This document shows positions 1 through 64,000 of a DNA stretch of 64,000 nucleotides, piece by piece (the first letter of the stretch is position 1; the number at the start of each line of letters is the position of its first letter). The DNA comes from Lysobacteraceae bacterium NML95-0200 (GTDB taxonomy: Bacteria; Pseudomonadota; Gammaproteobacteria; Xanthomonadales; Xanthomonadaceae): contig NWQQ01000009.1 in assembly GCA_002798255.1 (NCBI GenBank), positions 1 to 64,000 of the forward strand, read 5' to 3'. Under the pieces are notes generated by a model that was not told where the DNA came from, did no database searches, and worked only from the letters and a program-made list of their open reading frames with translations. The translations under genes and the position numbers were made by a program.

Positions 1-1
1 G

Positions 2-2524
2 GCAAACACATTCACCCATGATGCCGAAGGCCGGTTGAGCCGGGTCACGACTGGGGATGGCGTATCCTCAACGCTGACCTATCACCGCTCTGCCCGGGCG
101 CTATTGGATGGTATCCGCACCCCTTCTTCCGGCAACCTTCTCAAGGGAGGAGGCACAGAGGAAATCAGAAGTATCTTGCTCAACCCCATGGGCGACCCAT
201 TGCAAATAATCGACTCTGCACTGGAAAAGCGCAGAGTACTTGAGCGCTATTGCCTGCAGCCTCCCGATGCCCCCATGCATCAATGCGTAGAGCCAGATGT
301 ACGTGTGGTGACGCGCACGGAAGTTGTCCCCAAGCACAAGCTTGCCTATCAATACGACGAGCTTGGCCGTATCCGCGCCATGCCCGGCAATCATGGACAA
401 AACTTCCAGACAAAATACGATGCCAATGGCAATATCCGCCAAACCATCGATTCTGCCGGACAAATCACCCAATACACCTACGATGCACTCAACCGCCTGG
501 TCAGCGTAACCGACCCGCAAAACGGCATCACCCGCTTTGGATACAACCTGGCCGACCAGCTCACCCAAGTCACCGACCCACGCGGCAATATCACCACCTA
601 TACCTACGATGGCCTGGGGCAGCTCTGGGCACAAAGCAGCCCGGATACCGGCAATACCCAATTTCAATACAACGCCGCAGGCCAGCTTATCCAGATGACC
701 CGCCAAAGCGGCATGGTCACCCAGTACGCCTATGACGCATTGGGGCGACTTACCAGTAAAACCGCAGGCGGACACACCCACCACTTTGCCTACGACACCT
801 GCCCCAATGGCAAAGGACTGCTCTGCCAAATCACCGATCCCAGCGGCATCATGGGTTTTGCCTATTCCCCCGAAGGCTTGCTCACCCACAAAACCCAAAC
901 CCTAACCGGCGGCAACATCAATTTCAGCCAGCACTATACATATGACGATATGGGACGCCTGGCCGGCACTCGCTATCCCGGCAATATCGCCGTGACCTAC
1001 GGCTATACCGATGGAAAAATCACTGCCATGACGGTGAAAATCGGCAATGCCCAGCCCCATAATGTGCTCAGCAATATTCAATATCAGGCGTTTGGCTCGG
1101 CATTGGACTGGCAATATGGCAATGGCCTGACCCGCAATGCCCAACTGGACCTGGACGGGCGGCTGACGCAGCTCGACACCCGCAATGGCAGCACCGGGGT
1201 GCAAACGCTGGCCTACCAATACAACAGCAATAACCTCATCACCCGCATCACCCACAGCCAACAACCCGTCGCCACGCAACACTACAGCTATGACACGCTG
1301 GGACGCTTGACCCACGTGAGTGCCGGTATTGGCAACCAGAGCTTTGCCTGGGATGCGGTAGGCAACCGCATCAGCCATACCAACAATACCGGCATGTCCA
1401 GCCTTGGCTATGCCAATAACAGCAACCGCCTGCAATGGCTCTCCCGGCCGCTGTATCCACAGCGAACTTTCAACTATGATGCCGACGGCAATATCACCGG
1501 CAGTGCAGGCACGACTTACAGCTACAACGCTTTCAACCGCCTTGCCAGCGCACACAAGAACGGCATCACCACCCACTACCGCATCAACGCCCTGGGCGAG
1601 CGCACTGTCAAGCAAACAGGCGCACAGGCCAGTTACTTTGCCACCGGCCCCAGCGGGCTTTTGGAAGTGGAATACCACCCCGCACACAACCGCTGGACAC
1701 ACTACCTGCGCTTTGGCAGCGAAGTGGTCGGCATGGTGCGTGATGGGCAATTGTATGCCGTACATAACGACCACTTGGGCAGGCCGGAACTGCTCACCGA
1801 CCACAATAAAAACATCGTCTGGCGCGCCCACAATGCCGCCTTTGACCGGATCGTGGTGCAGGACAATATCGGTGGCTTCAACCTGGGCTTCCCCGGCCAA
1901 TACTTCGATACCGAAACCGGCCTCTGGCACAACGGCTTCCGCGACTACGACGCCCGCATTGGCCGATACCTGCAACCCGACCCCATCGGCCTTGAAGGCG
2001 GACTCAATCCCTATGCCTATGTGAGTGGGAATCCAGTTACAAAAATTGATCCCTACGGCTTGAGCTCTTGCCTAGATTTTTCAGAATATCTGACTAGAGA
2101 AGTAGTTGGCTCGGGCTTCTTTGGCTCAATGCGTGTAGGAAAAAACTTTATCTCCTTGGCAACATCCAGCTCCGGCTGGAGGATGGGAGGGACAGATGGA
2201 TTCCGACAAGAGTTAATTGCCTATGGACAGGGAGAGCAAGTATATGCCCATGTTCTTTTTAATGCTGGTGCAGTCTTAACCAGAGCAGGGGAAATACTTA
2301 ACCCTGCAATGAACATTGGAGACTACCATCAAAATGTAATATCTAGACAAGGAAAAGGGCTACCGATAAGAGCTGAAGGAATTTCAGAAATTAATGGAAA
2401 CAATGCTGGCGCACAAGTTGGACACCTGCTGCGCCCATATGCATCAGCAAGACTAAAAGATTGCAACAAAGAAAACCAAATAAAAAACATAAGCTCCAAG
2501 GTGGCAGCAATATTATGCAATTAA
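2..2524 (+). CDS. RHS/YD-repeat polymorphic toxin, 5' end cut by window edge
   Basis: This is the C-terminal part of a large RHS-family protein. RHS proteins form a beta-cage shell that encloses a C-terminal toxin delivered to neighbouring cells. The reading frame is open to the window start, so the true start lies outside. YD-type repeats (YDANGN, YDALNRL, YDGLGQL, YDALGRL) fill most of it. The conserved core end, with [14 protein letters not shown] and DPYGL, lies at about 1978-2060. The core is GC-rich. The roughly 155-residue tip after DPYGL is clearly AT-richer and I do not recognise it. It has scattered cysteines and no motif I can name. The next ORF starts inside its last codons, as expected for a toxin/immunity pair. 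RHS identity is firm; the toxin activity is unknown. Confidence 0.93.
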
Positions 2525-2883
2525 CAATAATTAAATACACAATAGCAATATTAATTGCAACATTATCCAGCACAACAAGCTCATGCTCAAAAAAGATAAA
2601 TACCCCCCCTGGAAACTGCGCAAACGAAATTGCCCTATCAGCAAAAGGAAATCCAATTAACGGATACGACATATATGCATCAATCCCCAAAAGCAAGAAA
2701 GCCAATATTTTGATTTATTGCACAATAGATAGACCGGCTTATGCAAACCTATACCTTAAGGAGTGCAATAAAATTGACAAAAAAATCATCCTCACAATAA
2801 GAGGAGAAGAAGATTCTTGCGGCCAAAAGATACAATCACAAAAACTTGGGGAATACCAATTAGAAATAAATATTACAAATTAA
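2515..2883 (+). CDS. small exported, lipoprotein-like protein; candidate immunity to the first RHS tip
   Basis: About 122 residues. The start at 2515 overlaps the RHS stop (2522-2524) and is preceded by AGGTGG at a suitable distance. That is a better choice than the longer upstream frame, which would lie inside the RHS gene. The N-terminus is hydrophobic ([13 protein letters not shown]) and then reads TTSSC, a possible but weak lipobox, so the mature protein may be a periplasmic lipoprotein. The rest is hydrophilic with several cysteines. No family recognised. Its position directly behind an RHS tip and its AT-rich composition fit an immunity gene; that role is inference only. Confidence 0.6.
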
Positions 2884-2887
2884 GATC

Positions 2888-4012
2888 ATGGGCTTTGAAA
2901 GAAGATACAGAAATCGCAACCAAAGCTTTGCCTGGGATGCGGTAGGCAACCGTATCAGCCATACCAACAATACCGGCATGTCCAGCCTTGGCTATGCCAA
3001 TAACAGCAACCGCCTGCAATGGCTCTCCCGGCCGCTGTATCCACAGCGAACTTTCAACTATGATGCCGACGGCAATATCACCGGCAGTGCAGGCACGACT
3101 TACAGCTACAACGCCTTCAACCGCCTTGCCAGCGCACACAAGAACGGCATCACCACCCACTACCGCATCAATGCACTGGGCGAGCGCAATTTCAAACAAA
3201 CAGGTACACAGGCCAGTTACTTTGCCACCGGCCCCAGCGGGCTTCTGGAGGTGGAATACCACCCCGCACACAACCGCTGGACACACTACCTGCGCTTTGG
3301 CAGCGAAGTGGTCGGCATGGTGCGTGATGGGCAACTGTATGCCGTGCATAACGACCATCTGGGCAGGCCGGAACTGCTCACCGACCACAATAAAACCATC
3401 GTCTGGCGCGCCCACAATGCCGCCTTTGACCGGACCGTGGTGCAGGACAATATCGGCGGCTTCAACCTCGGCTTCCCCGGCCAATATTTTGATGCCGAAA
3501 CCGGCCTCTGGCACAACGGCTTCCGTGACTACGACGCCAGCATTGGCCGATACCTGCAACCTGACCCCATCGGCCTTGAAGGTGGAATCAATCCCTATGC
3601 CTATGTCGATGGGAATCCGATCAGCTTTGTGGATCCATGGGGGTTGGAGGAGTTTTCGTGCATAGCAAGCAATCCAAATTTGGGAAATTATGTAAACGGA
3701 GTCAAACAGTGCGGGTATACCTGTACATCAAAAAGTACGGGATGCTCAGTTGACTTCATGGCAGCAGGATATACAGGTGGACTTGATTCTCAAATATGTT
3801 ATGGAGCCAAAGTAAGGAGAGGAGTTGCGCCAAATGGATGGCAGTACGAGAGAGCTGAAGGACATGAAAATTTCAAGATAAATACCTCATATCTCAGCAT
3901 ATCCGGAATACTTGACAATATCTTTTACTCAAGATTCATAAAATCACTCAATGAAGCCATAGAAAACAAGTCACTCACTGGAGATGCAAAATGCAGAGAA
4001 TCATGCAAATGA
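2888..4012 (+). CDS. orphan RHS C-terminal module with a second, different tip
   Basis: The ORF opens with about 12 unrelated residues. It then repeats the last part of the upstream RHS core: 2917-3604 is colinear with 1333-2020 (constant offset 1584) and nearly identical. It ends in the same core-terminal motif ([19 protein letters not shown]). The final ~120 residues, from about 3647, are unrelated to the first tip: AT-rich and cysteine-rich, with CGYTC, CSVDF and a C-terminal CRESC. I know no function for this tip. Without an N-terminal shell this is best read as a displaced tip cassette that can be swapped into the full RHS gene by recombination through the duplicated core. Whether it is translated alone is unclear, because no good ribosome binding site precedes 2888. 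Confidence 0.7.
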
Positions 4013-4278
4013 GAATAATTTTATCAACACTCATCATTACAGCATTACTATCAGCGCTAACAATAACAGTTATTGCCGGGATATCGCTTACATACGATAG
4101 CTTCACCTACGAAGGCTACATAATAGCCAGAGTAGGGATTGCAACCAGCTTAACAATCCTCGCTGCAGCGACACTATCATTACTCACTTTTAAATCAGCA
4201 CCAATCAGGATATTTTCCATATCATTATCATTCATATCAACATGCCCAACATACCTTTCGGTCAAATGGCTATTTTGA
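3991..4278 (+). CDS. small integral membrane protein; candidate immunity to the second RHS tip
   Basis: About 95 residues with three hydrophobic stretches ([20 protein letters not shown]; then a segment around [16 protein letters not shown]; then around IFSISLSFI), so probably an inner-membrane protein. It overlaps the end of the orphan RHS tip. ATG codons in frame lie at 3991, 4003 and 4009; the first has GGAG about 7 bases upstream and the last overlaps the TGA stop as ATGA. No family recognised. Overlap with a toxin tip plus AT-rich codon use supports an immunity role by position only. A membrane immunity would fit a tip acting at or across the inner membrane, but that is speculation. Confidence 0.55.
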
Positions 4279-4396
4279 AAGGCACATTCAAATAAAGCCA
4301 CTACACATTAATTCCATTACCAACAAAGACCATATACACACAGCAGCACAACCCCGCCAATATAAAAATTCAAAATCACTACAGCAAAGGAGCCGC

Positions 4397-4753
4397 ATGA
4401 AAAATAATAACCCAGACAAAATTTCCACATCAGAATCAATCAAATTAGCCATTGATTTATTCAGAAATGCCGCATTACATTCAACCATGCCTCCAAATGA
4501 AATTTATGAGGAATTTGGTCGATGGCCAGCAACTGCATGGGAGCTAAGGCAAGAGCTGCTCGCTGGAGAGAAATTATCCTCATGCCCAAAATTGCCAAAC
4601 CAAACCAAGGAAGCTATATCTGAAATAGTGGATGCAGCAAGAAGAATCCCAGAAAGCACCCTCAATGGACTTGGAATCGAAGATTTAATTCATCCATCTT
4701 GGGAGGATGTCAGGAAAGCATCCAAAAAGTTTCTTTCAATTGAACAAAATTAA
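4397..4753 (+). CDS. unknown soluble protein in the RHS cassette region
   Basis: About 118 residues, mostly charged and probably helical, with no signal peptide or membrane segment. The start is supported by AAAGGAG just upstream (4384-4390). It contains WPATAWELRQELLAGEKL and a C-terminal HPSWEDVRKASKKF stretch. I cannot assign a family. It lies between two RHS tip modules and shares their AT-rich composition, so it may be a cytoplasmic immunity protein, either for the second tip or for a tip that has since been lost. The 118 bases before it (4279-4396) show no gene. Confidence 0.55.
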   Translation: MKNNNPDKISTSESIKLAIDLFRNAALHSTMPPNEIYEEFGRWPATAWELRQELLAGEKLSSCPKLPNQTKEAISEIVDAARRIPESTLNGLGIEDLIHPSWEDVRKASKKFLSIEQN

Positions 4754-4802
4754 CAGCTCGATACCCCTTGCATACCCATAATTACGCTTTTTACCGGAGC
4801 GT

Positions 4803-5378
4803 AACGGCTTCCGCTACTACGACGCCAGCATTGGCCGATAACTGCAACCCGACCCCATCGGCCTTGAAGGTGGAATCAATCCCTATGCCTATGTCGATGG
4901 GAATCCGATCAGCTTTGTGGATCCATGGGGGTTATGGGCTGCAATTCATTGCTCTGGAAACAATATCGAAATTTATTTACCACTTTCATTTCGTGGGGAT
5001 GGAGCAACTCCGCACAATATACAGCGTGTAATAAATGCAGCCATGCGTGGTTGGAGTGGAAAACTTGGAGATCTGAATGTGAGTCTCGTGATTACGCAAG
5101 TACAAATTGCCCCAAGAGATCCAAATTCCATTGAGCTAAAGTCAGGCTCTGGCCGCTCCGATGCATCAACTTGGTATACAAAGCCAACATGGGGCGACAA
5201 CACCTATATACATGAAGTCGGGCACATCCTACTTGGATACACATATCCTCATGACAACCTACCAAACTCAATAATGAACAACTCCTCACTTTCCAACAAA
5301 AAAGCACTAAGAGAACACATAATTCAGGCAATCAAATACAAAGGAAACTCATCATTCGGAAACTGTCCCTGTGAATAA
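4803..5378 (+). pseudogene. orphan RHS tip with HExxH metallopeptidase-like domain; nonsense codon in the core remnant
   Basis: A short third copy of the RHS core end (NGFRYYDASIGR, then [23 protein letters not shown]) is joined to a new ~145-residue tip. In the core remnant the codon that is TAC (Tyr) in the other copies is TAA at 4839-4841, so the frame is cut before the tip. The tip itself is intact and carries HEVGH at 5211-5225, followed by a Gly and by HD further on, then SIMN. This is the arrangement of a zinc metallopeptidase with a possible Met-turn. The spacing after HEVGH is one residue longer than the strict metzincin pattern, so I assign only HExxH metallopeptidase-like. It could be expressed only by internal initiation (for example GTG 4917) or after recombination into a full RHS gene. 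Confidence 0.68.
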
Positions 5379-5405
5379 AAAATAGCAATCATTATAACCT
5401 CGAGC

Positions 5406-5822
5406 ATGCTAATTTCCTCATGTCATGAAAAATTAGAAACCTATACACTAAGCGAGCACTTCAGACTATACTTAAAAAGCACATCCAAAGCAAAATTCAC
5501 TCATAATGTTCCTGTAGATGTTGACTTTGCAAAGCTAACCATATCCAACAAAAAGGAGATAACCTATAAGATCGATAACTACCCTATAAAAGGACTTAGC
5601 CCTGACTTAAAAAACGTCAAACACATTCAGACAGGAGATAATCTTGGATTAACTATACTTAGCCTAGAAAGCAGCAAAGGAAAATTATCCGCACACCTAA
5701 TGATAAACAACTTAGACAATCGAACTTACCCGCAGGCATTCATCTTAATGGAGTCATCAGGACTCAGTCATGAAGAAACAAAAAAATATATTTATGGACT
5801 CCATAGATGCAAGAAGACTTAG
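5406..5822 (+). CDS. lipoprotein-like candidate immunity gene, apparently with a broken start
   Basis: About 138 residues directly behind the metallopeptidase-like tip. The nominal start gives MLISSC, only the tail of a lipoprotein signal. Upstream, GTGAATAAAAAA (about 5375-5386) would read VNKK and, with one extra A in the run of six, would continue in frame through IAIIITSSM into LISSC. That would be a complete signal peptide with lipobox. In the sequence as given, the upstream frame is blocked by the RHS-tip stop TAA. So this looks like a lipoprotein gene with a 1-base loss in a homopolymer (a real mutation or a sequencing error), or one that uses slippage. The mature part is hydrophilic and unrecognised. 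An immunity role for the protease tip is inferred from position. Confidence 0.5.
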   Translation: MLISSCHEKLETYTLSEHFRLYLKSTSKAKFTHNVPVDVDFAKLTISNKKEITYKIDNYPIKGLSPDLKNVKHIQTGDNLGLTILSLESSKGKLSAHLMINNLDNRTYPQAFILMESSGLSHEETKKYIYGLHRCKKT

Positions 5823-5883
5823 TTATTCACTAAAACATGGAGAATTAAATATCGATGAAAAATATTTCATATAGCTAATATAA

Positions 5884-5950
5884 CATGTCCAACCTTGGCT
5901 ATGCCAATAACAGCAACCGTCTGCAATGGCTCTCCCGGCCGCTGTATCCG
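5884..5950 (+). pseudogene. RHS core fragment cut by an IS3-family element
   Basis: About 67 bases match the RHS core around 1394-1457 and 2978-3041 ([22 protein letters not shown]). The match stops exactly where the IS terminal repeat begins at 5951. No RHS sequence resumes on the other side of the insertion-sequence block, so the rest of this cassette has been lost. It is the fourth RHS core segment in 6 kb, which shows the locus was once longer. Confidence 0.8.
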
Positions 5951-7152
5951 TCGTAAGCTTCCCCAATTGCCAGACACTGCATAAGTAGAACTTTCTGGCC
6001 TGATTCCCCAGCCAGGAGTTTTCATGAAGAAGTCCCGTTTTACTGAAACCCAAATCGTCTCCATCCTCAAGCAAGCCGATGCCGGTGTCCCCGTCAAGGA
6101 CATCTGTCGGCAGTCCGGCATCAGCATGCCGACTTCACAAGTGGAAGTCGAAGTACGGCGGCCTTGAGGCTTCCGAGCTGCGCCGGATCAAGGATCTGGA
6201 AGCGGAGAATGCCAGGCTCAAGCGGCTGTATGCCGAGCTGGCACTGGACAACGCAGCGATGAAGGACTTAATCGCAAAAAAAACTGTAGGGCCGGCGCAG
6301 AAACGCGAGGCGGTGCGGTATCTGACCCAGGTACACGCCCGCCCCCTGAGCCGGTCCTGCGAATGTGTCGGCCTGTCACGAGCCGCCTGGTATCGACCGC
6401 CGCTGCACTGGACAGTGCGCGATGCCGAGATCATCGCGGCACTCGCCGAGCAGGTTGCCACACATCCCAGTCGCGGCTTTTGGAAGTGCTGCCAGGTCTT
6501 GCAGCGTGCTCGGCCGGACTGGAATCACAAGCGGATTTACCGGGTCTACACCGCCATACAGCTCAACCTGCGGCGCAAAGCCAAACAACGATTGCCCAAG
6601 CGCGAGCGTGTGCCGCTATACGTTCCGAAGCAGCCGGACATCGTCTGGTCGGCTGACTTCATGGCCGATGCGCTGGCTTGTGGCCGCCGCTTCCGAACCC
6701 TCAATGTCCTCGACGACTTCAACCGCGAGGCCATGCATATCGAAGTGGATACCTCCATCTCCTCGGCGCGCCTGTTCCGGGTCTTCGAGCAGCTCAAGTG
6801 CAGCCACGGCCTGCCGCAAGTGCTGCGTACCGACAACGGCCCCGAGTTCCTGGGCGAAGCCTTCGTGCAGTGGACCAAGCTCAACGGCATGTCCCTGCGC
6901 TATATCCAGCCCGGCAAGCCGAACCAGAACGCCTACATCGAATGCTTCAACCGGACGTTCCGAGAGGAGGTTCTGGATCAACACCTGTTCACCCGCCTCG
7001 ACGATGTGCGCGAAGCCGCCTATGGATGGATGCTCGAATACAACCAGGCGCGTCCCCACGACGCACTCGGCCATCTCACCCCCGCCGAATACCGTAATCA
7101 CTTCGCCGCTAGTTCTACTTTTGAAATGTATGCTTGACGGGGAAGCTTACGA
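5951..7152 (+). mobile_element. IS3-family insertion sequence, about 1.2 kb, inactivated
   Basis: The element is bounded by 14-bp inverted ends, TCGTAAGCTTCCCC at 5951-5964 and its complement at 7139-7152. The 1202-bp length and orfA/orfB organisation are usual for IS3 elements of the IS407 type. No clear target duplication is visible, and the RHS gene does not continue beyond it, so one flank has been rearranged since insertion. A third copy of the terminal sequence at 7335-7346 supports such a rearrangement. Confidence 0.85.
6024..7137 (+). pseudogene. IS3-family transposase orfAB, frameshifted
   Basis: OrfA starts at 6024 with MKKSRFTETQIVSILKQADA, the helix-turn-helix start of IS407-type OrfA. 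The sequence between about 6128 and 6150 is scrambled with a net loss of two bases. The rest of orfA (KSKYGGLEASELRRIKDLEA) therefore continues in another frame, seen as one ORF from 6079. OrfA's leucine-zipper-like part and orfB are in the same frame, joined through a run of eight A at about 6286-6293, where related elements use programmed frameshifting. OrfB carries the integrase core with WSADFMAD (D), VLRTDNGPEF (D) and a C-terminal ECFNRTFREEVLD (E). The catalytic part looks sound, but the split DNA-binding part means the element is probably dead. Confidence 0.85.
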
Positions 7153-7346
7153 GACCACTGGCGTGACACGCCCGTTGCACCGACAAACCATGCTCGACCA
7201 CCAGAACCTGCGCTACCTCGCGCCGCTCTAGCGGTCCCAGTGCTACATCCTTCAAGGCATGAATCTCCAGCGCCTGCTCAGCATACAAACGCTTGAGACG
7301 ACTGTTCTCGGCCTCTAGAACTGTCTCAATTGAAGGGAAGCTTACG
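7153..7346 (-). mobile_element. fragment of a second IS3-type element
   Basis: Read on the minus strand, 7322-7153 encodes EAENSRLKRLYAEQALEIHA, then LKDVALGPLERREVAQVLVV. This is the orfA/orfB junction region of an IS3-family transposase different from the one next to it. It is cut by the end of the first IS at 7152. Near its other end, GGGAAGCTTACG (7335-7346) repeats the terminal sequence of the neighbouring element. Nothing else is seen between 7347 and the polysaccharide gene stop at 7361. Confidence 0.75.
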
Positions 7347-7360
7347 TAGCGTTTCTTAGT

Positions 7361-8482
7361 TCAAATCGCTGTTTCCACACCAAACTGCTCAAAGCATAAT
7401 TTCATCGAGACTCTAAGCTCATTTCGCTTTTTATCGAAAAGATCTGGATCAAACCTCACCCTGCGGAGAAGCTCAGCAAGATTCTTTGCCGCCACAACAT
7501 CGGCAGCCATGACATAGGGATACCCCATGGTCTCTGCCAGTTCAAGGGTTCTGGCATCAAAGGCAACACAAACACCTAATCCTCCCCCCTGAATTGCAGC
7601 CACAGCACCATGTATTCTCATTCCTATATTTAAATCAGCCTTTCCGGCCTCATCAATCCAGGCCGGAGCACTGAAAAAATATTGCCCCCTGTGCTTGAGC
7701 TTTCTTTTGTATTCAGCCCTTTCAAGCCCAGGAGCTATAATATTCGCCTCCCAGTCAATAAAATTCAAGTCCTCTTCATTTTCATGGGATGAAATGAAAT
7801 TAAGATCTGAAATATTTGTCTGGTAAATATACCTTCCCATATTTTCAGAAAGAAGCCCAAAAAGCGCCCTCTCCGCTTCTCTTGTATACTCTTCCAAGGT
7901 GCCAACAAGTCGATTTACAATCAGGCTTTTCTTGGTTGCAAGCTTGTCCAGCCTGCTCTGAATAGATGCCCCTGTGATAACTGGATTTATAAAATTAGAT
8001 GGGCATCCAGAAACAATTGCATTGTGCAATCCATATTTATCAGCAACCTGAAGGGCGCCCTGCCCCCTCATTCCGACATAAACCGCTCGCTCCTTAAGAA
8101 GATGCAAAAATCGCACAGTCCCCTCAGGAAGCCTTATCGAAGAGATCTCTCCAATTTTAGCTTGCGCCCCAAGACCGGCAATAACTACAGGCTTGTCAAG
8201 CTTCTCAATTATGGTTGCCCACCAGCTCAAATCCCATTTGGGATTTAGCTGATTTGCTGCAGGTATAACTAGAACATCTATATTATTCTTCAATATATCA
8301 AACCTAACATTCGAGTTCGAAAAGTTAAGTTTTGGATTCAGGATATTTTTTGATGATGAATACTGAAAAAGCAAGTTTCCCGTATTCTTCCCAACCTCCT
8401 CCATTGCCGCTTCATTGCCAAGCTCAGAGAGCAAGACAGAGCCATTTGTTCCCAATATCCCGACAACTGGAAGTTTTTTCAT
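7361..8482 (-). CDS. polysaccharide pyruvyl transferase family-like protein
   Basis: About 373 residues. I chose the start at 8482 (MKKLPVVGILG) because AAAGGA lies just upstream and it avoids overlap with the previous gene; a longer frame reaches 8566. The sequence has the layout of the polysaccharide pyruvyl transferase family: a GILGTNGS start, IPAANQLNPKW, KPVVIAGLGAQ, VGMRGQGAL, GCPSNFI, and near the end NIGMRIHGAVAAIQGG, the usual late signature. Members transfer pyruvate or act as glycosyltransferases on exopolysaccharides in the cytoplasm. It is the last gene of the polysaccharide operon and ends close to IS debris. The C-terminus looks complete. The exact substrate is unknown. Confidence 0.72.
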   Translation of the reverse strand: MKKLPVVGILGTNGSVLLSELGNEAAMEEVGKNTGNLLFQYSSSKNILNPKLNFSNSNVRFDILKNNIDVLVIPAANQLNPKWDLSWWATIIEKLDKPVVIAGLGAQAKIGEISSIRLPEGTVRFLHLLKERAVYVGMRGQGALQVADKYGLHNAIVSGCPSNFINPVITGASIQSRLDKLATKKSLIVNRLVGTLEEYTREAERALFGLLSENMGRYIYQTNISDLNFISSHENEEDLNFIDWEANIIAPGLERAEYKRKLKHRGQYFFSAPAWIDEAGKADLNIGMRIHGAVAAIQGGGLGVCVAFDARTLELAETMGYPYVMAADVVAAKNLAELLRRVRFDPDLFDKKRNELRVSMKLCFEQFGVETAI

Positions 8483-8507
8483 ATTGATTCCTTTAAAATT
8501 TTGACCT

Positions 8508-10967
8508 TCAGTGAGCACGTTTACGACCCTCATGGAATCCATAAAGGTAAAAATGATGGAATCCATTTTTCATTGCACCAGAGCGCACTGCTTCTGCGAC
8601 ATCTGGGTTTTCAATCAAATATCTTGAATCATTGAAATTGGAGGGGGGCAATATATTGCCATCCAATTCCATGATGATTTTTACAAGCTGCTCCCTGTCA
8701 ATTGATGCGCCCCCTGAAAAAACCTTTGTAAGATACTCAAGGTTTTCATCTTTTTTAAATAGGCCTCTCTTTTTTTGCGAGAGCGAAATGCATTGAGAAA
8801 GAACCCAATGATCATCTGATGACTTCATGAAGGTTTGTGTAGAAATCCTTTCATTTGCCAAGCGTCGCTCCAGCTCTTCAGAAAATACATTTACATTGGC
8901 ATCCATAGCATGTTTTGTGCTATCTATCCGGCTTCTCAGGTCAATCATGGAGTAGCCAAGCAATCCAACTATTCCTGCCACATTGCTTTCAGATGCCAAT
9001 GCCATACGAGCAAACTTGTTGCGCACAATTGCATTGTACTCATTATGTTTGCTTACACCGCCAATGACAGAGTTCGAATAGGCGCCTGCCCCTTGCCCTT
9101 GAGCAATATCGCGATGATGATAGTTTGCCAAAACAAGAGGAACTACTCCAATATCAGCCTCCATCAGAAACCTGATATTGAAATCCCAATCCCCCAACAC
9201 TGGCAGATTTTCATCAAATCCACCAATCTTCTCGTATATTTTACGTTTAAACAAAAATGCAATCGGCGCAAAGAAGTTGCCGCACATCATTTCCGAAAGT
9301 GGAACAGTTGTTACCCACTCCTGATATGGGTAGCGTCCATGCTCAATTACAGAATCACCTTCAATTGACTCTGAAATATATGTGGTTTTCGATATGGCTC
9401 CGCCATATTTTTTTCCATCTTTTGACTCGAGAAAAGCGGCCATTTCCTGGAGGAAATCAGGTTCCCAGCTATCATCATCATCATGAATGATGATGTAATC
9501 TGATTCACTCGCCTTGACTCCAGTATTGGAGGCTGCCTCCATGCCAAGGCTATATTTGTTGCTGCACAAAATAATCTTTCGCGGGTCAACTGCCGAGTTG
9601 CGAATAACAGATTTTACTGGCTCAATGTCTCCGCCATCGTTCACAATAACCCATACATAGTTTTCATAAGTCTGGCTTGCCACGCTGCGAGCAGCCCTTT
9701 CAAGCAAAATTGGCCTATCCTTTGTCCTGGTAATGATCGCCACCTTGCCAAGCGCAGCCTTTTTTCTGGGAACCAGATTTGTTGACAATGACTGAATTTG
9801 TTTGGAACGAGCAATATTCTCCGGATACTCCAAAGCTATTTGCCCTTGAAGCCACAAGGCATCACGTAATCTTTTTTCTGGATTATCCCATTGGTTACGA
9901 TTCTTTGGTTCCAGCAATACGGGAACCTTTATTTCCCGGCCAAAATCGGCAGATCTTTTTTTGCCTTCAATAGCTTTTGCTTCTTCCCGGGATGGTCTGG
10001 AGAGCATGCGAGCAATCTCTCTCACAGCCAATTTGTATCTATTATAGATTTCGCTTGCTCCCCCCCCCTTGTTTTCATTCAAGTACTTGACTACAGCCAA
10101 ATAATGGGCATCTTCTACAGGATCCACCCGCTCTGAAAGAATCAGATTACTTTCTGGCGAGCAAACCTTTCCGTCTTTCCCCATCACAAGCCGCTCAATA
10201 CTGGTGGCATTCGGCTCAAAAAGACTTTCAATCAAGTGCCTGTGCAAAACAAAGCAAGTCTCCGGGGAGGCCTCATCATATTGAGCTGCATCAAATACAA
10301 GACCTACCATATAAGGATTTATTGAAGAAACAGCGTGGTAGTCCTCTATAATTTTTCCGAAATACAAGCCTCCCCACTCATAGTCAGGGAAGGCTTCAGA
10401 AAGAATTTGTTGAGCAGTCCCTTTCCAGCCAGAGTCAATCAAAATACCCCGCTTAGCCGCCCCTAGAGTATCCAGAAGGTAGTTTTCAAAAAGTTGCCCT
10501 TGATCTCTTAGGTATCCTTTAAGCTTTCTCGTATCATCTGAATCTAATGCTACAAATTCATGCAACGGCATTGGCGGAACATCCTTCCACCATTGCTCAT
10601 CAAGATTCCCTGCCCGAACCTCCGATGAAAAAATAAAACCGATAGCTTCACTCAGTGAGTGATTTGCAAGCTCACTACCCAAGGCGTTTACTGCCCTGGC
10701 TTCATTTTTAGCAAATGTACACTTGTTCAGCAGGAACCTAGAGATCCAGAAGTAATCATGGTTCAAAACCGGCGCAATTCCTGCGGACTTTGCATAAACC
10801 TCATAAAGCTTCCTTATTCTCACTCCTGCGCGAGATACAAATAGAAACTTAGTATCTCCATCATCCATCTGGCGCAGGTAATGATCCAATTGCATCAAAT
10901 AATAATGCACAACTGGCGCAAGATAGTTATAGGAAAAACTTTCAGGAGAAATAGCTTTCAACTTCAT
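8508..10967 (-). CDS. two-domain protein: HAD-associated N-terminal domain plus family-2 glycosyltransferase
   Basis: 819 residues. Roughly 1-380 resemble the non-catalytic region found behind HAD domains in large capsule-locus proteins (FLFVSRAGVRIRKLYEVY; ILIDSGWKGTAQQ). From about 405 a GT-A family-2 glycosyltransferase follows: KVAIITRTKDRPILLERA, VNDGGD, then HDDDDSWEPDF as the metal-binding acidic motif, and GGFDENLPVLGDWDF as acceptor region. The last ~35 residues (YLIENPDVAEAV, then HHFYLYGFHEGRKRA) match the short NPDVA...HY..HG..EGR motif often found appended to surface-glycan enzymes. ATG at 10967 is 3 bases past the HAD gene stop with GGGAG upstream, so the two are coupled. It probably builds a variable surface polysaccharide; the sugar is unknown. 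Confidence 0.75.
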   Translation of the reverse strand: MKLKAISPESFSYNYLAPVVHYYLMQLDHYLRQMDDGDTKFLFVSRAGVRIRKLYEVYAKSAGIAPVLNHDYFWISRFLLNKCTFAKNEARAVNALGSELANHSLSEAIGFIFSSEVRAGNLDEQWWKDVPPMPLHEFVALDSDDTRKLKGYLRDQGQLFENYLLDTLGAAKRGILIDSGWKGTAQQILSEAFPDYEWGGLYFGKIIEDYHAVSSINPYMVGLVFDAAQYDEASPETCFVLHRHLIESLFEPNATSIERLVMGKDGKVCSPESNLILSERVDPVEDAHYLAVVKYLNENKGGGASEIYNRYKLAVREIARMLSRPSREEAKAIEGKKRSADFGREIKVPVLLEPKNRNQWDNPEKRLRDALWLQGQIALEYPENIARSKQIQSLSTNLVPRKKAALGKVAIITRTKDRPILLERAARSVASQTYENYVWVIVNDGGDIEPVKSVIRNSAVDPRKIILCSNKYSLGMEAASNTGVKASESDYIIIHDDDDSWEPDFLQEMAAFLESKDGKKYGGAISKTTYISESIEGDSVIEHGRYPYQEWVTTVPLSEMMCGNFFAPIAFLFKRKIYEKIGGFDENLPVLGDWDFNIRFLMEADIGVVPLVLANYHHRDIAQGQGAGAYSNSVIGGVSKHNEYNAIVRNKFARMALASESNVAGIVGLLGYSMIDLRSRIDSTKHAMDANVNVFSEELERRLANERISTQTFMKSSDDHWVLSQCISLSQKKRGLFKKDENLEYLTKVFSGGASIDREQLVKIIMELDGNILPPSNFNDSRYLIENPDVAEAVRSGAMKNGFHHFYLYGFHEGRKRAH

Positions 10968-10970
10968 GAG

Positions 10971-11873
10971 TTATACTCCCGCCTTCACAAGGTCACCTAT
11001 ATCTACACCAATATGTTCCATCAATTTCATGAAGTCATCATGATCAGTTCGAATGACATCAACTTCCTGAGATGTCAAAGGTATTAACATTGATCGCCAG
11101 CCTTTAAGTTTCGGAACTTTAAAATCCCCCACTACACTATCGCCTATATGAAAATGTTCAGATGGTTGAAATCCAGTTTTTTCACGAACCACATCAAAAA
11201 GCAGCCCGGATCTCTTGCTAACAATTTCATCAGCACTTGAGTACAAATCTCCAAACCTCTCGACATCCGAAGGAAAGTGCCCACGCACGATATCTCTTAT
11301 TTGTTCCGCATGCATATACATATCACTAATCATAAGGACTTGAATGTCAGTACTTTTGGCAAAAGCAAGAATGTCCCACATCAGTGGATTTGGTCGTGTA
11401 TTTTCAATTTCGTACTGGACCTCAATCTCCATCAACTTTTGACGAAATCCTTGTTCAAGACCTAGCGATCCGCATATGCCAGAGTAAATGTCTTTCAAAC
11501 TACCCTCCCGGCAGTTATTTTTTGGCTTTCTAACGCGATAAGAAGCATGTGTCGCCAATACTCTGGAAACAAAAATATCCTTTTGCAGTCTTTCTCCATT
11601 CTTTCCTTCAGGATCAATATATTTAGAAATAGCTCCTGCTATTTCCCAGAAGCGTCTTGCTTCCGACTTGCTATTCCTAAGGACGATCGTATCAAAAACA
11701 TCAAGAGTCAAGCATCCAAAAGGAACCCTGTTGTACTCATCCTTAATCAAGGAAATAATATTGCGTCGCACGTCTTCATCTGCAAAAGCAGCATCCCTGT
11801 CGGCGAAAGATGAAATTTTGCAAATCAAATCCCTATAATAAAAAGTTTTCTCACTATCAATGTAGAGTAACAT
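10971..11873 (-). CDS. HAD-superfamily hydrolase-like protein of the polysaccharide operon
   Basis: About 300 residues from the ATG at 11873, chosen because the longer frame (to 11972) would overlap the ABC ATPase gene. HAD motifs are present: LTLDVFDTIVLR (motif I, nucleophile Asp and general acid), VLMISDMYM (motif II) and HIGDSVVGDFKVPK (motif IV). The cap region between motifs I and II is long and helical. Proteins of this type occur in capsule and O-antigen loci, often fused to the domain that here forms the N-terminus of the next gene. A phosphatase activity is likely from the motifs; the substrate is not known. Confidence 0.78.
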   Translation of the reverse strand: MLLYIDSEKTFYYRDLICKISSFADRDAAFADEDVRRNIISLIKDEYNRVPFGCLTLDVFDTIVLRNSKSEARRFWEIAGAISKYIDPEGKNGERLQKDIFVSRVLATHASYRVRKPKNNCREGSLKDIYSGICGSLGLEQGFRQKLMEIEVQYEIENTRPNPLMWDILAFAKSTDIQVLMISDMYMHAEQIRDIVRGHFPSDVERFGDLYSSADEIVSKRSGLLFDVVREKTGFQPSEHFHIGDSVVGDFKVPKLKGWRSMLIPLTSQEVDVIRTDHDDFMKLMEHIGVDIGDLVKAGV

Positions 11874-11910
11874 AAAGCACCTAACTATAGACCCGACAAA
11901 GCGGACAGTC

Positions 11911-13044
11911 TCATATTCTTTCAATAACAATTCCTGAAACCATCGGAATGGAATCTCCCAGTGACAACTCACTCATCCCAGCACGAACGATAATCCCTCC
12001 AATAAAATCTGACATATCCTGCTTATTTACTGATATCGGAAGTGACAACTCAAAGCCCAAGGCAGAGCCTCTTTTGCCAAGATAAGCACTGACATCATCT
12101 CGATTGATTCTTTTAAAGCTTTCAACAATAAAATTTCCTTTCGGTGTCATTACACTAATAACTTCAACTTCGCCTTTCTTTACACTACTGGCCCAGCCTG
12201 AAATGGTTACGCCACTTTCACTGAAAGTAATCCTCTCTAACATGCCCAGCACATTCCCGAATAGTAGCGGGTCCGATGTGGCAGCCAGTTTTCTTTCATC
12301 CGGCTTGGCACCTTCCACTATGGCCTGATAGGCTTCTATGCCGCCTGACATATCGCCGTAATACACCATACGCCCCTTATCTAGCACCAGTGCCTTGTTG
12401 CACAGCGACTGCAAGAGGCCAACGCTATGGCTGGCCAAAATAGACAGTTTACTGCCATTAAAGCGGCTCATCATACGCCGTTTTGCCTTTTCTACAAAAG
12501 CAGCATCGCCAGTGCCAATCCATTCATCCATCAGCATGATATCCGGCTGAATTGCCGTGGAAATAGCAAAACCCAAGCGCATTCGCTGTCCGGAAGATAG
12601 CGTATGAAGTTGACGGCTAGCTTTGTCCTCAAGCTCGGCAAACTCCAAGATGTCATCCATCGCAGCATGCACTTGCCGGTAGCGCAACCCCATGGCTGTA
12701 CCGCGCAAAATGATGTTTTCTGCCAGGGTTGCATGTGCATTGAAGCCCAGCGTGGTTGTCAGCAATGATTGCAAGCTACCCTCACGATACAAGCTACCGG
12801 AAGTCGGCAGATAGGCGCCATTTAGCAGCTTGAGCAAGGTAGTCTTGCCAGCACCATTTAATCCCATGATACCAACCCGATCACCCTCCCCAGCGGTAAA
12901 ACTTATATTCGAAAGCACAGTAGCATAATTGCTCCGGGCAAGAGTAAGGGAGCTCAAAAAGCCAACCTTGCTATCTCGCTCGTCCCGCTGAAGCTCGTAA
13001 GGAAGATCCAGATAAATATTTTCAGCCCTAACGATGGTTGCCAT
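11911..13044 (-). CDS. ABC transporter ATP-binding protein for polysaccharide export (Wzt-like)
   Basis: About 377 residues from ATG 13044, which lies 5 bases beyond the permease stop; a longer frame to 13092 would overlap it. Walker A is GLNGAGKTT, the signature is LSSGQRMRLG, and Walker B is DIMLMDEW with a following IGTGDAAF, typical of the polysaccharide/teichoic acid exporter ATPases. After about residue 255 a C-terminal extension of ~120 residues is present, as in Wzt proteins where it recognises the glycan end. It acts with the adjacent permease at the inner membrane to export an undecaprenyl-linked glycan. Confidence 0.88.
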   Translation of the reverse strand: MATIVRAENIYLDLPYELQRDERDSKVGFLSSLTLARSNYATVLSNISFTAGEGDRVGIMGLNGAGKTTLLKLLNGAYLPTSGSLYREGSLQSLLTTTLGFNAHATLAENIILRGTAMGLRYRQVHAAMDDILEFAELEDKASRQLHTLSSGQRMRLGFAISTAIQPDIMLMDEWIGTGDAAFVEKAKRRMMSRFNGSKLSILASHSVGLLQSLCNKALVLDKGRMVYYGDMSGGIEAYQAIVEGAKPDERKLAATSDPLLFGNVLGMLERITFSESGVTISGWASSVKKGEVEVISVMTPKGNFIVESFKRINRDDVSAYLGKRGSALGFELSLPISVNKQDMSDFIGGIIVRAGMSELSLGDSIPMVSGIVIERI

Positions 13045-13049
13045 ATTTT

Positions 13050-13841
13050 TCAAATCCACATCGGAACTTTCTTTGAAAATGCCCGGTAACACACAACCGA
13101 AAGCATCAATCCGGATCCCGCCATAATCCCAAGATAAGTCCAGGTTAATGGCTCAATAGACTCCCCGACTAGTGGCGCGCGGACAATGGCTATTAAATGA
13201 TGCAAAGGGTTGGCTCGCATGAAGCTCCCTTGTAGTGTTCCTTCAGGAGCAGCTGCTGGATACCAGATAATCGGAGTCACCAAAAACAACGCCATGGTCA
13301 AGTTGCCAATGAACTCTGCAAAATCCGGCAACTTGCTGCCCAAAAAACTTATCGGAACTGCCCAGGTAAAGGTAATAAAAATCAACAACAACGAACCTAC
13401 CAGCGCCATCGGAATACCTGCTGGATCAAACTGCTCCGACATCAGTAGCGCAACAAAAACCACGGGAAAAGAAAAGAAAAAAATGAACAGCGAGCGCGCA
13501 TGCGCTGAAAGCAAATAGTCCGTATAGCGTGTCTTTCCGTCATTTATATATGGAGCGGATGCCCTATAAACCACGGAACATTCATTGACTATCCCAACAA
13601 CCAGCCTGAAAAGCACATAACTGATACCAACATGAGCCATGAATGGCCGAACTTTACCTGGATTGAGCATGGCCATAAACCAGCCAATGCCCCAGATGTA
13701 CACCATCACAGGAAACACTAGCCAAAAAATCCCTAAAAAATGTCGTCGAGTACTGGTAACTACGGACAACCATGAGGCATACAGCCAGTGATCAGGACTG
13801 CGCAAGCTACCTAAAAAATCCTTAATCAAAGAAGCAGACAT
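13050..13841 (-). CDS. ABC-2 type polysaccharide export permease (Wzm-like)
   Basis: 263 residues with about six hydrophobic segments and the ABC-2 layout. A cytoplasmic N-terminus with HFLGIFWLVFPVMVYIWGIGW is followed by LFRLVVGIVNEC, then a late FLVTPIIWYP segment that is characteristic of Wzm/TagG proteins, and NPLHHLIAIVRAPL. It forms the membrane channel partner of the Wzt-like ATPase. It is the first gene of the minus-strand operon. The 110 bases before it (13842-13955) are AT-rich and contain TATACT at about 13903-13908 on the minus strand, a possible -10 element with no convincing -35. Confidence 0.88.
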   Translation of the reverse strand: MSASLIKDFLGSLRSPDHWLYASWLSVVTSTRRHFLGIFWLVFPVMVYIWGIGWFMAMLNPGKVRPFMAHVGISYVLFRLVVGIVNECSVVYRASAPYINDGKTRYTDYLLSAHARSLFIFFFSFPVVFVALLMSEQFDPAGIPMALVGSLLLIFITFTWAVPISFLGSKLPDFAEFIGNLTMALFLVTPIIWYPAAAPEGTLQGSFMRANPLHHLIAIVRAPLVGESIEPLTWTYLGIMAGSGLMLSVVCYRAFSKKVPMWI

Positions 13842-13950
13842 TTAATAACCACCCTGTCGTAAAAATTAATATCAAAACTTTCCGTGGAATTTAAGCTAAT
13901 AAAAGGCAGATAGTATACACCTAGTACAATGCCAACATGTCTTTTGTAGC

Positions 13951-13972
13951 TGCCATTAACGCTTTAATGGCA
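13951..13972. terminator. palindromic hairpin over the end of the DMT transporter gene
   Basis: TGCCATTAA and its complement TTAATGGCA flank a 4-base loop. The arm includes the stop codon of the minus-strand transporter gene. It may act as a weak terminator for that gene, but the T-run is poor. Confidence 0.35.
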
Positions 13973-14855
13973 GGCCTACCACAAAAATCCCGCCCAAGGT
14001 CACCGCAAGTCCCGCCCATTGCCGTAATCCGGGGTTGGCCAGCCCCAGCAAGACATCCAGCACATAGGCTACGGTCGGCTGCACCAGCAGCAGCAAGCCT
14101 ACCAGCGCCACCGGCAATACGGCAATGGCTCTGGAAATCAGTCCCCAGCTCAGGCAGTGGCCGAAGGCCGCCAGCGCCAGCAAGATGGCAAAGCTCTGCC
14201 AGGAAGGCAGCAGCAGCGAAGTACCTTCGGCCTGCGCCATCAGTGCCAGAGCCGCAGCCGAGCCGAAAGCCGCCAGACACAGAATCTGCTCTACCGGCAT
14301 GCGCGCCAATTGTTTGCCGCTTTCGGTTTGTACCCGCTTGATGCTGATGTTATAGGCCGCATAGGCAAGCCCTGTCCCCAGGCCAAACACCACGCCCCAG
14401 CGGTAATCACTGCCTTGCTGCTGCCAGTCCCCGGCAAGCAGCAACCACAGGCCGGACATCGCCAGCAGCACCCCGGCCAGAAAGCGCATGGAGATGCGTT
14501 CGTCAAAAAATACTGCCCCGGCGAGCACCATGAAGAACACCTGGGCATTGCCCAATAGTGTGGACAGTCCGGGGCCGACCAGCAGGATGCTGCGATGCCA
14601 CATCCAAAGGTCCAGTGCAAATGCCAGCGCCGCCGCCGCAATCCAGCCCCAGGCCGCGCGCGGCAGGCGTTGCCAGCCATACCGCCAGTGCACCAATGCG
14701 GCCAGCAGCAAGGCGGCCAGAAACATCCGCCAGAACGCCGACACCGTGGCGCCGACCCCGGCAAAGCGCACCATCAAGCCATTGCTACCAAGAATCACCG
14801 CTCCAGCCAGCATTTGCAGCAGTGCCAGCTTCCGTCCGTCAGGCTGCATACTCAT
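13956..14855 (-). CDS. EamA/DMT-superfamily transporter
   Basis: About 299 residues with ten hydrophobic segments and two EamA repeats: N-terminal repeat starting ALLQMLAGAVILGSNGLMVR, C-terminal repeat ending in LLLLVQPTVAYVLDVLLGL. Such proteins are drug/metabolite exporters of the inner membrane; the substrate cannot be read from sequence. The start at 14855 overlaps the stop of the upstream DUF2007 gene as ATGA, so translation is coupled. A longer frame to 14969 lies inside that gene and is rejected. Confidence 0.85.
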   Translation of the reverse strand: MSMQPDGRKLALLQMLAGAVILGSNGLMVRFAGVGATVSAFWRMFLAALLLAALVHWRYGWQRLPRAAWGWIAAAALAFALDLWMWHRSILLVGPGLSTLLGNAQVFFMVLAGAVFFDERISMRFLAGVLLAMSGLWLLLAGDWQQQGSDYRWGVVFGLGTGLAYAAYNISIKRVQTESGKQLARMPVEQILCLAAFGSAAALALMAQAEGTSLLLPSWQSFAILLALAAFGHCLSWGLISRAIAVLPVALVGLLLLVQPTVAYVLDVLLGLANPGLRQWAGLAVTLGGIFVVGLPLKR

Positions 14856-15115
14856 GCCAGCAGGCTCCCCTCTGCCGCAGGCAGGGGAGCGCCAACGGCA
14901 TCGCTGGCTTCGGCATCCCACCCGGCCAGCGCGTTTGCGGCAGCTTCGGCAAAGTCGTCCGGCACGCATACCCGGATAAAGCCAGCGGCCGGCAATTCGC
15001 CCATTCCGCCGAGCAATGCCTCGCCCAGTACAAAGGCCGGGATGCCCACCGCTTCCAGACGATGCTTGAGCAAATGCGCCTGGACTGGATTATGGCCGTG
15101 ATAAACCGGATACAT
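14852..15115 (-). CDS. DUF2007-type putative signal-transducing protein
   Basis: 87 residues from ATG 15115 (MYPVYHGHNPVQAHLLKHRL), with AAGGTAGC upstream. Small proteins of this family share the pattern hydrophobic-Y-x-x-NPxxAxxLKxxLEAxGIPAFV and GGxGELPA...VRVxVPxxxxxxAxxLL, which is seen here. Function is unknown; the fold is ACT-like by report for the family. It is translationally coupled to the DMT transporter. A longer frame to 15193 adds residues not typical of the family. Confidence 0.8.
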   Translation of the reverse strand: MYPVYHGHNPVQAHLLKHRLEAVGIPAFVLGEALLGGMGELPAAGFIRVCVPDDFAEAAANALAGWDAEASDAVGAPLPAAEGSLLA

Positions 15116-15255
15116 GCTGCTACCTTGCACAAAAGTGGGCAGCCTAAAGCCTTGCCGCGGTTTTTTCATCCCCAGCCTGCCTGCTGGATGCAAATTTTCC
15201 CGCCCCGGCGAGCCTGCGGGTAAACTGCGCAGGTTTTTTCCTGTTCCTTGCCGCC

Positions 15256-16983
15256 ATGACCGACCATATCCCCGCCGAGCGCACCGATTTCATCCGCAAC
15301 ATCGTCCGCGAGGACCTGGCCTCCGGCAAGCACAGCGCCATCAAGACCCGCTTCCCGCCCGAGCCCAATGGCTATCTGCATCTGGGGCATGTGCGCGCCA
15401 TCGCCACCGATTTTGGCATCGCCGGCGAGTTCGGCGGGGTGTGCAACCTGCGCTTTGACGATACCAATCCGGCCAAGGAGGACCCCGAATACGTACAGGC
15501 CATCCAGGACGATGTGCGCTGGCTGGGCTTTGACTGGCACGACCTGCGCCATGCCTCCGACTACTTCGGCGTGTATTACCTGGCGGCCGAAAAACTGATT
15601 GCTGATGGCAAGGCGTTTGTCTGCGACCTGTCCGCTGACGAAGTGCGCGCCACCCGCGGCAATCTGAAAGAGCCGGGCACGCCCTCGCCGTATCGTGAAC
15701 GCAGTGTGGAAGAAAACCTCGAGCTGTTCCGGCGCATGCGGGCGGGTGAATTTGCCGATGGCGCCCGTACCCTGCGCGCCAAAATCGACATGGCCTCGCC
15801 CAATATGAACCTGCGCGACCCGGCGCTTTACCGCATCAAGCATGTCGAGCACCAGAACACCGGGGCGGAATGGCCGATTTACCCGATGTATGACTATGCG
15901 CACGCGCTGGGCGATGCCATTGAGGGCATTACCCATTCGCTGTGCACGCTGGAATTTGAAGATCACCGTCCGCTGTATGACTGGTGCGTGGACAATGTCT
16001 GCCTGCACGAAAACCCCGAGCTGCTCGCCCCGCTGCTGGAAAAGGGTCTGCCGAACGAGGCCGCCAAGCCGCGCCAGATCGAGTTCTCGCGCCTGAACCT
16101 TGATTACACGGTGATGAGCAAGCGCAAGCTGATGGCGCTGGTGCAAGAAGGGCTGGTGGATGGCTGGGACGACCCGCGCATGCCGACTCTGCAGGGCATC
16201 CGCCGCCGTGGCTACAGCCCGGAAGCGTTGAAGCTGTTTATCTCACGCCTTGGGCTGTCCAAACAAAACTCGCTGATTGACTACACCGTGCTGGAAAACA
16301 CCCTGCGCGAAGACTTGGACAGCCGTGCCGAGCGGCGCATGGCGGTGATCGCCCCGCTCAAGCTCGTGCTCACCAACCTGCCCGAAGGCCATCACGAAAC
16401 CCTGCAATTCCCCAACCATCCCAAGGACGAGACGCGCGGCATGCGCGAAGTATCTTTCTCCAATGTGCTGTGGATTGAGCGCGAGGATTTTGCCGAAGTG
16501 CCGCCCAAAGGCTGGAAGCGGCTGGTGCCGGGCGGCGAAGTGCGGCTGCGCGGCGCCGGTATCGTGCAATGCGATGAAGTCATCAAAAACGAGGCCGGCG
16601 ACATCATCGAGCTGCGCGGCACGCTGGACTTGCAATCGCGCCCCGGCATGGAAGGCGCCAACCGCAAGGTCAAGGGCACCATCCACTGGGTGGATGCGGC
16701 GACCGCCGTGGCCGCCGAATTCCGCCTGTATGACCGGCTGTTCACCGTACCCAATCCGGATGACGAGAGCGAAGGCAAAACCTACCGCGACTATCTCAAC
16801 CCCGAATCGCGCCAGGTGGTGCAGGGCTATGTGGAAGCGGCCGCCGCGACTGCCGCGCCCGAGCAGCAATTCCAGTTCGAGCGCATCGGCTACTTTGTGG
16901 CCGACCGTCACGACCACCAGCCGGACAGGCCGGCATTCAACCGCGCCGTAACCCTGCGCGATACCTGGGCGCAGAAAGCCTGA
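15256..16983 (+). CDS. glnS: glutaminyl-tRNA synthetase
   Basis: 575 residues, close to the usual ~555 of bacterial GlnRS. It charges tRNA-Gln with glutamine in the cytoplasm. Class I signatures are present: GYLHLGHVRA (HIGH box) near residue 40 and VMSKRKL (KMSKS box) near residue 285. The insert and anticodon-binding beta-barrels follow, with FSNVLWIEREDF and VKGTIHWVDAATAV. The N-terminus (DFIRNIVREDL, then RFPPEPNGYLH) is typical. It starts a plus-strand gene run opposite to the DUF2007/DMT pair, so a divergent promoter must lie in 15116-15255. Confidence 0.97.
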   Translation: MTDHIPAERTDFIRNIVREDLASGKHSAIKTRFPPEPNGYLHLGHVRAIATDFGIAGEFGGVCNLRFDDTNPAKEDPEYVQAIQDDVRWLGFDWHDLRHASDYFGVYYLAAEKLIADGKAFVCDLSADEVRATRGNLKEPGTPSPYRERSVEENLELFRRMRAGEFADGARTLRAKIDMASPNMNLRDPALYRIKHVEHQNTGAEWPIYPMYDYAHALGDAIEGITHSLCTLEFEDHRPLYDWCVDNVCLHENPELLAPLLEKGLPNEAAKPRQIEFSRLNLDYTVMSKRKLMALVQEGLVDGWDDPRMPTLQGIRRRGYSPEALKLFISRLGLSKQNSLIDYTVLENTLREDLDSRAERRMAVIAPLKLVLTNLPEGHHETLQFPNHPKDETRGMREVSFSNVLWIEREDFAEVPPKGWKRLVPGGEVRLRGAGIVQCDEVIKNEAGDIIELRGTLDLQSRPGMEGANRKVKGTIHWVDAATAVAAEFRLYDRLFTVPNPDDESEGKTYRDYLNPESRQVVQGYVEAAAATAAPEQQFQFERIGYFVADRHDHQPDRPAFNRAVTLRDTWAQKA

Positions 16984-16994
16984 AACACGCGCTC

Positions 16995-17372
16995 ATGGCC
17001 GCCCGCTGCCATCCGCTGCTGCTAAAGCTGGCCTTGCTGGCGGCACTGCTGCTGGCAGTGCTGCCCACCCTCGGGCGGCTGGCGCAGGCCGCATCGGCAA
17101 ATGCCGGAGAGCTGATCGCGCTCTGCACCACCGAGGGCATGGCACTTGCCGCCGACGGCCGCGACCCGGCCAGCCCGCTTTCGTCCGGCCAATCTGCGCT
17201 GCATGACTGCGCCTATTGCCCGCTGCTGGCCGGGCTGCTGATTCTTGCTGCGCTGATACTGCGACTACTACAGCGCCCGCAGGTACTATGCCCCAGCATC
17301 CCGCCTCCGCCCGAGGCAAGCCATAGCGGCTTGGCCGGACTTGGGCCGCGCGGCCCGCCTTTGACACTCTGA
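16995..17372 (+). CDS. DUF2946 small membrane/exported protein
   Basis: 125 residues. The N-terminal hydrophobic segment (LLLKLALLAALLLAVLPTL) is a signal anchor or signal peptide. The mid part has LHDCAYCPLLAGLLI, the HxCxYCPLL signature of DUF2946, followed by a second membrane segment. DUF2946 genes commonly sit next to TonB-dependent copper receptors, as here (38 bp before the next start). The two cysteines and histidine could bind copper, which is inference. It starts 11 bp after glnS and could be co-transcribed with it. Confidence 0.8.
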   Translation: MAARCHPLLLKLALLAALLLAVLPTLGRLAQAASANAGELIALCTTEGMALAADGRDPASPLSSGQSALHDCAYCPLLAGLLILAALILRLLQRPQVLCPSIPPPPEASHSGLAGLGPRGPPLTL

Positions 17373-17410
17373 AACCGCCGCTTACCTGTTTTCAAGTTTT
17401 CGGAGTTGTC

Positions 17411-19705
17411 ATGAAATTTTCTTCCCTGACTGCCGCCATCGCGGCAGTGCTGGCCTGCACCTGTGCCAGCGCCCAAGAGCTTCCTTCCCCCTCCGCCGCT
17501 ACGGAGCAACCACTCAATCCGCAGTTGCTCGATCACACCCGGGTATTCGGCAGCACCCCGCTGCCTGCCAGCAGGCAGGCGCTTGCTGGCGCCAAACTGC
17601 AAGCCGCGCGTACCCGGCAGCGTGATACTGCGGGGCTTCTCAAGCAGTTTGCCGGCGCCGAAGTACAGGCCGCCGGCGGCCTCTCCGGCCTGCCGCTGAT
17701 TCACGGCATGGCCGGTGACCGCAACCGCGTGCAGGTCGATGGCATGGATCTCATCGCCAGCTGCCCCAACCATATGAACCCACCGCTGTCCTATATCGAC
17801 CCGGCCAATGTCGGCCACATCCGCGTGTTTACCGCAATCAGCCCGGTCAGTGCCGGCGGCGACAGCATCGGCGGCAGTATTGCAGTCGAGTCGCGTCCAC
17901 CCGAGTTTGCGGCAAGTGCTGATGACTGGCAGTCCGGCGGCCATCTGGGGCTGCGCTATCACAGCAACGGCCATGCTCGCCATGCCGATGCCAGCCTGCA
18001 GCTTGCCAATGACCGCTGGCATTTCCGCTACGAGGGCAATCATAACCAGGCCGGGAACTATCGCGCCGCCAGGGCGTTCCACGACTTTACCGCCAGCGGC
18101 CGCGAAGGCCATGAAATCCGCCGTGATGAAGTCGCCTCCAGCGCCTACCGATCCCGCCAGCACGGCCTGCATGCTGCCTTCCGCCACGGCGCGCACCTGT
18201 GGCAGGGGCATTACGCGCTGCAAACCATCCCGCAGCAGAACTATCCCAATCAGCGCATGGACATGCTCGATAACCGCCAGTACCGCTGGCAGCTCGGTTA
18301 TCAGGGTGAAGCCGAATGGGGCAGCGTGGAAGCGCGGTTATGGCAGGAGCGCGTCCAGCATATGATGGGCTTTGGCAAAGACCGTCAATACTGGTATGGC
18401 GCAGACAGCATGCAGTCCGGCCACACCGGCCACAGCCGCGCCTGCGCCCCGATAGGTCCGCGCTGCGCCGCCGACATGCCGATGCACACCGCCAGCCGCA
18501 CCCGCGCTGCCCGTTTCCAGCTCAATCTGGCGCTTGCTGAGGAGCGCCTGTTGCGGCTTGGCCAGGAATGGCAGCAGTACCGGCTGGATGATGACTGGCC
18601 GCCTTCCGGCGGCATGATGTGGCCGGGCACGTTCTGGAACATCCACCAGGGTCGCCGCGACCGCGCCAGCCTGTTTGCCGAATGGGAAGGCCGGCTTGGC
18701 CGGAACTGGCAGGCGCTGCTGGGGCTGCGCCATACCCGCATCCGCACGGCAGCCGGGGAAGTACGCGGCTACGACATCGACCCTCGCCCTCCCGGCAGCT
18801 ACGCCATGACCGCCGCCGATGCGGCCGCCTTCAATGCCCGCAATCGCCATCGCCGCGACCGTCATCTCGATGCTACGGCACTGCTGCGCTGGACGCCCTC
18901 GACGCAGCTTGACGTTGAGGCCGGTATCGCCCTCAAAACACGTTCGCCGAACCTCTACGAGCGCTACGCCTGGTCGAGCTGGGCCATGGCGGCAGTGATG
19001 AACAATACCCACGGCGATGGCAATGGCTATGTCGGCGACCCCGACCTTGCCCCGGAAAAAGCACGCAGCCTGGCGCTGACCCTCGACTGGCATGCCGCCC
19101 CCGGCAGCAGCGCGGCGTGGCGGCTGCGCCTGACCCCCTGGCATACCCGGGTGCGCGACTATATCGATGCCATGCCAATCCGGACGCATCAACCCGGCAA
19201 GTTTCAGGTACTGCGCTATGCCAACCAGTCCGCACGCCTGTACGGCCTGGATATAAGTGGTGAGCTGCCGCTGGCGACTGGCACATTCGGCAGTTTCAGC
19301 CTGCAAGGCAATGCGCAATGGCAACGCGGCAAGAATCTCGACAGCGGCCATCCGCTATACCAGCAAATGCCCGCCCATGCCCGGCTCAGCCTGCAACACC
19401 AGCATCAGGGCTGGCAAAGCGCGCTGGAATGGCAGCTGGTTTCCGCCAAGCGCCGTGTTGCTCCACTGCGCAATGAGCTTGCCACCGGCGGCTACGGGCT
19501 GCTGAACCTGCGCCTTGCCCGCGAGTTCGGCCAATGGCGCGTCGATGCCGGGGTGGATAACCTGCTGAACCGCCTGTATGCCCACCCCACCTCCGGGATT
19601 TACCTGGGGCAGGGGCGCAGCATGGCGATCAACGGCCTGCCACATGGCATCCCGGTTCCGGGCATGGGGCGCTCATTCCATCTGGCACTGCGCCGCGACT
19701 GGTAA
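17411..19705 (+). CDS. TonB-dependent outer-membrane copper receptor (OprC/NosA type)
   Basis: 764 residues. There is a clear signal peptide (MKFSSLTAAIAAVLACTCASA, cleaved after ASA). A plug domain follows with GLPLIHGMAGDRNRVQVDGM, then a 22-strand barrel ending in an aromatic residue (LALRRDW). The plug contains SCPNHMNPPLSYIDP, the CxxxM element that binds copper in OprC. A later MPMH segment (about 18477) may supply further ligands. The receptor takes up copper across the outer membrane using TonB energy. It follows the DUF2946 gene with 38 bp between them, as in known copper loci. No metal regulator is seen nearby. Confidence 0.9.
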   Translation: MKFSSLTAAIAAVLACTCASAQELPSPSAATEQPLNPQLLDHTRVFGSTPLPASRQALAGAKLQAARTRQRDTAGLLKQFAGAEVQAAGGLSGLPLIHGMAGDRNRVQVDGMDLIASCPNHMNPPLSYIDPANVGHIRVFTAISPVSAGGDSIGGSIAVESRPPEFAASADDWQSGGHLGLRYHSNGHARHADASLQLANDRWHFRYEGNHNQAGNYRAARAFHDFTASGREGHEIRRDEVASSAYRSRQHGLHAAFRHGAHLWQGHYALQTIPQQNYPNQRMDMLDNRQYRWQLGYQGEAEWGSVEARLWQERVQHMMGFGKDRQYWYGADSMQSGHTGHSRACAPIGPRCAADMPMHTASRTRAARFQLNLALAEERLLRLGQEWQQYRLDDDWPPSGGMMWPGTFWNIHQGRRDRASLFAEWEGRLGRNWQALLGLRHTRIRTAAGEVRGYDIDPRPPGSYAMTAADAAAFNARNRHRRDRHLDATALLRWTPSTQLDVEAGIALKTRSPNLYERYAWSSWAMAAVMNNTHGDGNGYVGDPDLAPEKARSLALTLDWHAAPGSSAAWRLRLTPWHTRVRDYIDAMPIRTHQPGKFQVLRYANQSARLYGLDISGELPLATGTFGSFSLQGNAQWQRGKNLDSGHPLYQQMPAHARLSLQHQHQGWQSALEWQLVSAKRRVAPLRNELATGGYGLLNLRLAREFGQWRVDAGVDNLLNRLYAHPTSGIYLGQGRSMAINGLPHGIPVPGMGRSFHLALRRDW

Positions 19706-19801
19706 ATCCCCTCGCCGATACCCCGGCAATGGGGTATCGGTCATTAAGCGGCCTGTTTGCCCTTAAAATTCATCCATGCACTTCATTTCTCTGCTCCCAC
19801 C

Positions 19802-20383
19802 ATGCCGATGATGCCGCTCCTGCAACTGCATCTGACCCTGCCAGCCTGGGTGCATGATTTCCCCCTTGAAAACCAGTATCCGGGTGATGAGGCCAAGATG
19901 GCACTGGCGATAGCACTATCGCGCCAGAACGTCCAGGCACGCAGCGGCGGCCCGTTTGGCGCGGCCATTTTTGGCGCCGATGACCGGCTGATTGCCATTG
20001 GCGTCAACCGGGTGATGCCGATGAATTGCTCGGTGGCGCATGCCGAAATGATGGCCTTCATGCTGGCACAGCAGCGCCTGCAACGCCCGCGCCTGAACCG
20101 TAATGACGATGGCAGCGCCTATGGCCCGGTCACGCTGGCGACCTCCGCCCAGCCTTGTTGCCAGTGTTTCGGCGCTTCGGTCTGGGCGGGCATCGACCGG
20201 CTACTGATGGGTGCCCGCAGTGAAGACGTGGAAGCACTGACCAACTTTGACGAAGGTCCCTTGCCGCACGACTGGATTGACGCCTTGGGGCAGCGCGGCA
20301 TCGAAGTGGTGCGCGATATACAACGCGAAGCCGCCTGCCAGGTACTGCGCCGCTATAGCGCCGGGCAAGGCGCGAGCTATTGA
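19802..20383 (+). CDS. CMP/dCMP-type nucleoside deaminase-like zinc enzyme
   Basis: 193 residues from ATG 19802; the longer frame begins at a TTG without support. The zinc site of the cytidine/guanine deaminase family is seen: HAEMMA (His ligand and catalytic Glu) and SAQPCCQCFGA (PCxxC). GGPFGAAIFGADDRLIAIGVN matches the substrate-side strand of guanine/tRNA-adenosine-deaminase-like members. It most resembles the stand-alone nucleoside deaminases annotated as guanine deaminase-like, not TadA, but the substrate is not decided by sequence. It overlaps nothing and ends 1 base before rlmM, so the two are probably co-transcribed. Confidence 0.78.
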   Translation: MPMMPLLQLHLTLPAWVHDFPLENQYPGDEAKMALAIALSRQNVQARSGGPFGAAIFGADDRLIAIGVNRVMPMNCSVAHAEMMAFMLAQQRLQRPRLNRNDDGSAYGPVTLATSAQPCCQCFGASVWAGIDRLLMGARSEDVEALTNFDEGPLPHDWIDALGQRGIEVVRDIQREAACQVLRRYSAGQGASY

Positions 20384-20384
20384 G

Positions 20385-21431
20385 ATGCGTGGACTGTTTT
20401 GCTGGTGCCGTGCCGGGTTCGAGCCTGACCTTGCCGCCGAATTGACCGAGCGCGCCGCTGACTCCGGCTTTGCCGGCTATGCCCGTACCGAACGCGGCAG
20501 CGGCCATGTCATCTTTCACTGCGAAGATGCCGCAGCCCTGGATGCTGCCCTGCCCTGGCGCGAGCTGGTATTTGCCCGGCAAAAACTGCGGCTCCTGGCA
20601 GAACTGCGCGGCATCGACACCCAGAACCGCATCAGCCCGGTGCTTGCCGCGCTGGAAAACACCGGGCAAGGCTTTGGCGAGCTTTGGCTGGAGCACCCGG
20701 ATTCAGACGCAGGCAAACCGCTGGCAGGCCTTGCGCGCAGCTTTGGCAACGCGCTGCGCCCGGCGCTGCGCAAACAGGGGCTGCTCACGCCCAGCCCCGA
20801 CCCGCGCCTGCCGCGCCTGCACATCGCCGTACTGGCCAGCGACCACCTGCTGCTTGCCCATGCCAGACCGCAGGACAGCGCCCCCTGGCCGCTGGGCATC
20901 CCGCGCCTGAAAATGCACCCGGACGCACCCTCGCGCAGCGCCCTGAAGCTGGAAGAAGCCCTGTTCTGCCTGCTTGATGAGACGGAGCGATGCACACTGC
21001 TGCATGCTGGCATGCGCGCGGCCGACCTGGGCGCCGCCCCCGGTGGCTGGACCTGGGTGCTGACCCGCAACGGCCTGCATGTGCACGCCATCGACAACGG
21101 CCCGCTGCGGCCACATGTGCTCGATACCGGCCTTGTCACCCATCTGCGCGAGGACGGCTTCCGCTGGCAGCCTGCCCGGCCACTGGACTGGATGGTCTGC
21201 GACATGGTGGAGCAACCCATCCGCGTTGCCGCCCGCATGGCCGAATGGTTCGCACACGGCTGGTGCCAACACGCCGTGTTCAACCTGAAACTGCCAATGA
21301 AAAAACGCTGGGCAGAAACCCGCCGCTGCCTGGAGCTGTTCCAGCAACATGCCGGGACACTCGGCACACTGCGCGCCAAACAGCTCTACCACGACCGCGA
21401 AGAAATCAGCGTGTTTGCCAGCAGGCGTTGA
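20385..21431 (+). CDS. rlmM: 23S rRNA 2'-O-ribose C2498 methyltransferase RlmM
   Basis: 348 residues from ATG 20385. The N-terminal THUMP-like region (MRGLFCWCRAGFEPDLAAEL) is followed by a Rossmann methyltransferase with the SAM loop ADLGAAPGGWTWVL. The catalytic K-D-K-E type residues are in DWMVCDMVEQP and NLKLPMKKRW. It methylates C2498 of 23S rRNA using SAM. Length is near the E. coli protein (366). The ORF can be extended to 20247, but that lies within the deaminase gene. Confidence 0.94.
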   Translation: MRGLFCWCRAGFEPDLAAELTERAADSGFAGYARTERGSGHVIFHCEDAAALDAALPWRELVFARQKLRLLAELRGIDTQNRISPVLAALENTGQGFGELWLEHPDSDAGKPLAGLARSFGNALRPALRKQGLLTPSPDPRLPRLHIAVLASDHLLLAHARPQDSAPWPLGIPRLKMHPDAPSRSALKLEEALFCLLDETERCTLLHAGMRAADLGAAPGGWTWVLTRNGLHVHAIDNGPLRPHVLDTGLVTHLREDGFRWQPARPLDWMVCDMVEQPIRVAARMAEWFAHGWCQHAVFNLKLPMKKRWAETRRCLELFQQHAGTLGTLRAKQLYHDREEISVFASRR

Positions 21432-21455
21432 GCGGCTCTGCATCGCACTATTTTG

Positions 21456-21487
21456 AAAGCCATCCCGTCTGGAAGCACGATGGCTTT
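21456..21487 (+). terminator. hairpin after rlmM
   Basis: AAAGCCATC and GATGGCTTT form a perfect 9-bp stem around a 14-base loop, 25 bases after the rlmM stop. A-rich and T-rich ends allow termination on either strand. Confidence 0.6.
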
Positions 21488-21636
21488 GCAGGGTTACTGC
21501 ACCCGACAGATACCTCAATCCGGGAGAGCATGACCACAGCGGCTGTTCGCAAAGCATCGTGTTTCCAAAGGGCTGCCACTGGCTTTCCCTTGCCCGGCAA
21601 GGCTTCTGCGAAAGTCAAGCGCCTATTCATCAAAAA

Positions 21637-21683
21637 GCACTAGATATTGTGCTTGAGTCAAAAAAAAATACCGTATATCCTGT
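21637..21683 (+). promoter_or_regulatory. pair of NrdR-like boxes upstream of nrdA
   Basis: Two sites resemble the NrdR consensus ACACTATATATAGTGT. Site 1 is GCACTAGATATTGTGC (21637-21652), a near-palindrome. Site 2 is ATACCGTATATCCTGT (21668-21683), a weaker match. Their starts are 31 bases apart, which is the three-turn spacing typical of paired NrdR boxes. NrdR represses class Ia ribonucleotide reductase genes when dATP is high. The sites lie about 180 bases before nrdA, so they would overlap a promoter there. Confidence 0.7.
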
Positions 21684-21686
21684 TTT

Positions 21687-21714
21687 CGCCCCGGAGCGGG
21701 GCGCGTTGTTTTTC
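21687..21714 (+). terminator. terminator-like hairpin in the nrdA leader
   Basis: CGCCCCG and CGGGGCG pair around GAG (21687-21703) and are followed by a T-rich stretch. It lies between the NrdR-like boxes and nrdA on the coding strand. It may be an attenuator in a long leader, or simply the end of an upstream transcript if the promoter is further down. The remaining leader to 21858 shows no gene. Confidence 0.5.
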
Positions 21715-21858
21715 TGTCCGTAGTGGTTGTTGTGCAGGCAAATCAAGCGGATGTAACGCCCTCCTGTCTTGAGCTGCCAACCTGTTACCGCCTTGCTTTC
21801 CAAGCCCATTGCAAGCAAGCAGCATCGCCCCCTTACCTTGCCCATCTGAGTGGATGCC

Positions 21859-24255
21859 ATGAGCCAAAACGATTTTGCAGCCCCCTCTTCCGTCACTGCT
21901 CCCGGTGAAAACTTCTCGCTCACGCCGCCTGCTGCGGCACATGCGATGACCGTGACCAAGCGCGATGGCAGTCGCCAGGCGGTGGACCTCAACAAGATCG
22001 TGTTCGCCATCGCCCGCTGCACCGAAGGGCTGCATGCGGTTGACCCGATGCGCGTGGCGACCCGTACCATTTCCGGGCTGTATGACGGCGCTACCACCCA
22101 GGAGCTGGATGAGCTTTCCATCCGCACTGCGGCGCTGCTGATTGGCGAGGAGCCCGAATACGGCAAGCTGGCCGCGCGTCTTCTGGCCAATGTCATTGCC
22201 AAGGAAGTGGCCGGGCAGGAAATCCATGCGTTTTCGCAATCGGTGGCGCGCGGCCATGAAGTCGGCCTCATCAACGACCGCCTGCTGGGTTTTGTGCAAA
22301 CCCATGCACGCAAGCTCAATGATGCCATCGACCCGATGCAGGACTGGCAGTTTGACTACTTCGGCCTGCGCACCCTGTACGACCGCTATCTGCTGCGCCA
22401 TCCGCATAGCCGCAAGGTGCTGGAAACCCCGCAGCAGTTCTTCCTGCGCATTGCCAGTGCCTTGTCCGAAGAGGTCGGTGAGGCGATTGCGCTGTACCGC
22501 ACCATGAGTTCGCTGGAATATATCCCCAGCTCGCCGACCTTGTTCAACTCCGGCACCCGCCACGAGCAGCTGTCCTCCTGCTTCCTGCTTGATTCACCGC
22601 AGGATTCGCTGGAATCGATCTATGCCAAGTACGGCGATATCGCCCAGCTGTCCAAGTTCAGCGGCGGCATTGGCGTGGGCTATAGCCGGGTGCGCTCGCG
22701 CGGCTCGCTGATCCGCTCCACCAATGGCCATTCCAATGGCATCGTGCCATGGCTGAAGACCCTGGATTCCTCGGTGGCTGCGGTCAACCAGGGCGGCAAG
22801 CGCAAGGGCGCGGCCTGCGTGTATCTGGAAACCTGGCATGCCGACATTGAGGATTTCCTTGAGTTGCGTGACAACACCGGCGATGAAGCCCGCCGCACCC
22901 ACAATCTGAACCTCGCCAACTGGGTGCCGGACTTGTTCATGAAGCGCGTCGAAGCCGACCAGGCATGGTCGCTGTTCGACCCGAACGTGGTGCCGGAACT
23001 GGTTGACCTGCACAACGAGGCCTTTGAGGCTGCCTACCTGCAGGCCGAAGCCCAGGGCAAGGCCAGCAAGCAAGTGTCCGCGCGCAAACTGTACGCCCGC
23101 ATGATGCGCACCCTGGCCGAAACCGGCAATGGCTGGATGACCTTCAAGGACAAGTGCAACCGCGCCAGCAACCAGACCCTGCGCCCGCAAAACGTGATTC
23201 ACCTCTCCAATCTCTGCACCGAGATCCTGGAAGTCACCTCCAGCGAGGAAACCGCCGTCTGCAATCTTGGCTCCATCAATCTTGGCCGCCATCTGGACGA
23301 ATATGGCGATTTCGACTTTGCCAAACTCGGCGAAACCGTGCGCCAGGCCGTGACCCAGCTTGACCGGGTGATTGACCTCAACTTCTATCCGATTGAATCG
23401 GCGCGGCGCGGCAACCTGCGCTGGCGGCCCGTGGGGCTGGGCTGCATGGGCCTGCAGGATGTGTTCTTCAAAAAGCGCCTGCCCTTTGACAGCGACGAAG
23501 CCCGCGCCCTGTCGAAGAAAATCGCCGAAACCATCTATTTCCACGCCTTGGATGCCTCTTGCGAACTGGCACAAGCCAAGGGCGCGCACCCGAACTTTGC
23601 CGACACCCGCGCATCGCAGGGCGAGCTGCAATTCGATGCCTGGGATGCGGACGTGGAAGACCGTGAACGCTGGGATGCCTTGCGCGCGCGCATCCGCGAA
23701 CACGGCCTGCGCAACTCGCTCTTGATTGCCATCGCCCCCACCGCCACCATCGCCTCCATCGCCGGTTGCTATGAATGCGTCGAGCCGCAGGTCAGCAACC
23801 TGTTCAAGCGCGAAACGCTCTCCGGCGACTTCCTGCAGGTGAACCGCTATCTGATTGACGAGCTGAAAAAGCTCGGCCTGTGGACAGCCGAAATGCGCGA
23901 TGCCATCAAGCTGGCCGATGGCTCCATCCAGCAAATCAGCGCCATCCCCGAAAGCTTGCGTCAGGTGTATCGCACCGCCTGGGAGCTGCCGATGCGCTCG
24001 CTGATTGACATGGCCGCCGACCGCGGCGCCTTCATCGACCAGTCCGCCTCGCTCAACCTGTTCATGGAAAGCCCGAGCATCGGCGCGCTGTCCTCAATGT
24101 ACATGTACGCCTGGAAGCGCGGCATCAAGACCACCTACTACCTGCGCTCCCGCCCGGCGACCCGCATCGCCAAGACCACGGTATCGACCTACACCCCGGC
24201 ACAGGCGGTGGCCTGCTCGCTGGAAAACCCCGAAAGCTGCGAGGCCTGCCAATAA
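21859..24255 (+). CDS. nrdA: ribonucleoside-diphosphate reductase, large (alpha) subunit
   Basis: 798 residues from ATG 21859; a GTG three codons earlier is possible. An N-terminal ATP-cone (VTKRDGSRQAVDLNKIVFAI) gives allosteric control by ATP/dATP. The catalytic barrel shows SSCFLLDSPQDS, GGIGVGYSRVRS, NLCTEI and VCNLGSINL. The C-terminal tail ends CEACQ, a CxxC redox pair that re-reduces the active site. With NrdB it makes deoxynucleotides aerobically (class Ia). nrdB starts on the last base of its stop codon. Confidence 0.97.
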   Translation: MSQNDFAAPSSVTAPGENFSLTPPAAAHAMTVTKRDGSRQAVDLNKIVFAIARCTEGLHAVDPMRVATRTISGLYDGATTQELDELSIRTAALLIGEEPEYGKLAARLLANVIAKEVAGQEIHAFSQSVARGHEVGLINDRLLGFVQTHARKLNDAIDPMQDWQFDYFGLRTLYDRYLLRHPHSRKVLETPQQFFLRIASALSEEVGEAIALYRTMSSLEYIPSSPTLFNSGTRHEQLSSCFLLDSPQDSLESIYAKYGDIAQLSKFSGGIGVGYSRVRSRGSLIRSTNGHSNGIVPWLKTLDSSVAAVNQGGKRKGAACVYLETWHADIEDFLELRDNTGDEARRTHNLNLANWVPDLFMKRVEADQAWSLFDPNVVPELVDLHNEAFEAAYLQAEAQGKASKQVSARKLYARMMRTLAETGNGWMTFKDKCNRASNQTLRPQNVIHLSNLCTEILEVTSSEETAVCNLGSINLGRHLDEYGDFDFAKLGETVRQAVTQLDRVIDLNFYPIESARRGNLRWRPVGLGCMGLQDVFFKKRLPFDSDEARALSKKIAETIYFHALDASCELAQAKGAHPNFADTRASQGELQFDAWDADVEDRERWDALRARIREHGLRNSLLIAIAPTATIASIAGCYECVEPQVSNLFKRETLSGDFLQVNRYLIDELKKLGLWTAEMRDAIKLADGSIQQISAIPESLRQVYRTAWELPMRSLIDMAADRGAFIDQSASLNLFMESPSIGALSSMYMYAWKRGIKTTYYLRSRPATRIAKTTVSTYTPAQAVACSLENPESCEACQ

Positions 24256-25274
24256 TGAACGACAACCGCCAACCCCATCTGCTTGACCCCGGCTTCGAGC
24301 TGACCCTGCGGCCGATGCGTTACCCGCAGTTCTACGAGATGTATCGCAATGCGATCAAGAACACCTGGACAGTGGAAGAAATCAACTTCCAAATCGACAT
24401 CTCCGACCTGCACAGCAAGATGTCGCCGGCCGACCAGCACCTGATTCACCGGCTGGTGGCGTTCTTTGCCACCGGTGACTCCATCGTCGCCAACAATCTG
24501 GTGCTGAACCTGTACCAGCACCTCAACGCCCCCGAAGCGCGCATGTACCTCTCGCGCCAGCTATACGAGGAAGCCCTGCATGTGCAGTTCTACCTCACCC
24601 TGCTGGACAACTACCTGCCCGACCCGGCCGAGCGCGCGCGCGCCTTCGCCGCAGTGGAGAACATCCCGTCCATCAAAAAGAAGGCCGATTTCTGCTTCAA
24701 GTGGATCGACAGCATCCAGGATCTCAAGCGCATTGAGACCCGCGAGCAGCGCCGCCAGTTCCTGCTCAACCAGATCTGCTTTGCCGCCTGCATCGAAGGC
24801 CTGTTCTTCTTTGCCGCCTTCGCCTATGTGTATTACTTCCGCTCTCGTGGCCTGCTGCCTGGCCTAGCCTCCGGCACCAACTGGGTGTTCCGCGACGAAA
24901 GCTGCCATATGGAATTCGCCTTCGAGGCCGTGCGCACCATCCGCGAGGAAGAGCCGGAGCTGTTCGACGAGGAAATGAAGCAGCAGGTGTACGCGATGCT
25001 GGCCGAAGCCATCGAATGCGAAATGCAGTTCGCTGAGGACGTGCTCTCCGGCGGCGTGGCCGGTATCTCCGAACGCGACATGCGCCAGTACCTGCAACAC
25101 TGCGCCGACAACCACTTTGCCAAACTCGGCATGGAAAAGGTCTACAACGTGCGTAACCCGCTGCCATTCATGGAGTTGCAGGATGTGCAGGAGCTGACCA
25201 ACTTCTTCGAGCGCCGCGTCTCCGCCTATCAGGTCGGCGTACAAGGCGAGGTCAGCTTCGACCACGCATTCTGA
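24255..25274 (+). CDS. nrdB: ribonucleoside-diphosphate reductase, small (beta) subunit
   Basis: 339 residues. The ATG shares one base with the nrdA stop, so translation is coupled. Diiron and radical residues are visible: FATGDS, YEEALHVQFY (Glu, His and the radical Tyr four residues after His) and FRDESCHMEF (second Glu/His set). It carries the tyrosyl radical that starts catalysis in NrdA. Length and motifs are normal for class Ia. Confidence 0.96.
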   Translation: MNDNRQPHLLDPGFELTLRPMRYPQFYEMYRNAIKNTWTVEEINFQIDISDLHSKMSPADQHLIHRLVAFFATGDSIVANNLVLNLYQHLNAPEARMYLSRQLYEEALHVQFYLTLLDNYLPDPAERARAFAAVENIPSIKKKADFCFKWIDSIQDLKRIETREQRRQFLLNQICFAACIEGLFFFAAFAYVYYFRSRGLLPGLASGTNWVFRDESCHMEFAFEAVRTIREEEPELFDEEMKQQVYAMLAEAIECEMQFAEDVLSGGVAGISERDMRQYLQHCADNHFAKLGMEKVYNVRNPLPFMELQDVQELTNFFERRVSAYQVGVQGEVSFDHAF

Positions 25275-25289
25275 GCCTGTCCATTGAGA

Positions 25290-25331
25290 TTGGCCTGCCG
25301 CGAGCCATGCGCGCGGCAGGCCAGTCTTTTT
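25290..25331 (+). terminator. Rho-independent terminator after nrdB
   Basis: TTGGCCTGCCGCG pairs with the later CGCGGCAGGCC across a short loop, followed directly by TCTTTTT. A strong GC stem with a T-tail closes the nrdAB operon. Confidence 0.88.
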
Positions 25332-25363
25332 CCGTTTCCCCCTTCCCCACAGCGAGGCTTTCC

Positions 25364-25759
25364 TTGACTCCTTCTGCTGCCCGCAACTGCGCCGATGTGC
25401 GCATGAGCGAAATCGTCTTTCCCCACCATGCCAACCACCTCGGCACCCTGTTTGGCGGCCAGGCACTGGCCTGGATGGACAAGGCCGCATTCATTGCCGC
25501 CACCCGTCACGCCCGCCGCACCGTGGTCACCGCGCGCTCGGAAGAAATCAACTTCAGCGCCCCGGTACCGGTCGGCTCACTGGTGGAAGTCATCGCCCGC
25601 GTGGTACAGACCGGACGCACCTCGATGCAGGTGGAAGTGGAGCTGCACTGCGAAGACCTGTTGAGCGGCGAAACCTCTCTTGCCACCCGCGGCCATTTCA
25701 GCATGGTGGCCTTAGATGAAAATGGCCGTCCCACTGAGGTTCCGAAGCTGCCTGCCTGA
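25364..25759 (+). CDS. hotdog-fold acyl-CoA thioesterase (YciA/BACH type)
   Basis: About 131 residues from TTG 25364. I prefer this start because the upstream ATG (25307) lies in the nrdB terminator stem, and GCGAGG precedes the TTG. The hotdog signature is clear: MSEIVFPHHANHLGTLFGG, then ALAWMDKAAFIAATRHA, with the catalytic Asp in WMDKAA. It hydrolyses acyl-CoA to acid and CoA in the cytoplasm; family members act on a range of chain lengths. It is convergent with rnc. Confidence 0.86.
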   Translation: MTPSAARNCADVRMSEIVFPHHANHLGTLFGGQALAWMDKAAFIAATRHARRTVVTARSEEINFSAPVPVGSLVEVIARVVQTGRTSMQVEVELHCEDLLSGETSLATRGHFSMVALDENGRPTEVPKLPA

Positions 25760-25794
25760 ACGTCATACAACCTCAAGTACTGAAACACCATCCA

Positions 25795-26472
25795 TCAGCT
25801 GGTTGGAGGCGCTTGTTGCTCAAGTGCCTCCAGTATCCTGGTGGCTGCAAGCTGTTCGGCTGCCCGTCGTGAAGTGCCGAGCCCCCTTTCCTGAAGCGCA
25901 GGCTCGGCCAAGCTACAGCTGACCTCAAACTGGCGGGCATGCTCCTCGCCGCTTTCTGCCAGAAGCGCATAAACTGGCAGTGGCTTGCCGCGAGCCTGTA
26001 GCCATTCCTGCAAGCGGGTTTTTGCATCTTTGCCGACCTTATTGGGCGGCGGCAAAGCCGCCATCATCGGCTCGAACCACGGCAATGCCATGCGTCTTGC
26101 CGCTTCCAGGCCAGCGTCCAGATAAACCGCGCCAACCAGCGCCTCCAGCGCATCGGCCAGAATCGAATCACGCCTGTGACCACCGGACTTCATCTCGCCA
26201 GGCCCGAGGCTGAGATAGCTCCCCAAATCAAGCGCGCGGGCAATCTCCGCCAGTGCCGATTCGCGCACCAATTCTGTGCGCGCCCTGGTCAGCGCGCCTT
26301 CATCGGCTTTCGGCCAAGCGGCATACAGTGCCTCAGCGGCCAACAGATTGACCACCGCATCCCCCAAAAACTCCAGCCGCTCGTTATGCGGCTGCCCGGC
26401 ACTGCGATGACGCAGCGCCTGCTCCAATAGCGCCGGATTGGAAAAATGATGCGTGATGCGCTTATTGGGCAC
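25795..26472 (-). CDS. rnc: ribonuclease III
   Basis: 225 residues from GTG 26472 ([10 protein letters not shown]). This matches the usual 226-residue length; the longer frame to 26520 runs through the upstream gene. The signature [15 protein letters not shown] holds the catalytic acidic residues, and [17 protein letters not shown] is the second. A C-terminal double-stranded-RNA-binding domain follows ([12 protein letters not shown] to the end). It processes rRNA precursors and structured RNAs. It overlaps the end of the DUF4845 gene by 11 bp. The usual downstream partner era is not here; a convergent thioesterase gene follows instead. Confidence 0.95.
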
Positions 26473-26833
26473 CGGCAGCCTGCTTGGCTTCTTCAACACG
26501 GAAGCGGGCAACGATATCAAGGTTGTAAATCAATGGTTTACGGACTTCATATTCCGCAATAATCAGCACGCCACCTGTAGAGCGTTCAACCTTTACATCC
26601 CTGCCCCGCAAACTGTCTACATAATTCACTTCAAAACGCTTGTCCAAAGAGTTGCGGATACTTTCCGGAGTCGCAGAAACCGTACTATCGGCAGCTACGC
26701 TTTTAACTGCCTTGCTGACGCTCCAGTATTCCTGATACATCGGAAACAGCTTCATGCCGATAAACAGGAAAAAGCCGACTACGGCCAACACCATCAGGAA
26801 ACTGGTTAGGGTAATTCCACGTTGTTGTTTCAT
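26462..26833 (-). CDS. DUF4845 single-pass membrane protein
   Basis: 123 residues from ATG 26833, with GGATGAAG upstream; a longer frame begins at 26860. It starts [29 protein letters not shown]: a short basic N-terminus and one membrane helix that looks like a type IV pilin-type leader. The periplasmic-looking remainder contains [11 protein letters not shown] and [14 protein letters not shown]. The family is found between lepB and rnc in beta- and gammaproteobacteria. Function unknown. Confidence 0.85.
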
Positions 26834-26899
26834 GGCTTCATCCGGATTTAATGAGTTCATTGCGCAAATCTTAGAGCTTGCAGCTCATTTTTACGAGCT

Positions 26900-27697
26900 T
26901 CAGCGGATTCTCTCACCAATACGCGACAAGTCACTGAAGTTCATCCACACCAGGAAAGCCTTGCCGCGCAGGTTTTCTTCCGGCAAAAAGCCCCAGAAAC
27001 GCCCATCCAGGCTGTTGTCGCGGTTATCACCCATCATCAGGTAATGTCCGGCAGGCACGACGAATTCGCCATCGCCCATGCCGCCACGCTCAAGGCTGAT
27101 ATCAAAATTCTGTACCTGGTGCGCGGCCTGCCCCAGTTGCTCCAGCATCAGCTTGCCGCCCATCAGCGGCCCACTGTCACCGGCGCGGATTTGCACATCA
27201 CCCTGCGGCTGGTATTCAAGCGCCTCACCATTGATGCTGAGCACGCCACGCTCATAGCGCACGGTATCGCCCGGCAGGCCGACGACGCGCTTGACGAAAT
27301 CAATCCCGGCATCCGGGTCATCAGGCCCCATGCCCGGATAGCGGAATACCACCACATCGCCACGCGCAGGCTCGCCAAGCGCCAGTACCTTGGTATTGGT
27401 CACAGGCAGGCGCAGGCCATAGGCGAACTTGTTGACCAGGATGAAATCGCCGATTTTCAGGGTGGGAATCATCGAGCCGGTAGGAATGCGGAACGGCTCG
27501 GCGATGAAGCTGCGCAGGATGAGAATGGCCAGCAGGATCGGAAAAAACGCATTGGAATAGTCGATATACCAGGGCAGGTTTTCCTCACCCAGCAGCCCCG
27601 CCTCCTGGCGGCGTTTTTTCAGGTAAAACCTGTCCAGCGCCCAGAACAGGGCGGTGATAAAGGTCAGCGATACCAGAGCGATTTCAAACCAGCGCAT
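26900..27697 (-). CDS. lepB: signal peptidase I, second copy of a tandem pair
   Basis: 265 residues. It removes signal peptides from exported proteins on the outer face of the inner membrane. Two N-terminal membrane segments are seen. The catalytic serine is in RIPTGSMIPTL, the general-base lysine in DFVKRVVGLPGD, and box E in MGDNRDNSLDGRFWGF. A good Shine-Dalgarno (GGAGG) precedes 27697. It is strongly similar to the copy just upstream along its whole length, so a recent tandem duplication is likely. Confidence 0.94.
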   Translation of the reverse strand: MRWFEIALVSLTFITALFWALDRFYLKKRRQEAGLLGEENLPWYIDYSNAFFPILLAILILRSFIAEPFRIPTGSMIPTLKIGDFILVNKFAYGLRLPVTNTKVLALGEPARGDVVVFRYPGMGPDDPDAGIDFVKRVVGLPGDTVRYERGVLSINGEALEYQPQGDVQIRAGDSGPLMGGKLMLEQLGQAAHQVQNFDISLERGGMGDGEFVVPAGHYLMMGDNRDNSLDGRFWGFLPEENLRGKAFLVWMNFSDLSRIGERIR

Positions 27698-27718
27698 GCA
27701 AGCCTCCGGGCTTTGGGT

Positions 27719-28513
27719 TCAGTGGATTTTCTCGCCAATGCGCGAGAAGTCCTTGAAATTCATCCACACCAGGAACGCCTTGCCGCGCAGGTTCGGCTCC
27801 GGCAAAAAGCCCCAATAGCGGCTGTCCAGGCTGTTGTCGCGGTTATCGCCCATCACGAAATAATGCCCGGCAGGCACGACGAATTCGCCATCGCCCATGC
27901 TGCCGCGCTCAAGGCTGATGTCGAAATTTTGCACCTGATGCGCGCTTTGCCCCAGCTGCTCCAGCATCAGTTGGCCATCCATCAGCTGGCCGTTGTCACC
28001 GGCGCGGATTTGCACGGCGCCCTGCGGCTGGTATTCAAGCGCCTCGCCATTGATGCTGAGCACGCCGCGCTCATAGCGCACGCTATCGCCGGGCAGCCCG
28101 ACCACGCGCTTGACAAAATCAATCCCGGCATCCGGGTCGTCGGCACGCATGCCGGGATAGGTAAATACCACCACATCGCCGCGCGCCGGCTCGCCCAGCG
28201 CCAGCACCTTGGTATTGGTCACCGGCAGGCGCAAACCGTAGGCGAATTTGTTGACCACGATGAAATCGCCAATGCGGATGCTGGGAATCATCGAGCCGGT
28301 CGGCACCCGGAAGTGGTCGATGATGAAGCTGCGCAGGATGAGAATGGCCAGCAGAATCGGAAAAAACGCGCGCGAATAATCCACATACCAAGGCTCCTCC
28401 TCGGCCAGCAGGCCGCCCGCCTCACGGCGTTTTTTCAGCCACAGCCGGTCAGCCAGCCAAATGAGGCCGCTGACAAGAGTGAGGATGACCATGACAAGTT
28501 CAAACCAGCGCAT
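27719..28513 (-). CDS. lepB: signal peptidase I, first copy of a tandem pair
   Basis: 264 residues from ATG 28513 (MRWFELVMVI), chosen because its paralogue starts in the same way (MRWFEIALVS); the longer frame uses a TTG at 28522. All signal peptidase I boxes are present: RVPTGSMIPSI with the serine, DFVKRVVGLPGDSVRYE with the lysine, and MGDNRDNSLDSRYWGF. It differs from its neighbour mainly in the N-terminal membrane region and a few scattered positions. It lies downstream of lepA, the normal context for lepB. Confidence 0.94.
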   Translation of the reverse strand: MRWFELVMVILTLVSGLIWLADRLWLKKRREAGGLLAEEEPWYVDYSRAFFPILLAILILRSFIIDHFRVPTGSMIPSIRIGDFIVVNKFAYGLRLPVTNTKVLALGEPARGDVVVFTYPGMRADDPDAGIDFVKRVVGLPGDSVRYERGVLSINGEALEYQPQGAVQIRAGDNGQLMDGQLMLEQLGQSAHQVQNFDISLERGSMGDGEFVVPAGHYFVMGDNRDNSLDSRYWGFLPEPNLRGKAFLVWMNFKDFSRIGEKIH

Positions 28514-28593
28514 ATTGTTCAAGGCTCTCAGGATTGGGATGAAGCAAAACGGCGACCATCAGGCGGCAAAGCTGCCCCTGTCTTCCGGCCTCG

Positions 28594-30411
28594 TCACTTG
28601 TTATCCACCTGCAAGACGGCAAGGAAGGCTTCCTGCGGGATTTCCACCCGCCCGACCTGCTTCATGCGTTTTTTGCCCTCTTTCTGCTTTTCCAGAAGCT
28701 TCTTCTTGCGGGTGGCATCACCGCCATAGCACTTGGCCAGCACGTTCTTGCGCAACGCCTTGACCGTGGTGCGGGCGATGATCTGGCTGCCGATGGCGGC
28801 CTGGATGGCGACATCGAACATCTGCCGCGGAATCAGGTCTTTCATTTTCTCGGTCAGTTCGCGGCCACGGCGGTCGGCGTGCTGGCGGTGACAGATGATC
28901 GACAGTGCATCCACCTTGTCGCCGTTGATCAGCGTATCCACGCGCACGAACGGGCCGGCATCAAAGCGCAGGAAGTGGTAGTCGAGCGAGGCATAGCCAC
29001 GGCTGACTGACTTCAGCTTGTCGAAGAAATCCAGCACCACTTCGGCCATTGGCAGCTCATAGCTGATTTGCACCTGGCTGCCCATATAGGTCATGCCAAT
29101 CTGGGTGCCGCGCTTTTCTTCGCAGAGCTTGATGACCGCGCCGATGTAATCGGGCGGAGTCAGGATATTGGCGCGGATAATCGGCTCGCGGATTTCTTCC
29201 ACATGGTTGACCGGCGGCAGTTTGGCCGGGTTATCCAGCGGCATCAGCTCGCCATCAGTCTTCAGCACTTCATAGACCACCGTCGGCGCAGTGGTGATGA
29301 GGTTGAGGTTGTACTCGCGCTCCAGACGCTCCTGCACGATTTCCATGTGCAGCATGCCAAGAAAGCCGCAGCGGAAACCAAAACCCATCGCCTCGGAGCT
29401 TTCCGGCTCAAAGCGCAGCGCCGCATCGTTGAGGCGCAGCTTTTCCAGCGCTTCGCGCAGATCGGGATAGTCTTCGGCATCCACCGGGAACAGCCCGGCA
29501 AACACGCGCGGCTGCATCTCCTGAAAGCCCGGCAGCGGCTCGGGCGCCGGATCGCCCGCCAGGGTCAGGGTGTCACCGACCGGCGCGCCATGCACATCCT
29601 TGATGCTGGCGGTCAGCCAGCCGACTTCCCCGGCCTTCAGCGATTTCAGCACCTTGCGCTTGGGCGTGAATACACCGACATTGTCCACTTGGTGGGTACG
29701 GCCGGTGGACATCACCAACATCTTGTCGCCGGGCTTGAGCTCGCCCTGCATGATGCGTACCAGCGACACCACGCCCAGATAATTGTCGAACCAGGAGTCA
29801 ATAATCAGGGCTTGCAGTTTTTCGGTCTCGCGCGGCACCGGCGGCGGGATGCGATGCACGATCGCCTCCAGCACATCGCGTACATTCAGCCCGGTCTTGG
29901 CGCTGACCGGCACCGCATCACTGGCGTCGATGCCAATCACTGCCTCGATTTCGCCCTTGGCGCGGTCGATGTCGGCGGTTGGCAGGTCGATCTTGTTGAT
30001 CACCGGAATCACTTCCAGCCCCTGCTCCACTGCCGTATAGCAGTTGGCCACCGACTGCGCTTCCACGCCTTGCGCCGCGTCCACCACCAGCAGCGCGCCC
30101 TCACAGGCGGCCAACGAGCGGCTGACTTCATAGCTGAAATCGACGTGCCCGGGCGTGTCGATGAAGTTCAGCTGATAAGTGGTGCCATCCAGGGCAGTAT
30201 AGGGCAACGACACCGATTGCGCCTTGATGGTGATGCCACGCTCACGCTCAATGGGATTGGAGTCCAGCACCTGCGCTTCCATCTCGCGATCCTGCAAGCC
30301 GCCACAGAGCTGGATGATGCGGTCAGCCAGAGTGGACTTACCGTGGTCAACATGGGCGATGATGGAAAAATTGCGGATTAACCGCATATGTGCTTGGTCT
30401 TGGGCGGACAT
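28594..30411 (-). CDS. lepA: elongation factor 4
   Basis: 605 residues. It is a ribosome-bound GTPase that promotes back-translocation or helps ribosome assembly. G motifs are normal: AHVDHGKST (G1), RGITIKAQ (G2), [12 protein letters not shown] (G3) and NKIDLP (G4). The LepA-specific C-terminal domain is present ([52 protein letters not shown]). An alternative start at 30387 would begin [10 protein letters not shown] like many homologues. It heads the minus-strand run to lepB, lepB, DUF4845 and rnc. Confidence 0.97.
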
Positions 30412-30512
30412 CTGAAAAATCCGGGAGCTGCGGCCCCCATGAAATGAAGCTGCGAATTATCGCATGCGCCTTGGTTACGGGCGCATGCACGGAGGAAAAT
30501 GGCAGGAGACGC

Positions 30513-31385
30513 TTAACGGTCGCTGCGCAAATACTGCAGGAACGGGTCATTACGCTCCAGCACTATCATGCCCTGCCCGTCCTTGAAGGATTCACGATAG
30601 GCATCGAGGCTGCGCTGGAAGGCATAGAAACCGGGGTCTTTGCGCGCAGCTTCGGCATACAGGCGGGCGGCTTCGGCATCGCCTTCACCGCGCAGTTTTT
30701 GCGCATCACGCTCGGCCTCGGACAGGATCACGGCCTGGTCACGCTCGGCCTGGGCGCGGATTTCGCGCGCCTGTTCTTCGCCTTCTGCGCGCAGCCGGCT
30801 GGCGACCTGACGACGCTGGGCACGCATGCGGTTATAGACATCGCCAATCACATCGCTGTCGGTGGGCAGCTCAATGCGCTTCAGGCGCAGGTCGATGATG
30901 CGGATACCGATGTTCTTGGCACCGACATTGATGACATCAAGTTGCTCTTTCACCACTTCGGCGCGGTTGCCGGACACCACCTGCTGCAAGGTGCGCGAGT
31001 TGATTTCGTTGCGCAGCGCGTCCTTGATGATCGGCGCCAGACGCTGCGCGGCGACGTTTTCATCGCCGCCATTGGTAGCCAGATAGAACGCGCGGGCATC
31101 TTCAATCATGCCCAGCGCAAAGAAGTCCACGCTCAAATCCTTGCGCTCGGAGTCCAGGTAGCGCTCGGTATCGGCATCCAGCACCCGCAGGCGGCGGTCG
31201 AAGACCCGCGCCGATTCAATCAGCGGAATCTTGAAGTGCAGCCCCGGACCCATATCGGTACGGGCGATGCGTCCCAGATTCAACACGATGGCGGTTTGCC
31301 CTTCACGCACCACATAGAACGAGCCCATCGACAGGAATACCAGTACCACCAGCAGCGGCAGCAGGCGTGAAAAAATCGAATTCAT
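30513..31385 (-). CDS. hflC: FtsH-regulating protease modulator HflC
   Basis: 290 residues. One N-terminal signal-anchor helix (LLPLLVVLVFLSMGSFYVV) is followed by a periplasmic SPFH/prohibitin domain (VREGQTAIVLNLGRI; DLSVDFFALGMIED). With HflK it forms large cages around the membrane protease FtsH and limits its access to substrates. It starts 11 bp after hflK, the usual order. Confidence 0.95.
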   Translation of the reverse strand: MNSIFSRLLPLLVVLVFLSMGSFYVVREGQTAIVLNLGRIARTDMGPGLHFKIPLIESARVFDRRLRVLDADTERYLDSERKDLSVDFFALGMIEDARAFYLATNGGDENVAAQRLAPIIKDALRNEINSRTLQQVVSGNRAEVVKEQLDVINVGAKNIGIRIIDLRLKRIELPTDSDVIGDVYNRMRAQRRQVASRLRAEGEEQAREIRAQAERDQAVILSEAERDAQKLRGEGDAEAARLYAEAARKDPGFYAFQRSLDAYRESFKDGQGMIVLERNDPFLQYLRSDR

Positions 31386-31396
31386 GACATTGACCC

Positions 31397-32479
31397 TCAG
31401 TTGCCACGCGGCGTACGGCCGCTGCGGGTGTTGACGGGAGCAGCCGGTGCGGTTTCGACCGGTAGCACTACCGGGGCGGCTGGCTGCTGCGGTGCAACCG
31501 GGGCTGCGGCTTTTTCCTCAGCGCCCATCGGCACATAAATCAGCTGACGGCCATCGCCGCCGACCACTTTGCGGTTGCCGGCCAGCACTTCCTGCACGGT
31601 TTCCAGCCACAGGCGTTTGCGGGTGACTTCCGGCGCCGCCTTGTATTCTTCCACCAGCAGGCTGAAGCGCTCGGCATCACCCGTGGCGCGGGCAATCTTG
31701 GCGGTCTTGTAACCTTCGGCCACGGTGCGGATGCTGGCTGCCTGACCGCGCGCCTCCGGCACCACCTTGGCAGCATAGGCGCGCGCCTCGCTGATGACCC
31801 GGTCTTTGTCCTGTTGGGCGCTGTTGACATCATCGAAGGCCGGTTTGACTTCATCCGGCGGGCGGGCGTTTTGCAGGTTGAGGTCGGTGACGGTCAGGCC
31901 GGTGCGGTAGGCATCCAGCGAGCGCTGCAATTGCTCGCGCGCCGAAACGCGCAGCGCCGCACGCGCCCCCAGCACGGTATCCAGCGATGCCCGGCCAACC
32001 TGCTCGCGCACCGTACTGAGCGCCGCCTGTTGCAGGACATCATCAGCATTGCGGGTGCCAAACAGGTACAGCTTCGGGTCGCCGACACGGTACTGCACAT
32101 TGATTTCCACATTGACGATGTTCTCGTCACTGGTCAGCACCGGCACCGTGGTATCCCAGGTCTCGATGCGGGTGGCATTGACCTTGGTGACTTGCTCCAG
32201 CGGCCAGGGCAGCTTGAAGTTCGGGCCTGAAGCCATGGTGCGGTGGTACTTGCCCAGCCGCAGCACCACGCCGCGCTCCTGCGCCGACACCAGCACGAAG
32301 CTGGAATAGGCCAGCCACAATGCCAAGCCCAGCAATACCCAACGAACCGGGTTGCCGCCGCCGTCAAACAGGCCGCGCAGCTGCTGCATCAGGCCATCGA
32401 ATGCGCCGCCACCGTTGCCGGGACGACGTGGCGGTGTGGGAGAAGAATTGTTCGGACTACCGGGCTTGTTCCAGGCCAT
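31397..32479 (-). CDS. hflK: FtsH-regulating protease modulator HflK
   Basis: 360 residues. The N-terminus is Gly/Pro-rich and cytoplasmic (MAWNKPGSPNNSS). It is followed by a membrane helix (WVLLGLALWLAYSSFVLV) and an SPFH domain (QERGVVLRLGKYHRTM; VNVEINVQYRVGDP). The C-terminus is Ala/Pro-rich and low-complexity. It is the HflC partner in the FtsH-HflKC complex. It lies behind hflX as in the classic hfq-hflX-hflK-hflC order. Confidence 0.95.
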   Translation of the reverse strand: MAWNKPGSPNNSSPTPPRRPGNGGGAFDGLMQQLRGLFDGGGNPVRWVLLGLALWLAYSSFVLVSAQERGVVLRLGKYHRTMASGPNFKLPWPLEQVTKVNATRIETWDTTVPVLTSDENIVNVEINVQYRVGDPKLYLFGTRNADDVLQQAALSTVREQVGRASLDTVLGARAALRVSAREQLQRSLDAYRTGLTVTDLNLQNARPPDEVKPAFDDVNSAQQDKDRVISEARAYAAKVVPEARGQAASIRTVAEGYKTAKIARATGDAERFSLLVEEYKAAPEVTRKRLWLETVQEVLAGNRKVVGGDGRQLIYVPMGAEEKAAAPVAPQQPAAPVVLPVETAPAAPVNTRSGRTPRGN

Positions 32480-32557
32480 GCCTGCTCCATCTGGGACCGC
32501 TAACGCGGAGAGTGAAACGGGGAATTTTAACGGCGGGCGCAGCGGCCTGCACCGTGC

Positions 32558-33868
32558 TCAGTACATGGGGTCATCATCGGGTGCGGGCAAGAGGGCGCGA
32601 ATGGCCTCGGCATCGGGCTCGGACAGCAGCCGCTGGGCATCGCTGCGCGGCAGGTCGATGTGCAGCAGCCAGCCTTGCTCGTCATGGCTTTCGGCACGCA
32701 CTGCGCCCAAATCGTGCAGCCGTGAGCGCAGCCGTGCCGCATGACTTGGCAGGCGCAAGCTGGCGACCAGACGTTGCAGGCCAAAATGTGCGGCGATGCC
32801 TTCGCGCAGCGCGTCCAGCCCCAGCCCATCACGCGCAGAGACATAGGCGCGTGGCCGGGTGTCCTCGCCACGCTCAAAACGCGGCTCGATGTTTTCCAGC
32901 CGGTCGATTTTGTTATAGACCAGCATCTGTGGCAGCTCGCCTGCGCCGATTTCTTCCAGCACCGCATCCACTTGCAGGATGCGCTCCTCGCGCAGCGGGT
33001 CGGCCGCATCCACCACATGCAGCAGCAGGTCAGCCTCGCGGGCTTCGGAGAGCGTGGAGCGAAACGCGGCCACCAGCTCGTGCGGCAGGTCGCGCACAAA
33101 GCCTACGGTATCGGCCAGGAGCGCATGGCCGCCGGGCAGGTCGATGCGGCGCACGGTAGGGTCGAGCGTGGCAAACAACTGGTCGGCGGCATAGGCCGTC
33201 GCCCCGGTCAGGGCATTGAACAGCGTCGATTTGCCGGCATTGGTATAGCCCACCAGGGCGATGCGCGGCAGCGCGCTGCGTACCCGGGCGCGACGCATTT
33301 GCGTGCGCTGGACTTCGACTTTTTCCAGCTTCTTCTGCAACTGGTCAACGCGCTTTTGCAAAAGCCGCCGGTCGGTTTCCAGCTGGGTTTCCCCAGGCCC
33401 GCGCAGGCCAATGGAGCCGCCGCGCTGGCGCTCAAGATGGGTCCAGCCCCGCACCAGGCGGGTTGCCAGATGCTTGAGCTGCGCCAGCTCCACCTGCAAT
33501 TTGCCCTCGTGCGATTGCGCGCGCTGGGCAAAGATGTCGAGAATCAAGCCGGTGCGATCCACCACCCGGCGCGAGAGCGCTTTTTCCAGATTGCGCTCCT
33601 GCACCGGGCTTAGCGGGTGGTTGACCAGAATCAGGTCAGCCTCCAGCGCCTCGGCCATGGCGAGGATTTCTTCCAGCTTGCCGCTGCCAATCAGGGTGGC
33701 CGGATTGGGACGGTCGATGCGGGCAGTTACCACCTGCAATACCTTGGCGCCTGCCGAGCGCGCCAGCTCGGCAAATTCTTCCATCAGCTCATCTTCCGGT
33801 GTGCTGCCGGTATGGGGCTGAATCAGCAGTGCGTGCTCGCCTTTTTTGGACCGGTCAAACAATTCCAC
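32558..33868 (-). CDS. hflX: ribosome-associated GTPase HflX
   Basis: 436 residues from GTG 33868 (the minus strand reads GTGGAATTGTTTGACCGG). The N-terminal HflX domain (LAKSAGAKVLQVV-like stretch; HPLSPVQERNLEKAL; RVVDRTGLILDIFAQRA) is followed by a coiled linker and a GTPase domain: GYTNAGKSTLFNAL (G1), DTVGFVRDLPHELVAAF (G3) and NKIDRLE (G4). HflX splits stalled ribosomes under stress. Its position between hfq and hflK is the conserved one. Confidence 0.95.
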   Translation of the reverse strand: MELFDRSKKGEHALLIQPHTGSTPEDELMEEFAELARSAGAKVLQVVTARIDRPNPATLIGSGKLEEILAMAEALEADLILVNHPLSPVQERNLEKALSRRVVDRTGLILDIFAQRAQSHEGKLQVELAQLKHLATRLVRGWTHLERQRGGSIGLRGPGETQLETDRRLLQKRVDQLQKKLEKVEVQRTQMRRARVRSALPRIALVGYTNAGKSTLFNALTGATAYAADQLFATLDPTVRRIDLPGGHALLADTVGFVRDLPHELVAAFRSTLSEAREADLLLHVVDAADPLREERILQVDAVLEEIGAGELPQMLVYNKIDRLENIEPRFERGEDTRPRAYVSARDGLGLDALREGIAAHFGLQRLVASLRLPSHAARLRSRLHDLGAVRAESHDEQGWLLHIDLPRSDAQRLLSEPDAEAIRALLPAPDDDPMY

Positions 33869-33894
33869 CGGTCAGCATCCCGTATGCTTGCGCA

Positions 33895-34179
33895 TCAGTC
33901 CTCGTCACCCAGGTTGCGCTCGCCCTCATGCATGGCAGCCGCATGATGGACATAGGACGCCCCCGGCCCCACGCGCACATTGCGCGCCGGCACCACGGTG
34001 GAAATGGCGTGCTTGTACACCATTTGGCTGACGGTATTGCGCAGCAGCACCACGAACTGGTCAAAAGACTCGATAGTGCCCTGCAACTTGATGCCATTGA
34101 CCAGATAAATGGATACCGGCACGCGCTCGCGGCGCAGGGCATTGAGAAAAGGGTCTTGCAAAGATTGGGCTTTGGACAC
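33895..34179 (-). CDS. hfq: RNA chaperone Hfq
   Basis: 94 residues from GTG 34179, with GAGGAA upstream. This gives the canonical start (M)[17 protein letters not shown]; the longer frame to 34266 is not part of Hfq. Sm1 ([19 protein letters not shown]) and Sm2 ([13 protein letters not shown]) motifs are perfect. The C-terminal tail is short with histidines and acidic residues. Hfq forms hexamers that pair small RNAs with mRNAs. Confidence 0.97.
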
Positions 34180-34262
34180 GATGTTCCTCGTTGTTCTGAT
34201 TATTTGTTGTGCTCTGCCTTGCGGCAGGGCAGCAAGTGTAACGCCTGGATGTGCAGAGGGCA

Positions 34263-35222
34263 TCATCGCCGCAACAAAAAATCCTCTACCGCTCCATCCA
34301 GTGCCTGTTGCTGGGATTGCGGGTCAAACCACAGTGCATCGTGCTGGCTGCGCAACCAGGTGAGCTGTCTTTTCGCCAGTTGCCGGGTGGCGAAAATGGC
34401 CTGGTTCCGGAAGCTGGCCGCATCACTATCACCCTGCAGATACGCCCAGGCTTGCCGATAACCGACCGCGCGAATCGCGGGCAAATCGCGCACTGCCGGG
34501 TGCTCGGCCAATTCCGGCAGTGCGCGCAAGGCGCGGACTTCCTCCAGGAAACCGGCCGCCAGCATCGCATCAAAACGCGCTTCAATGCGCGCATGCAAAA
34601 CACTGCGTTCGGCCGGTGCCAGTACCAATTTCAGCACTCTGGCCGGGAAGCGCTGGCTGTGCCTGCCCTCGGCCTGCCAGCTTGAAATCGGCTTGCCGGT
34701 CAGTTGCCAGACCTCCAGCGCACGCTGGATACGCTGCGGGTCGCTGGCGTGGATACGCGCCGCGGCCAGCGGGTCAACTTCGGCCAGCTCAGCGTGCAAG
34801 GCTGCCCAGCCCTCAGCCGCAGCGCGGGCAGCCAGTTTTGCGCGGATTGCCGCATCAGCCTCAGGCATCGCTGCCAGCCCGCGCAGCAGTGCCTGAAAAT
34901 ACAAACCTGTGCCGCCTGCCAGAATCGGCAGCTTGCCGCGCGCCAGAATGTCCTCTACCGCGCTGTGGGCATCAGCGGCAAAATCCGCTGCCGAATACGG
35001 CTGCCAGGGCTCGCGCAAGTCTAGGAGATGATGCCGTACCCACGCCTGCTCGGCAGCATCGGGCTTGGCTGAGCCAATATCCAGCCGCTTGTAAACCAGC
35101 GCCGAATCCACGCTGACAATCTCGCCGCCATAACGCTCGGCCAGTGCCAAAGCAGCCGCGGTCTTGCCCGAGGCCGTCGGCCCCATCAGCGCCAGCGCCA
35201 GTGGCCGGGTATCGGCCTTCAT
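34263..35222 (-). CDS. miaA: tRNA dimethylallyltransferase
   Basis: 319 residues. It adds a dimethylallyl group to A37 of tRNAs reading U-starting codons. The P-loop is [17 protein letters not shown]; the substrate motifs [18 protein letters not shown] and the later [13 protein letters not shown] are normal. The ATG at 35222 overlaps the putP stop as TGATG. The downstream gene is hfq, as in the conserved miaA-hfq-hflX order. Confidence 0.96.
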
Positions 35223-36802
35223 CAATAACCGGCCTGCTGCAATTCGCTGCGAACTGCATCATGGCGTGCCGCAATTTCCGGCGGCGGCGCCTGGCTGACA
35301 AGGCTGGCAAGCACGGCGCCGATGCTGGCGATGATGAAGCCCGGCACGATTTCATACACCGGCCATAGCTCATGCAGCGCACCAAACAGCCCGCGTCCGA
35401 TACCGGCAATGGCGCGTGCCAGCGGCGACATTTCGGCAAGCGCTGCCGCCTCCACCGGCTTGGCATTGGCCCAGAGAATCACCACCAGGGCACCCAGCAC
35501 GATGCCGGCCAAAGCACCCCAGGCGTTCATCCGCCGCCAGAACAGCGACAGCAATACCACCGGACCAAATGCCGCACCAAAGCCTGCCCAGGCATACCCC
35601 ACCAGCCCCAATACACGGCTTTCCGGGTCGCGGGCGATGAAAATCGCCACCAGCGCAACCACTGCCACCATCGCCCGGCCAAACCAGACCAGCTCTTTTT
35701 GACCGGCATTGGGGCGGATGAAGCCGTGATAGAAATCCTCGGTCAGGGAGCTGGCACAGACCAGCAACTGCGCCGATAGCGTGCTCATCACCGCCGCCAG
35801 GATGGCGGAGAGCAAAATCCCGGCAATCCACGGGTTGAACAGCAAGTCGGAGAGCACGATGAAAACCCGCTCGGGGTTTTCCATGACGGCTCCGGCCTGC
35901 TGCGGATGGCTTGCGAAATAGCTGATGCCAAAAAAGCCGACCAGTACCGCGCCCCCCAGGCACAGCACCATCCAGGTCATGCCGATGCGGCGCGCACTGG
36001 GGATAGTGGCCAAGCTTTCAGCCGCCATGAATCGCGCCAGGATATGCGGCTGGCCAAAATAGCCCAGCCCCCAAGCCGCGGCAGAAATCACCGCAATCAC
36101 CCCGCCGCTGCCAAGCCAGGTGAGCTTTTCCGGGCTGGCGCTCTCGATGTGGGCAAGACTTGACGCCACCCCGCCCTGACTCAGGATGACGATCACCGGG
36201 GTCAGAATCAGCGCAAAAATCATCAGCGTGGCCTGCACCGTATCCGTCCAGCTCACCGCCAAAAAGCCGCCAATCAAGGTATAGGCGATGGTCGCAGCCG
36301 CGCCCCACCACAGCGCATGTTCATACGACATGCCAAATACGCTTTCAAAAAGCCGCGCCCCGGCAACCACCCCGGCTGCGGCATACAGCGCAAAAAACAC
36401 CAAAATCACCAGCGATGACACCACCCGCAACAACTTGCCGTTGCGCCCGAAACGGTGAGTGAAATAGTCCGGCAAGGTCAGCGCATTGCCGCTGCGCTCG
36501 GTATATACCCGCAACGGCCCTGCCACCAGCCGCCAATTGAGATAAGCACCGATGATGAGCCCGACCGCCATCCAGGCTTCGGACAGCCCGGTCAGGAAAA
36601 TCGCCCCGGGCAAGCCCATCAGCAGCCAACCACTCATGTCCGAAGCGCCCGCCGCCATCGCCGTGACATAACCGCCCAGCGAGCGCCCACCGAGGATGTA
36701 ATCGTCAAAATTGCGGGTACGCCACCAGGCAAAAAAGCCGATGGCAATCATCGCCAACAGATACAGGCCGAAAGTGATAAGAAGCTGCGGGCTGGCAGTC
36801 AT
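35222..36802 (-). CDS. putP: sodium/solute symporter, PutP-like (proline)
   Basis: 526 residues from ATG 36802; the longer frame to 36895 adds a non-hydrophobic, untypical leader. About 13 hydrophobic segments are seen. SSS-family signatures are [28 protein letters not shown] near the N-terminus (GAS/SGW sodium-site residues) and [21 protein letters not shown] near residue 430, both as in PutP. It imports proline with Na+ at the inner membrane; substrate by family. The stop overlaps the miaA start. An IS5-type element lies about 110 bp upstream. Confidence 0.88.
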
Positions 36803-36960
36803 GACAGGGAACCGTTTGCAAAGCGCGCAGCTTAACCTGTGATGAGCAAGGAGCGATAGCTGGTGAGGCTGCCCGCTTGCCCGGAAGGCAGCCACGCAAG
36901 CCCAACACGAGCCTCAGAGCCTGTTCAAAATCTTCGTGCTAATTTGGTTATGCTCTTTGC

Positions 36961-37314
36961 ATGAGAACGAAATACCCAAGCGACATCAGCCCAGAGCAAT
37001 TTGAGCATGTGCGCCCTTTACTGGAGCGCGCGCGCAAAAGCACCCGCCCACGCACGGTTGATCTGTATGAGGTGTTCTGCGCAGTGCTGTACTTGCTGCG
37101 CACAGGTTGCCAATGGCGGACGCTGCCCAGCGACTTTCCCAAATGGCGCACTGTCCATTCGTATTTCCAGATTTGGAGCGAAGTGGATGATCAAGGGGTG
37201 AGCCTGCTGGAGCGGGCACTCAAAAAATCAGGTTGGCGTGGCCCGCGAGAGACAGAGGGCGCAACGCATGCAGCGCGCGCTTGTCGTGGACGCACAGAGC
37301 GTCAAGGGCAGTGA
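36961..37314 (+). CDS. IS5-family transposase, N-terminal ORF (orfA)
   Basis: 117 residues beginning MRTKYPSDISPEQFEHVRPL with the DUF4096-type N-terminal domain (RTVDLYEVFCAVLYLLRTGC; WRTLPSDFPKWRTVHSYF). Overlaps orfB by 77 bases in another frame. The fusion transposase would be made by programmed frameshifting in the overlap. Confidence 0.9.
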   Translation: MRTKYPSDISPEQFEHVRPLLERARKSTRPRTVDLYEVFCAVLYLLRTGCQWRTLPSDFPKWRTVHSYFQIWSEVDDQGVSLLERALKKSGWRGPRETEGATHAARACRGRTERQGQ

Positions 37315-37756
37315 CAGCGCCCGCCACAAGGGCTATGACGCAGGCAAGAAGGTTTCAGGCATCAAACGTCAGATCGCAGTCGATACCCAAGGCCTGCCCC
37401 ACGCCATTGCTGTGACCACAGCCAATGTGACGGATCGCCAAGGCGCGCTACAGGCGCTCATGCGTTGTAGCCCCGCACTCAAGCGCGTACAAAGTTTGCT
37501 GTGTGACAGTGGCTACGTGGGTAAACCTTTTGTACAGGGCGTGCAAACCATTTTGGGAGAGCGCGTCAACGTGCAGATCGCCAAGCGCAGTCAGCTGCAC
37601 ACCTTCAAGGTGATGCCCAAGCGCTGGGTGGTGGAGCGCAGCTTTGCCTGGCTGGACAAGAACAGACGCTTGTGGAAGAACTGTGAGCGCCTGCTCAATA
37701 CCAGCTTGCAGTTCATCCACTTGGCTTTCTTGGCGCTTGTCCTCAAAAGATTTTGA
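37238..37756 (+). CDS. IS5-family transposase, catalytic ORF (orfB)
   Basis: 172 residues with a DDE core: VVDAQSVKGSDSA (first Asp), LLCDSGYVGKPF (second Asp) and [19 protein letters not shown] (Glu in the Y-x2-R-x3-E-like block). All catalytic residues are present, so the element may still be active if the frameshift with orfA works. Confidence 0.9.
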   Translation: MARERQRAQRMQRALVVDAQSVKGSDSARHKGYDAGKKVSGIKRQIAVDTQGLPHAIAVTTANVTDRQGALQALMRCSPALKRVQSLLCDSGYVGKPFVQGVQTILGERVNVQIAKRSQLHTFKVMPKRWVVERSFAWLDKNRRLWKNCERLLNTSLQFIHLAFLALVLKRF

Positions 37757-37774
37757 ACAGGCTCTGGGGACCCG

Positions 37775-37808
37775 AAAAAAGCCGCCTTGTGACCCAAGAC
37801 GGCTTTTG
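37775..37808. terminator. hairpin terminator after the dadA-like gene
   Basis: AAAAAGCCGCCTTG and CAAGACGGCTTTT pair with one internal mismatch and a short loop. The A-run on one side gives a T-run on the minus strand, so it ends the dadA-like transcript. It could also act on read-through from the IS. Confidence 0.75.
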
Positions 37809-37823
37809 CGGCCGCCTGATTTT

Positions 37824-39080
37824 TCAGGCAAAGCGCGTCGGTGAGAATGGCGCCGGATTCACCGCCGGCTCGCGCCCGGTCATCATGTCGGCCAAAAGCT
37901 GCCCGGTGCCGGCGCTCATGCCGATCCCCATCATACCGTGACCTGCTGCCATCCAGCTGCGCGCACGCCCCGGAATCCGGCCAATCAATGGCATATCGTC
38001 CAGCGACATCGGCCGCCAGCCAAACCAGCGCTCGCGCACCCGCGGCCCCAGCGGTTGATGCAGGAACTCGGCAGCGCCACGCTCAAGCGCAGCCAGACGT
38101 CGCTCGTTGAGCGTATCGTCATAGCCGGAAAATTCCATGGTGCTGCCCAACCGGTAGCCACTGCCCCAGGCGGTGACGCAGACCGAACAAGGCCGCAAAA
38201 TCACCGGCGTGCTCGGCACCAGCGCCGGCGCATCATAGGTAATCGAATAACCTTTGCCAGGCTGGATGACTGAGCGCAGCCAGGGCGCTCCCACTGTCTC
38301 GCCCAGCAGCGCCGACCAGGCGCCTGCGGCCAAAACCATTTCGCCAGCACGCATCACGCCGCGCGAGGTATGCAATACACAGTGGTCATTTTCTTCCTGT
38401 ACGCGCTGCAAGGCGCAATCGCCGATGATCTCCACCCCCTTCTCGCGCGCGACCCGTGCCAGCTCGTGCACATAGGCATCCGGGCGCAGCATGGCATCCC
38501 CGGCAAAGCGGATCGCGCCGGCAAGACCGGGCTTGAAAGCCGGCTCACGGCGCTCGTATTCGGCACCATCCACAAGCTCCACGGAAATGTCCAGCTCGCG
38601 CAGCAGCGGGATTTCAAACTGCTCCTCCTCAAACACCTTGGCTTCGCGGAATACATAGTCCTGACCGCTTTCCTGAAACTCGCAGGCCAGCTGGTAATGC
38701 GCAATCCAGTCCTGGATACGCTGCCTGGAATCGGCCAGCAAGGTGTATTTGCCCTGCGCACTGCGCCGCCAGTCACGCTCGTTGCAGCGCAATGCAAAAC
38801 GCATCAGCCAACGCCACAGGCGCGGATCCATTTTCGGATGCACATACAGCGGCGCATCGGGTGTAAACATCCAGCGCAATGCCGTCATGATGGTACCCGG
38901 CGCAGCCAACGGCGGCGCGTGGCTGGGCGTCAAGGTGCCGCAATTACCGTGCGAAGCGCCTGCCGCAACCCCCTTGGCATCAATCACCTTCACACTGCGG
39001 CCGGCTTCGGCCAGCGCCAGTGCGGCGCACAGGCCAACCGCCCCTGCCCCCACCACCACGACATCACTATCTAGTCTCAT
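37824..39080 (-). CDS. FAD-dependent D-amino-acid dehydrogenase-like oxidoreductase
   Basis: 418 residues. It has the N-terminal FAD-binding motif VVVVGAGAVGLCAALALAEAG, then HGNCGTLTPSHAPPLAAPGT, and near the end RWFGWRPMSLDDMPLIGRIP followed by GHGMMGIGMSAGTGQLLADM. This is the layout of DadA-type enzymes that oxidise D-amino acids to keto acids in connection with the respiratory chain. Related enzymes act on D-hydroxyproline, so the substrate is open. putP lies beyond the IS, and proline-linked metabolism is conceivable but unproven. Confidence 0.82.
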   Translation of the reverse strand: MRLDSDVVVVGAGAVGLCAALALAEAGRSVKVIDAKGVAAGASHGNCGTLTPSHAPPLAAPGTIMTALRWMFTPDAPLYVHPKMDPRLWRWLMRFALRCNERDWRRSAQGKYTLLADSRQRIQDWIAHYQLACEFQESGQDYVFREAKVFEEEQFEIPLLRELDISVELVDGAEYERREPAFKPGLAGAIRFAGDAMLRPDAYVHELARVAREKGVEIIGDCALQRVQEENDHCVLHTSRGVMRAGEMVLAAGAWSALLGETVGAPWLRSVIQPGKGYSITYDAPALVPSTPVILRPCSVCVTAWGSGYRLGSTMEFSGYDDTLNERRLAALERGAAEFLHQPLGPRVRERWFGWRPMSLDDMPLIGRIPGRARSWMAAGHGMMGIGMSAGTGQLLADMMTGREPAVNPAPFSPTRFA

Positions 39081-39097
39081 GAACTTCTACCCGGTAA

Positions 39098-39125
39098 CAA
39101 AAACGGCCCGGCATGAACCGGGCCG
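39098..39125 (-). terminator. terminator after slyD
   Basis: CGGCCCGG and CCGGGCCG pair around CATGAA. The adjacent A-run (39099-39103) is a T-run on the minus strand, just downstream of the slyD stop. Confidence 0.85.
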
Positions 39126-39140
39126 CATTGATTCAATCCA

Positions 39141-39623
39141 TCAGTGCTGGTGACCACCGTCGCCGTGGACATGACCGTGCTCGATTTCTTCCTTGCTTGC
39201 TTCACGCACTTCAACGATTTCGATTTCAAACGACAAGTCCTTGCCCGCCATCGGATGGTTGAGGTCAATATCCACCGCAGTCATGCCAACCTTGACCACC
39301 GTCACCGCACGCGGGCCGAAATTGGTGTTCAACACCACCTGCATGCCCGGCTCCAGCTTGACGCCCTGGAAGTGCTTCTTCGGCACGCGCTGGGTCATGC
39401 CCTCACGGCGCTCGCCATACGCCTCGGCCGCGGGCACGTCCACGCTGAACTTTTCACCGGCCTCGCGGCCTTCCATGGCTTTTTCCAAGCCTGGAATGAT
39501 ATTGCCGTGACCAATCAGCACTGCCAGCGGCTCGCCCCGCTCATGCGAGTTTTCAACGGGTTCTTGCCCTTTTTCGGCAACGGAATAATGGAAACGAACA
39601 GCCCGGTCTTTTTCAATCTTCAT
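39141..39623 (-). CDS. slyD: FKBP-type peptidyl-prolyl isomerase, SlyD-like
   Basis: 160 residues. The N-terminal FKBP strand (RAVRFHYSVAEKGQEPVENS) is followed by VLIGHGNIIPGLEKAMEG, an insert-in-flap domain (VPAAEAYGERREGMTQRVPK), and FEIEIVEVREAS. The C-terminus is His-rich (HGHVHGDGGHQH), the metal-binding tail that in SlyD binds nickel and serves hydrogenase maturation. The tail is shorter than in E. coli SlyD. Cytoplasmic folding helper. Confidence 0.9.
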   Translation of the reverse strand: MKIEKDRAVRFHYSVAEKGQEPVENSHERGEPLAVLIGHGNIIPGLEKAMEGREAGEKFSVDVPAAEAYGERREGMTQRVPKKHFQGVKLEPGMQVVLNTNFGPRAVTVVKVGMTAVDIDLNHPMAGKDLSFEIEIVEVREASKEEIEHGHVHGDGGHQH

Positions 39624-39703
39624 GAAGTACTCGCAATAAACACTTGAAATTCAAGGAGGGATAAGGTCAAACTTTGGCTGTCCTAGTTACAGGGAGCAGC
39701 CAA

Positions 39704-40282
39704 ATGTCCGGCCATTATCCAGACAGCATGCTTTTCACGCCAGCATGTTTGCAAAACAGCATCATCGCTGCACTGCTCTTTGCGCTCCCCAGCCTCGCCG
39801 CACAAGCCAGCGAGCTGGATAGCTGGCTTGCTGAAAAAAAACTTGTCCCTGCCCCACACAGCCCGGTTGAACATAACGCGCTGGCCAATTCCGTACTGAT
39901 ACGTGCACTAAGCCTGGTCGGCACCCCCTATGTATGGGGCGGCAACACCCCGGAAAGCGGCTTTGATTGCAGCGGCCTTGTGAACTATGTCTTCCGCGAC
40001 ATGCTGAACCTGCGCCTGCCGCGCACCTCGCGCGAACTCTCCGCGCTTGCAGCCCCGGCTGTGGCAGAAAGCGCCCTTGCCACCGGAGACCTGGTATTTT
40101 TTGCCCACAATGGCACGGTCAGCCACGTCGGCATCTATGTCGGTGATGGCCGTTTCATCCATGCACCACGCAGCGGCGGCACCGTGCGCATGGAGCGGCT
40201 GGATGGGCGCTATTGGCAAACCCGTTATGCTGGTGCGAGGCGGGTGCTGGACAGCTTATCCAGAGCGCCTGTCAGGCATTGA
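39704..40282 (+). CDS. NlpC/P60 cell-wall hydrolase, first of two
   Basis: About 192 residues from ATG 39704, preceded by GGGAG; an internal ATG at 39728 would shorten the signal sequence. A hydrophobic leader (IIAALLFALPSLAAQA) ends at an AxA-like site, so the protein is exported. The catalytic triad is visible: FDCSGLVNYVF (Cys), SHVGIYVGDGRFIHAP (first His, then second polar/His). GTPYVWGG is the typical lead-in. It should cut peptidoglycan peptide stems in the periplasm. Confidence 0.9.
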   Translation: MSGHYPDSMLFTPACLQNSIIAALLFALPSLAAQASELDSWLAEKKLVPAPHSPVEHNALANSVLIRALSLVGTPYVWGGNTPESGFDCSGLVNYVFRDMLNLRLPRTSRELSALAAPAVAESALATGDLVFFAHNGTVSHVGIYVGDGRFIHAPRSGGTVRMERLDGRYWQTRYAGARRVLDSLSRAPVRH

Positions 40283-40432
40283 CTGACAAGCAAAACCGCC
40301 CAATATCTGACGCAGATCCAAAAATCGCGAAATCCATCACAAAAATTAACTTTTATTTAACACTTTTAAAACATCTCCTTTGGCCTTCCCCGGCAAAATC
40401 GCCGCTGGATTTAGCACAGTGAAGACCGCGTG

Positions 40433-41095
40433 ATGAAAGCAATCCTTCTCCACGGCCACTCCAGCACCCCCAATACATTCCGCTGGTGCAGCCGCACATT
40501 GGCGTTTGCACTGCTTGTTCTGATCTCAGTGCCTGCATTTGCAACAAACACCACCGAGACTCACACTTCCCAGTCACCGTCACCAGCACCCAAAACCACA
40601 GCAGTAGCCGATGCCACATCGGCGCTCAATCCCAATCTCCTACTTGCAGCTGCTGCTTTGCCGCCGGCGCTGCCTGCAGTTTCCTCCATCCAGGCAAGCA
40701 ATACACCGCAGGACAACCGGATTCAGCGCCTCCTGAAAAGCGCCTTGTCCCTGCTTGGCACCCCCTATCGCTGGGGTGGCACAACTACCGAAGGCTTTGA
40801 TTGCAGTGGCCTGGTTGGCTACGTGTTCCGCAATACGCTCGGCATTGAGCTGCCACGTGTTTCACGCGACATGGCCACCCGTGGCGAGCGCATTGCCCGC
40901 GACCAGATGGCTGAAGGTGACTTGGTATTCTTCAGCCGCACCGGCAAACGCATTGACCATGTGGGCATTTACCTTGGCAACGGTCAATTCGTACATTCTC
41001 CGCGAACCGGCCGCAATGTTTCGGTTTCCCGCCTGGATACCGGCTACTGGGCCGGCAAATTCATGCAGGCACGCCGCGTCGCTGCGGAAAATTGA
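40433..41095 (+). CDS. NlpC/P60 cell-wall hydrolase, second of two
   Basis: About 220 residues. A hydrophobic export signal (TLAFALLVLISVPAFA) is followed by a low-complexity Ser/Pro/Ala linker (about residues 40-85), then the NlpC/P60 domain: GTPYRWGG, FDCSGLVGYVF (Cys), DHVGIYLGNGQFVHSPRTG (His and following residues). It resembles its neighbour in the domain but has a longer linker. The 150 bases between them (40283-40432) are AT-rich and probably hold its promoter. Confidence 0.9.
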   Translation: MKAILLHGHSSTPNTFRWCSRTLAFALLVLISVPAFATNTTETHTSQSPSPAPKTTAVADATSALNPNLLLAAAALPPALPAVSSIQASNTPQDNRIQRLLKSALSLLGTPYRWGGTTTEGFDCSGLVGYVFRNTLGIELPRVSRDMATRGERIARDQMAEGDLVFFSRTGKRIDHVGIYLGNGQFVHSPRTGRNVSVSRLDTGYWAGKFMQARRVAAEN

Positions 41096-41148
41096 CCCCT
41101 ATATTGGCTATTGGCGACATGACCATCGCCAGATACCCGACCTGACTC

Positions 41149-41637
41149 ATGCCCTACACCCCAATTATCGGTACACTCGGCTATATCCTGTCTCCTGATG
41201 CCGGCAAGGTATTGATGGTGCATCGCAATGCCCGTGCCGATGACGAGCATCTGGGAAAATACAACGGTCTGGGCGGCAAGCTGGAAGCCGACGAAGATGT
41301 CATGAGCGGGATGATTCGCGAAATACGCGAAGAAGCCGGTATTGAATGTACCGCGTTGAGCCTGCGTGGCACCATCAGCTGGCCGGGTTTCGGCAAGCAT
41401 GGTGAAGACTGGCTGGGCTTTGTATTCCTGATTACCGCGTTCGAAGGCGAACCCTATACGGAAAATCCCGAAGGCTCACTCCAGTGGATTGACCTAAGTC
41501 GACTACACACTCTCCCGATGTGGGAAGGCGACCGCCATTTCCTGCCACTGGTATTTGATGATGACCCGCGCATTTTCCACGGCGTCATGCCCTACCAGGA
41601 TGGCAAGCCGCAAAGCTGGTCTTTCAGCCGCTTGTAA
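41149..41637 (+). CDS. NUDIX hydrolase, MutT/8-oxo-dGTPase-like
   Basis: 162 residues. The Nudix box reads GGKLEADEDVMSGMIREIRE then EAGI, with the metal-binding REIREEAG intact at about residues 43-65. The lead-in KYNGLGGKLE and a late WEGDRHFLPLVFDDDPRIFHGVMPY block are as in the MTH1/8-oxo-dGTP group. It likely cleans oxidised or non-canonical nucleotides. Starts 53 bases after the NlpC/P60 gene. The 270 bases after it hold no ORF. Confidence 0.88.
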   Translation: MPYTPIIGTLGYILSPDAGKVLMVHRNARADDEHLGKYNGLGGKLEADEDVMSGMIREIREEAGIECTALSLRGTISWPGFGKHGEDWLGFVFLITAFEGEPYTENPEGSLQWIDLSRLHTLPMWEGDRHFLPLVFDDDPRIFHGVMPYQDGKPQSWSFSRL

Positions 41638-41908
41638 GCTGTCTGGCTTCAGTAGCGTGTGCCGTTGCTCATGATAGCAAGGCTTCTTGCCCAGGCAGGC
41701 ATATCTCCAATGATTGCCACTTCCGATAGAACACTGCATACATTTACTCATGACAGGCCTGCTCTTGGGCAGGTACAATGCCTGCCTGTCATGCAGACTA
41801 CAAAACGCCTAAAATTCATGCACATCTGGCATCAGATGCAATGAACAAGTTGGCGTTTTGACACCATAGGCTGCCCACTGACTGCACTGTTTCACCCAAA
41901 ACCCTTGT

Positions 41909-41985
<77 letters not shown>

Positions 41986-42036
41986 TCTATCGGCCGGTTT
42001 TCCGGCCTTTCGCGTACATACCTGGAGAAACTGCCC

Positions 42037-43569
42037 ATGTCGCATCCCGTTCTTGAAAAGCTTGGCCTGTCTGCCGTTGAGTCCGGCACCTATCTTGGCA
42101 ATGGTGAGTGGTCGAAAACCGCCGATGCCGGTGTGCTGGAGCCGGTCAACCCCACCACGGGCGAAGTGCTGGGCAAGGTGCATGCCTCCAGCCGCGCTGA
42201 CTACCAGCTCATCATGGAGCGCGCCGAGGCGGCCTTCAAAATCTGGCGCAAGATGCCGGCTCCCAAGCGTGGCGAGGCCATCCGCCTGTGCGCCGATGCG
42301 CTGCGCACCCACAAGGATGCACTGGGCTCGCTGGTAGCGCTGGAAATGGGCAAGTCCAAGCCCGAGGGCGATGGTGAAGTGCAGGAAATGATTGACATCG
42401 GCGAGTTTGCCGTGGGTCTGTCCCGCCAGCTGTATGGCCTGACCATGCACAGCGAGCGCCCCGGTCACCGCATGTACGAACAATGGCATCCGATTGGCAT
42501 CGTCGGCGTGATTTCCGCCTTCAATTTCCCCGTAGCAGTCTGGGCCTGGAACAGCTTCATCGCTGCCATCTGCGGCGATATCACCGTGTGGAAGCCCTCG
42601 CCCAAGACTCCGCTCTCGGCGATTGCCAGCATGAAAATCTGCAACGAGGCATTGAAGGCCGGCGGCTTCCCGGACATCTTCTTCCTGTTCAACGATGCCG
42701 ACACCGAGCTGGCGCAGGAATTTGTCGATGACAAGCGTGTGGCGCTGGTGAGCTTCACCGGCTCCACCCGCGTCGGCCGCATCGTCGGTGAGCGCGTCGC
42801 CCGCCGCATGGGGCGCAGCCTGCTGGAGCTGGGCGGCAACAATGCCATCATCGTCGATGAGAGCGCCGATCTGAAACTCGCCATCCCGGCGATCGTGTTC
42901 GGCGCGGTCGGCACCTGCGGCCAGCGCTGCACCACCACCCGCCGCCTGATTGTGCATGAGTCGATTTATGATACCGTGCTGGAAAAGCTGATCGCCGCCT
43001 ACCGTCAGGTGGAAGGCAAGATTGGCGACCCGACCGATGCGGCCAATCTCGTCGGCCCGCTCAATTCGCAAGAAGGCGTGGATGCGTTCCTGGATGCCAT
43101 CGCCAAGGCCAAGGCTGCTGGCGGCAAGGTGGAAGTGGGCGGCGAAAAGATCGACGGCAAGGGCTTCTTCGTCAAACCGGCAATCGTCACCGGCCTTGGC
43201 AACGATGCCGAAGTGGTGCAGCACGAAACCTTTGCGCCGATTTTGTACGTGATGAAGTATTCGGACATCGACGAGGCAATCGACATGCAAAATGCCGTGC
43301 CGCAGGGTCTGTCTTCGGCGATCTTCACCACCAACCTCAAACGCGCCGAAGCGTTTCTGGCCGCCAGCGGATCGGACTGCGGTATCGCCAATGTCAATAT
43401 CGGCACCAGCGGTGCGGAAATCGGCGGCGCCTTCGGTGGCGAGAAGGAAACCGGCGGTGGTCGTGAGTCCGGCTCCGATGCCTGGAAGGCCTATATGCGC
43501 CGCCAGACCAATACCATCAACTACTCCGACGCGCTGCCGCTGGCACAGGGCATCAAGTTCGACCTGTAA
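42037..43569 (+). CDS. amaB: ALDH7-type aldehyde dehydrogenase (L-aminoadipate-semialdehyde dehydrogenase-like)
   Basis: 510 residues. The NAD-binding part shows [20 protein letters not shown] and [16 protein letters not shown]. The catalytic Glu is in [12 protein letters not shown] and the catalytic Cys in [12 protein letters not shown]. The GQRCTT context and length are those of the antiquitin/AmaB group, which oxidises aminoadipate semialdehyde (piperideine-6-carboxylate) in lysine breakdown. Family membership is firm; the substrate is inferred. It is alone between the tRNA and a strong terminator. Confidence 0.85.
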
Positions 43570-43591
43570 GCCTCTACCCGGCGTGCTCTGC

Positions 43592-43626
43592 AGCCCATCC
43601 GCAACCGACTGCGGGTGGGCTTTTTC
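43592..43626 (+). terminator. Rho-independent terminator after the ALDH gene
   Basis: AGCCCATCCGCA pairs with TGCGGGTGGGCT (one G-T wobble) around a short loop, followed by TTTTTC. Confidence 0.9.
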
Positions 43627-43702
43627 ATCTTCAAACCAATATGCAGGCCAATCTGGCCGCTTCGGGGTATATTTCTTCCCATCCCCCACAGGAGGTACAT
43701 CA

Positions 43703-44002
43703 ATGAATACGCCCACCGTCCGCGAGACCAACCCGATGGCGCTCATCAGCCTGATCTGCGGCATCCTAGGCTGGATCATTTTCCCAGTCATCGCCAGCCT
43801 GATTGCAGTAATTACCGGGCACAAAGCACGACGTGAAATCCGTGCCCAGCCCGGGCGTTATGAAGGCGATACGATGGCCGTTATCGGCCTGCTGCTTGGC
43901 TATGCCAATTTGGTCATCGCACTCCTGGGTATCCTGTTCCTCGCCGTGATTTTCCTGTTCTTTGGCGGGCTAGCCTGGTTCGGCATCAACAACGCTGGCT
44001 GA
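43703..44002 (+). CDS. DUF4190-type small membrane protein
   Basis: 99 residues from ATG 43703, which has a perfect AGGAGG upstream; the much longer frame reaching back to 43292 would overlap the ALDH gene and its terminator. Two membrane segments (LISLICGILGWIIFPVIASLIAVITGHKA; VIGLLLGYANLVIALLGILFLAVIFLF) flank a basic loop with ARREIRAQPG, the typical DUF4190 pattern. Function unknown. It ends 6 bases before pyrD and may be in its operon. Confidence 0.82.
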   Translation: MNTPTVRETNPMALISLICGILGWIIFPVIASLIAVITGHKARREIRAQPGRYEGDTMAVIGLLLGYANLVIALLGILFLAVIFLFFGGLAWFGINNAG

Positions 44003-44008
44003 TTCTTG

Positions 44009-45064
44009 ATGTATTCCCTACTACGCCCCTATCTGTTCCGCCTTGAGCCAGAGCGCGCCCACAAGCTGGCATTGCGCTGGGCGGATATTGCCGCAGGCAG
44101 CGGTATTGCCGGGCTGCTGCTGCCCAAGCCTGCCAAGCCCCTGCCAGTGAACGCCTTTGGCCTGAGATTTCCCAATCCGGTCGGTCTGGCAGCGGGACTT
44201 GATAAAAACGGTGACCATATCAAGGGCTTATTTGCGCTCGGCTTTGGCTCGGTGGAAATCGGCACCATCACCCCGCGCCCGCAAGCGGGCAACCCGGCGC
44301 CGCGGCTGTTCCGCCTGCCCGAGCATCAGGCCATCATCAACCGCATGGGTTTCAATAACGACGGCGTGGACGCACTGGTGCGCAATGTCGAAGCCTTGCA
44401 ACACCGACCCGGCATCCTCGGCATCAATATCGGCAAGAACAAGGACACCGAAAACGAAAACGCCGCCAGCGACTATCTGCACTGCATGGAGCGCGTATAT
44501 CCGCTGGCCGATTACATCACCGTCAATATCTCCTCGCCCAATACCGCAGGACTGCGTGAATTGCAGGAAGAGCAGCAACTGCGCAGCCTGCTGGGCGCGC
44601 TGCGCGGAGCGCAGGAGCGGCTGGGCAGCCAACATGGCAAGCGGGTGCCCCTGCTGGTGAAAATCGCCCCCGACCTGAGCGATGAAGACCTGGATGCCGC
44701 CGCCCGGGTGCTGGCCGATATGGCCGTGGATGGCGTCATCGCCACCAATACCACCGTATCGCGGCTGGAAGTGCAGCAACATCCACTGGCGCAGCAGGTA
44801 GGCGGCCTTTCCGGCGCGCCGCTGCTCTCACGCTCCACCGCAGCCCTGCGCCGCCTGCGTACCCGCCTGCCCGAATCCATCCCGCTGGTCGGTGTGGGCG
44901 GCATTCTCTCCGGTGCCGATGCGGTGGCGAAAACCGTCGCCGGGGCGCAACTGGTGCAGGTTTACAGCGGACTTATCTATCGAGGCCCGGTCTTGGTCGG
45001 CGAGTGCGTGGAAGCCATCCGCCGCCGCAAGGAAGCCCCCGCCAGCGGCCGGATGCCGGACTGA
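44009..45064 (+). CDS. pyrD: dihydroorotate dehydrogenase (quinone), class 2
   Basis: 351 residues. It oxidises dihydroorotate to orotate at the inner membrane in pyrimidine synthesis, passing electrons to quinone. A short amphipathic N-terminus ([20 protein letters not shown]) is the class 2 membrane/quinone contact. The barrel has [38 protein letters not shown] with the catalytic Ser context, and IATNTTVSR. The stop overlaps the murB start (TGATG). Confidence 0.96.
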
Positions 45065-46089
45065 TGGCCAGCCCCGGTTTCACTATCCTGCCCGATAGCC
45101 CGCTCACCAACAGCTTTGCCCTACCCGCACGCGCCCGCCGCCTGTATCAGGTCGATGATGTCGATGCCCTGCCCCAGGCGCTGCGACAGGCAGGCGCAGA
45201 TGCCCTGCTGCTGGGCGGCGGCAGCAATCTGCTGTTTGTCACCGAGCATATCGACAGCGCCGTGCAAGTGCTCGATGGGCGCATCGAAATGTCTGAAAAC
45301 GACGGTGAGCGTATCCGTATTACCGCCAGTGCCGGAGTGATTTGGCATACGTTTGTCATGCACTGCCTGGCCGCCGGGGCTTATGGTCTGGAAAACTTGG
45401 CGCTGATTCCCGGCACCGTGGGCGCTGCACCCATCCAGAACATCGGTGCCTATGGCGTGGAAGTGATGGACTTGATTGAGCAAGTGCAGGTGCATGACCG
45501 CCATAGCGGACAAACCCGCTGGTGGTCGCACGCCGAATGCGGTTTCTCCTACCGCGACAGCGCCTTCAAGGCCGACCCACAGCGCTATGCGGTGATGCGG
45601 GTGAAGTTTGCGCTCTGGCGCGGCCCCAGGCTGAAGCTCGACTATGCCGGGCTGGAAGCCGAGCTTGCCCGGGCTTCTGCCACGCCCAGCCCGCAGAGCG
45701 TGGCCGAGGCGGTGATTCGCATCCGTCAACGTAAACTGCCCGACCCGCAACGCATCGGCAATGCCGGCAGTTTCTTCAAAAACCCGATTGTGCCGCAGCA
45801 CCAGGCCGATGCCCTGCGCGCGCAATATCCGAACCTACCGGTATTTCCCGCAGGGCAGTCCGGTTTTGGCAAACTCTCTGCCGCCTGGCTGATTGAGCAA
45901 TGCGGCTGGAAAGGCAAACGCCAGGGTGATGCCGGAGTTTCGGCCGAACATGCCCTGGTACTGGTCAACCATGGCGCGGCGCGCGGCAGCGAGCTTCTGG
46001 CATTGGCCCGCGAAATCGCCGCATCGGTTGCAACGCGCTTTGGCGTCGCCATCGAGCCCGAACCCCGCCTGATTGGAGCACACTGGTGA
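45064..46089 (+). CDS. murB: UDP-N-acetylmuramate dehydrogenase
   Basis: 341 residues, a type I MurB. It reduces UDP-GlcNAc-enolpyruvate to UDP-MurNAc with FAD and NADPH. LLLGGGSNLLFV is the FAD-binding loop; LALIPGTVGAAPIQNIGAYGVEV and CGFSYRDSAFK follow; the catalytic Ser is in NAGSFFKNPIV. It is coupled to pyrD upstream and to a DMT gene downstream (GTGA overlap at 46086-46089). Confidence 0.96.
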   Translation: MASPGFTILPDSPLTNSFALPARARRLYQVDDVDALPQALRQAGADALLLGGGSNLLFVTEHIDSAVQVLDGRIEMSENDGERIRITASAGVIWHTFVMHCLAAGAYGLENLALIPGTVGAAPIQNIGAYGVEVMDLIEQVQVHDRHSGQTRWWSHAECGFSYRDSAFKADPQRYAVMRVKFALWRGPRLKLDYAGLEAELARASATPSPQSVAEAVIRIRQRKLPDPQRIGNAGSFFKNPIVPQHQADALRAQYPNLPVFPAGQSGFGKLSAAWLIEQCGWKGKRQGDAGVSAEHALVLVNHGAARGSELLALAREIAASVATRFGVAIEPEPRLIGAHW

Positions 46090-47009
46090 GCCAGCATCTG
46101 CGCGCCGCCCTGTTGATGCTGGCCAGCACTTTGAGCTTTGGGGTGATGGCACTCAGCATCCGCCTAGCCTCGGCCAGCACACCCACCTGGGAAATCGCCT
46201 TCTTCCGCAATGCCTTCGGGCTGGTTTTCCTGCTGCCGCTGCTGTTCGCCCCTGCCCTGCGCTCGGCGCAGCCGCTGTCGCAGATGCGCCAGACCATCCA
46301 CACCCGGCAATTGCCGCGCTATTTTTTCCGCTGCCTGATTGGCCTTGCCGGCATGTTCTGCATGTTCTGGTCACTGGCGCATCTGCCGCTTGGCCAGGCC
46401 ATCAGCCTGTCCTACTCCTCGCCGATTTTCGTTACCTTGTTTGCGGCCTTGATGCTTGGCGAAGCAGTCCGCATCCGCCGCTGGCTGGCGGTGCTGGCGG
46501 GCTTTATCGGCGTGTTGGTCATCGTGCGCCCCTGGTCGGGGACATTCTCCCTCGGCCTTTTGATGGCGGTTGCCGGGGCGGTGATGAGCGCGCTGGTGGC
46601 GATTCAAATCAAGCAACTATCACGTCAGGACAGCGCCAATGCCATCGTGTTCTGGACCTATGTGTTCTGGGTACCGATGTCGCTGATTCCGGCGCTTTTC
46701 GACTGGCACTGGCCAGACAGCAGCGAAGTCTGGCTATGGCTGCTTTTGACCGGATTTTCCGGCACGCTGGGACAGGTGCTGTGGACGCGCGCACTGAAAA
46801 TCGGCGATGTCTCGGCGCTGACACCAATCAGCTTCGTGCAACTGCCATTTGTCAGCTTCTGCGGCTGGCTGCTATTCGGCGAGAAAATCGACCGCTGGAC
46901 GCTGATCGGCGCCGCCATCATCCTCAGCGCCACCACCTATATCGCCCACCGCGAATCACGCTTGCGCCGTGGCGCTTTGGCCACTGCCAATGCCCCCAAT
47001 ACCAAATAA
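46086..47009 (+). CDS. EamA/DMT-superfamily transporter
   Basis: 307 residues from GTG 46086, overlapping the murB stop. Ten hydrophobic segments and two EamA repeats; the first shows TLSFGVMALSIRLAS and the second FSGTLGQVLWTRALKIGDVS with ALTPISFVQLPF. RhaT/SAM-transporter-like members look like this. The substrate is unknown. It is the last gene of the pyrD-murB run. Confidence 0.86.
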   Translation: MSQHLRAALLMLASTLSFGVMALSIRLASASTPTWEIAFFRNAFGLVFLLPLLFAPALRSAQPLSQMRQTIHTRQLPRYFFRCLIGLAGMFCMFWSLAHLPLGQAISLSYSSPIFVTLFAALMLGEAVRIRRWLAVLAGFIGVLVIVRPWSGTFSLGLLMAVAGAVMSALVAIQIKQLSRQDSANAIVFWTYVFWVPMSLIPALFDWHWPDSSEVWLWLLLTGFSGTLGQVLWTRALKIGDVSALTPISFVQLPFVSFCGWLLFGEKIDRWTLIGAAIILSATTYIAHRESRLRRGALATANAPNTK

Positions 47010-47019
47010 ATCGCAAGAT

Positions 47020-47364
47020 TCAGGCAAGCCGGGCGCCATTGGCGACCGGGCGCTCGCAACTGGCAATCACCACGCCGTCCTCGGTATGAAAGCCGGTCAG
47101 CAAAAATTCCGACATGAAGCCGGCAATTTGCTTGGGCGGGAAGTTGATAACGCCCAGCACCTGCTTGCCCAGCAAGGCTTCGGCAGAATACAGCGCAGTA
47201 ATCTGCGCGCTGGTTTTCCTGATGCCGTACTCGCCAAAGTCCACCCAGATTTTCCAGGCAGGTTTGCGCGCTTCGGGGAAAGGCTCGACCCGCACCACCG
47301 TGCCCGCATGCAGTGCCACGCGCTGAAAATCGTCCCAGCCAATCAAGCCCGGCTCAGCACTCAT
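47020..47364 (-). CDS. CsaA-like tRNA-binding-domain protein
   Basis: 114 residues consisting of one OB-fold tRNA-binding domain ([57 protein letters not shown]). The [12 protein letters not shown] block is the family hallmark. CsaA proteins bind tRNA as dimers and have been reported as export chaperones in Bacillus. ATG 47364 overlaps the galU stop (ATGA). It is convergent with the DMT gene. Confidence 0.87.
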
Positions 47365-48260
47365 GTTTCCACCACCCCCAGCTCGTCCAGTGCAGCCTGC
47401 ATCATGCGCTTGGCTTCACCGCGCAAGAGTTCATGGTCAAGCGCGTAACGCACCGTAGCTTCAATCAGCCCCAGATGTGTGCCGCAGTCAAAGCGGGTGC
47501 CCTGGAAGCGGAAGGCATCCACCCGCTCACACTCAAGCAACTGGGCGATGGCATCGGTCAACTGAATCTCGCCGCCGGCGCCTTCGCCAGTATTTTCAAG
47601 CAACTGAAAAATACGCGGTGAAAGCACATAACGCCCGACCACGGCCAGGTCGCTGGGGGCATCATCAGGATGCGGTTTTTCGACAATGCCCTTGATGGCT
47701 CCGGCACGACCATCAAAATCAGGGGCATCGACAATGCCATAGCTGCCGGTTTGCTCATGTGCCACATCCTGCACGGCAATCACGCTGGCACCGGTTTTCT
47801 GGGCATGGTCGGCCATTTGCCGCAGCGCCCCATCGCCCCGGCTCCAAATCAGGTCATCCGGCAATAGCACGGCGAAAGGCTCATCGCCGACCGCTTCCTT
47901 GGCACACAGCACCGCATGTCCAAGACCCAGAGCCTCGGGCTGGGTAACGAAAATCGCCCGCACGCCTTTGGGCAGTACGTTTTGCACGGCATTGAGCTGC
48001 TTTTCCTTGCCGGCTTTTTCCAGCCGCTGCTCCAGTTCATAGGCCTTGTCAAAATAATCGGCCACCGCGTGCTTGTAGCGGTTGGTGATGAAAATCAGGG
48101 TATCGCAGCCGGCAGCAATCGCCTCATCCACCGCATACTGAATCAGCGGCCTGTCCACAACCGGCAACATTTCCTTGGGAACGGTCTTGGTGGCAGGAAG
48201 GAAACGAGTGCCAAGACCCGCCACGGGGAATACAGCTTTGCGGATACGGGGATGATTCAT
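47361..48260 (-). CDS. galU: UTP-glucose-1-phosphate uridylyltransferase
   Basis: 299 residues. It makes UDP-glucose for surface glycans. Signature motifs are [25 protein letters not shown] (nucleotide-binding start), [16 protein letters not shown] and [13 protein letters not shown] with GRYVL. It is 4 bases after the epimerase gene stop, so it is part of the minus-strand envelope-glycan run. Confidence 0.96.
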
Positions 48261-48264
48261 TGCA

Positions 48265-50178
48265 TCAATGTTTGCGATTATGGCGACTAGGGAATGGTAC
48301 GATGGCTGAAACGCTAGTACCTGTCAAATGACAGCACGGCTCAAATTCCGGCACGGCTTTTTTCAGTGTTCCGGCCAAAGCGGCTTCATCATAACGGGCA
48401 GCGGCCTCGGCAAGTACTTTCAGCGAAGCCTGCAATGATTCTGGCTCGACCTGGCGTACCCGGCCTTGCAAAATCTTGGGATGCGCCGTCGGGCGGTAGT
48501 TTTCTTCATCATGAAACAGGGTTTCATGCAGTTTTTCGCCGCTGCGCAAGCCGGTATAGGTGATGGCGATATCACGCCCCGGCTGTTTGCCGGCCAGGCG
48601 AATCATCTGCTCGGCCAACATGCGAATCGCTACCGGCTCGCCCATATCCAGGGTATAGATGGCATGGTGGGCGCCAATGCTTGCCGCTTGCAAAATCAAC
48701 TGGCTGGCCTCGGGAATGGTCATGAAGTAGCGCGTCACTTGCGGATGGGTCACGGTGACCGGGCCGCCCAGACGGATTTGCTCGCGGAACAGCGGCACCA
48801 CACTGCCGGCCGAGTCCAGTACATTGCCAAAGCGCACGGTGACAAAATGCGTGCGGCTTTGCCGGGCATGTAACTGGCAAACCATTTCTGCCAGGCGCTT
48901 GCTCGCCCCCAGCACATTGACCGGATTCACCGCCTTGTCGGTAGAAATCAGCACGAATGTGCCGACATTCATCTGCGCCGAAATCCGGGCCACCGTATCA
49001 GTGGCGAGCGCATTATTGCGTACCGCCTCGCGCAACTGCCCTTCCAGCACCGGCACCTGCTTGTAGGCCGCCGCATGGAATACCGCGGCCACCTGAGTCT
49101 GTTTCAGCGCATGGGTAATGACCGCCGGGTCGCCGCAATCTCCCAGTATCGGTACGCAATTGATATCGGCAAAGTCACGCCGCAGCTCTTGCTCCATCCG
49201 CAACAGGGACAACTCGTCCTGCTCCACCAGGATGATGGAGGCTGCGCCATTACGCGCGCATTGCCGGCACAGTTCCGAGCCAATCGAACCACCTGCGCCG
49301 GTCACCAGCACATTGCGCCCGCCCAGCCAATTGCGAATCTCCTGCCAGTTGGCCGTTACCGGCTTGCGTCCCAGCAAATCTTCGATGGCGACTTCTTTCA
49401 ACCCCCCTGCATTGGCGTGATTGTCGAGCAAGTCTTCGGCGCGCGGCACCATGCGAAAGGGCAATCCGGTGGATTCGCATACCACCATCACGCGCTGCAT
49501 GGCATCACCGCCCAGCGAGGGCATGGCGATGGCCAACATTCCGGCAGCCGTTTCACGGGCAATTTCTCCAGCCTGGTCAATCCGTCCCAAAACCGGCACG
49601 CCATGCAAGCGAATCCCTTTCAGGCTGGGCGCATCATCCAGAAAACCTACCGGCACATAGGTTTCAGAACTGCGCAGGTTACGCAGCAGGTTTTCACCTG
49701 CCTGACCTGCGCCCAGAATCAATACCCGGGTTGCAGCCTCATGACGATTGGCCTGAAGGATTCCGTCCTTCCAAATCCGGTACAGCCAGCGCGGCATACC
49801 CAGCAATATCACCAATGCAAATGGATACAGCGCCAAGGTCGAGCGCGGCACGCCCTCCAGACGCTTGTAAAGGAACAAGGCGCCAACAATCGCCGCCAGC
49901 CCCAGCATAGCGGCTTTCACCAGATTGAGCAGGTCAGGCGTGCTGGCAAAGCGCCACAGGCCGCGATACAGGCCTGAGAGCCGGAAGGCCAGCCCTTGCA
50001 AGAGCACCACCAGCCCCAGCTCAATCCAGTCAATTGTCGGCATCGTGGCAACAGGATGCATTTCGTAGCGTAGCCATTGCAGCCCCAGCCACACCAGCAC
50101 CACCATCAACAAGTCATGCAGGATGACCGCAAGCCGCGGCAAGAACAGCCAGAGACGTTTTTTGTGCGATACGTTCAT
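48265..50178 (-). CDS. membrane-bound nucleotide-sugar 4,6-dehydratase/epimerase (WbpM/CapD-like)
   Basis: 637 residues from ATG 50178, which overlaps the upstream gene stop as ATGA. Four to five N-terminal membrane helices are followed by a CoA-binding-like Rossmann domain (RVLILGAGQAGENLLRNL) and a short-chain dehydrogenase domain (NVLVTGAGGSIGSELCRQ; STDKAVNPVNVLGASKR; VTHPQVTRYFMTIPEASQL). The active site shows the STDK variant typical of the WbpM/FlaA1 group, in which Tyr of YxxxK is replaced. It makes deoxy-amino sugar nucleotides (UDP-QuiNAc type) that start O-antigen or exopolysaccharide repeats. Confidence 0.9.
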   Translation of the reverse strand: MNVSHKKRLWLFLPRLAVILHDLLMVVLVWLGLQWLRYEMHPVATMPTIDWIELGLVVLLQGLAFRLSGLYRGLWRFASTPDLLNLVKAAMLGLAAIVGALFLYKRLEGVPRSTLALYPFALVILLGMPRWLYRIWKDGILQANRHEAATRVLILGAGQAGENLLRNLRSSETYVPVGFLDDAPSLKGIRLHGVPVLGRIDQAGEIARETAAGMLAIAMPSLGGDAMQRVMVVCESTGLPFRMVPRAEDLLDNHANAGGLKEVAIEDLLGRKPVTANWQEIRNWLGGRNVLVTGAGGSIGSELCRQCARNGAASIILVEQDELSLLRMEQELRRDFADINCVPILGDCGDPAVITHALKQTQVAAVFHAAAYKQVPVLEGQLREAVRNNALATDTVARISAQMNVGTFVLISTDKAVNPVNVLGASKRLAEMVCQLHARQSRTHFVTVRFGNVLDSAGSVVPLFREQIRLGGPVTVTHPQVTRYFMTIPEASQLILQAASIGAHHAIYTLDMGEPVAIRMLAEQMIRLAGKQPGRDIAITYTGLRSGEKLHETLFHDEENYRPTAHPKILQGRVRQVEPESLQASLKVLAEAAARYDEAALAGTLKKAVPEFEPCCHLTGTSVSAIVPFPSRHNRKH

Positions 50179-51170
50179 GTTGGATTCCGATTCGGTATCG
50201 GCTTGCGCAAGCGCAGCCAGCATACGCACCCCGCCGTGAACCACAAGATACAGGCAAGCGGCAAAAACGCCAGCGAAGCCCCGCGCAAAAACACGGCGGC
50301 CAGTATCACGGCAAGCAATGACCATAGCGCATAAGCCAGGGTCACCGGCGCATGCCGTCCCAGCTTGCGTGCCCATATCTGATAGCTGTGTGCAGAATGT
50401 GCCTGCCACCATTTCTCGCCCCGCCACATCCGCAGCAACAAGGTCAATGTGCTATCGATGATGCAGGCAGCAAGCGGCAGTGCCAGCAACCAGCCCAAAC
50501 GCAATCCGTCTGCGGCGGCCATCGCCCAAATGGCTGCCAGCAAATATCCCAATGCGCCGCTGCCGACATCGCCCATGAAAATCCGTGCGCGCGGAAAATT
50601 CCAGGGCAAAAAGCCTGCCGTTACGCCCAAAAGCGCCAGTGCCAGAAGCTGCCCTGCCCCGCCCATCAGCCCGGCGGCCAACAGCGCCACCAGCAAGGCC
50701 TGCGATGCGGCAATGCCGTTGATCCCGTCAATGAAATTCCAGATATTGGTCAGCGCAAGGGCAGCCACAAAGCTGCACATGCATAGCCAAAGCGGCCAGT
50801 CAAAGCCCATGCCCGCCAGCGCCAGTACGCCTGCCGAAGCCAGATGCACGGCAAAACGCAGCCTTGCCGAAAGCGGCCTGTGGTCGTCCCACCAGCCAAT
50901 ACCGGCGACCCCGGCCAAGCCTGCTGCCAGCAGCGCCCAGCCCCATTGTCCGCTGATGAAAGCCAGGGCAAGGCAGGCCAACCACATCAAGAGCGCCATG
51001 GCAATGCCGCCGCCACGCGGCGTCACCGTCTGATGATTGCGGCGCGCATCTCCGGGCACGTCCAGTAGCTGTCGATGCAGGGCATAGCGCCGGGCAAGCC
51101 CGGTGCCAAAGCCACTGGCAAGCGCCGCCCCGGCAAGCCAGAGCCAGGGGCTTTCATCGCCGTAAGTCAT
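50175..51170 (-). CDS. polyprenyl-phosphate sugar-1-phosphate transferase (WbpL/WecA/MraY family)
   Basis: 331 residues from ATG 51170, overlapping the lapB stop (ATGA). About 10 membrane segments. Family motifs: WDDHRPLSARLRFAVH (the DD-type metal/substrate motif), NIWNFIDGINGIAA (NxxNxxDGIDG-type motif) and ARIFMGDVGSGALGYLL. It loads the first sugar-phosphate onto undecaprenyl phosphate. Its neighbour WbpM-like enzyme would make the donor sugar nucleotide, as in the WbpM-WbpL pair. Confidence 0.88.
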   Translation of the reverse strand: MTYGDESPWLWLAGAALASGFGTGLARRYALHRQLLDVPGDARRNHQTVTPRGGGIAMALLMWLACLALAFISGQWGWALLAAGLAGVAGIGWWDDHRPLSARLRFAVHLASAGVLALAGMGFDWPLWLCMCSFVAALALTNIWNFIDGINGIAASQALLVALLAAGLMGGAGQLLALALLGVTAGFLPWNFPRARIFMGDVGSGALGYLLAAIWAMAAADGLRLGWLLALPLAACIIDSTLTLLLRMWRGEKWWQAHSAHSYQIWARKLGRHAPVTLAYALWSLLAVILAAVFLRGASLAFLPLACILWFTAGCVCWLRLRKPIPNRNPT

Positions 51171-52354
51171 ACCAGCGCGTAATTGAGCAATGGCTTGACC
51201 GTGCCCCACTGCCGGCAACTGGGGCATTGCCAGTGGTGCGAGCGCGCGCCGAAGCCGCAATGGTTACAGCGATAGCTGGGGTTGCGCACCAGCAGCTGGT
51301 CATTGATGCGACCCAGTGCATGGAGCGTGCCGAGAATGTCATCGCCATCACGCAGCGCCAGGTCGATAAGCGCAGCCTCGCCGCGCACTGACGGGCGGTC
51401 TTTCAGTTGCTGGGTCAAATACAGCCGTGCCGCATGCACGCCTTCTTCGCGCTCAACCAGATGCGTCAGTGCCAGCACCGGTGCTACACCGGCGTAATGC
51501 TCGGCCATTTCGGAAAGAAAGCGCCGCGCCCCCGGGGTATCTGCGGTACGCTCATAGCATTGCAACAGGGTCGGCAAGATATCCGGCAGGTAATCGGCAT
51601 CATGCCGGGCAGCGCGCTCGAATGCCTTGATGGCCGCCGCATCATTCCCTTCCGCAGCTTCAATCCGGCCTTCCAGCATCCCGGCGCGCACGGCATTGGA
51701 GTCGGCCGCATAGGCTCTGGCAATCGCCTCCCGGGCTGCTGTGACATCGCCATTGGCGCGGTGACGCTCGGCCAGCTCACATTCGTACATGGCAATCAGC
51801 TTGCCCATCGGCTCGCCAGTGGCGGATTCAAAACGGTGCGCGCTTTCGATGGCACGATTCCAGTCGCGCTCGGACTGGAAAATATCAATCAAGTGCCGCA
51901 GCGCCTGGGGTGCACGATGCCCTGTTTCGGCCAGCGCCATAAACACCGTTTCAGCCCGGTCCAGCAGGCCGGACTTCATATAATCCTCGCCCAGCGCCAG
52001 CAATGCCTGCACCCGTTGCGCATCACTCAAGTCCTTGCGCTCCACCAGTGCCTGATGCAGCCGGATGGCGCGGTCAACCTCGCCACGACGGCGGAACAGA
52101 TGCCCCAGAGCCAACTGGGTTTCAAAGGTTTCCTTGTCCAGCTCGGCGATATGCAAGAACAGCTCGATGGCCTTGTCCGGCTGCTCGTTCAAAAGATAGT
52201 TGAGGCCACGAAAATAGGTGGTCGAAAGTTTGCTGACCTGGCTGTCACTATGCCGCTCGCCCCCCCGCCGGCCAATCACCCAGCCCATCACTGCCGCTGC
52301 GGGCAAAAGCAAAACAAACCAGAACCATTGTTCAATAAAGGCCATGGCAGACAT
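51167..52354 (-). CDS. lapB: lipopolysaccharide assembly protein LapB (YciM)
   Basis: About 395 residues (start 52354 or 52345; the frame reaches 52414 without a better signal). One N-terminal membrane helix (WFWFVLLLPAAAVMGWVIG) is followed by about nine TPR repeats and a C-terminal rubredoxin-like metal site (YRCNHCGFGARSHHWQCPSC, two CxxC pairs). LapB controls LpxC breakdown by FtsH and LPS synthesis. The small partner lapA, usually directly upstream, is not present in the 89 bases before it. Confidence 0.92.
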   Translation of the reverse strand: MSAMAFIEQWFWFVLLLPAAAVMGWVIGRRGGERHSDSQVSKLSTTYFRGLNYLLNEQPDKAIELFLHIAELDKETFETQLALGHLFRRRGEVDRAIRLHQALVERKDLSDAQRVQALLALGEDYMKSGLLDRAETVFMALAETGHRAPQALRHLIDIFQSERDWNRAIESAHRFESATGEPMGKLIAMYECELAERHRANGDVTAAREAIARAYAADSNAVRAGMLEGRIEAAEGNDAAAIKAFERAARHDADYLPDILPTLLQCYERTADTPGARRFLSEMAEHYAGVAPVLALTHLVEREEGVHAARLYLTQQLKDRPSVRGEAALIDLALRDGDDILGTLHALGRINDQLLVRNPSYRCNHCGFGARSHHWQCPSCRQWGTVKPLLNYALV

Positions 52355-52443
52355 CCATGAAGGAGGAAACAGGCCACGCAGTGCACTGTGAGGCAACTGC
52401 CGTGAGCGATACACGCCTGCGCCCGGGCGCAGCGCCGGATTTT

Positions 52444-52746
52444 TTACTGGTTTTCGGCAATCGGCGTCACTTCGCTGACGCGTTCACGCAACTCCTTGCC
52501 CGGTTTGAAATGCGGCACATATTTGGCAGGCAACTCCACCGCCGCACCGGTCTTGGGGTTGCGCCCGGTACGCGGCTCACGGTAATGCAGCGAAAAACTG
52601 CCAAAGCCGCGGATTTCAATCCGAGTACCGGTAGCAAGACTTGCACTCATCAATTCGAGCAAGGTACGCACAGCAAACTCAACGTCCTCTACCTTGAGGT
52701 GACGCTGGCGCTGGTTGAGGATTTCTATCAATTCCGATTTGGTCAT
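52444..52746 (-). CDS. ihfB: integration host factor beta subunit
   Basis: 100 residues from ATG 52746 ([14 protein letters not shown]). DNA-binding signature: [28 protein letters not shown], with the intercalating proline in the RNPKTG arm. IHF bends DNA and takes part in CRISPR adaptation in some type I systems, which may matter because a large array lies nearby. It follows rpsA, the normal context. Confidence 0.95.
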
Positions 52747-52834
52747 CGCCAACAAAACCATAAGCCCAAACCACCGGGCGGCTCAACTATCCAACCAAAA
52801 GAAAACCTGTGCAGACAGGCCTCTTTCCGGCATC

Positions 52835-52884
52835 AAAAAAGCCGGAGCCAGTACATCGGGAAGCCCCGTGCACTGGACTCCGGC
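52835..52884 (-). terminator. terminator after rpsA
   Basis: GCCGGAGCCAGT (52841-52852) and ACTGGACTCCGGC (52872-52884) pair with one bulge. The A-run at 52835-52840 is a T-run on the minus strand. Confidence 0.88.
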
Positions 52885-52892
52885 TGCGGGGA

Positions 52893-54578
52893 TTACTCGC
52901 CCTTGCCGAGCTGCTCGCGCAGCAGCGCACCCAGCTGGGTGGTGCCGCTGGCAACTTCCGCATTGCTGCGGTTGTATTCGGCCAGGGTTTCGTTCATTTC
53001 GTCCTGATCCTTGGCGCGGATGGAGAGCTGCACCACCCGGCTCTTGCGATCGGTGCCGATAATCTTGGCTTCCACTTCGTCACCGGCCTTCAGCACATGC
53101 GAGGCATCGTCCACGCGGTCAACCGAGATGTCGCGGGCGGCCAGATAGCCTTCCACGCCATCAGCCAGCTCAACCACGGCGCCCTTGGCATCGACTTCCT
53201 TCACCGTGCCCTTGACCACCGAGCCACGGGTATTAGAGGCCTGGAACTGACCCATCGGGTCTTGCTCCAGCTGCTTGACGCCGAGGCTGATGCGCTCGCG
53301 TTCGGGGTCAACGGCCAGCACCACGGCCTGCACGGTATCGCCCTTCTTGTAGTTGCGCGCCAAGTCTTCGCCATTGGTATTCCAGCTGAGGTCGGACAGG
53401 TGCACCAGACCATCAATGCCGCCTTCCAGGCCGATGAAGATGCCGAAGTCGGTAATCGACTTGATTTGACCTTCCACCTTGTCACCCTTCTTGTGGGTGG
53501 CCGCGAAGGTTTCCCACGGATTGCTGGAGACCTGCTTCATGCCCAGCGAGATGCGGCGACGCTCTTCATCCACGTCCAGCACCATCACTTCGACTTCGTC
53601 ACCGACCTGCACCACCTTGGAGGGGTTGACGTTCTTGTTGGTCCAGTCCATTTCCGAAACGTGCACCAAGCCTTCAACGCCAGCTTCGATTTCAACGAAG
53701 GCGCCGTAATCGGTGACGTTGGACACCTTGCCGAAGGCACGGGTATTGGCCGGATAGCGGCGGGAAATATTGTCCCACGGGTCCTCGCCCATCTGTTTGA
53801 GGCCGAGGCTGACGCGGTTGCGCTCGCGGTCGTACTTCAGCACGCGTACATCCAGCTCCTGGCCGACTTCGACCACTTCGGAGGGATGACGCACGCGCTT
53901 CCAGGCCATGTCGGTGATGTGCAGCAGGCCGTCGATACCACCGAGGTCCACGAATGCGCCGTAATCGGTGAGGTTCTTGACCACACCCTTGAGCTTGGCG
54001 CCTTCCACCAGCTTCTCCATCAGCGCCTCGCGCTCTTCGGAATGCTCGGTTTCCACCACGGCACGGCGGCTGACCACCACGTTGTTGCGCTTGCGGTCAA
54101 GTTTGATGAGCTTGAATTCCAGCTCCTTGCCTTCCAGGTACACCGGGTCGCGCACCGGGCGCACATCCACCAGCGAACCGGGCAGGAAGGCGCGGACTTC
54201 CTTGATATCGACGGTGAAACCACCCTTGACCTTGCCGCTGATGCGGCCGGTGATGATTTCGCCTTTCTCCAGGGCAGCTTCCAGCTCGTCCCAGACCATC
54301 GCGCGCTTGGCTTTTTCGCGCGAAAGCACGGTTTCACCAAAGCCGTTTTCAATCGAGTCCAGCGCCACCTTTACTTCGTCGCCGATGCCCACATCGATTT
54401 CGCCGGCTTCGTTCCGGAACTGTTCGATCGGCACGATGCCTTCGGACTTCAGCCCGGCATTGATGACCACCACATCATTGGTGACGGCAACGACGGTACC
54501 GGTCACGATGGCACCGGGCTTCAGCTTGGCCAGTTGCTGCTGGCTCTGTTCAAACAGTTCGGCAAATGATTCAGTCAT
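52893..54578 (-). CDS. rpsA: 30S ribosomal protein S1
   Basis: 561 residues with six S1 repeats, usual for proteobacterial S1 (557 in E. coli). Repeat signatures such as [40 protein letters not shown] and [21 protein letters not shown] are visible. It binds mRNA and the 30S subunit to start translation. Start [12 protein letters not shown] is typical. Gene order cmk-rpsA-ihfB is conserved. Confidence 0.97.
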
Positions 54579-54741
54579 TTCTATTCTCTAAGGTTAATCT
54601 TCAGAGCAGGTGCCTACCGCTTTGCATCTGCTCCACCCGTTTGTCGGCGCGGGCGGGATTGCCCATTGGCCGTGAGTGTTGAAGTGGATTGACCGCAGGC
54701 TTGTCACCTGCGGGGCGGGTTCTGCTGGATGGGCTTGCCGC

Positions 54742-55458
54742 TCAGGACGCTTCCGGCATCAGGCCGGACTTCTCCACGAGCGCCAGCACTTGCGCCACCA
54801 CCGTATCAATCGCCACACCGGTGGTGTCGATGGACACCGCATCGGTGGCAGGTTTCAATGGTGAAAGCGACCGACTGGCATCGCGCGCGTCACGGGCAAC
54901 AATCTCGCCCAGCAGGCTGTCGAGGTTAACCCAAACCCCTTTTTGCATCAACTGTTTATACCGCCTATCCGCGCGCTCCTCGGCACTGGCGGTCAAAAAC
55001 ACCTTGCAAAAGGCATCCGGAAAGATGACGGTGCCCATATCGCGGCCATCAGCGACCAACCCCGGCGCTATCCGGAAATCATGCTGCAGCTGCACCAATG
55101 CCGCACGCACCCCCGCCATCGAAGCGATTGCAGAAGCGGCAGCGCCTGTCGTTTCCAGCCGCAATTCATCGGTGACATCCTCGCCATTGACCCATACACG
55201 CGCCTCCCCCCTGGCATCATCAGCAAAGCGGATTTGTGTGCGGCGCGCGCAGGCTTCAACGGCTTGCACATCCCCCAGGTCAATTCCCTGCCTCATGGCA
55301 GAAACACCGACCGCCCGGTACAGTGCGCCAGAGTCCAGATAATGCCAGCCCAGATGCTGAGCCACACGGCGGCTGATGGTGCCCTTGCCGGAGCCGGAAG
55401 GCCCGTCAATGGCTAATACGGGAATGGGATTGCGAAAAAGCGGTACGTCTTGATTCAT
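54742..55458 (-). CDS. cmk: cytidylate kinase
   Basis: 238 residues. It phosphorylates CMP and dCMP. P-loop [18 protein letters not shown], then [16 protein letters not shown], and [15 protein letters not shown] followed by [16 protein letters not shown], all typical. It heads the minus-strand run cmk-rpsA-ihfB-lapB-GT4-epimerase-galU. The 163 bases to rpsA hold no gene. Confidence 0.95.
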
Positions 55459-55543
55459 CTGCCAAGTTTAGCGGCTGCCGCCTCGCATGGGCACTGCATT
55501 CGGTCAGAAACATATTGCACTCGATAGGGGGTGTGCAAAGCGG

Positions 55544-56600
55544 ATGAGAAGAGCATCTTTGGGGTATGGAGTCAAAGGGCTCAGGGATGTGAGGCGCTAC
55601 GCTGAGCGTATGGACTCCATCAGTCAGACAGCGCCACATCGGCCTCGAGTATTGAATTTCTGGGCAGAGCACGGTTTGGTGGCGGCGGTGGATGTCTTTG
55701 GTGTCAGCCGCCGCACCTTGTACGGGTGGAAGCAGGCATACGGGGGATGCCGGTAACAACATGGCAGCCTTGAACAACCAAAGCCGTGCGCCGTGAATCG
55801 ACACGAACCCCGGGACTGGGATAGCCGGGTGCTGGCGCATCTGATCTGGCTGCGGGGCCAGTACCCGGTGCTGGGCTTTGAGAAGCTGCGCTTTTTCTGG
55901 CCGACTGGTGCGAGCCGCGCGAGCTGACTTGTCCCAGCGTAGTACCCTACGCCGCCCGGCCAAGAGCGATAACCACCTGAAGCTGGTCAAACATCGCCCC
56001 ACATCGAGTTCCCGCGTGAGGGCTCAGGGGCAACGCAAACCCAAGGGCTACAGCCCCAAGGCACCCGGTGAGTGCGTTGGCGTGGACACCATCGAAATCC
56101 ACGACAGTGACATCTACAGCGGCCTGCGCCGTTACGTCGTGACTTTCAAGGACATGCACAGCCACTTTGCCCTGAGTGTAGCCGTGCCCAGCAAGCGCGC
56201 CAAGCATACTGCCAAACTCTGGCACATCACCCGCGCCTGCCATCCCTTCAAGCCCCAGTGCGTGCTCTCGGAAAATGGCAGCGAGTTCAAGGCCGAGCTC
56301 CTCCAGATTGTACTCGATGACGGCGCCGTGCGCTGGCTGACATACCCCAAGTGTCCCAAGATGAACTCCCATGCCGAGCGATTCAACCGCACCCTCCAGG
56401 AGGAATTCATCGAGTTCCACAACGACTTGTTGCTCCAGGACATCAAAGCCTTCAACAATCAAGTTGCTTGATTACCTCATCTGGTTCAACGAATCCAAAC
56501 CCCGCTACGCCCTCGGATTACGTTCCCCCCATGCAGTTCCTCGCAGACGAGCACCAGTGCGATATGTATTGGCAGGATACAACAACTTGATTGCACTCAA
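55544..56600 (+). pseudogene. broken integrase-core transposase (IS481-like)
   Basis: The N-terminal part from 55544 (MRRASLGYGVKGLRDVRRYA, then VFGVSRRTLYGWKQAY) is a helix-turn-helix start. It stops at about 55756. Further pieces appear in other frames. The catalytic part from about 56010 reads KGYSPKAPGECVGVDTIEIH (first Asp), VLSENGSEF (where related proteins have TDNGSEF, so the second Asp is lost) and HAERFNRTLQEEFIEF (Glu). A last shift at about 56460 separates [18 protein letters not shown]. Several frameshifts and a lost catalytic residue make it dead. No terminal repeats found. Confidence 0.8.
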
Positions 56601-56660
56601 GGTTACTGCTACCATATGCGGCTACATTACTTTTCCACTTTTCGCCATCAGAGGTTTATC

Positions 56661-56786
56661 ATGAAGGTCCTGTCCTCCCTGAAGTCGGCGAAGGCCCGTC
56701 ACCGCGACTGCAAAGTCGTCCGCCGTCGCGGCAAGGTCTTCGTGATTTGCAAGTCCAATCCACGTTTCAAGGCGCGTCAGCGTTAA
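56661..56786 (+). CDS. rpmJ: 50S ribosomal protein L36, zinc-ligand-poor (C-minus) form
   Basis: 41 residues beginning [20 protein letters not shown] and ending [17 protein letters not shown] lies just upstream. L36 of the standard form has a CxxC...CxxxxH zinc site. Here only Cys17 and Cys30 remain, so this is the alternative form seen in YkgO/RpmJ2 and as the usual L36 in Xanthomonas. A terminator follows closely. It lies between a dead transposase and the CRISPR array. Confidence 0.93.
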
Positions 56787-56820
56787 GAAGCCTTGGCGCT
56801 TGCCTAAGCAACTGGAACGA

Positions 56821-56846
56821 AAAACCGCCGCAAGGCGGTTTTTTAT
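56821..56846 (+). terminator. Rho-independent terminator after rpmJ
   Basis: AACCGCC-GCAA-GGCGGTT with flanking A-run and T-run (TTTTTTA). The A/T ends allow it to stop transcripts from both sides, including any that run out of the distal end of the CRISPR array. Confidence 0.92.
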
Positions 56847-56913
56847 CGTCAAAAGTGGTGCCCTCACAAAGCGGGCATAGTGGTCTGTCCATGTGCACCA
56901 GAGCAGCAGAAGG

Positions 56914-59900
56914 GTTTCAACACGCGTGCCCGCGCAAGGCGGGCATACACGTGACGGGTGAAGCTGCTTGACGGCGAAGGCTTCAACTCACGTGCCCGCA
57001 CGAGGCGGGCACGTATAACCACATCACAAAGTGATGCAAAAGAGCAGTTTCAACTCACGTGCCCGCATGAGGCGGGCACCTGGATGCGCGCGCGGCCGAG
57101 CGTTTCCGTGGGTTTCAACTCACGTGCCCGCATGAGGCGGGCACAACCGTACCATCACGGAAGTTCACGCCATTGAAGTCGTTTCAACTCACGTGCCCGC
57201 ATGAGGCGGGCACAACCGTACCATCACGGAAGTTCACGCCATTGAAGTCGTTTCAACTCACGTGCCCGCATGAGGCGGGCACAGCTGGCCGTGGCACACC
57301 GACAACGTGCATGGGCGTTTCAACTCACGTGCCCGCATGAGGCGGGCACTCACGCGCCACTGCGGCCAGGTCAATCACCGGCCAGTTTCAACTCACGTGC
57401 CCGCATGAGGCGGGCACGCCGGTAATTAATGTTTTAGGTTCAGTGATATATGTTTCAACTCACGTGCCCGCATGAGGCGGGCACTCGGGCTGTCCGGGGC
57501 GCGGAGCGAGGATCTAGCCAGTTTCAACTCACGTGCCCGCATGAGGCGGGCACCGCGAGCACCTCGTTTACACGGCTCAAAGCCACCGTTTCAACTCACG
57601 TGCCCGCATGAGGCGGGCACTCGACCCGCAAATCGACATCTGGGCGGTGGCAAAACGTTTCAACTCACGTGCCCGCATGAGGCGGGCACGCAATGACCGG
57701 CAATCTGCCGCGCAACGCATGGAGTTTCAACTCACGTGCCCGCATGAGGCGGGCACTCCATGTGTCCGCTGCGGTTGCCGCCGTGACGGGTTTCAACTCA
57801 CGTGCCCGCATGAGGCGGGCACTTGCACGCGTGCAAACTCTGAATGCAGGTTATTAAAGTTTCAACTCACGTGCCCGCACGAGGCGGGCACCTTCAAGGA
57901 GCGCCAGCGCCTGTTCAAGGTGCCGCGGTTTCAACTCACGTGCCCGCACGAGGCGGGCACCGGACCGCTGGCAGATTTACCCCGAGTACCGCAAGTTTCA
58001 ACTCACGTGCCCGCACGAGGCGGGCACCGGGCGGCAGGTCAGCAAGGAGCGCAGGCGGCTTGCGTTTCAACTCACGTGCCCGCACGAGGCGGGCACTCGC
58101 TGTCACGCTGGGCAGCGGATGTGCGCGGGGTGTTTCAACTCACGTGCCCGCACGAGGCGGGCACGATGCCTCGGTGGATAGCCTCAGCCCGACCGAGCGT
58201 TTCAACTCACGTGCCCGCACGAGGCGGGCACACCTGTCTGCCGTGGAGGTGCTGGGAAATGCCTGGTTTCAACTCACGTGCCCGCACGAGGCGGGCACTT
58301 GCCATCCATGCGCCCCGGCGTAATCAGGTCACGTTTCAACTCACGTGCCCGCACGAGGCGGGCACCGCCAGCCAGACCCGCGCTTGTGTTTGCAGATGAG
58401 TTTCAACTCACGTGCCCGCACGAGGCGGGCACAATCGGCTGACGGCTTGAACCATTCCGGCACGCCAGTTTCAACTCACGTGCCCGCACGAGGCGGGCAC
58501 TGGGCGTGGTGGCCGACGTGCCAAAATTTTGTGACGTTTCAACTCACGTGCCCGCACGAGGCGGGCACGCACCGCTGACGGCTGGGGCGAACCCGGCAGC
58601 GAGTTTCAACTCACGTGCCCGCACGAGGCGGGCACCCGCAGGTGCGGGGACTATCACAACCGTTTCCCTCGTTTCAACTCACGTGCCCGCACGAGGCGGG
58701 CACCCGGGACAAACCCCAGCCCCATGTCCCGGCAGCGTTTCAACTCACGTGCCCGCACGAGGCGGGCACGCATGGCGCACGAGGCGTACAAGTTTTGGAC
58801 GGGTGTTTCAACTCACGTGCCCGCACGAGGCGGGCACCTTCGCCGTCAAGCAGTTTCACGCGCCAGCTATAGTTTCAACTCACGTGCCCGCACGAGGCGG
58901 GCACTGCGCGGCAAAGCCATCGAGGAGTCGCTCTATGCCTGTTTCAACTCACGTGCCCGCACGAGGCGGGCACTCGATCCACTCCTGCATCTCTGGATCG
59001 GTCTTGGCGTTTCAACTCACGTGCCCGCACGAGGCGGGCACTGTTGCGGCGGGAACAGCCCCTTGACCTGCACAACGTTTCAACTCACGTGCCCGCACGA
59101 GGCGGGCACACAAACTCGTCGAGACTATTACCTACGACGACGTGTTTCAACTCACGTGCCCGCACGAGGCGGGCACTCCACGGGCGGCAATGGGATATAT
59201 ATCTCGCCATTGTTTCAACTCACGTGCCCGCACGAGGCGGGCACTCGCACGATTTTTGTCCTATCGTGCGAGAGGTGTGTGTTTCAACTCACGTGCCCGC
59301 ACGAGGCGGGCACGCCTTCCTGGCCAAGCACTACACTGGCGTGATCGGTTTCAACTCACGTGCCCGCACGAGGCGGGCACGCCTTCCTGGCCAAGCACTA
59401 CACTGGCGTGATCGGTTTCAACTCACGTGCCCGCACGAGGCGGGCACGCTGCTGATACGCGAGGGACGGCACACGCTGGATGTTTCAACTCACGTGCCCG
59501 CACGAGGCGGGCACTCGACAACATCTCACGGCAGTTATTTACCATGTCGTTTCAACTCACGTGCCCGCACGAGGCGGGCACTCATTCCCGGCGACCAGGC
59601 GCTTGCGCATCTGGAAGTTTCAACTCACGTGCCCGCACGAGGCGGGCACCCCCTGGTTTTACAGCAGTAAAAAGCGCACTGCGTTTCAACTCACGTGCCC
59701 GCACGAGGCGGGCACCAGGCCGCCTTGTTCATCATCGGCGGCTTGAGCGGTTTCAACTCACGTGCCCGCACGAGGCGGGCACCCAACTCGGCATCAGGGA
59801 GGACTTCAGGTGGCCGGGTTTCAACTCACGTGCCCGCACGAGGCGGGCACGCCATCCGGCAAAACGTCAGGAAATGCCCGGCCAGTTTCAACTCACGTGC

Positions 59901-62900
59901 CCGCACGAGGCGGGCACGGGTTGCCGATGATATAGCGGCCCGTGGTGTCCTTCAGTTTCAACTCACGTGCCCGCACGAGGCGGGCACCTGTCCTCAAGCT
60001 CCCGAACCTCGTCCCGAGTCAGTTTCAACTCACGTGCCCGCACGAGGCGGGCACTTGAGCTGCTAAAGCTGTTGTAGCTTTTGGGCGGTTTCAACTCACG
60101 TGCCCGCACGAGGCGGGCACCTTTTGAGTCTTGGAGCTTGACCCGCCATTTGTAGTTTCAACTCACGTGCCCGCACGAGGCGGGCACGTTTGCGGCCTAT
60201 CGACACAATGGTCAAACTCAAGTTTCAACTCACGTGCCCGCACGAGGCGGGCACAGCGTTTGCAGCTCAATCATGATTTTTGCCCACAAAGTTTCAACTC
60301 ACGTGCCCGCACGAGGCGGGCACTAGTTGACCGTGTCATTTCTGCCGTTGGCACACAGTTTCAACTCACGTGCCCGCACGAGGCGGGCACTGCTCACGGT
60401 TGCGGAAAAGGTAGGCAGCCATCGGTTTCAACTCACGTGCCCGCACGAGGCGGGCACTGATGACTGCGCCGCAGCTCTCCGAGTATCTGGGTTTCAACTC
60501 ACGTGCCCGCACGAGGCGGGCACGCATTGTGAAAGTGAGTCTCGGCGATAGCCTTGGCGTTTCAACTCACGTGCCCGCACGAGGCGGGCACATGCCTCGT
60601 AACGGGTGATTTCGCCAATCAGCGAGTTTCAACTCACGTGCCCGCACGAGGCGGGCACGCTCAAATTGCGCCTAATATCCAGTGGCTGGACAGTTTCAAC
60701 TCACGTGCCCGCACGAGGCGGGCACTGATGGTGATGGTGCGTCCTGCGCCCGAGCCACTGTTTCAACTCACGTGCCCGCACGAGGCGGGCACTCACGCCA
60801 ATGGCTGTTGCGCGGGCAGCATCCGGTTTCAACTCACGTGCCCGCACGAGGCGGGCACGCTGGTTATCTACGCAGCCAGCGCCGCGACACTGGTTTCAAC
60901 TCACGTGCCCGCACGAGGCGGGCACCGCTCCACACCTTGGCTTTCTTCACGCACGATACAGTTTCAACTCACGTGCCCGCACGAGGCGGGCACGGCTTCT
61001 TCCCGGTGCGTATGGCAGGCGTTCTCGAAGTTTCAACTCACGTGCCCGCACGAGGCGGGCACGGGCCGCATTTCCCAGCGTTTGCCGGTTTTGCGGGTTT
61101 CAACTCACGTGCCCGCACGAGGCGGGCACGCCTGGAGGAGCTGGCTCGCGCCGCCGAGAGGAGTTTCAACTCACGTGCCCGCACGAGGCGGGCACATACA
61201 CAACAATCAAGCCTTGACCCGCTCATCACGTTTCAACTCACGTGCCCGCACGAGGCGGGCACGATGAGGTGCGGCAGGCGATGATGGCCGCTATCCAGTT
61301 TCAACTCACGTGCCCGCACGAGGCGGGCACCGAGGCCGTATCTGCCAGCATTGCCCAGGCCATCGTTTCAACTCACGTGCCCGCACGAGGCGGGCACCTC
61401 GTGCCCAAGGTGCTCAGCGCGGTGATGCAGCGTTTCAACTCACGTGCCCGCACGAGGCGGGCACGCGGTTTTACTACCTGCAAAAATTGGCATTCGGTGG
61501 TTTCAACTCACGTGCCCGCACGAGGCGGGCACCATTAGGTTACCCAGCGTTCAGGATATTTAGTGTCGGTTTCAACTCACGTGCCCGCACGAGGCGGGCA
61601 CGCTGTGGATGTGAGGCCAGCAGTCGCATGAGACGTTTCAACTCACGTGCCCGCACGAGGCGGGCACTTGGCGTGGGTGGTAGCGGCTTCTTCGGTCAAG
61701 TGTTTCAACTCACGTGCCCGCACGAGGCGGGCACTCAACGTGTACATGCTCTTCAATGAGGCCACGCAGGTTTCAACTCACGTGCCCGCACGAGGCGGGC
61801 ACTGACCGTGTTTACATAGTCCGATGCGTTTTTGTTGTTTCAACTCACGTGCCCGCACGAGGCGGGCACGCGGCAGCGGATGTGCTGGCGCCAGTAGTCG
61901 TGGGTTTCAACTCACGTGCCCGCACGAGGCGGGCACCCACCGGGTCAGCAGCCGTTGCATCGGACTGCCGGTTTCAACTCACGTGCCCGCACGAGGCGGG
62001 CACTCGGCAATTGCAGCGGCCTGACGCTGACCCCGCAAGTTTCAACTCACGTGCCCGCACGAGGCGGGCACGCGTCAGCATGACCAACGGTGGCGGCATG
62101 TTTACGTTTCAACTCACGTGCCCGCACGAGGCGGGCACTCGCCTAGCTGGCGGCCTTTCTCATAGATGCGCAGTTTCAACTCACGTGCCCGCACGAGGCG
62201 GGCACTTTGTCACCTTCTGTTTTTTGCACGTAGGAAACAGTTTCAACTCACGTGCCCGCACGAGGCGGGCACGTGCCAGCGCCACGGTGTTTTTCAACTT
62301 GGGCGATGTTTCAACTCACGTGCCCGCACGAGGCGGGCACCGAGACAGACAGCCATGCCTACGCCGCGCGGGCAGTTTCAACTCACGTGCCCGCACGAGG
62401 CGGGCACATGATGTCAGCCATGCGCTCGTACTCGGCCCACGGTTTCAACTCACGTGCCCGCACGAGGCGGGCACTCGGCACCTCATCGGTGTTTTTCGGG
62501 CGATTGGCGTTTCAACTCACGTGCCCGCACGAGGCGGGCACGCTCCAAATATTTAACCGCATCCATTGTCACGTCAGTTTCAACTCACGTGCCCGCACGA
62601 GGCGGGCACGTATCGTTTTGCCCGATTACAGTTTCAATCGTGCGTTTCAACTCACGTGCCCGCACGAGGCGGGCACCGGATGCTCTCGCTTATCCGGGAA
62701 GACCTGAAGCGTTTCAACTCACGTGCCCGCACGAGGCGGGCACACATCCATTTGCCAGACAACGGTTAAACCACGAGCGTTTCAACTCACGTGCCCGCAC
62801 GAGGCGGGCACGTGTGTGACGACGTGTTGGTGTGTCGAGCATCGACCGTTTCAACTCACGTGCCCGCACGAGGCGGGCACTGCCCAACATCATGCGTGGC

Positions 62901-63083
62901 CGTTTTGCGGTGCTGGTTTCAACTCACGTGCCCGCACGAGGCGGGCACTCCGTGTGCTGGTCGGCGTATTTGCCACCGTTAAGTTTCAACTCACGTGCCC
63001 GCACGAGGCGGGCACGGCGGTGGGGTCTGCCCGCCGGTGCCGCCGGGCGAGTTTCAACTCACGTGCCCGCACGAGGCGGGCAC
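56914..63083 (-). CRISPR. large CRISPR array, about 92 repeats of 33 bp and 91 spacers
   Basis: I counted about 92 repeat starts by eye, with a mean unit of about 67 bp and spacers of roughly 33-36 bp. The first two repeats on the low-coordinate side (56914, 56980) are degenerate; the last (63051-63083) is perfect. Read on the minus strand, the repeat starts GTGCCCGC, has a 5-base loop CTCGT, then GCGGGCAC (a perfect 8-bp stem), and ends in GTTGAAAC. This end is typical of the 5' handle of type I-C and some type III crRNAs; the 33-bp length suits I-C better. Degenerate repeats mark the old end, so the leader should be at the high-coordinate side and transcription on the minus strand. Twelve repeats from 57047 to 57822 have loop CTCAT instead. 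Two spacers are duplicated in adjacent units. No cas gene is in the window. Confidence 0.97.
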
Positions 63084-63300
63084 GGCCTCTTGTATAACCC
63101 AAGCAACACAAGGCCTAAAGCATCCTGGTTCGCTAACAGCATCACAAAAGACATTCCGCAAGTGTAAGGCAACTTCTTCAGCCACACTTATCTCCTCCAA
63201 CCATCTGTTTTCAAAGAGCTTGAAGAAATCGCTAAGCTGCCCATATTTTCATGAGAACCACAGATTAGCGATTCATACAATCAACGTATTCTGAAACACA
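63084..63300 (-). promoter_or_regulatory. probable CRISPR leader
   Basis: AT-richer sequence without a gene lies directly beside the last perfect repeat, on the side expected from repeat orientation and from decay at the other end. The first ~30 bases contain an imperfect dyad (GGCC...TTGT / ACAA-GGCC). A 9-bp inverted repeat AATCGCTAA / TTAGCGATT lies at 63227-63235 and 63265-63273. No promoter hexamers can be named with confidence. Confidence 0.6.
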
Positions 63301-63392
63301 TCCACCGCTGCCTTCGCACCGTGATGCCCCACCTTCCCCCGCCATTTACTATCCAGATGGTGACCTACCACCTTTAGCCCCACCAATTAAAT

Positions 63393-63551
63393 CTAGATGT
63401 AGTTTCTCAACACGTTGTACCCCACAAAGCCCAGCCGGGTCGCTGGTGGCAAGTTCTCCATGGCCGAGTGAGGTCGATGGAAGTTGTAATGATGCATCCA
63501 AGGTGCCAGCTCCTGGGCGCGATGCGCTGAGCTGGGATACCGATACGCATA
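63393..63551 (-). pseudogene. C-terminal remnant of an IS481-type transposase
   Basis: Read on the minus strand it encodes AQELAPWMHHYNFHRPHSAM then ENLPPATRLGF and ends NVLRNYI with a stop at 63393-63395. The HHYNFHRPHSA block is the conserved end of IS481-family transposases. The N-terminal and catalytic parts are missing, cut by the next element at about 63552. The stretch 63301-63392 shows no recognisable feature. Confidence 0.8.
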
Positions 63552-64000
63552 GAGCGTGTTATGAACTTTGTGCCAATCGAATCAAGGGCATGGCATTGGG
63601 TAACATGAGAATGGCGAAGACCACAAAGTGCAATCCCCCCAGTACGTCCGGCAATCGTTCGTAATCACGGGACAGGCGCCTGAAGCGGGCAAGCCAGCCA
63701 AAGCTGCGTTCCACTACCCAGCGCCTTGGCAGCAGAACAAACCCCTTTTTCGCTTCGCGCAACTTCACCACCTCCAGGGCAATGCCGTTTTGCGCCGCCG
63801 CATCCCGGGCTTTTTGCCCCGTGTAGCCTTGATCTGCCCAAGCCTTGCGCACGCGCTTTCCCGTTGCCTGTTGCACCGCCTGGCACAGCGCATCGACATC
63901 GCGCTCCTGGGTGTTGGCGGGCGTGACATGCAAGGCCAGCAAATGCCCCAGCGTGTCCACAGCCATGTGTACCTTGGAGCCTTTGCGGCGCTTGTAGCCG
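63552..64000 (-). mobile_element. IS5-family insertion sequence, partial (continues past window end)
   Basis: The element begins at about 63552 (GAGCGTGTTATGAAC, an end resembling IS5-type terminal repeats), where the IS481 remnant is interrupted. Its transposase runs off the window. It is a different IS5 subgroup from the copy at 36915. Confidence 0.8.
63559..64000 (-). CDS. IS5-family transposase, C-terminal part, truncated by window edge
   Basis: The frame is open to the window end: [20 protein letters not shown], then [16 protein letters not shown] (second catalytic Asp) and [20 protein letters not shown] (catalytic Glu block). It ends LIRLAQSS with a stop at 63559-63561. The first catalytic Asp is in the AVDT region or just before, near the edge. 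Intact as far as visible. Confidence 0.88.

What the first reader, a model, noticed from the sequence alone, without database searches (positions are those of the whole stretch)
56914..63083. Very long CRISPR array (about 91 spacers) with no cas genes in view
About 92 near-identical 33-bp repeats were counted directly. Such a long, well-kept array with clean repeats up to the leader suggests a system that was recently active. The repeat hairpin and GTTGAAAC end point to type I-C or possibly type III, but no cas gene lies within the window. Either the cas genes start beyond 64000 behind the IS elements, or the array works in trans.
Basis: partly seen in the sequence, partly recalled or inferred. 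Interest (0 to 1): 0.75.

Follow-up and report, generated by a model that had tools for sequence, protein, structure and literature searches.

The report
Cas-less sister of a CRISPR array
A long bacterial immune-memory array has lost its neighbouring enzyme genes, but a sister copy elsewhere in the same genome still has the full set and probably serves both arrays; this is a known kind of arrangement, with an odd cluster of memories of the bacterium's own genes at its oldest end.

Summary
The array is real: 92 repeats, 91 spacers (89 distinct), 56914-63083, minus strand, leader at the right. It is type I-C. No cas operon lies in the window, only the last 29 codons of cas2 beside the leader, next to IS-like DNA; contig positions 64000-74000 add none. 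The genome has one Cas8c gene, in a complete I-C operon on contig C9, with its own array (92 repeats to the contig end) and a nearly identical leader (95.7% over 279 nt with the cas2 tail). The arrays share no identical spacer; their repeats differ at 3 of 33 positions. The cas2 stub has changed far more than the leader, so the leader is probably still used, served in trans by C9 enzymes (inferred). Three relatives show that the array sits at a rearrangement breakpoint. One spacer has an exact target in a Zot-type gene with the I-C PAM TTC; most other phage-like targets lack TTC. Six of the 19 oldest spacers match the genome's own genes (glutamate dehydrogenase twice, UbiB-type kinase, rhodanese, a polyvalent-protein gene twice), none with TTC; the 72 newer gave one marginal hit. 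Verdict: orphan I-C array, new member of a known kind.

The parts
56914..63083 (-). CRISPR array, 92 repeats / 91 spacers, type I-C
   Evidence: direct count
57859..63083 (-). younger block: 78 identical repeats GTGCCCGCCTCGTGCGGGCACGTGAGTTGAAAC
57047..57822 (-). older block: 12 repeats with A at loop position 12
56914..56946 (-). oldest counted repeat: 2 mismatches to the C9-type repeat, 5 to this array's own repeat
56846..56878 (-). one further very degenerate repeat-like stretch (12 of 33 mismatches), at the left synteny junction
63084..63272 (-). leader, 189 nt, conserved with the leader of the C9 I-C locus
63276..63362 (-). cas2 stub: last 29 codons, 86% identical to C9 Cas2
   Evidence: tblastn; alignment
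63367..63550 (-). short remnant that reads like the end of an IS3-type transposase (my reading of the sequence, no database search)
   Evidence: sequence
63551..64000 (-). part inside the window of an IS5-type insertion sequence (63551-64424 on the contig) with matching 13-nt ends
   Evidence: Pfam DUF4096 and DDE_Tnp_1, ends
61735..61769 (-). spacer 20: exact 35/35 match in a Zot-type gene of relative G006, 5' flank TTC
57892..57927 (-). spacer 77: 1/36 mismatch to the genome's own NAD-glutamate dehydrogenase gene, flank GAG
58165..58198 (-). spacer 73: 2/34 mismatches to the same glutamate dehydrogenase gene, flank TCA
57621..57656 (-). spacer 81: 4/36 mismatches to the genome's own ABC1/UbiB-type kinase gene, flank CCG
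57145..57249 (-). spacers 87 and 88 (identical, with the repeat between them): 2/36 mismatches to an own polyvalent-protein gene, flank GAT
57080..57111 (-). spacer 89: exact 32/32 match to the genome's own rhodanese-domain gene, flank TCA
59918..59954 (-). spacer 47: 1/37 mismatch to major capsid genes of tailed phages, flank mostly TGC

Best explanation
This is a second, cas-less type I-C array that split off by duplication from the ancestor of the genome's complete I-C locus on contig C9. It kept the leader and the tail of cas2; the rest of any cas operon is gone and IS-like DNA now abuts the stub. Its transcript would run leftwards on the minus strand. It is most likely cut by the Cas5c (Cas5d) made from C9, loaded on the C9 Cas5-Cas8c-Cas7 complex, and extended at its leader by the C9 Cas4-Cas1-Cas2. 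Shown: leader and repeat homology, the cas2 stub, a single Cas8c found in the genome, independent spacers, some phage targets. Inferred: transcription, processing, interference and acquisition in trans.
For: One Cas8c gene was found in the genome, inside an operon of open frames cas3-cas5-cas8c-cas7-cas4-cas1-cas2 directly upstream of a leader and array on C9. Leader plus cas2 tail are 95.7% identical over 279 nt. With relative G006 as outgroup, changes private to the window copy are 7 of 91 in the cas2 stub but 2 of 189 in the leader (Fisher p 0.006), whereas C9 and G006 differ at 10 of 91 and 25 of 189: the stub drifts, the leader is kept. The oldest repeat is of the C9 kind (2 mismatches against 5). 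No identical spacer is shared with C9 or C5, but one near-identical pair (window spacer 8, C9 spacer 56) starts at the same target base. Spacer 20 has an exact target with flank TTC, and TTC is an experimentally confirmed I-C PAM in Xanthomonas oryzae (PMC8406640, passages seen). The two repeat hairpins fold alike, -16.9 and -17.2 kcal/mol.
Against: No expression or crRNA data. The two repeats differ at 3 of 33 positions, two of them in the part that should become the crRNA 5' handle (handle length recalled); whether one Cas5 cuts both is untested. At their best hits only 2 of 7 window spacers with phage-like targets show TTC (20 and 71); 24, 46, 47, 55/56 and 64 show TGC, TCC, TGC, GAC and CTC, though these targets are imperfect matches, 1 to 4 mismatches. 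Two looser hits were left out of that count: spacer 91 (7/33, flank ATT) and spacer 50 (9/34, flank CGG). The stub-against-leader test rests on 9 changes. All spacers could have been gained before a cis cas operon was lost.
Confidence: 0.75

Rival explanations
1. A decayed complete second I-C locus: the array had its own cas operon in cis, gained all its spacers with it, and lost it to IS insertion or deletion; now it is a silent relic.
For: The cas2 stub lies in the normal place beside the leader, and IS-like DNA begins right after it. Flank order is rearranged.
Against: The cas2 stub has changed much more than the leader since the two copies split (7/91 against 2/189), which suggests the leader stayed useful after cas2 was lost. 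The 78 leader-side repeats are identical.
Confidence: 0.2
2. The array is exploited by the genome's type III-B complex, not by the I-C complex.
For: A III-B locus with Cmr2, 3, 4, 6 and Csm6-type and Csx1-type proteins is present (Cmr3 is just under its model's cut-off). A III-B system that gives redundancy to a type I-F system is described in the listed title and abstract of PMC5576922 (listing only).
Against: The III-B locus has its own repeat, GTCTTAATCCCCTCAAAGTCGGGGCAGTGAGGGGAC, and its own array. The window leader and repeat match the I-C locus.
Confidence: 0.05
3. The self-matching old spacers make the array a regulator of host metabolism: crRNA with partial or PAM-less matches dampens glutamate dehydrogenase, rhodanese and UbiB-type genes.
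For: Five distinct spacers (six copies) among the oldest 19 match own genes with 0-4 mismatches, and two hit the same glutamate dehydrogenase gene on the same strand. Gene regulation by self-matching or partly matching spacers is reviewed in PMC8616872 (passages seen).
Against: The targets lie inside genes and none has a TTC flank. Tolerated self-derived spacers explain the same data. PMC8616872 quotes self-targeting spacers as 6% of the known pool (its criterion may differ), and here it is 6 of 91.
Confidence: 0.04

Closest known systems
Type I-C CRISPR-Cas locus on contig C9 of the same genome
   Same: leader (95.7% over 279 nt with the cas2 tail), repeat length and stem, hairpin energy, mostly 33-36-nt spacers, array size (92 repeats to the contig end)
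   Different: C9 has the complete cas operon; the repeat differs at 3 of 33 positions; no identical spacers
   Same: its 36 leader-side repeats share two of the three changes that separate the window repeat from C9, and its old end also holds C9-type repeats
   Different: has its cas genes on the same stretch; leader more diverged (23 private changes in 189); 40 repeats
Orphan (isolated) CRISPR arrays, as reviewed in PMC8616872 (passages seen)
   Same: array without adjacent cas operon; some self-matching spacers
   Different: long and clean, with a conserved leader and a traceable cas2 stub; I did not survey how usual that is

Membership tests
Type I-C CRISPR array | repeat and leader homologous to an array beside a cas5c-cas8c-cas7-cas4-cas1-cas2 operon | tested here: met
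Type I-C CRISPR array | adjacent I-C cas operon | tested here: not met
   only the last 29 codons of cas2 in the window and to contig position 74000
Type I-C CRISPR array | TTC PAM on the 5' side of targets | tested here: inconclusive
   2 of 7 window spacers with phage-like targets show TTC at their best hit, including the only exact one; both C9 spacers with hits show TTC
Type I-C CRISPR array | pre-crRNA cut by Cas5c | not testable with these tools
   needs RNA sequencing
Orphan (isolated) CRISPR array | true CRISPR array away from a cas operon of its own type | tested here: met
Orphan (isolated) CRISPR array | matching cas genes elsewhere in the genome | tested here: met
   C9 operon
Type III array | repeat shared with the genome's III-B locus | tested here: not met
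   different repeat

The most novel reading that the evidence does not exclude
The array passed through an early phase in which spacers from the bacterium's own core genes were gained and kept, because the crRNAs could not kill (no TTC flank, or the repeat not yet served by the complex). Those crRNAs now sit on glutamate dehydrogenase, rhodanese and UbiB-type genes as tolerated or even regulatory guides, while a co-ordinated change of repeat near the old end marks the time the array became a defence array.
Probability: 0.06. Interest if true: 0.6.

Novelty: new member of a known kind. Interest (0 to 1): 0.32.

Why it matters
Two long, independently filled arrays with diverged repeats and one cas set in one genome give a natural test of how much repeat change a single I-C machinery tolerates in trans. 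The stub-against-leader contrast is a simple way to tell a living orphan array from a dead one. The concentration of self-matching spacers at the old end, if it holds, records a phase of tolerated self-acquisition.

Tried and rejected
Cas operon hidden beyond 64000: rejected to contig position 74000. The last 12.7 kb of the contig were not searched with all Cas proteins, but the genome-wide searches gave one Cas8c and three Cas1 genes, none on this contig.

Array as a composite transposon: the IS-like DNA on the two sides does not match each other, and the left flank (cmk to an L36-type gene) is native in three relatives, so rejected.

Little or nothing found: Rfam scan of 54000-64000 at gathering scores, 0 matches; plasmid collection, one record, a capsid gene on a Rhizobium plasmid; C5 array end against phages, none; viral-contig pattern scans, 4 of 6 found nothing (76, 77, 79, 81; 78 gave one contig, 80 gave 21). 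The leader pattern was found in none of 59 other genomes, but that pattern is too strict: G006 has a diverged leader. Of two further genus members with distant Cas8c, G009 has a different I-C repeat and the fetched stretch of G016 showed none.

Idea that self targets are followed by repeat-like DNA (the alignments ran from spacer into repeat): dropped as a rule. In the own genome the 18 bases after the five distinct targets agree with the repeat start at 12, 4, 7, 2 and 7 positions (spacers 77, 73, 89, 87, 81); random places in the same loci average 5.1. Only spacer 77 is unusual (0.025% of 4000 random places reach 12) and stays unexplained.

Double change of repeat positions 13 and 23 in both G006 and the window array: seen, no explanation tested.

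Self-match statistic: the cut at spacer 73 was chosen after seeing the data (Fisher p 4e-5 for 6/19 against 0/72; 2e-4 with duplicates removed). Spacers 76-91 were searched with their repeats, 1-76 as joined spacers without 56, a copy of 55, so sensitivity may differ; one search scored 40 candidates, which may be a limit. Spacer 73 was seen first in a locus fetched for spacer 77 and then again. The C9 and C5 spacers were not searched against the whole genome, only against 213,372 bases of it, with no hit at up to 6 mismatches.

Full report
What is there. The minus strand of 56914-63083 carries 92 repeats of 33 bp and 91 spacers of 32-37 nt, 89 of them distinct. Reading from the leader at the right: 78 identical repeats, 12 with one loop change, one with a change near its end, then one that differs at 5 positions. 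A further decayed copy (12 of 33 mismatches) lies at 56846-56878. The repeat folds into an 8-bp stem with a 5-nt loop, -16.9 kcal/mol (z -3.26 against shuffles).

Where the cas genes are. The window is positions 1-64000 of contig C45 (86,678 bases) of a 2.38-Mb genome in 46 contigs. tblastn with the seven Cas proteins of the I-C operon finds in the window only the last 29 residues of Cas2, at 63276-63362, and nothing more to contig position 74000. The genome has three cas1 genes: on C9 in a complete I-C operon cas3-5-8c-7-4-1-2; on C12 in a type I-F locus; on C23 beside cas2 and a type III-B locus. One Cas8c was found. The C9 operon is followed by a leader and 92 repeats that run to the contig end. 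Contig C5 ends in 16 repeats of the same kind and shares the spacer at the break, so the two are probably one array.

Kinship of the two arrays. Leader and cas2 tail are 95.7% identical over 279 nt. The repeats differ at 3 of 33 positions. The oldest window repeat is of the C9 kind (2 mismatches against 5). No identical spacer is shared; one pair (window 8, C9 56) samples the same target from the same first base. With G006 as outgroup the window copy has 7 private changes in 91 positions of the cas2 tail but 2 in 189 of the leader (p 0.006), while C9 and G006 differ at 10 of 91 and 25 of 189. So the stub is drifting and the leader is held. The numbers are small.

How it came to lie here. In three relatives (G006, G001, G010; the three examined) the DNA left of the array (cmk to an L36-type gene) continues into a stretch that is alike in all three, the DNA right of it (a MbnB-type gene cluster) is preceded by another stretch alike in all three, and the right flank is not found in the kilobases fetched beyond the left one. 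In G010 the marker genes lie about 96 kb apart on one contig. Both displaced neighbours exist in this genome, on C42 and C43. The array therefore sits at a rearrangement breakpoint. The C9 locus shares flank sequence upstream of cas3 with the G006 locus, with about 5 kb extra in G006, so C9 is probably the native place.

Relatives. Four of 17 genomes of the genus, this one included, have a Cas8c match. Its array has 36 leader-side repeats that share two of the three changes seen in the window; its old end holds three C9-type repeats and one mixed one. The same double change in two arrays whose leaders are not sisters is unexplained (parallel change or recombination between arrays).

Targets. 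The phage collection gave 8 records for the window array and 3 for the C9 array. An exact 35/35 match of spacer 20 lies in a Zot-type gene of G006 with flank TTC. In 134 viral loci (1.76 Mb, some overlapping), 8 of 197 spacers had hits at 20% mismatch or less, and none of one shuffled set did. Flanks at the best hit: window 24 TGC, 46 TCC, 47 TGC, 55 and 56 (identical) GAC, 71 TTC; C9 12 TTC, C9 20 TTC. Spacer 64 has CTC at a 4-mismatch hit in a family member's genome. TTC is the tested I-C PAM in Xanthomonas oryzae (PMC8406640, passages). The window array is consistent with TTC but does not prove it.

Self matches. Spacers 73 and 77 match one NAD-glutamate dehydrogenase gene (2/34 and 1/36 mismatches), 81 an ABC1/UbiB-type kinase gene (4/36), 87 and 88 (identical) a polyvalent-protein gene (2/36), 89 a rhodanese-domain gene (0/32). 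Flanks are TCA, GAG, CCG, GAT and TCA: none is TTC. Among the 72 newer spacers the only hit outside the arrays was a marginal 25-nt one at E 0.03. Three of these old spacers (77, 81, 89) also account for most of the hits listed when the array was run against 297 genomes of the family, 151 of which had a match. The overall share, 6 of 91, is close to the 6% quoted in PMC8616872 (passages); the clustering at the old end is the odd part and is post hoc. One search for self-targeting and oldest spacers listed two papers, which I did not read.

Mechanism and verdict. Best reading: a duplicated I-C array without cis cas genes, its leader conserved, most likely transcribed leftwards and served by the C9 enzymes. 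Processing, interference and acquisition in trans are inferred. It is a new member of the known class of orphan arrays.

Noticed in passing
G000:C12 (locus L027) and G000:C23 (locus L026): The same genome also has a type I-F locus (cas1, cas2-3, csy1-4) and a type III-B locus with Csm6-type and Csx1-type CARF proteins and its own array, 23 repeats listed.
   Followed up: partly
contig C45 about 64.5-66.6 kb (L024:10518-12609), just outside the window: A Cys-rich, signal-peptide-like small protein gene followed by an MbnB/TglH/ChrH-family gene and a DUF2063 gene: reads like a metal-binding RiPP (bufferin-like, name recalled) cluster.
   Followed up: no
window 55493-56583: About 1.1 kb between cmk and an L36-type ribosomal protein gene (my reading) that three relatives lack; it contains an integrase-core (rve) fragment, so probably an old IS insertion.
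   Followed up: partly
L094 (G006:C15) and window 56914-57012: Two arrays in two species both change from C9-type repeats to repeats with T at positions 13 and 23, leaving only a few old copies at the far end.
   Followed up: partly
window 57892-57927 and L167 near 1501 (minus strand): The own-gene target of spacer 77 is followed by 18 bases of which 12 agree with the repeat start, reached by 0.025% of random places in the same loci.
   Followed up: partly
G000:C5:19995-20027 (L028): A single stray I-C-type repeat without an array around it in the 10 kb fetched.
   Followed up: no
G000:C34:138968 region (L169): Large polyvalent protein gene with PBECR3, ART-PolyVal and LPD3 domains, matched by the duplicated spacers 87 and 88; perhaps on a mobile element.
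   Followed up: no
window 63551-64000: IS5-type element (to 64424 on the contig) with ends AGAGCGTGTTATG, next to a further IS-like remnant and the cas2 stub.
   Followed up: partly
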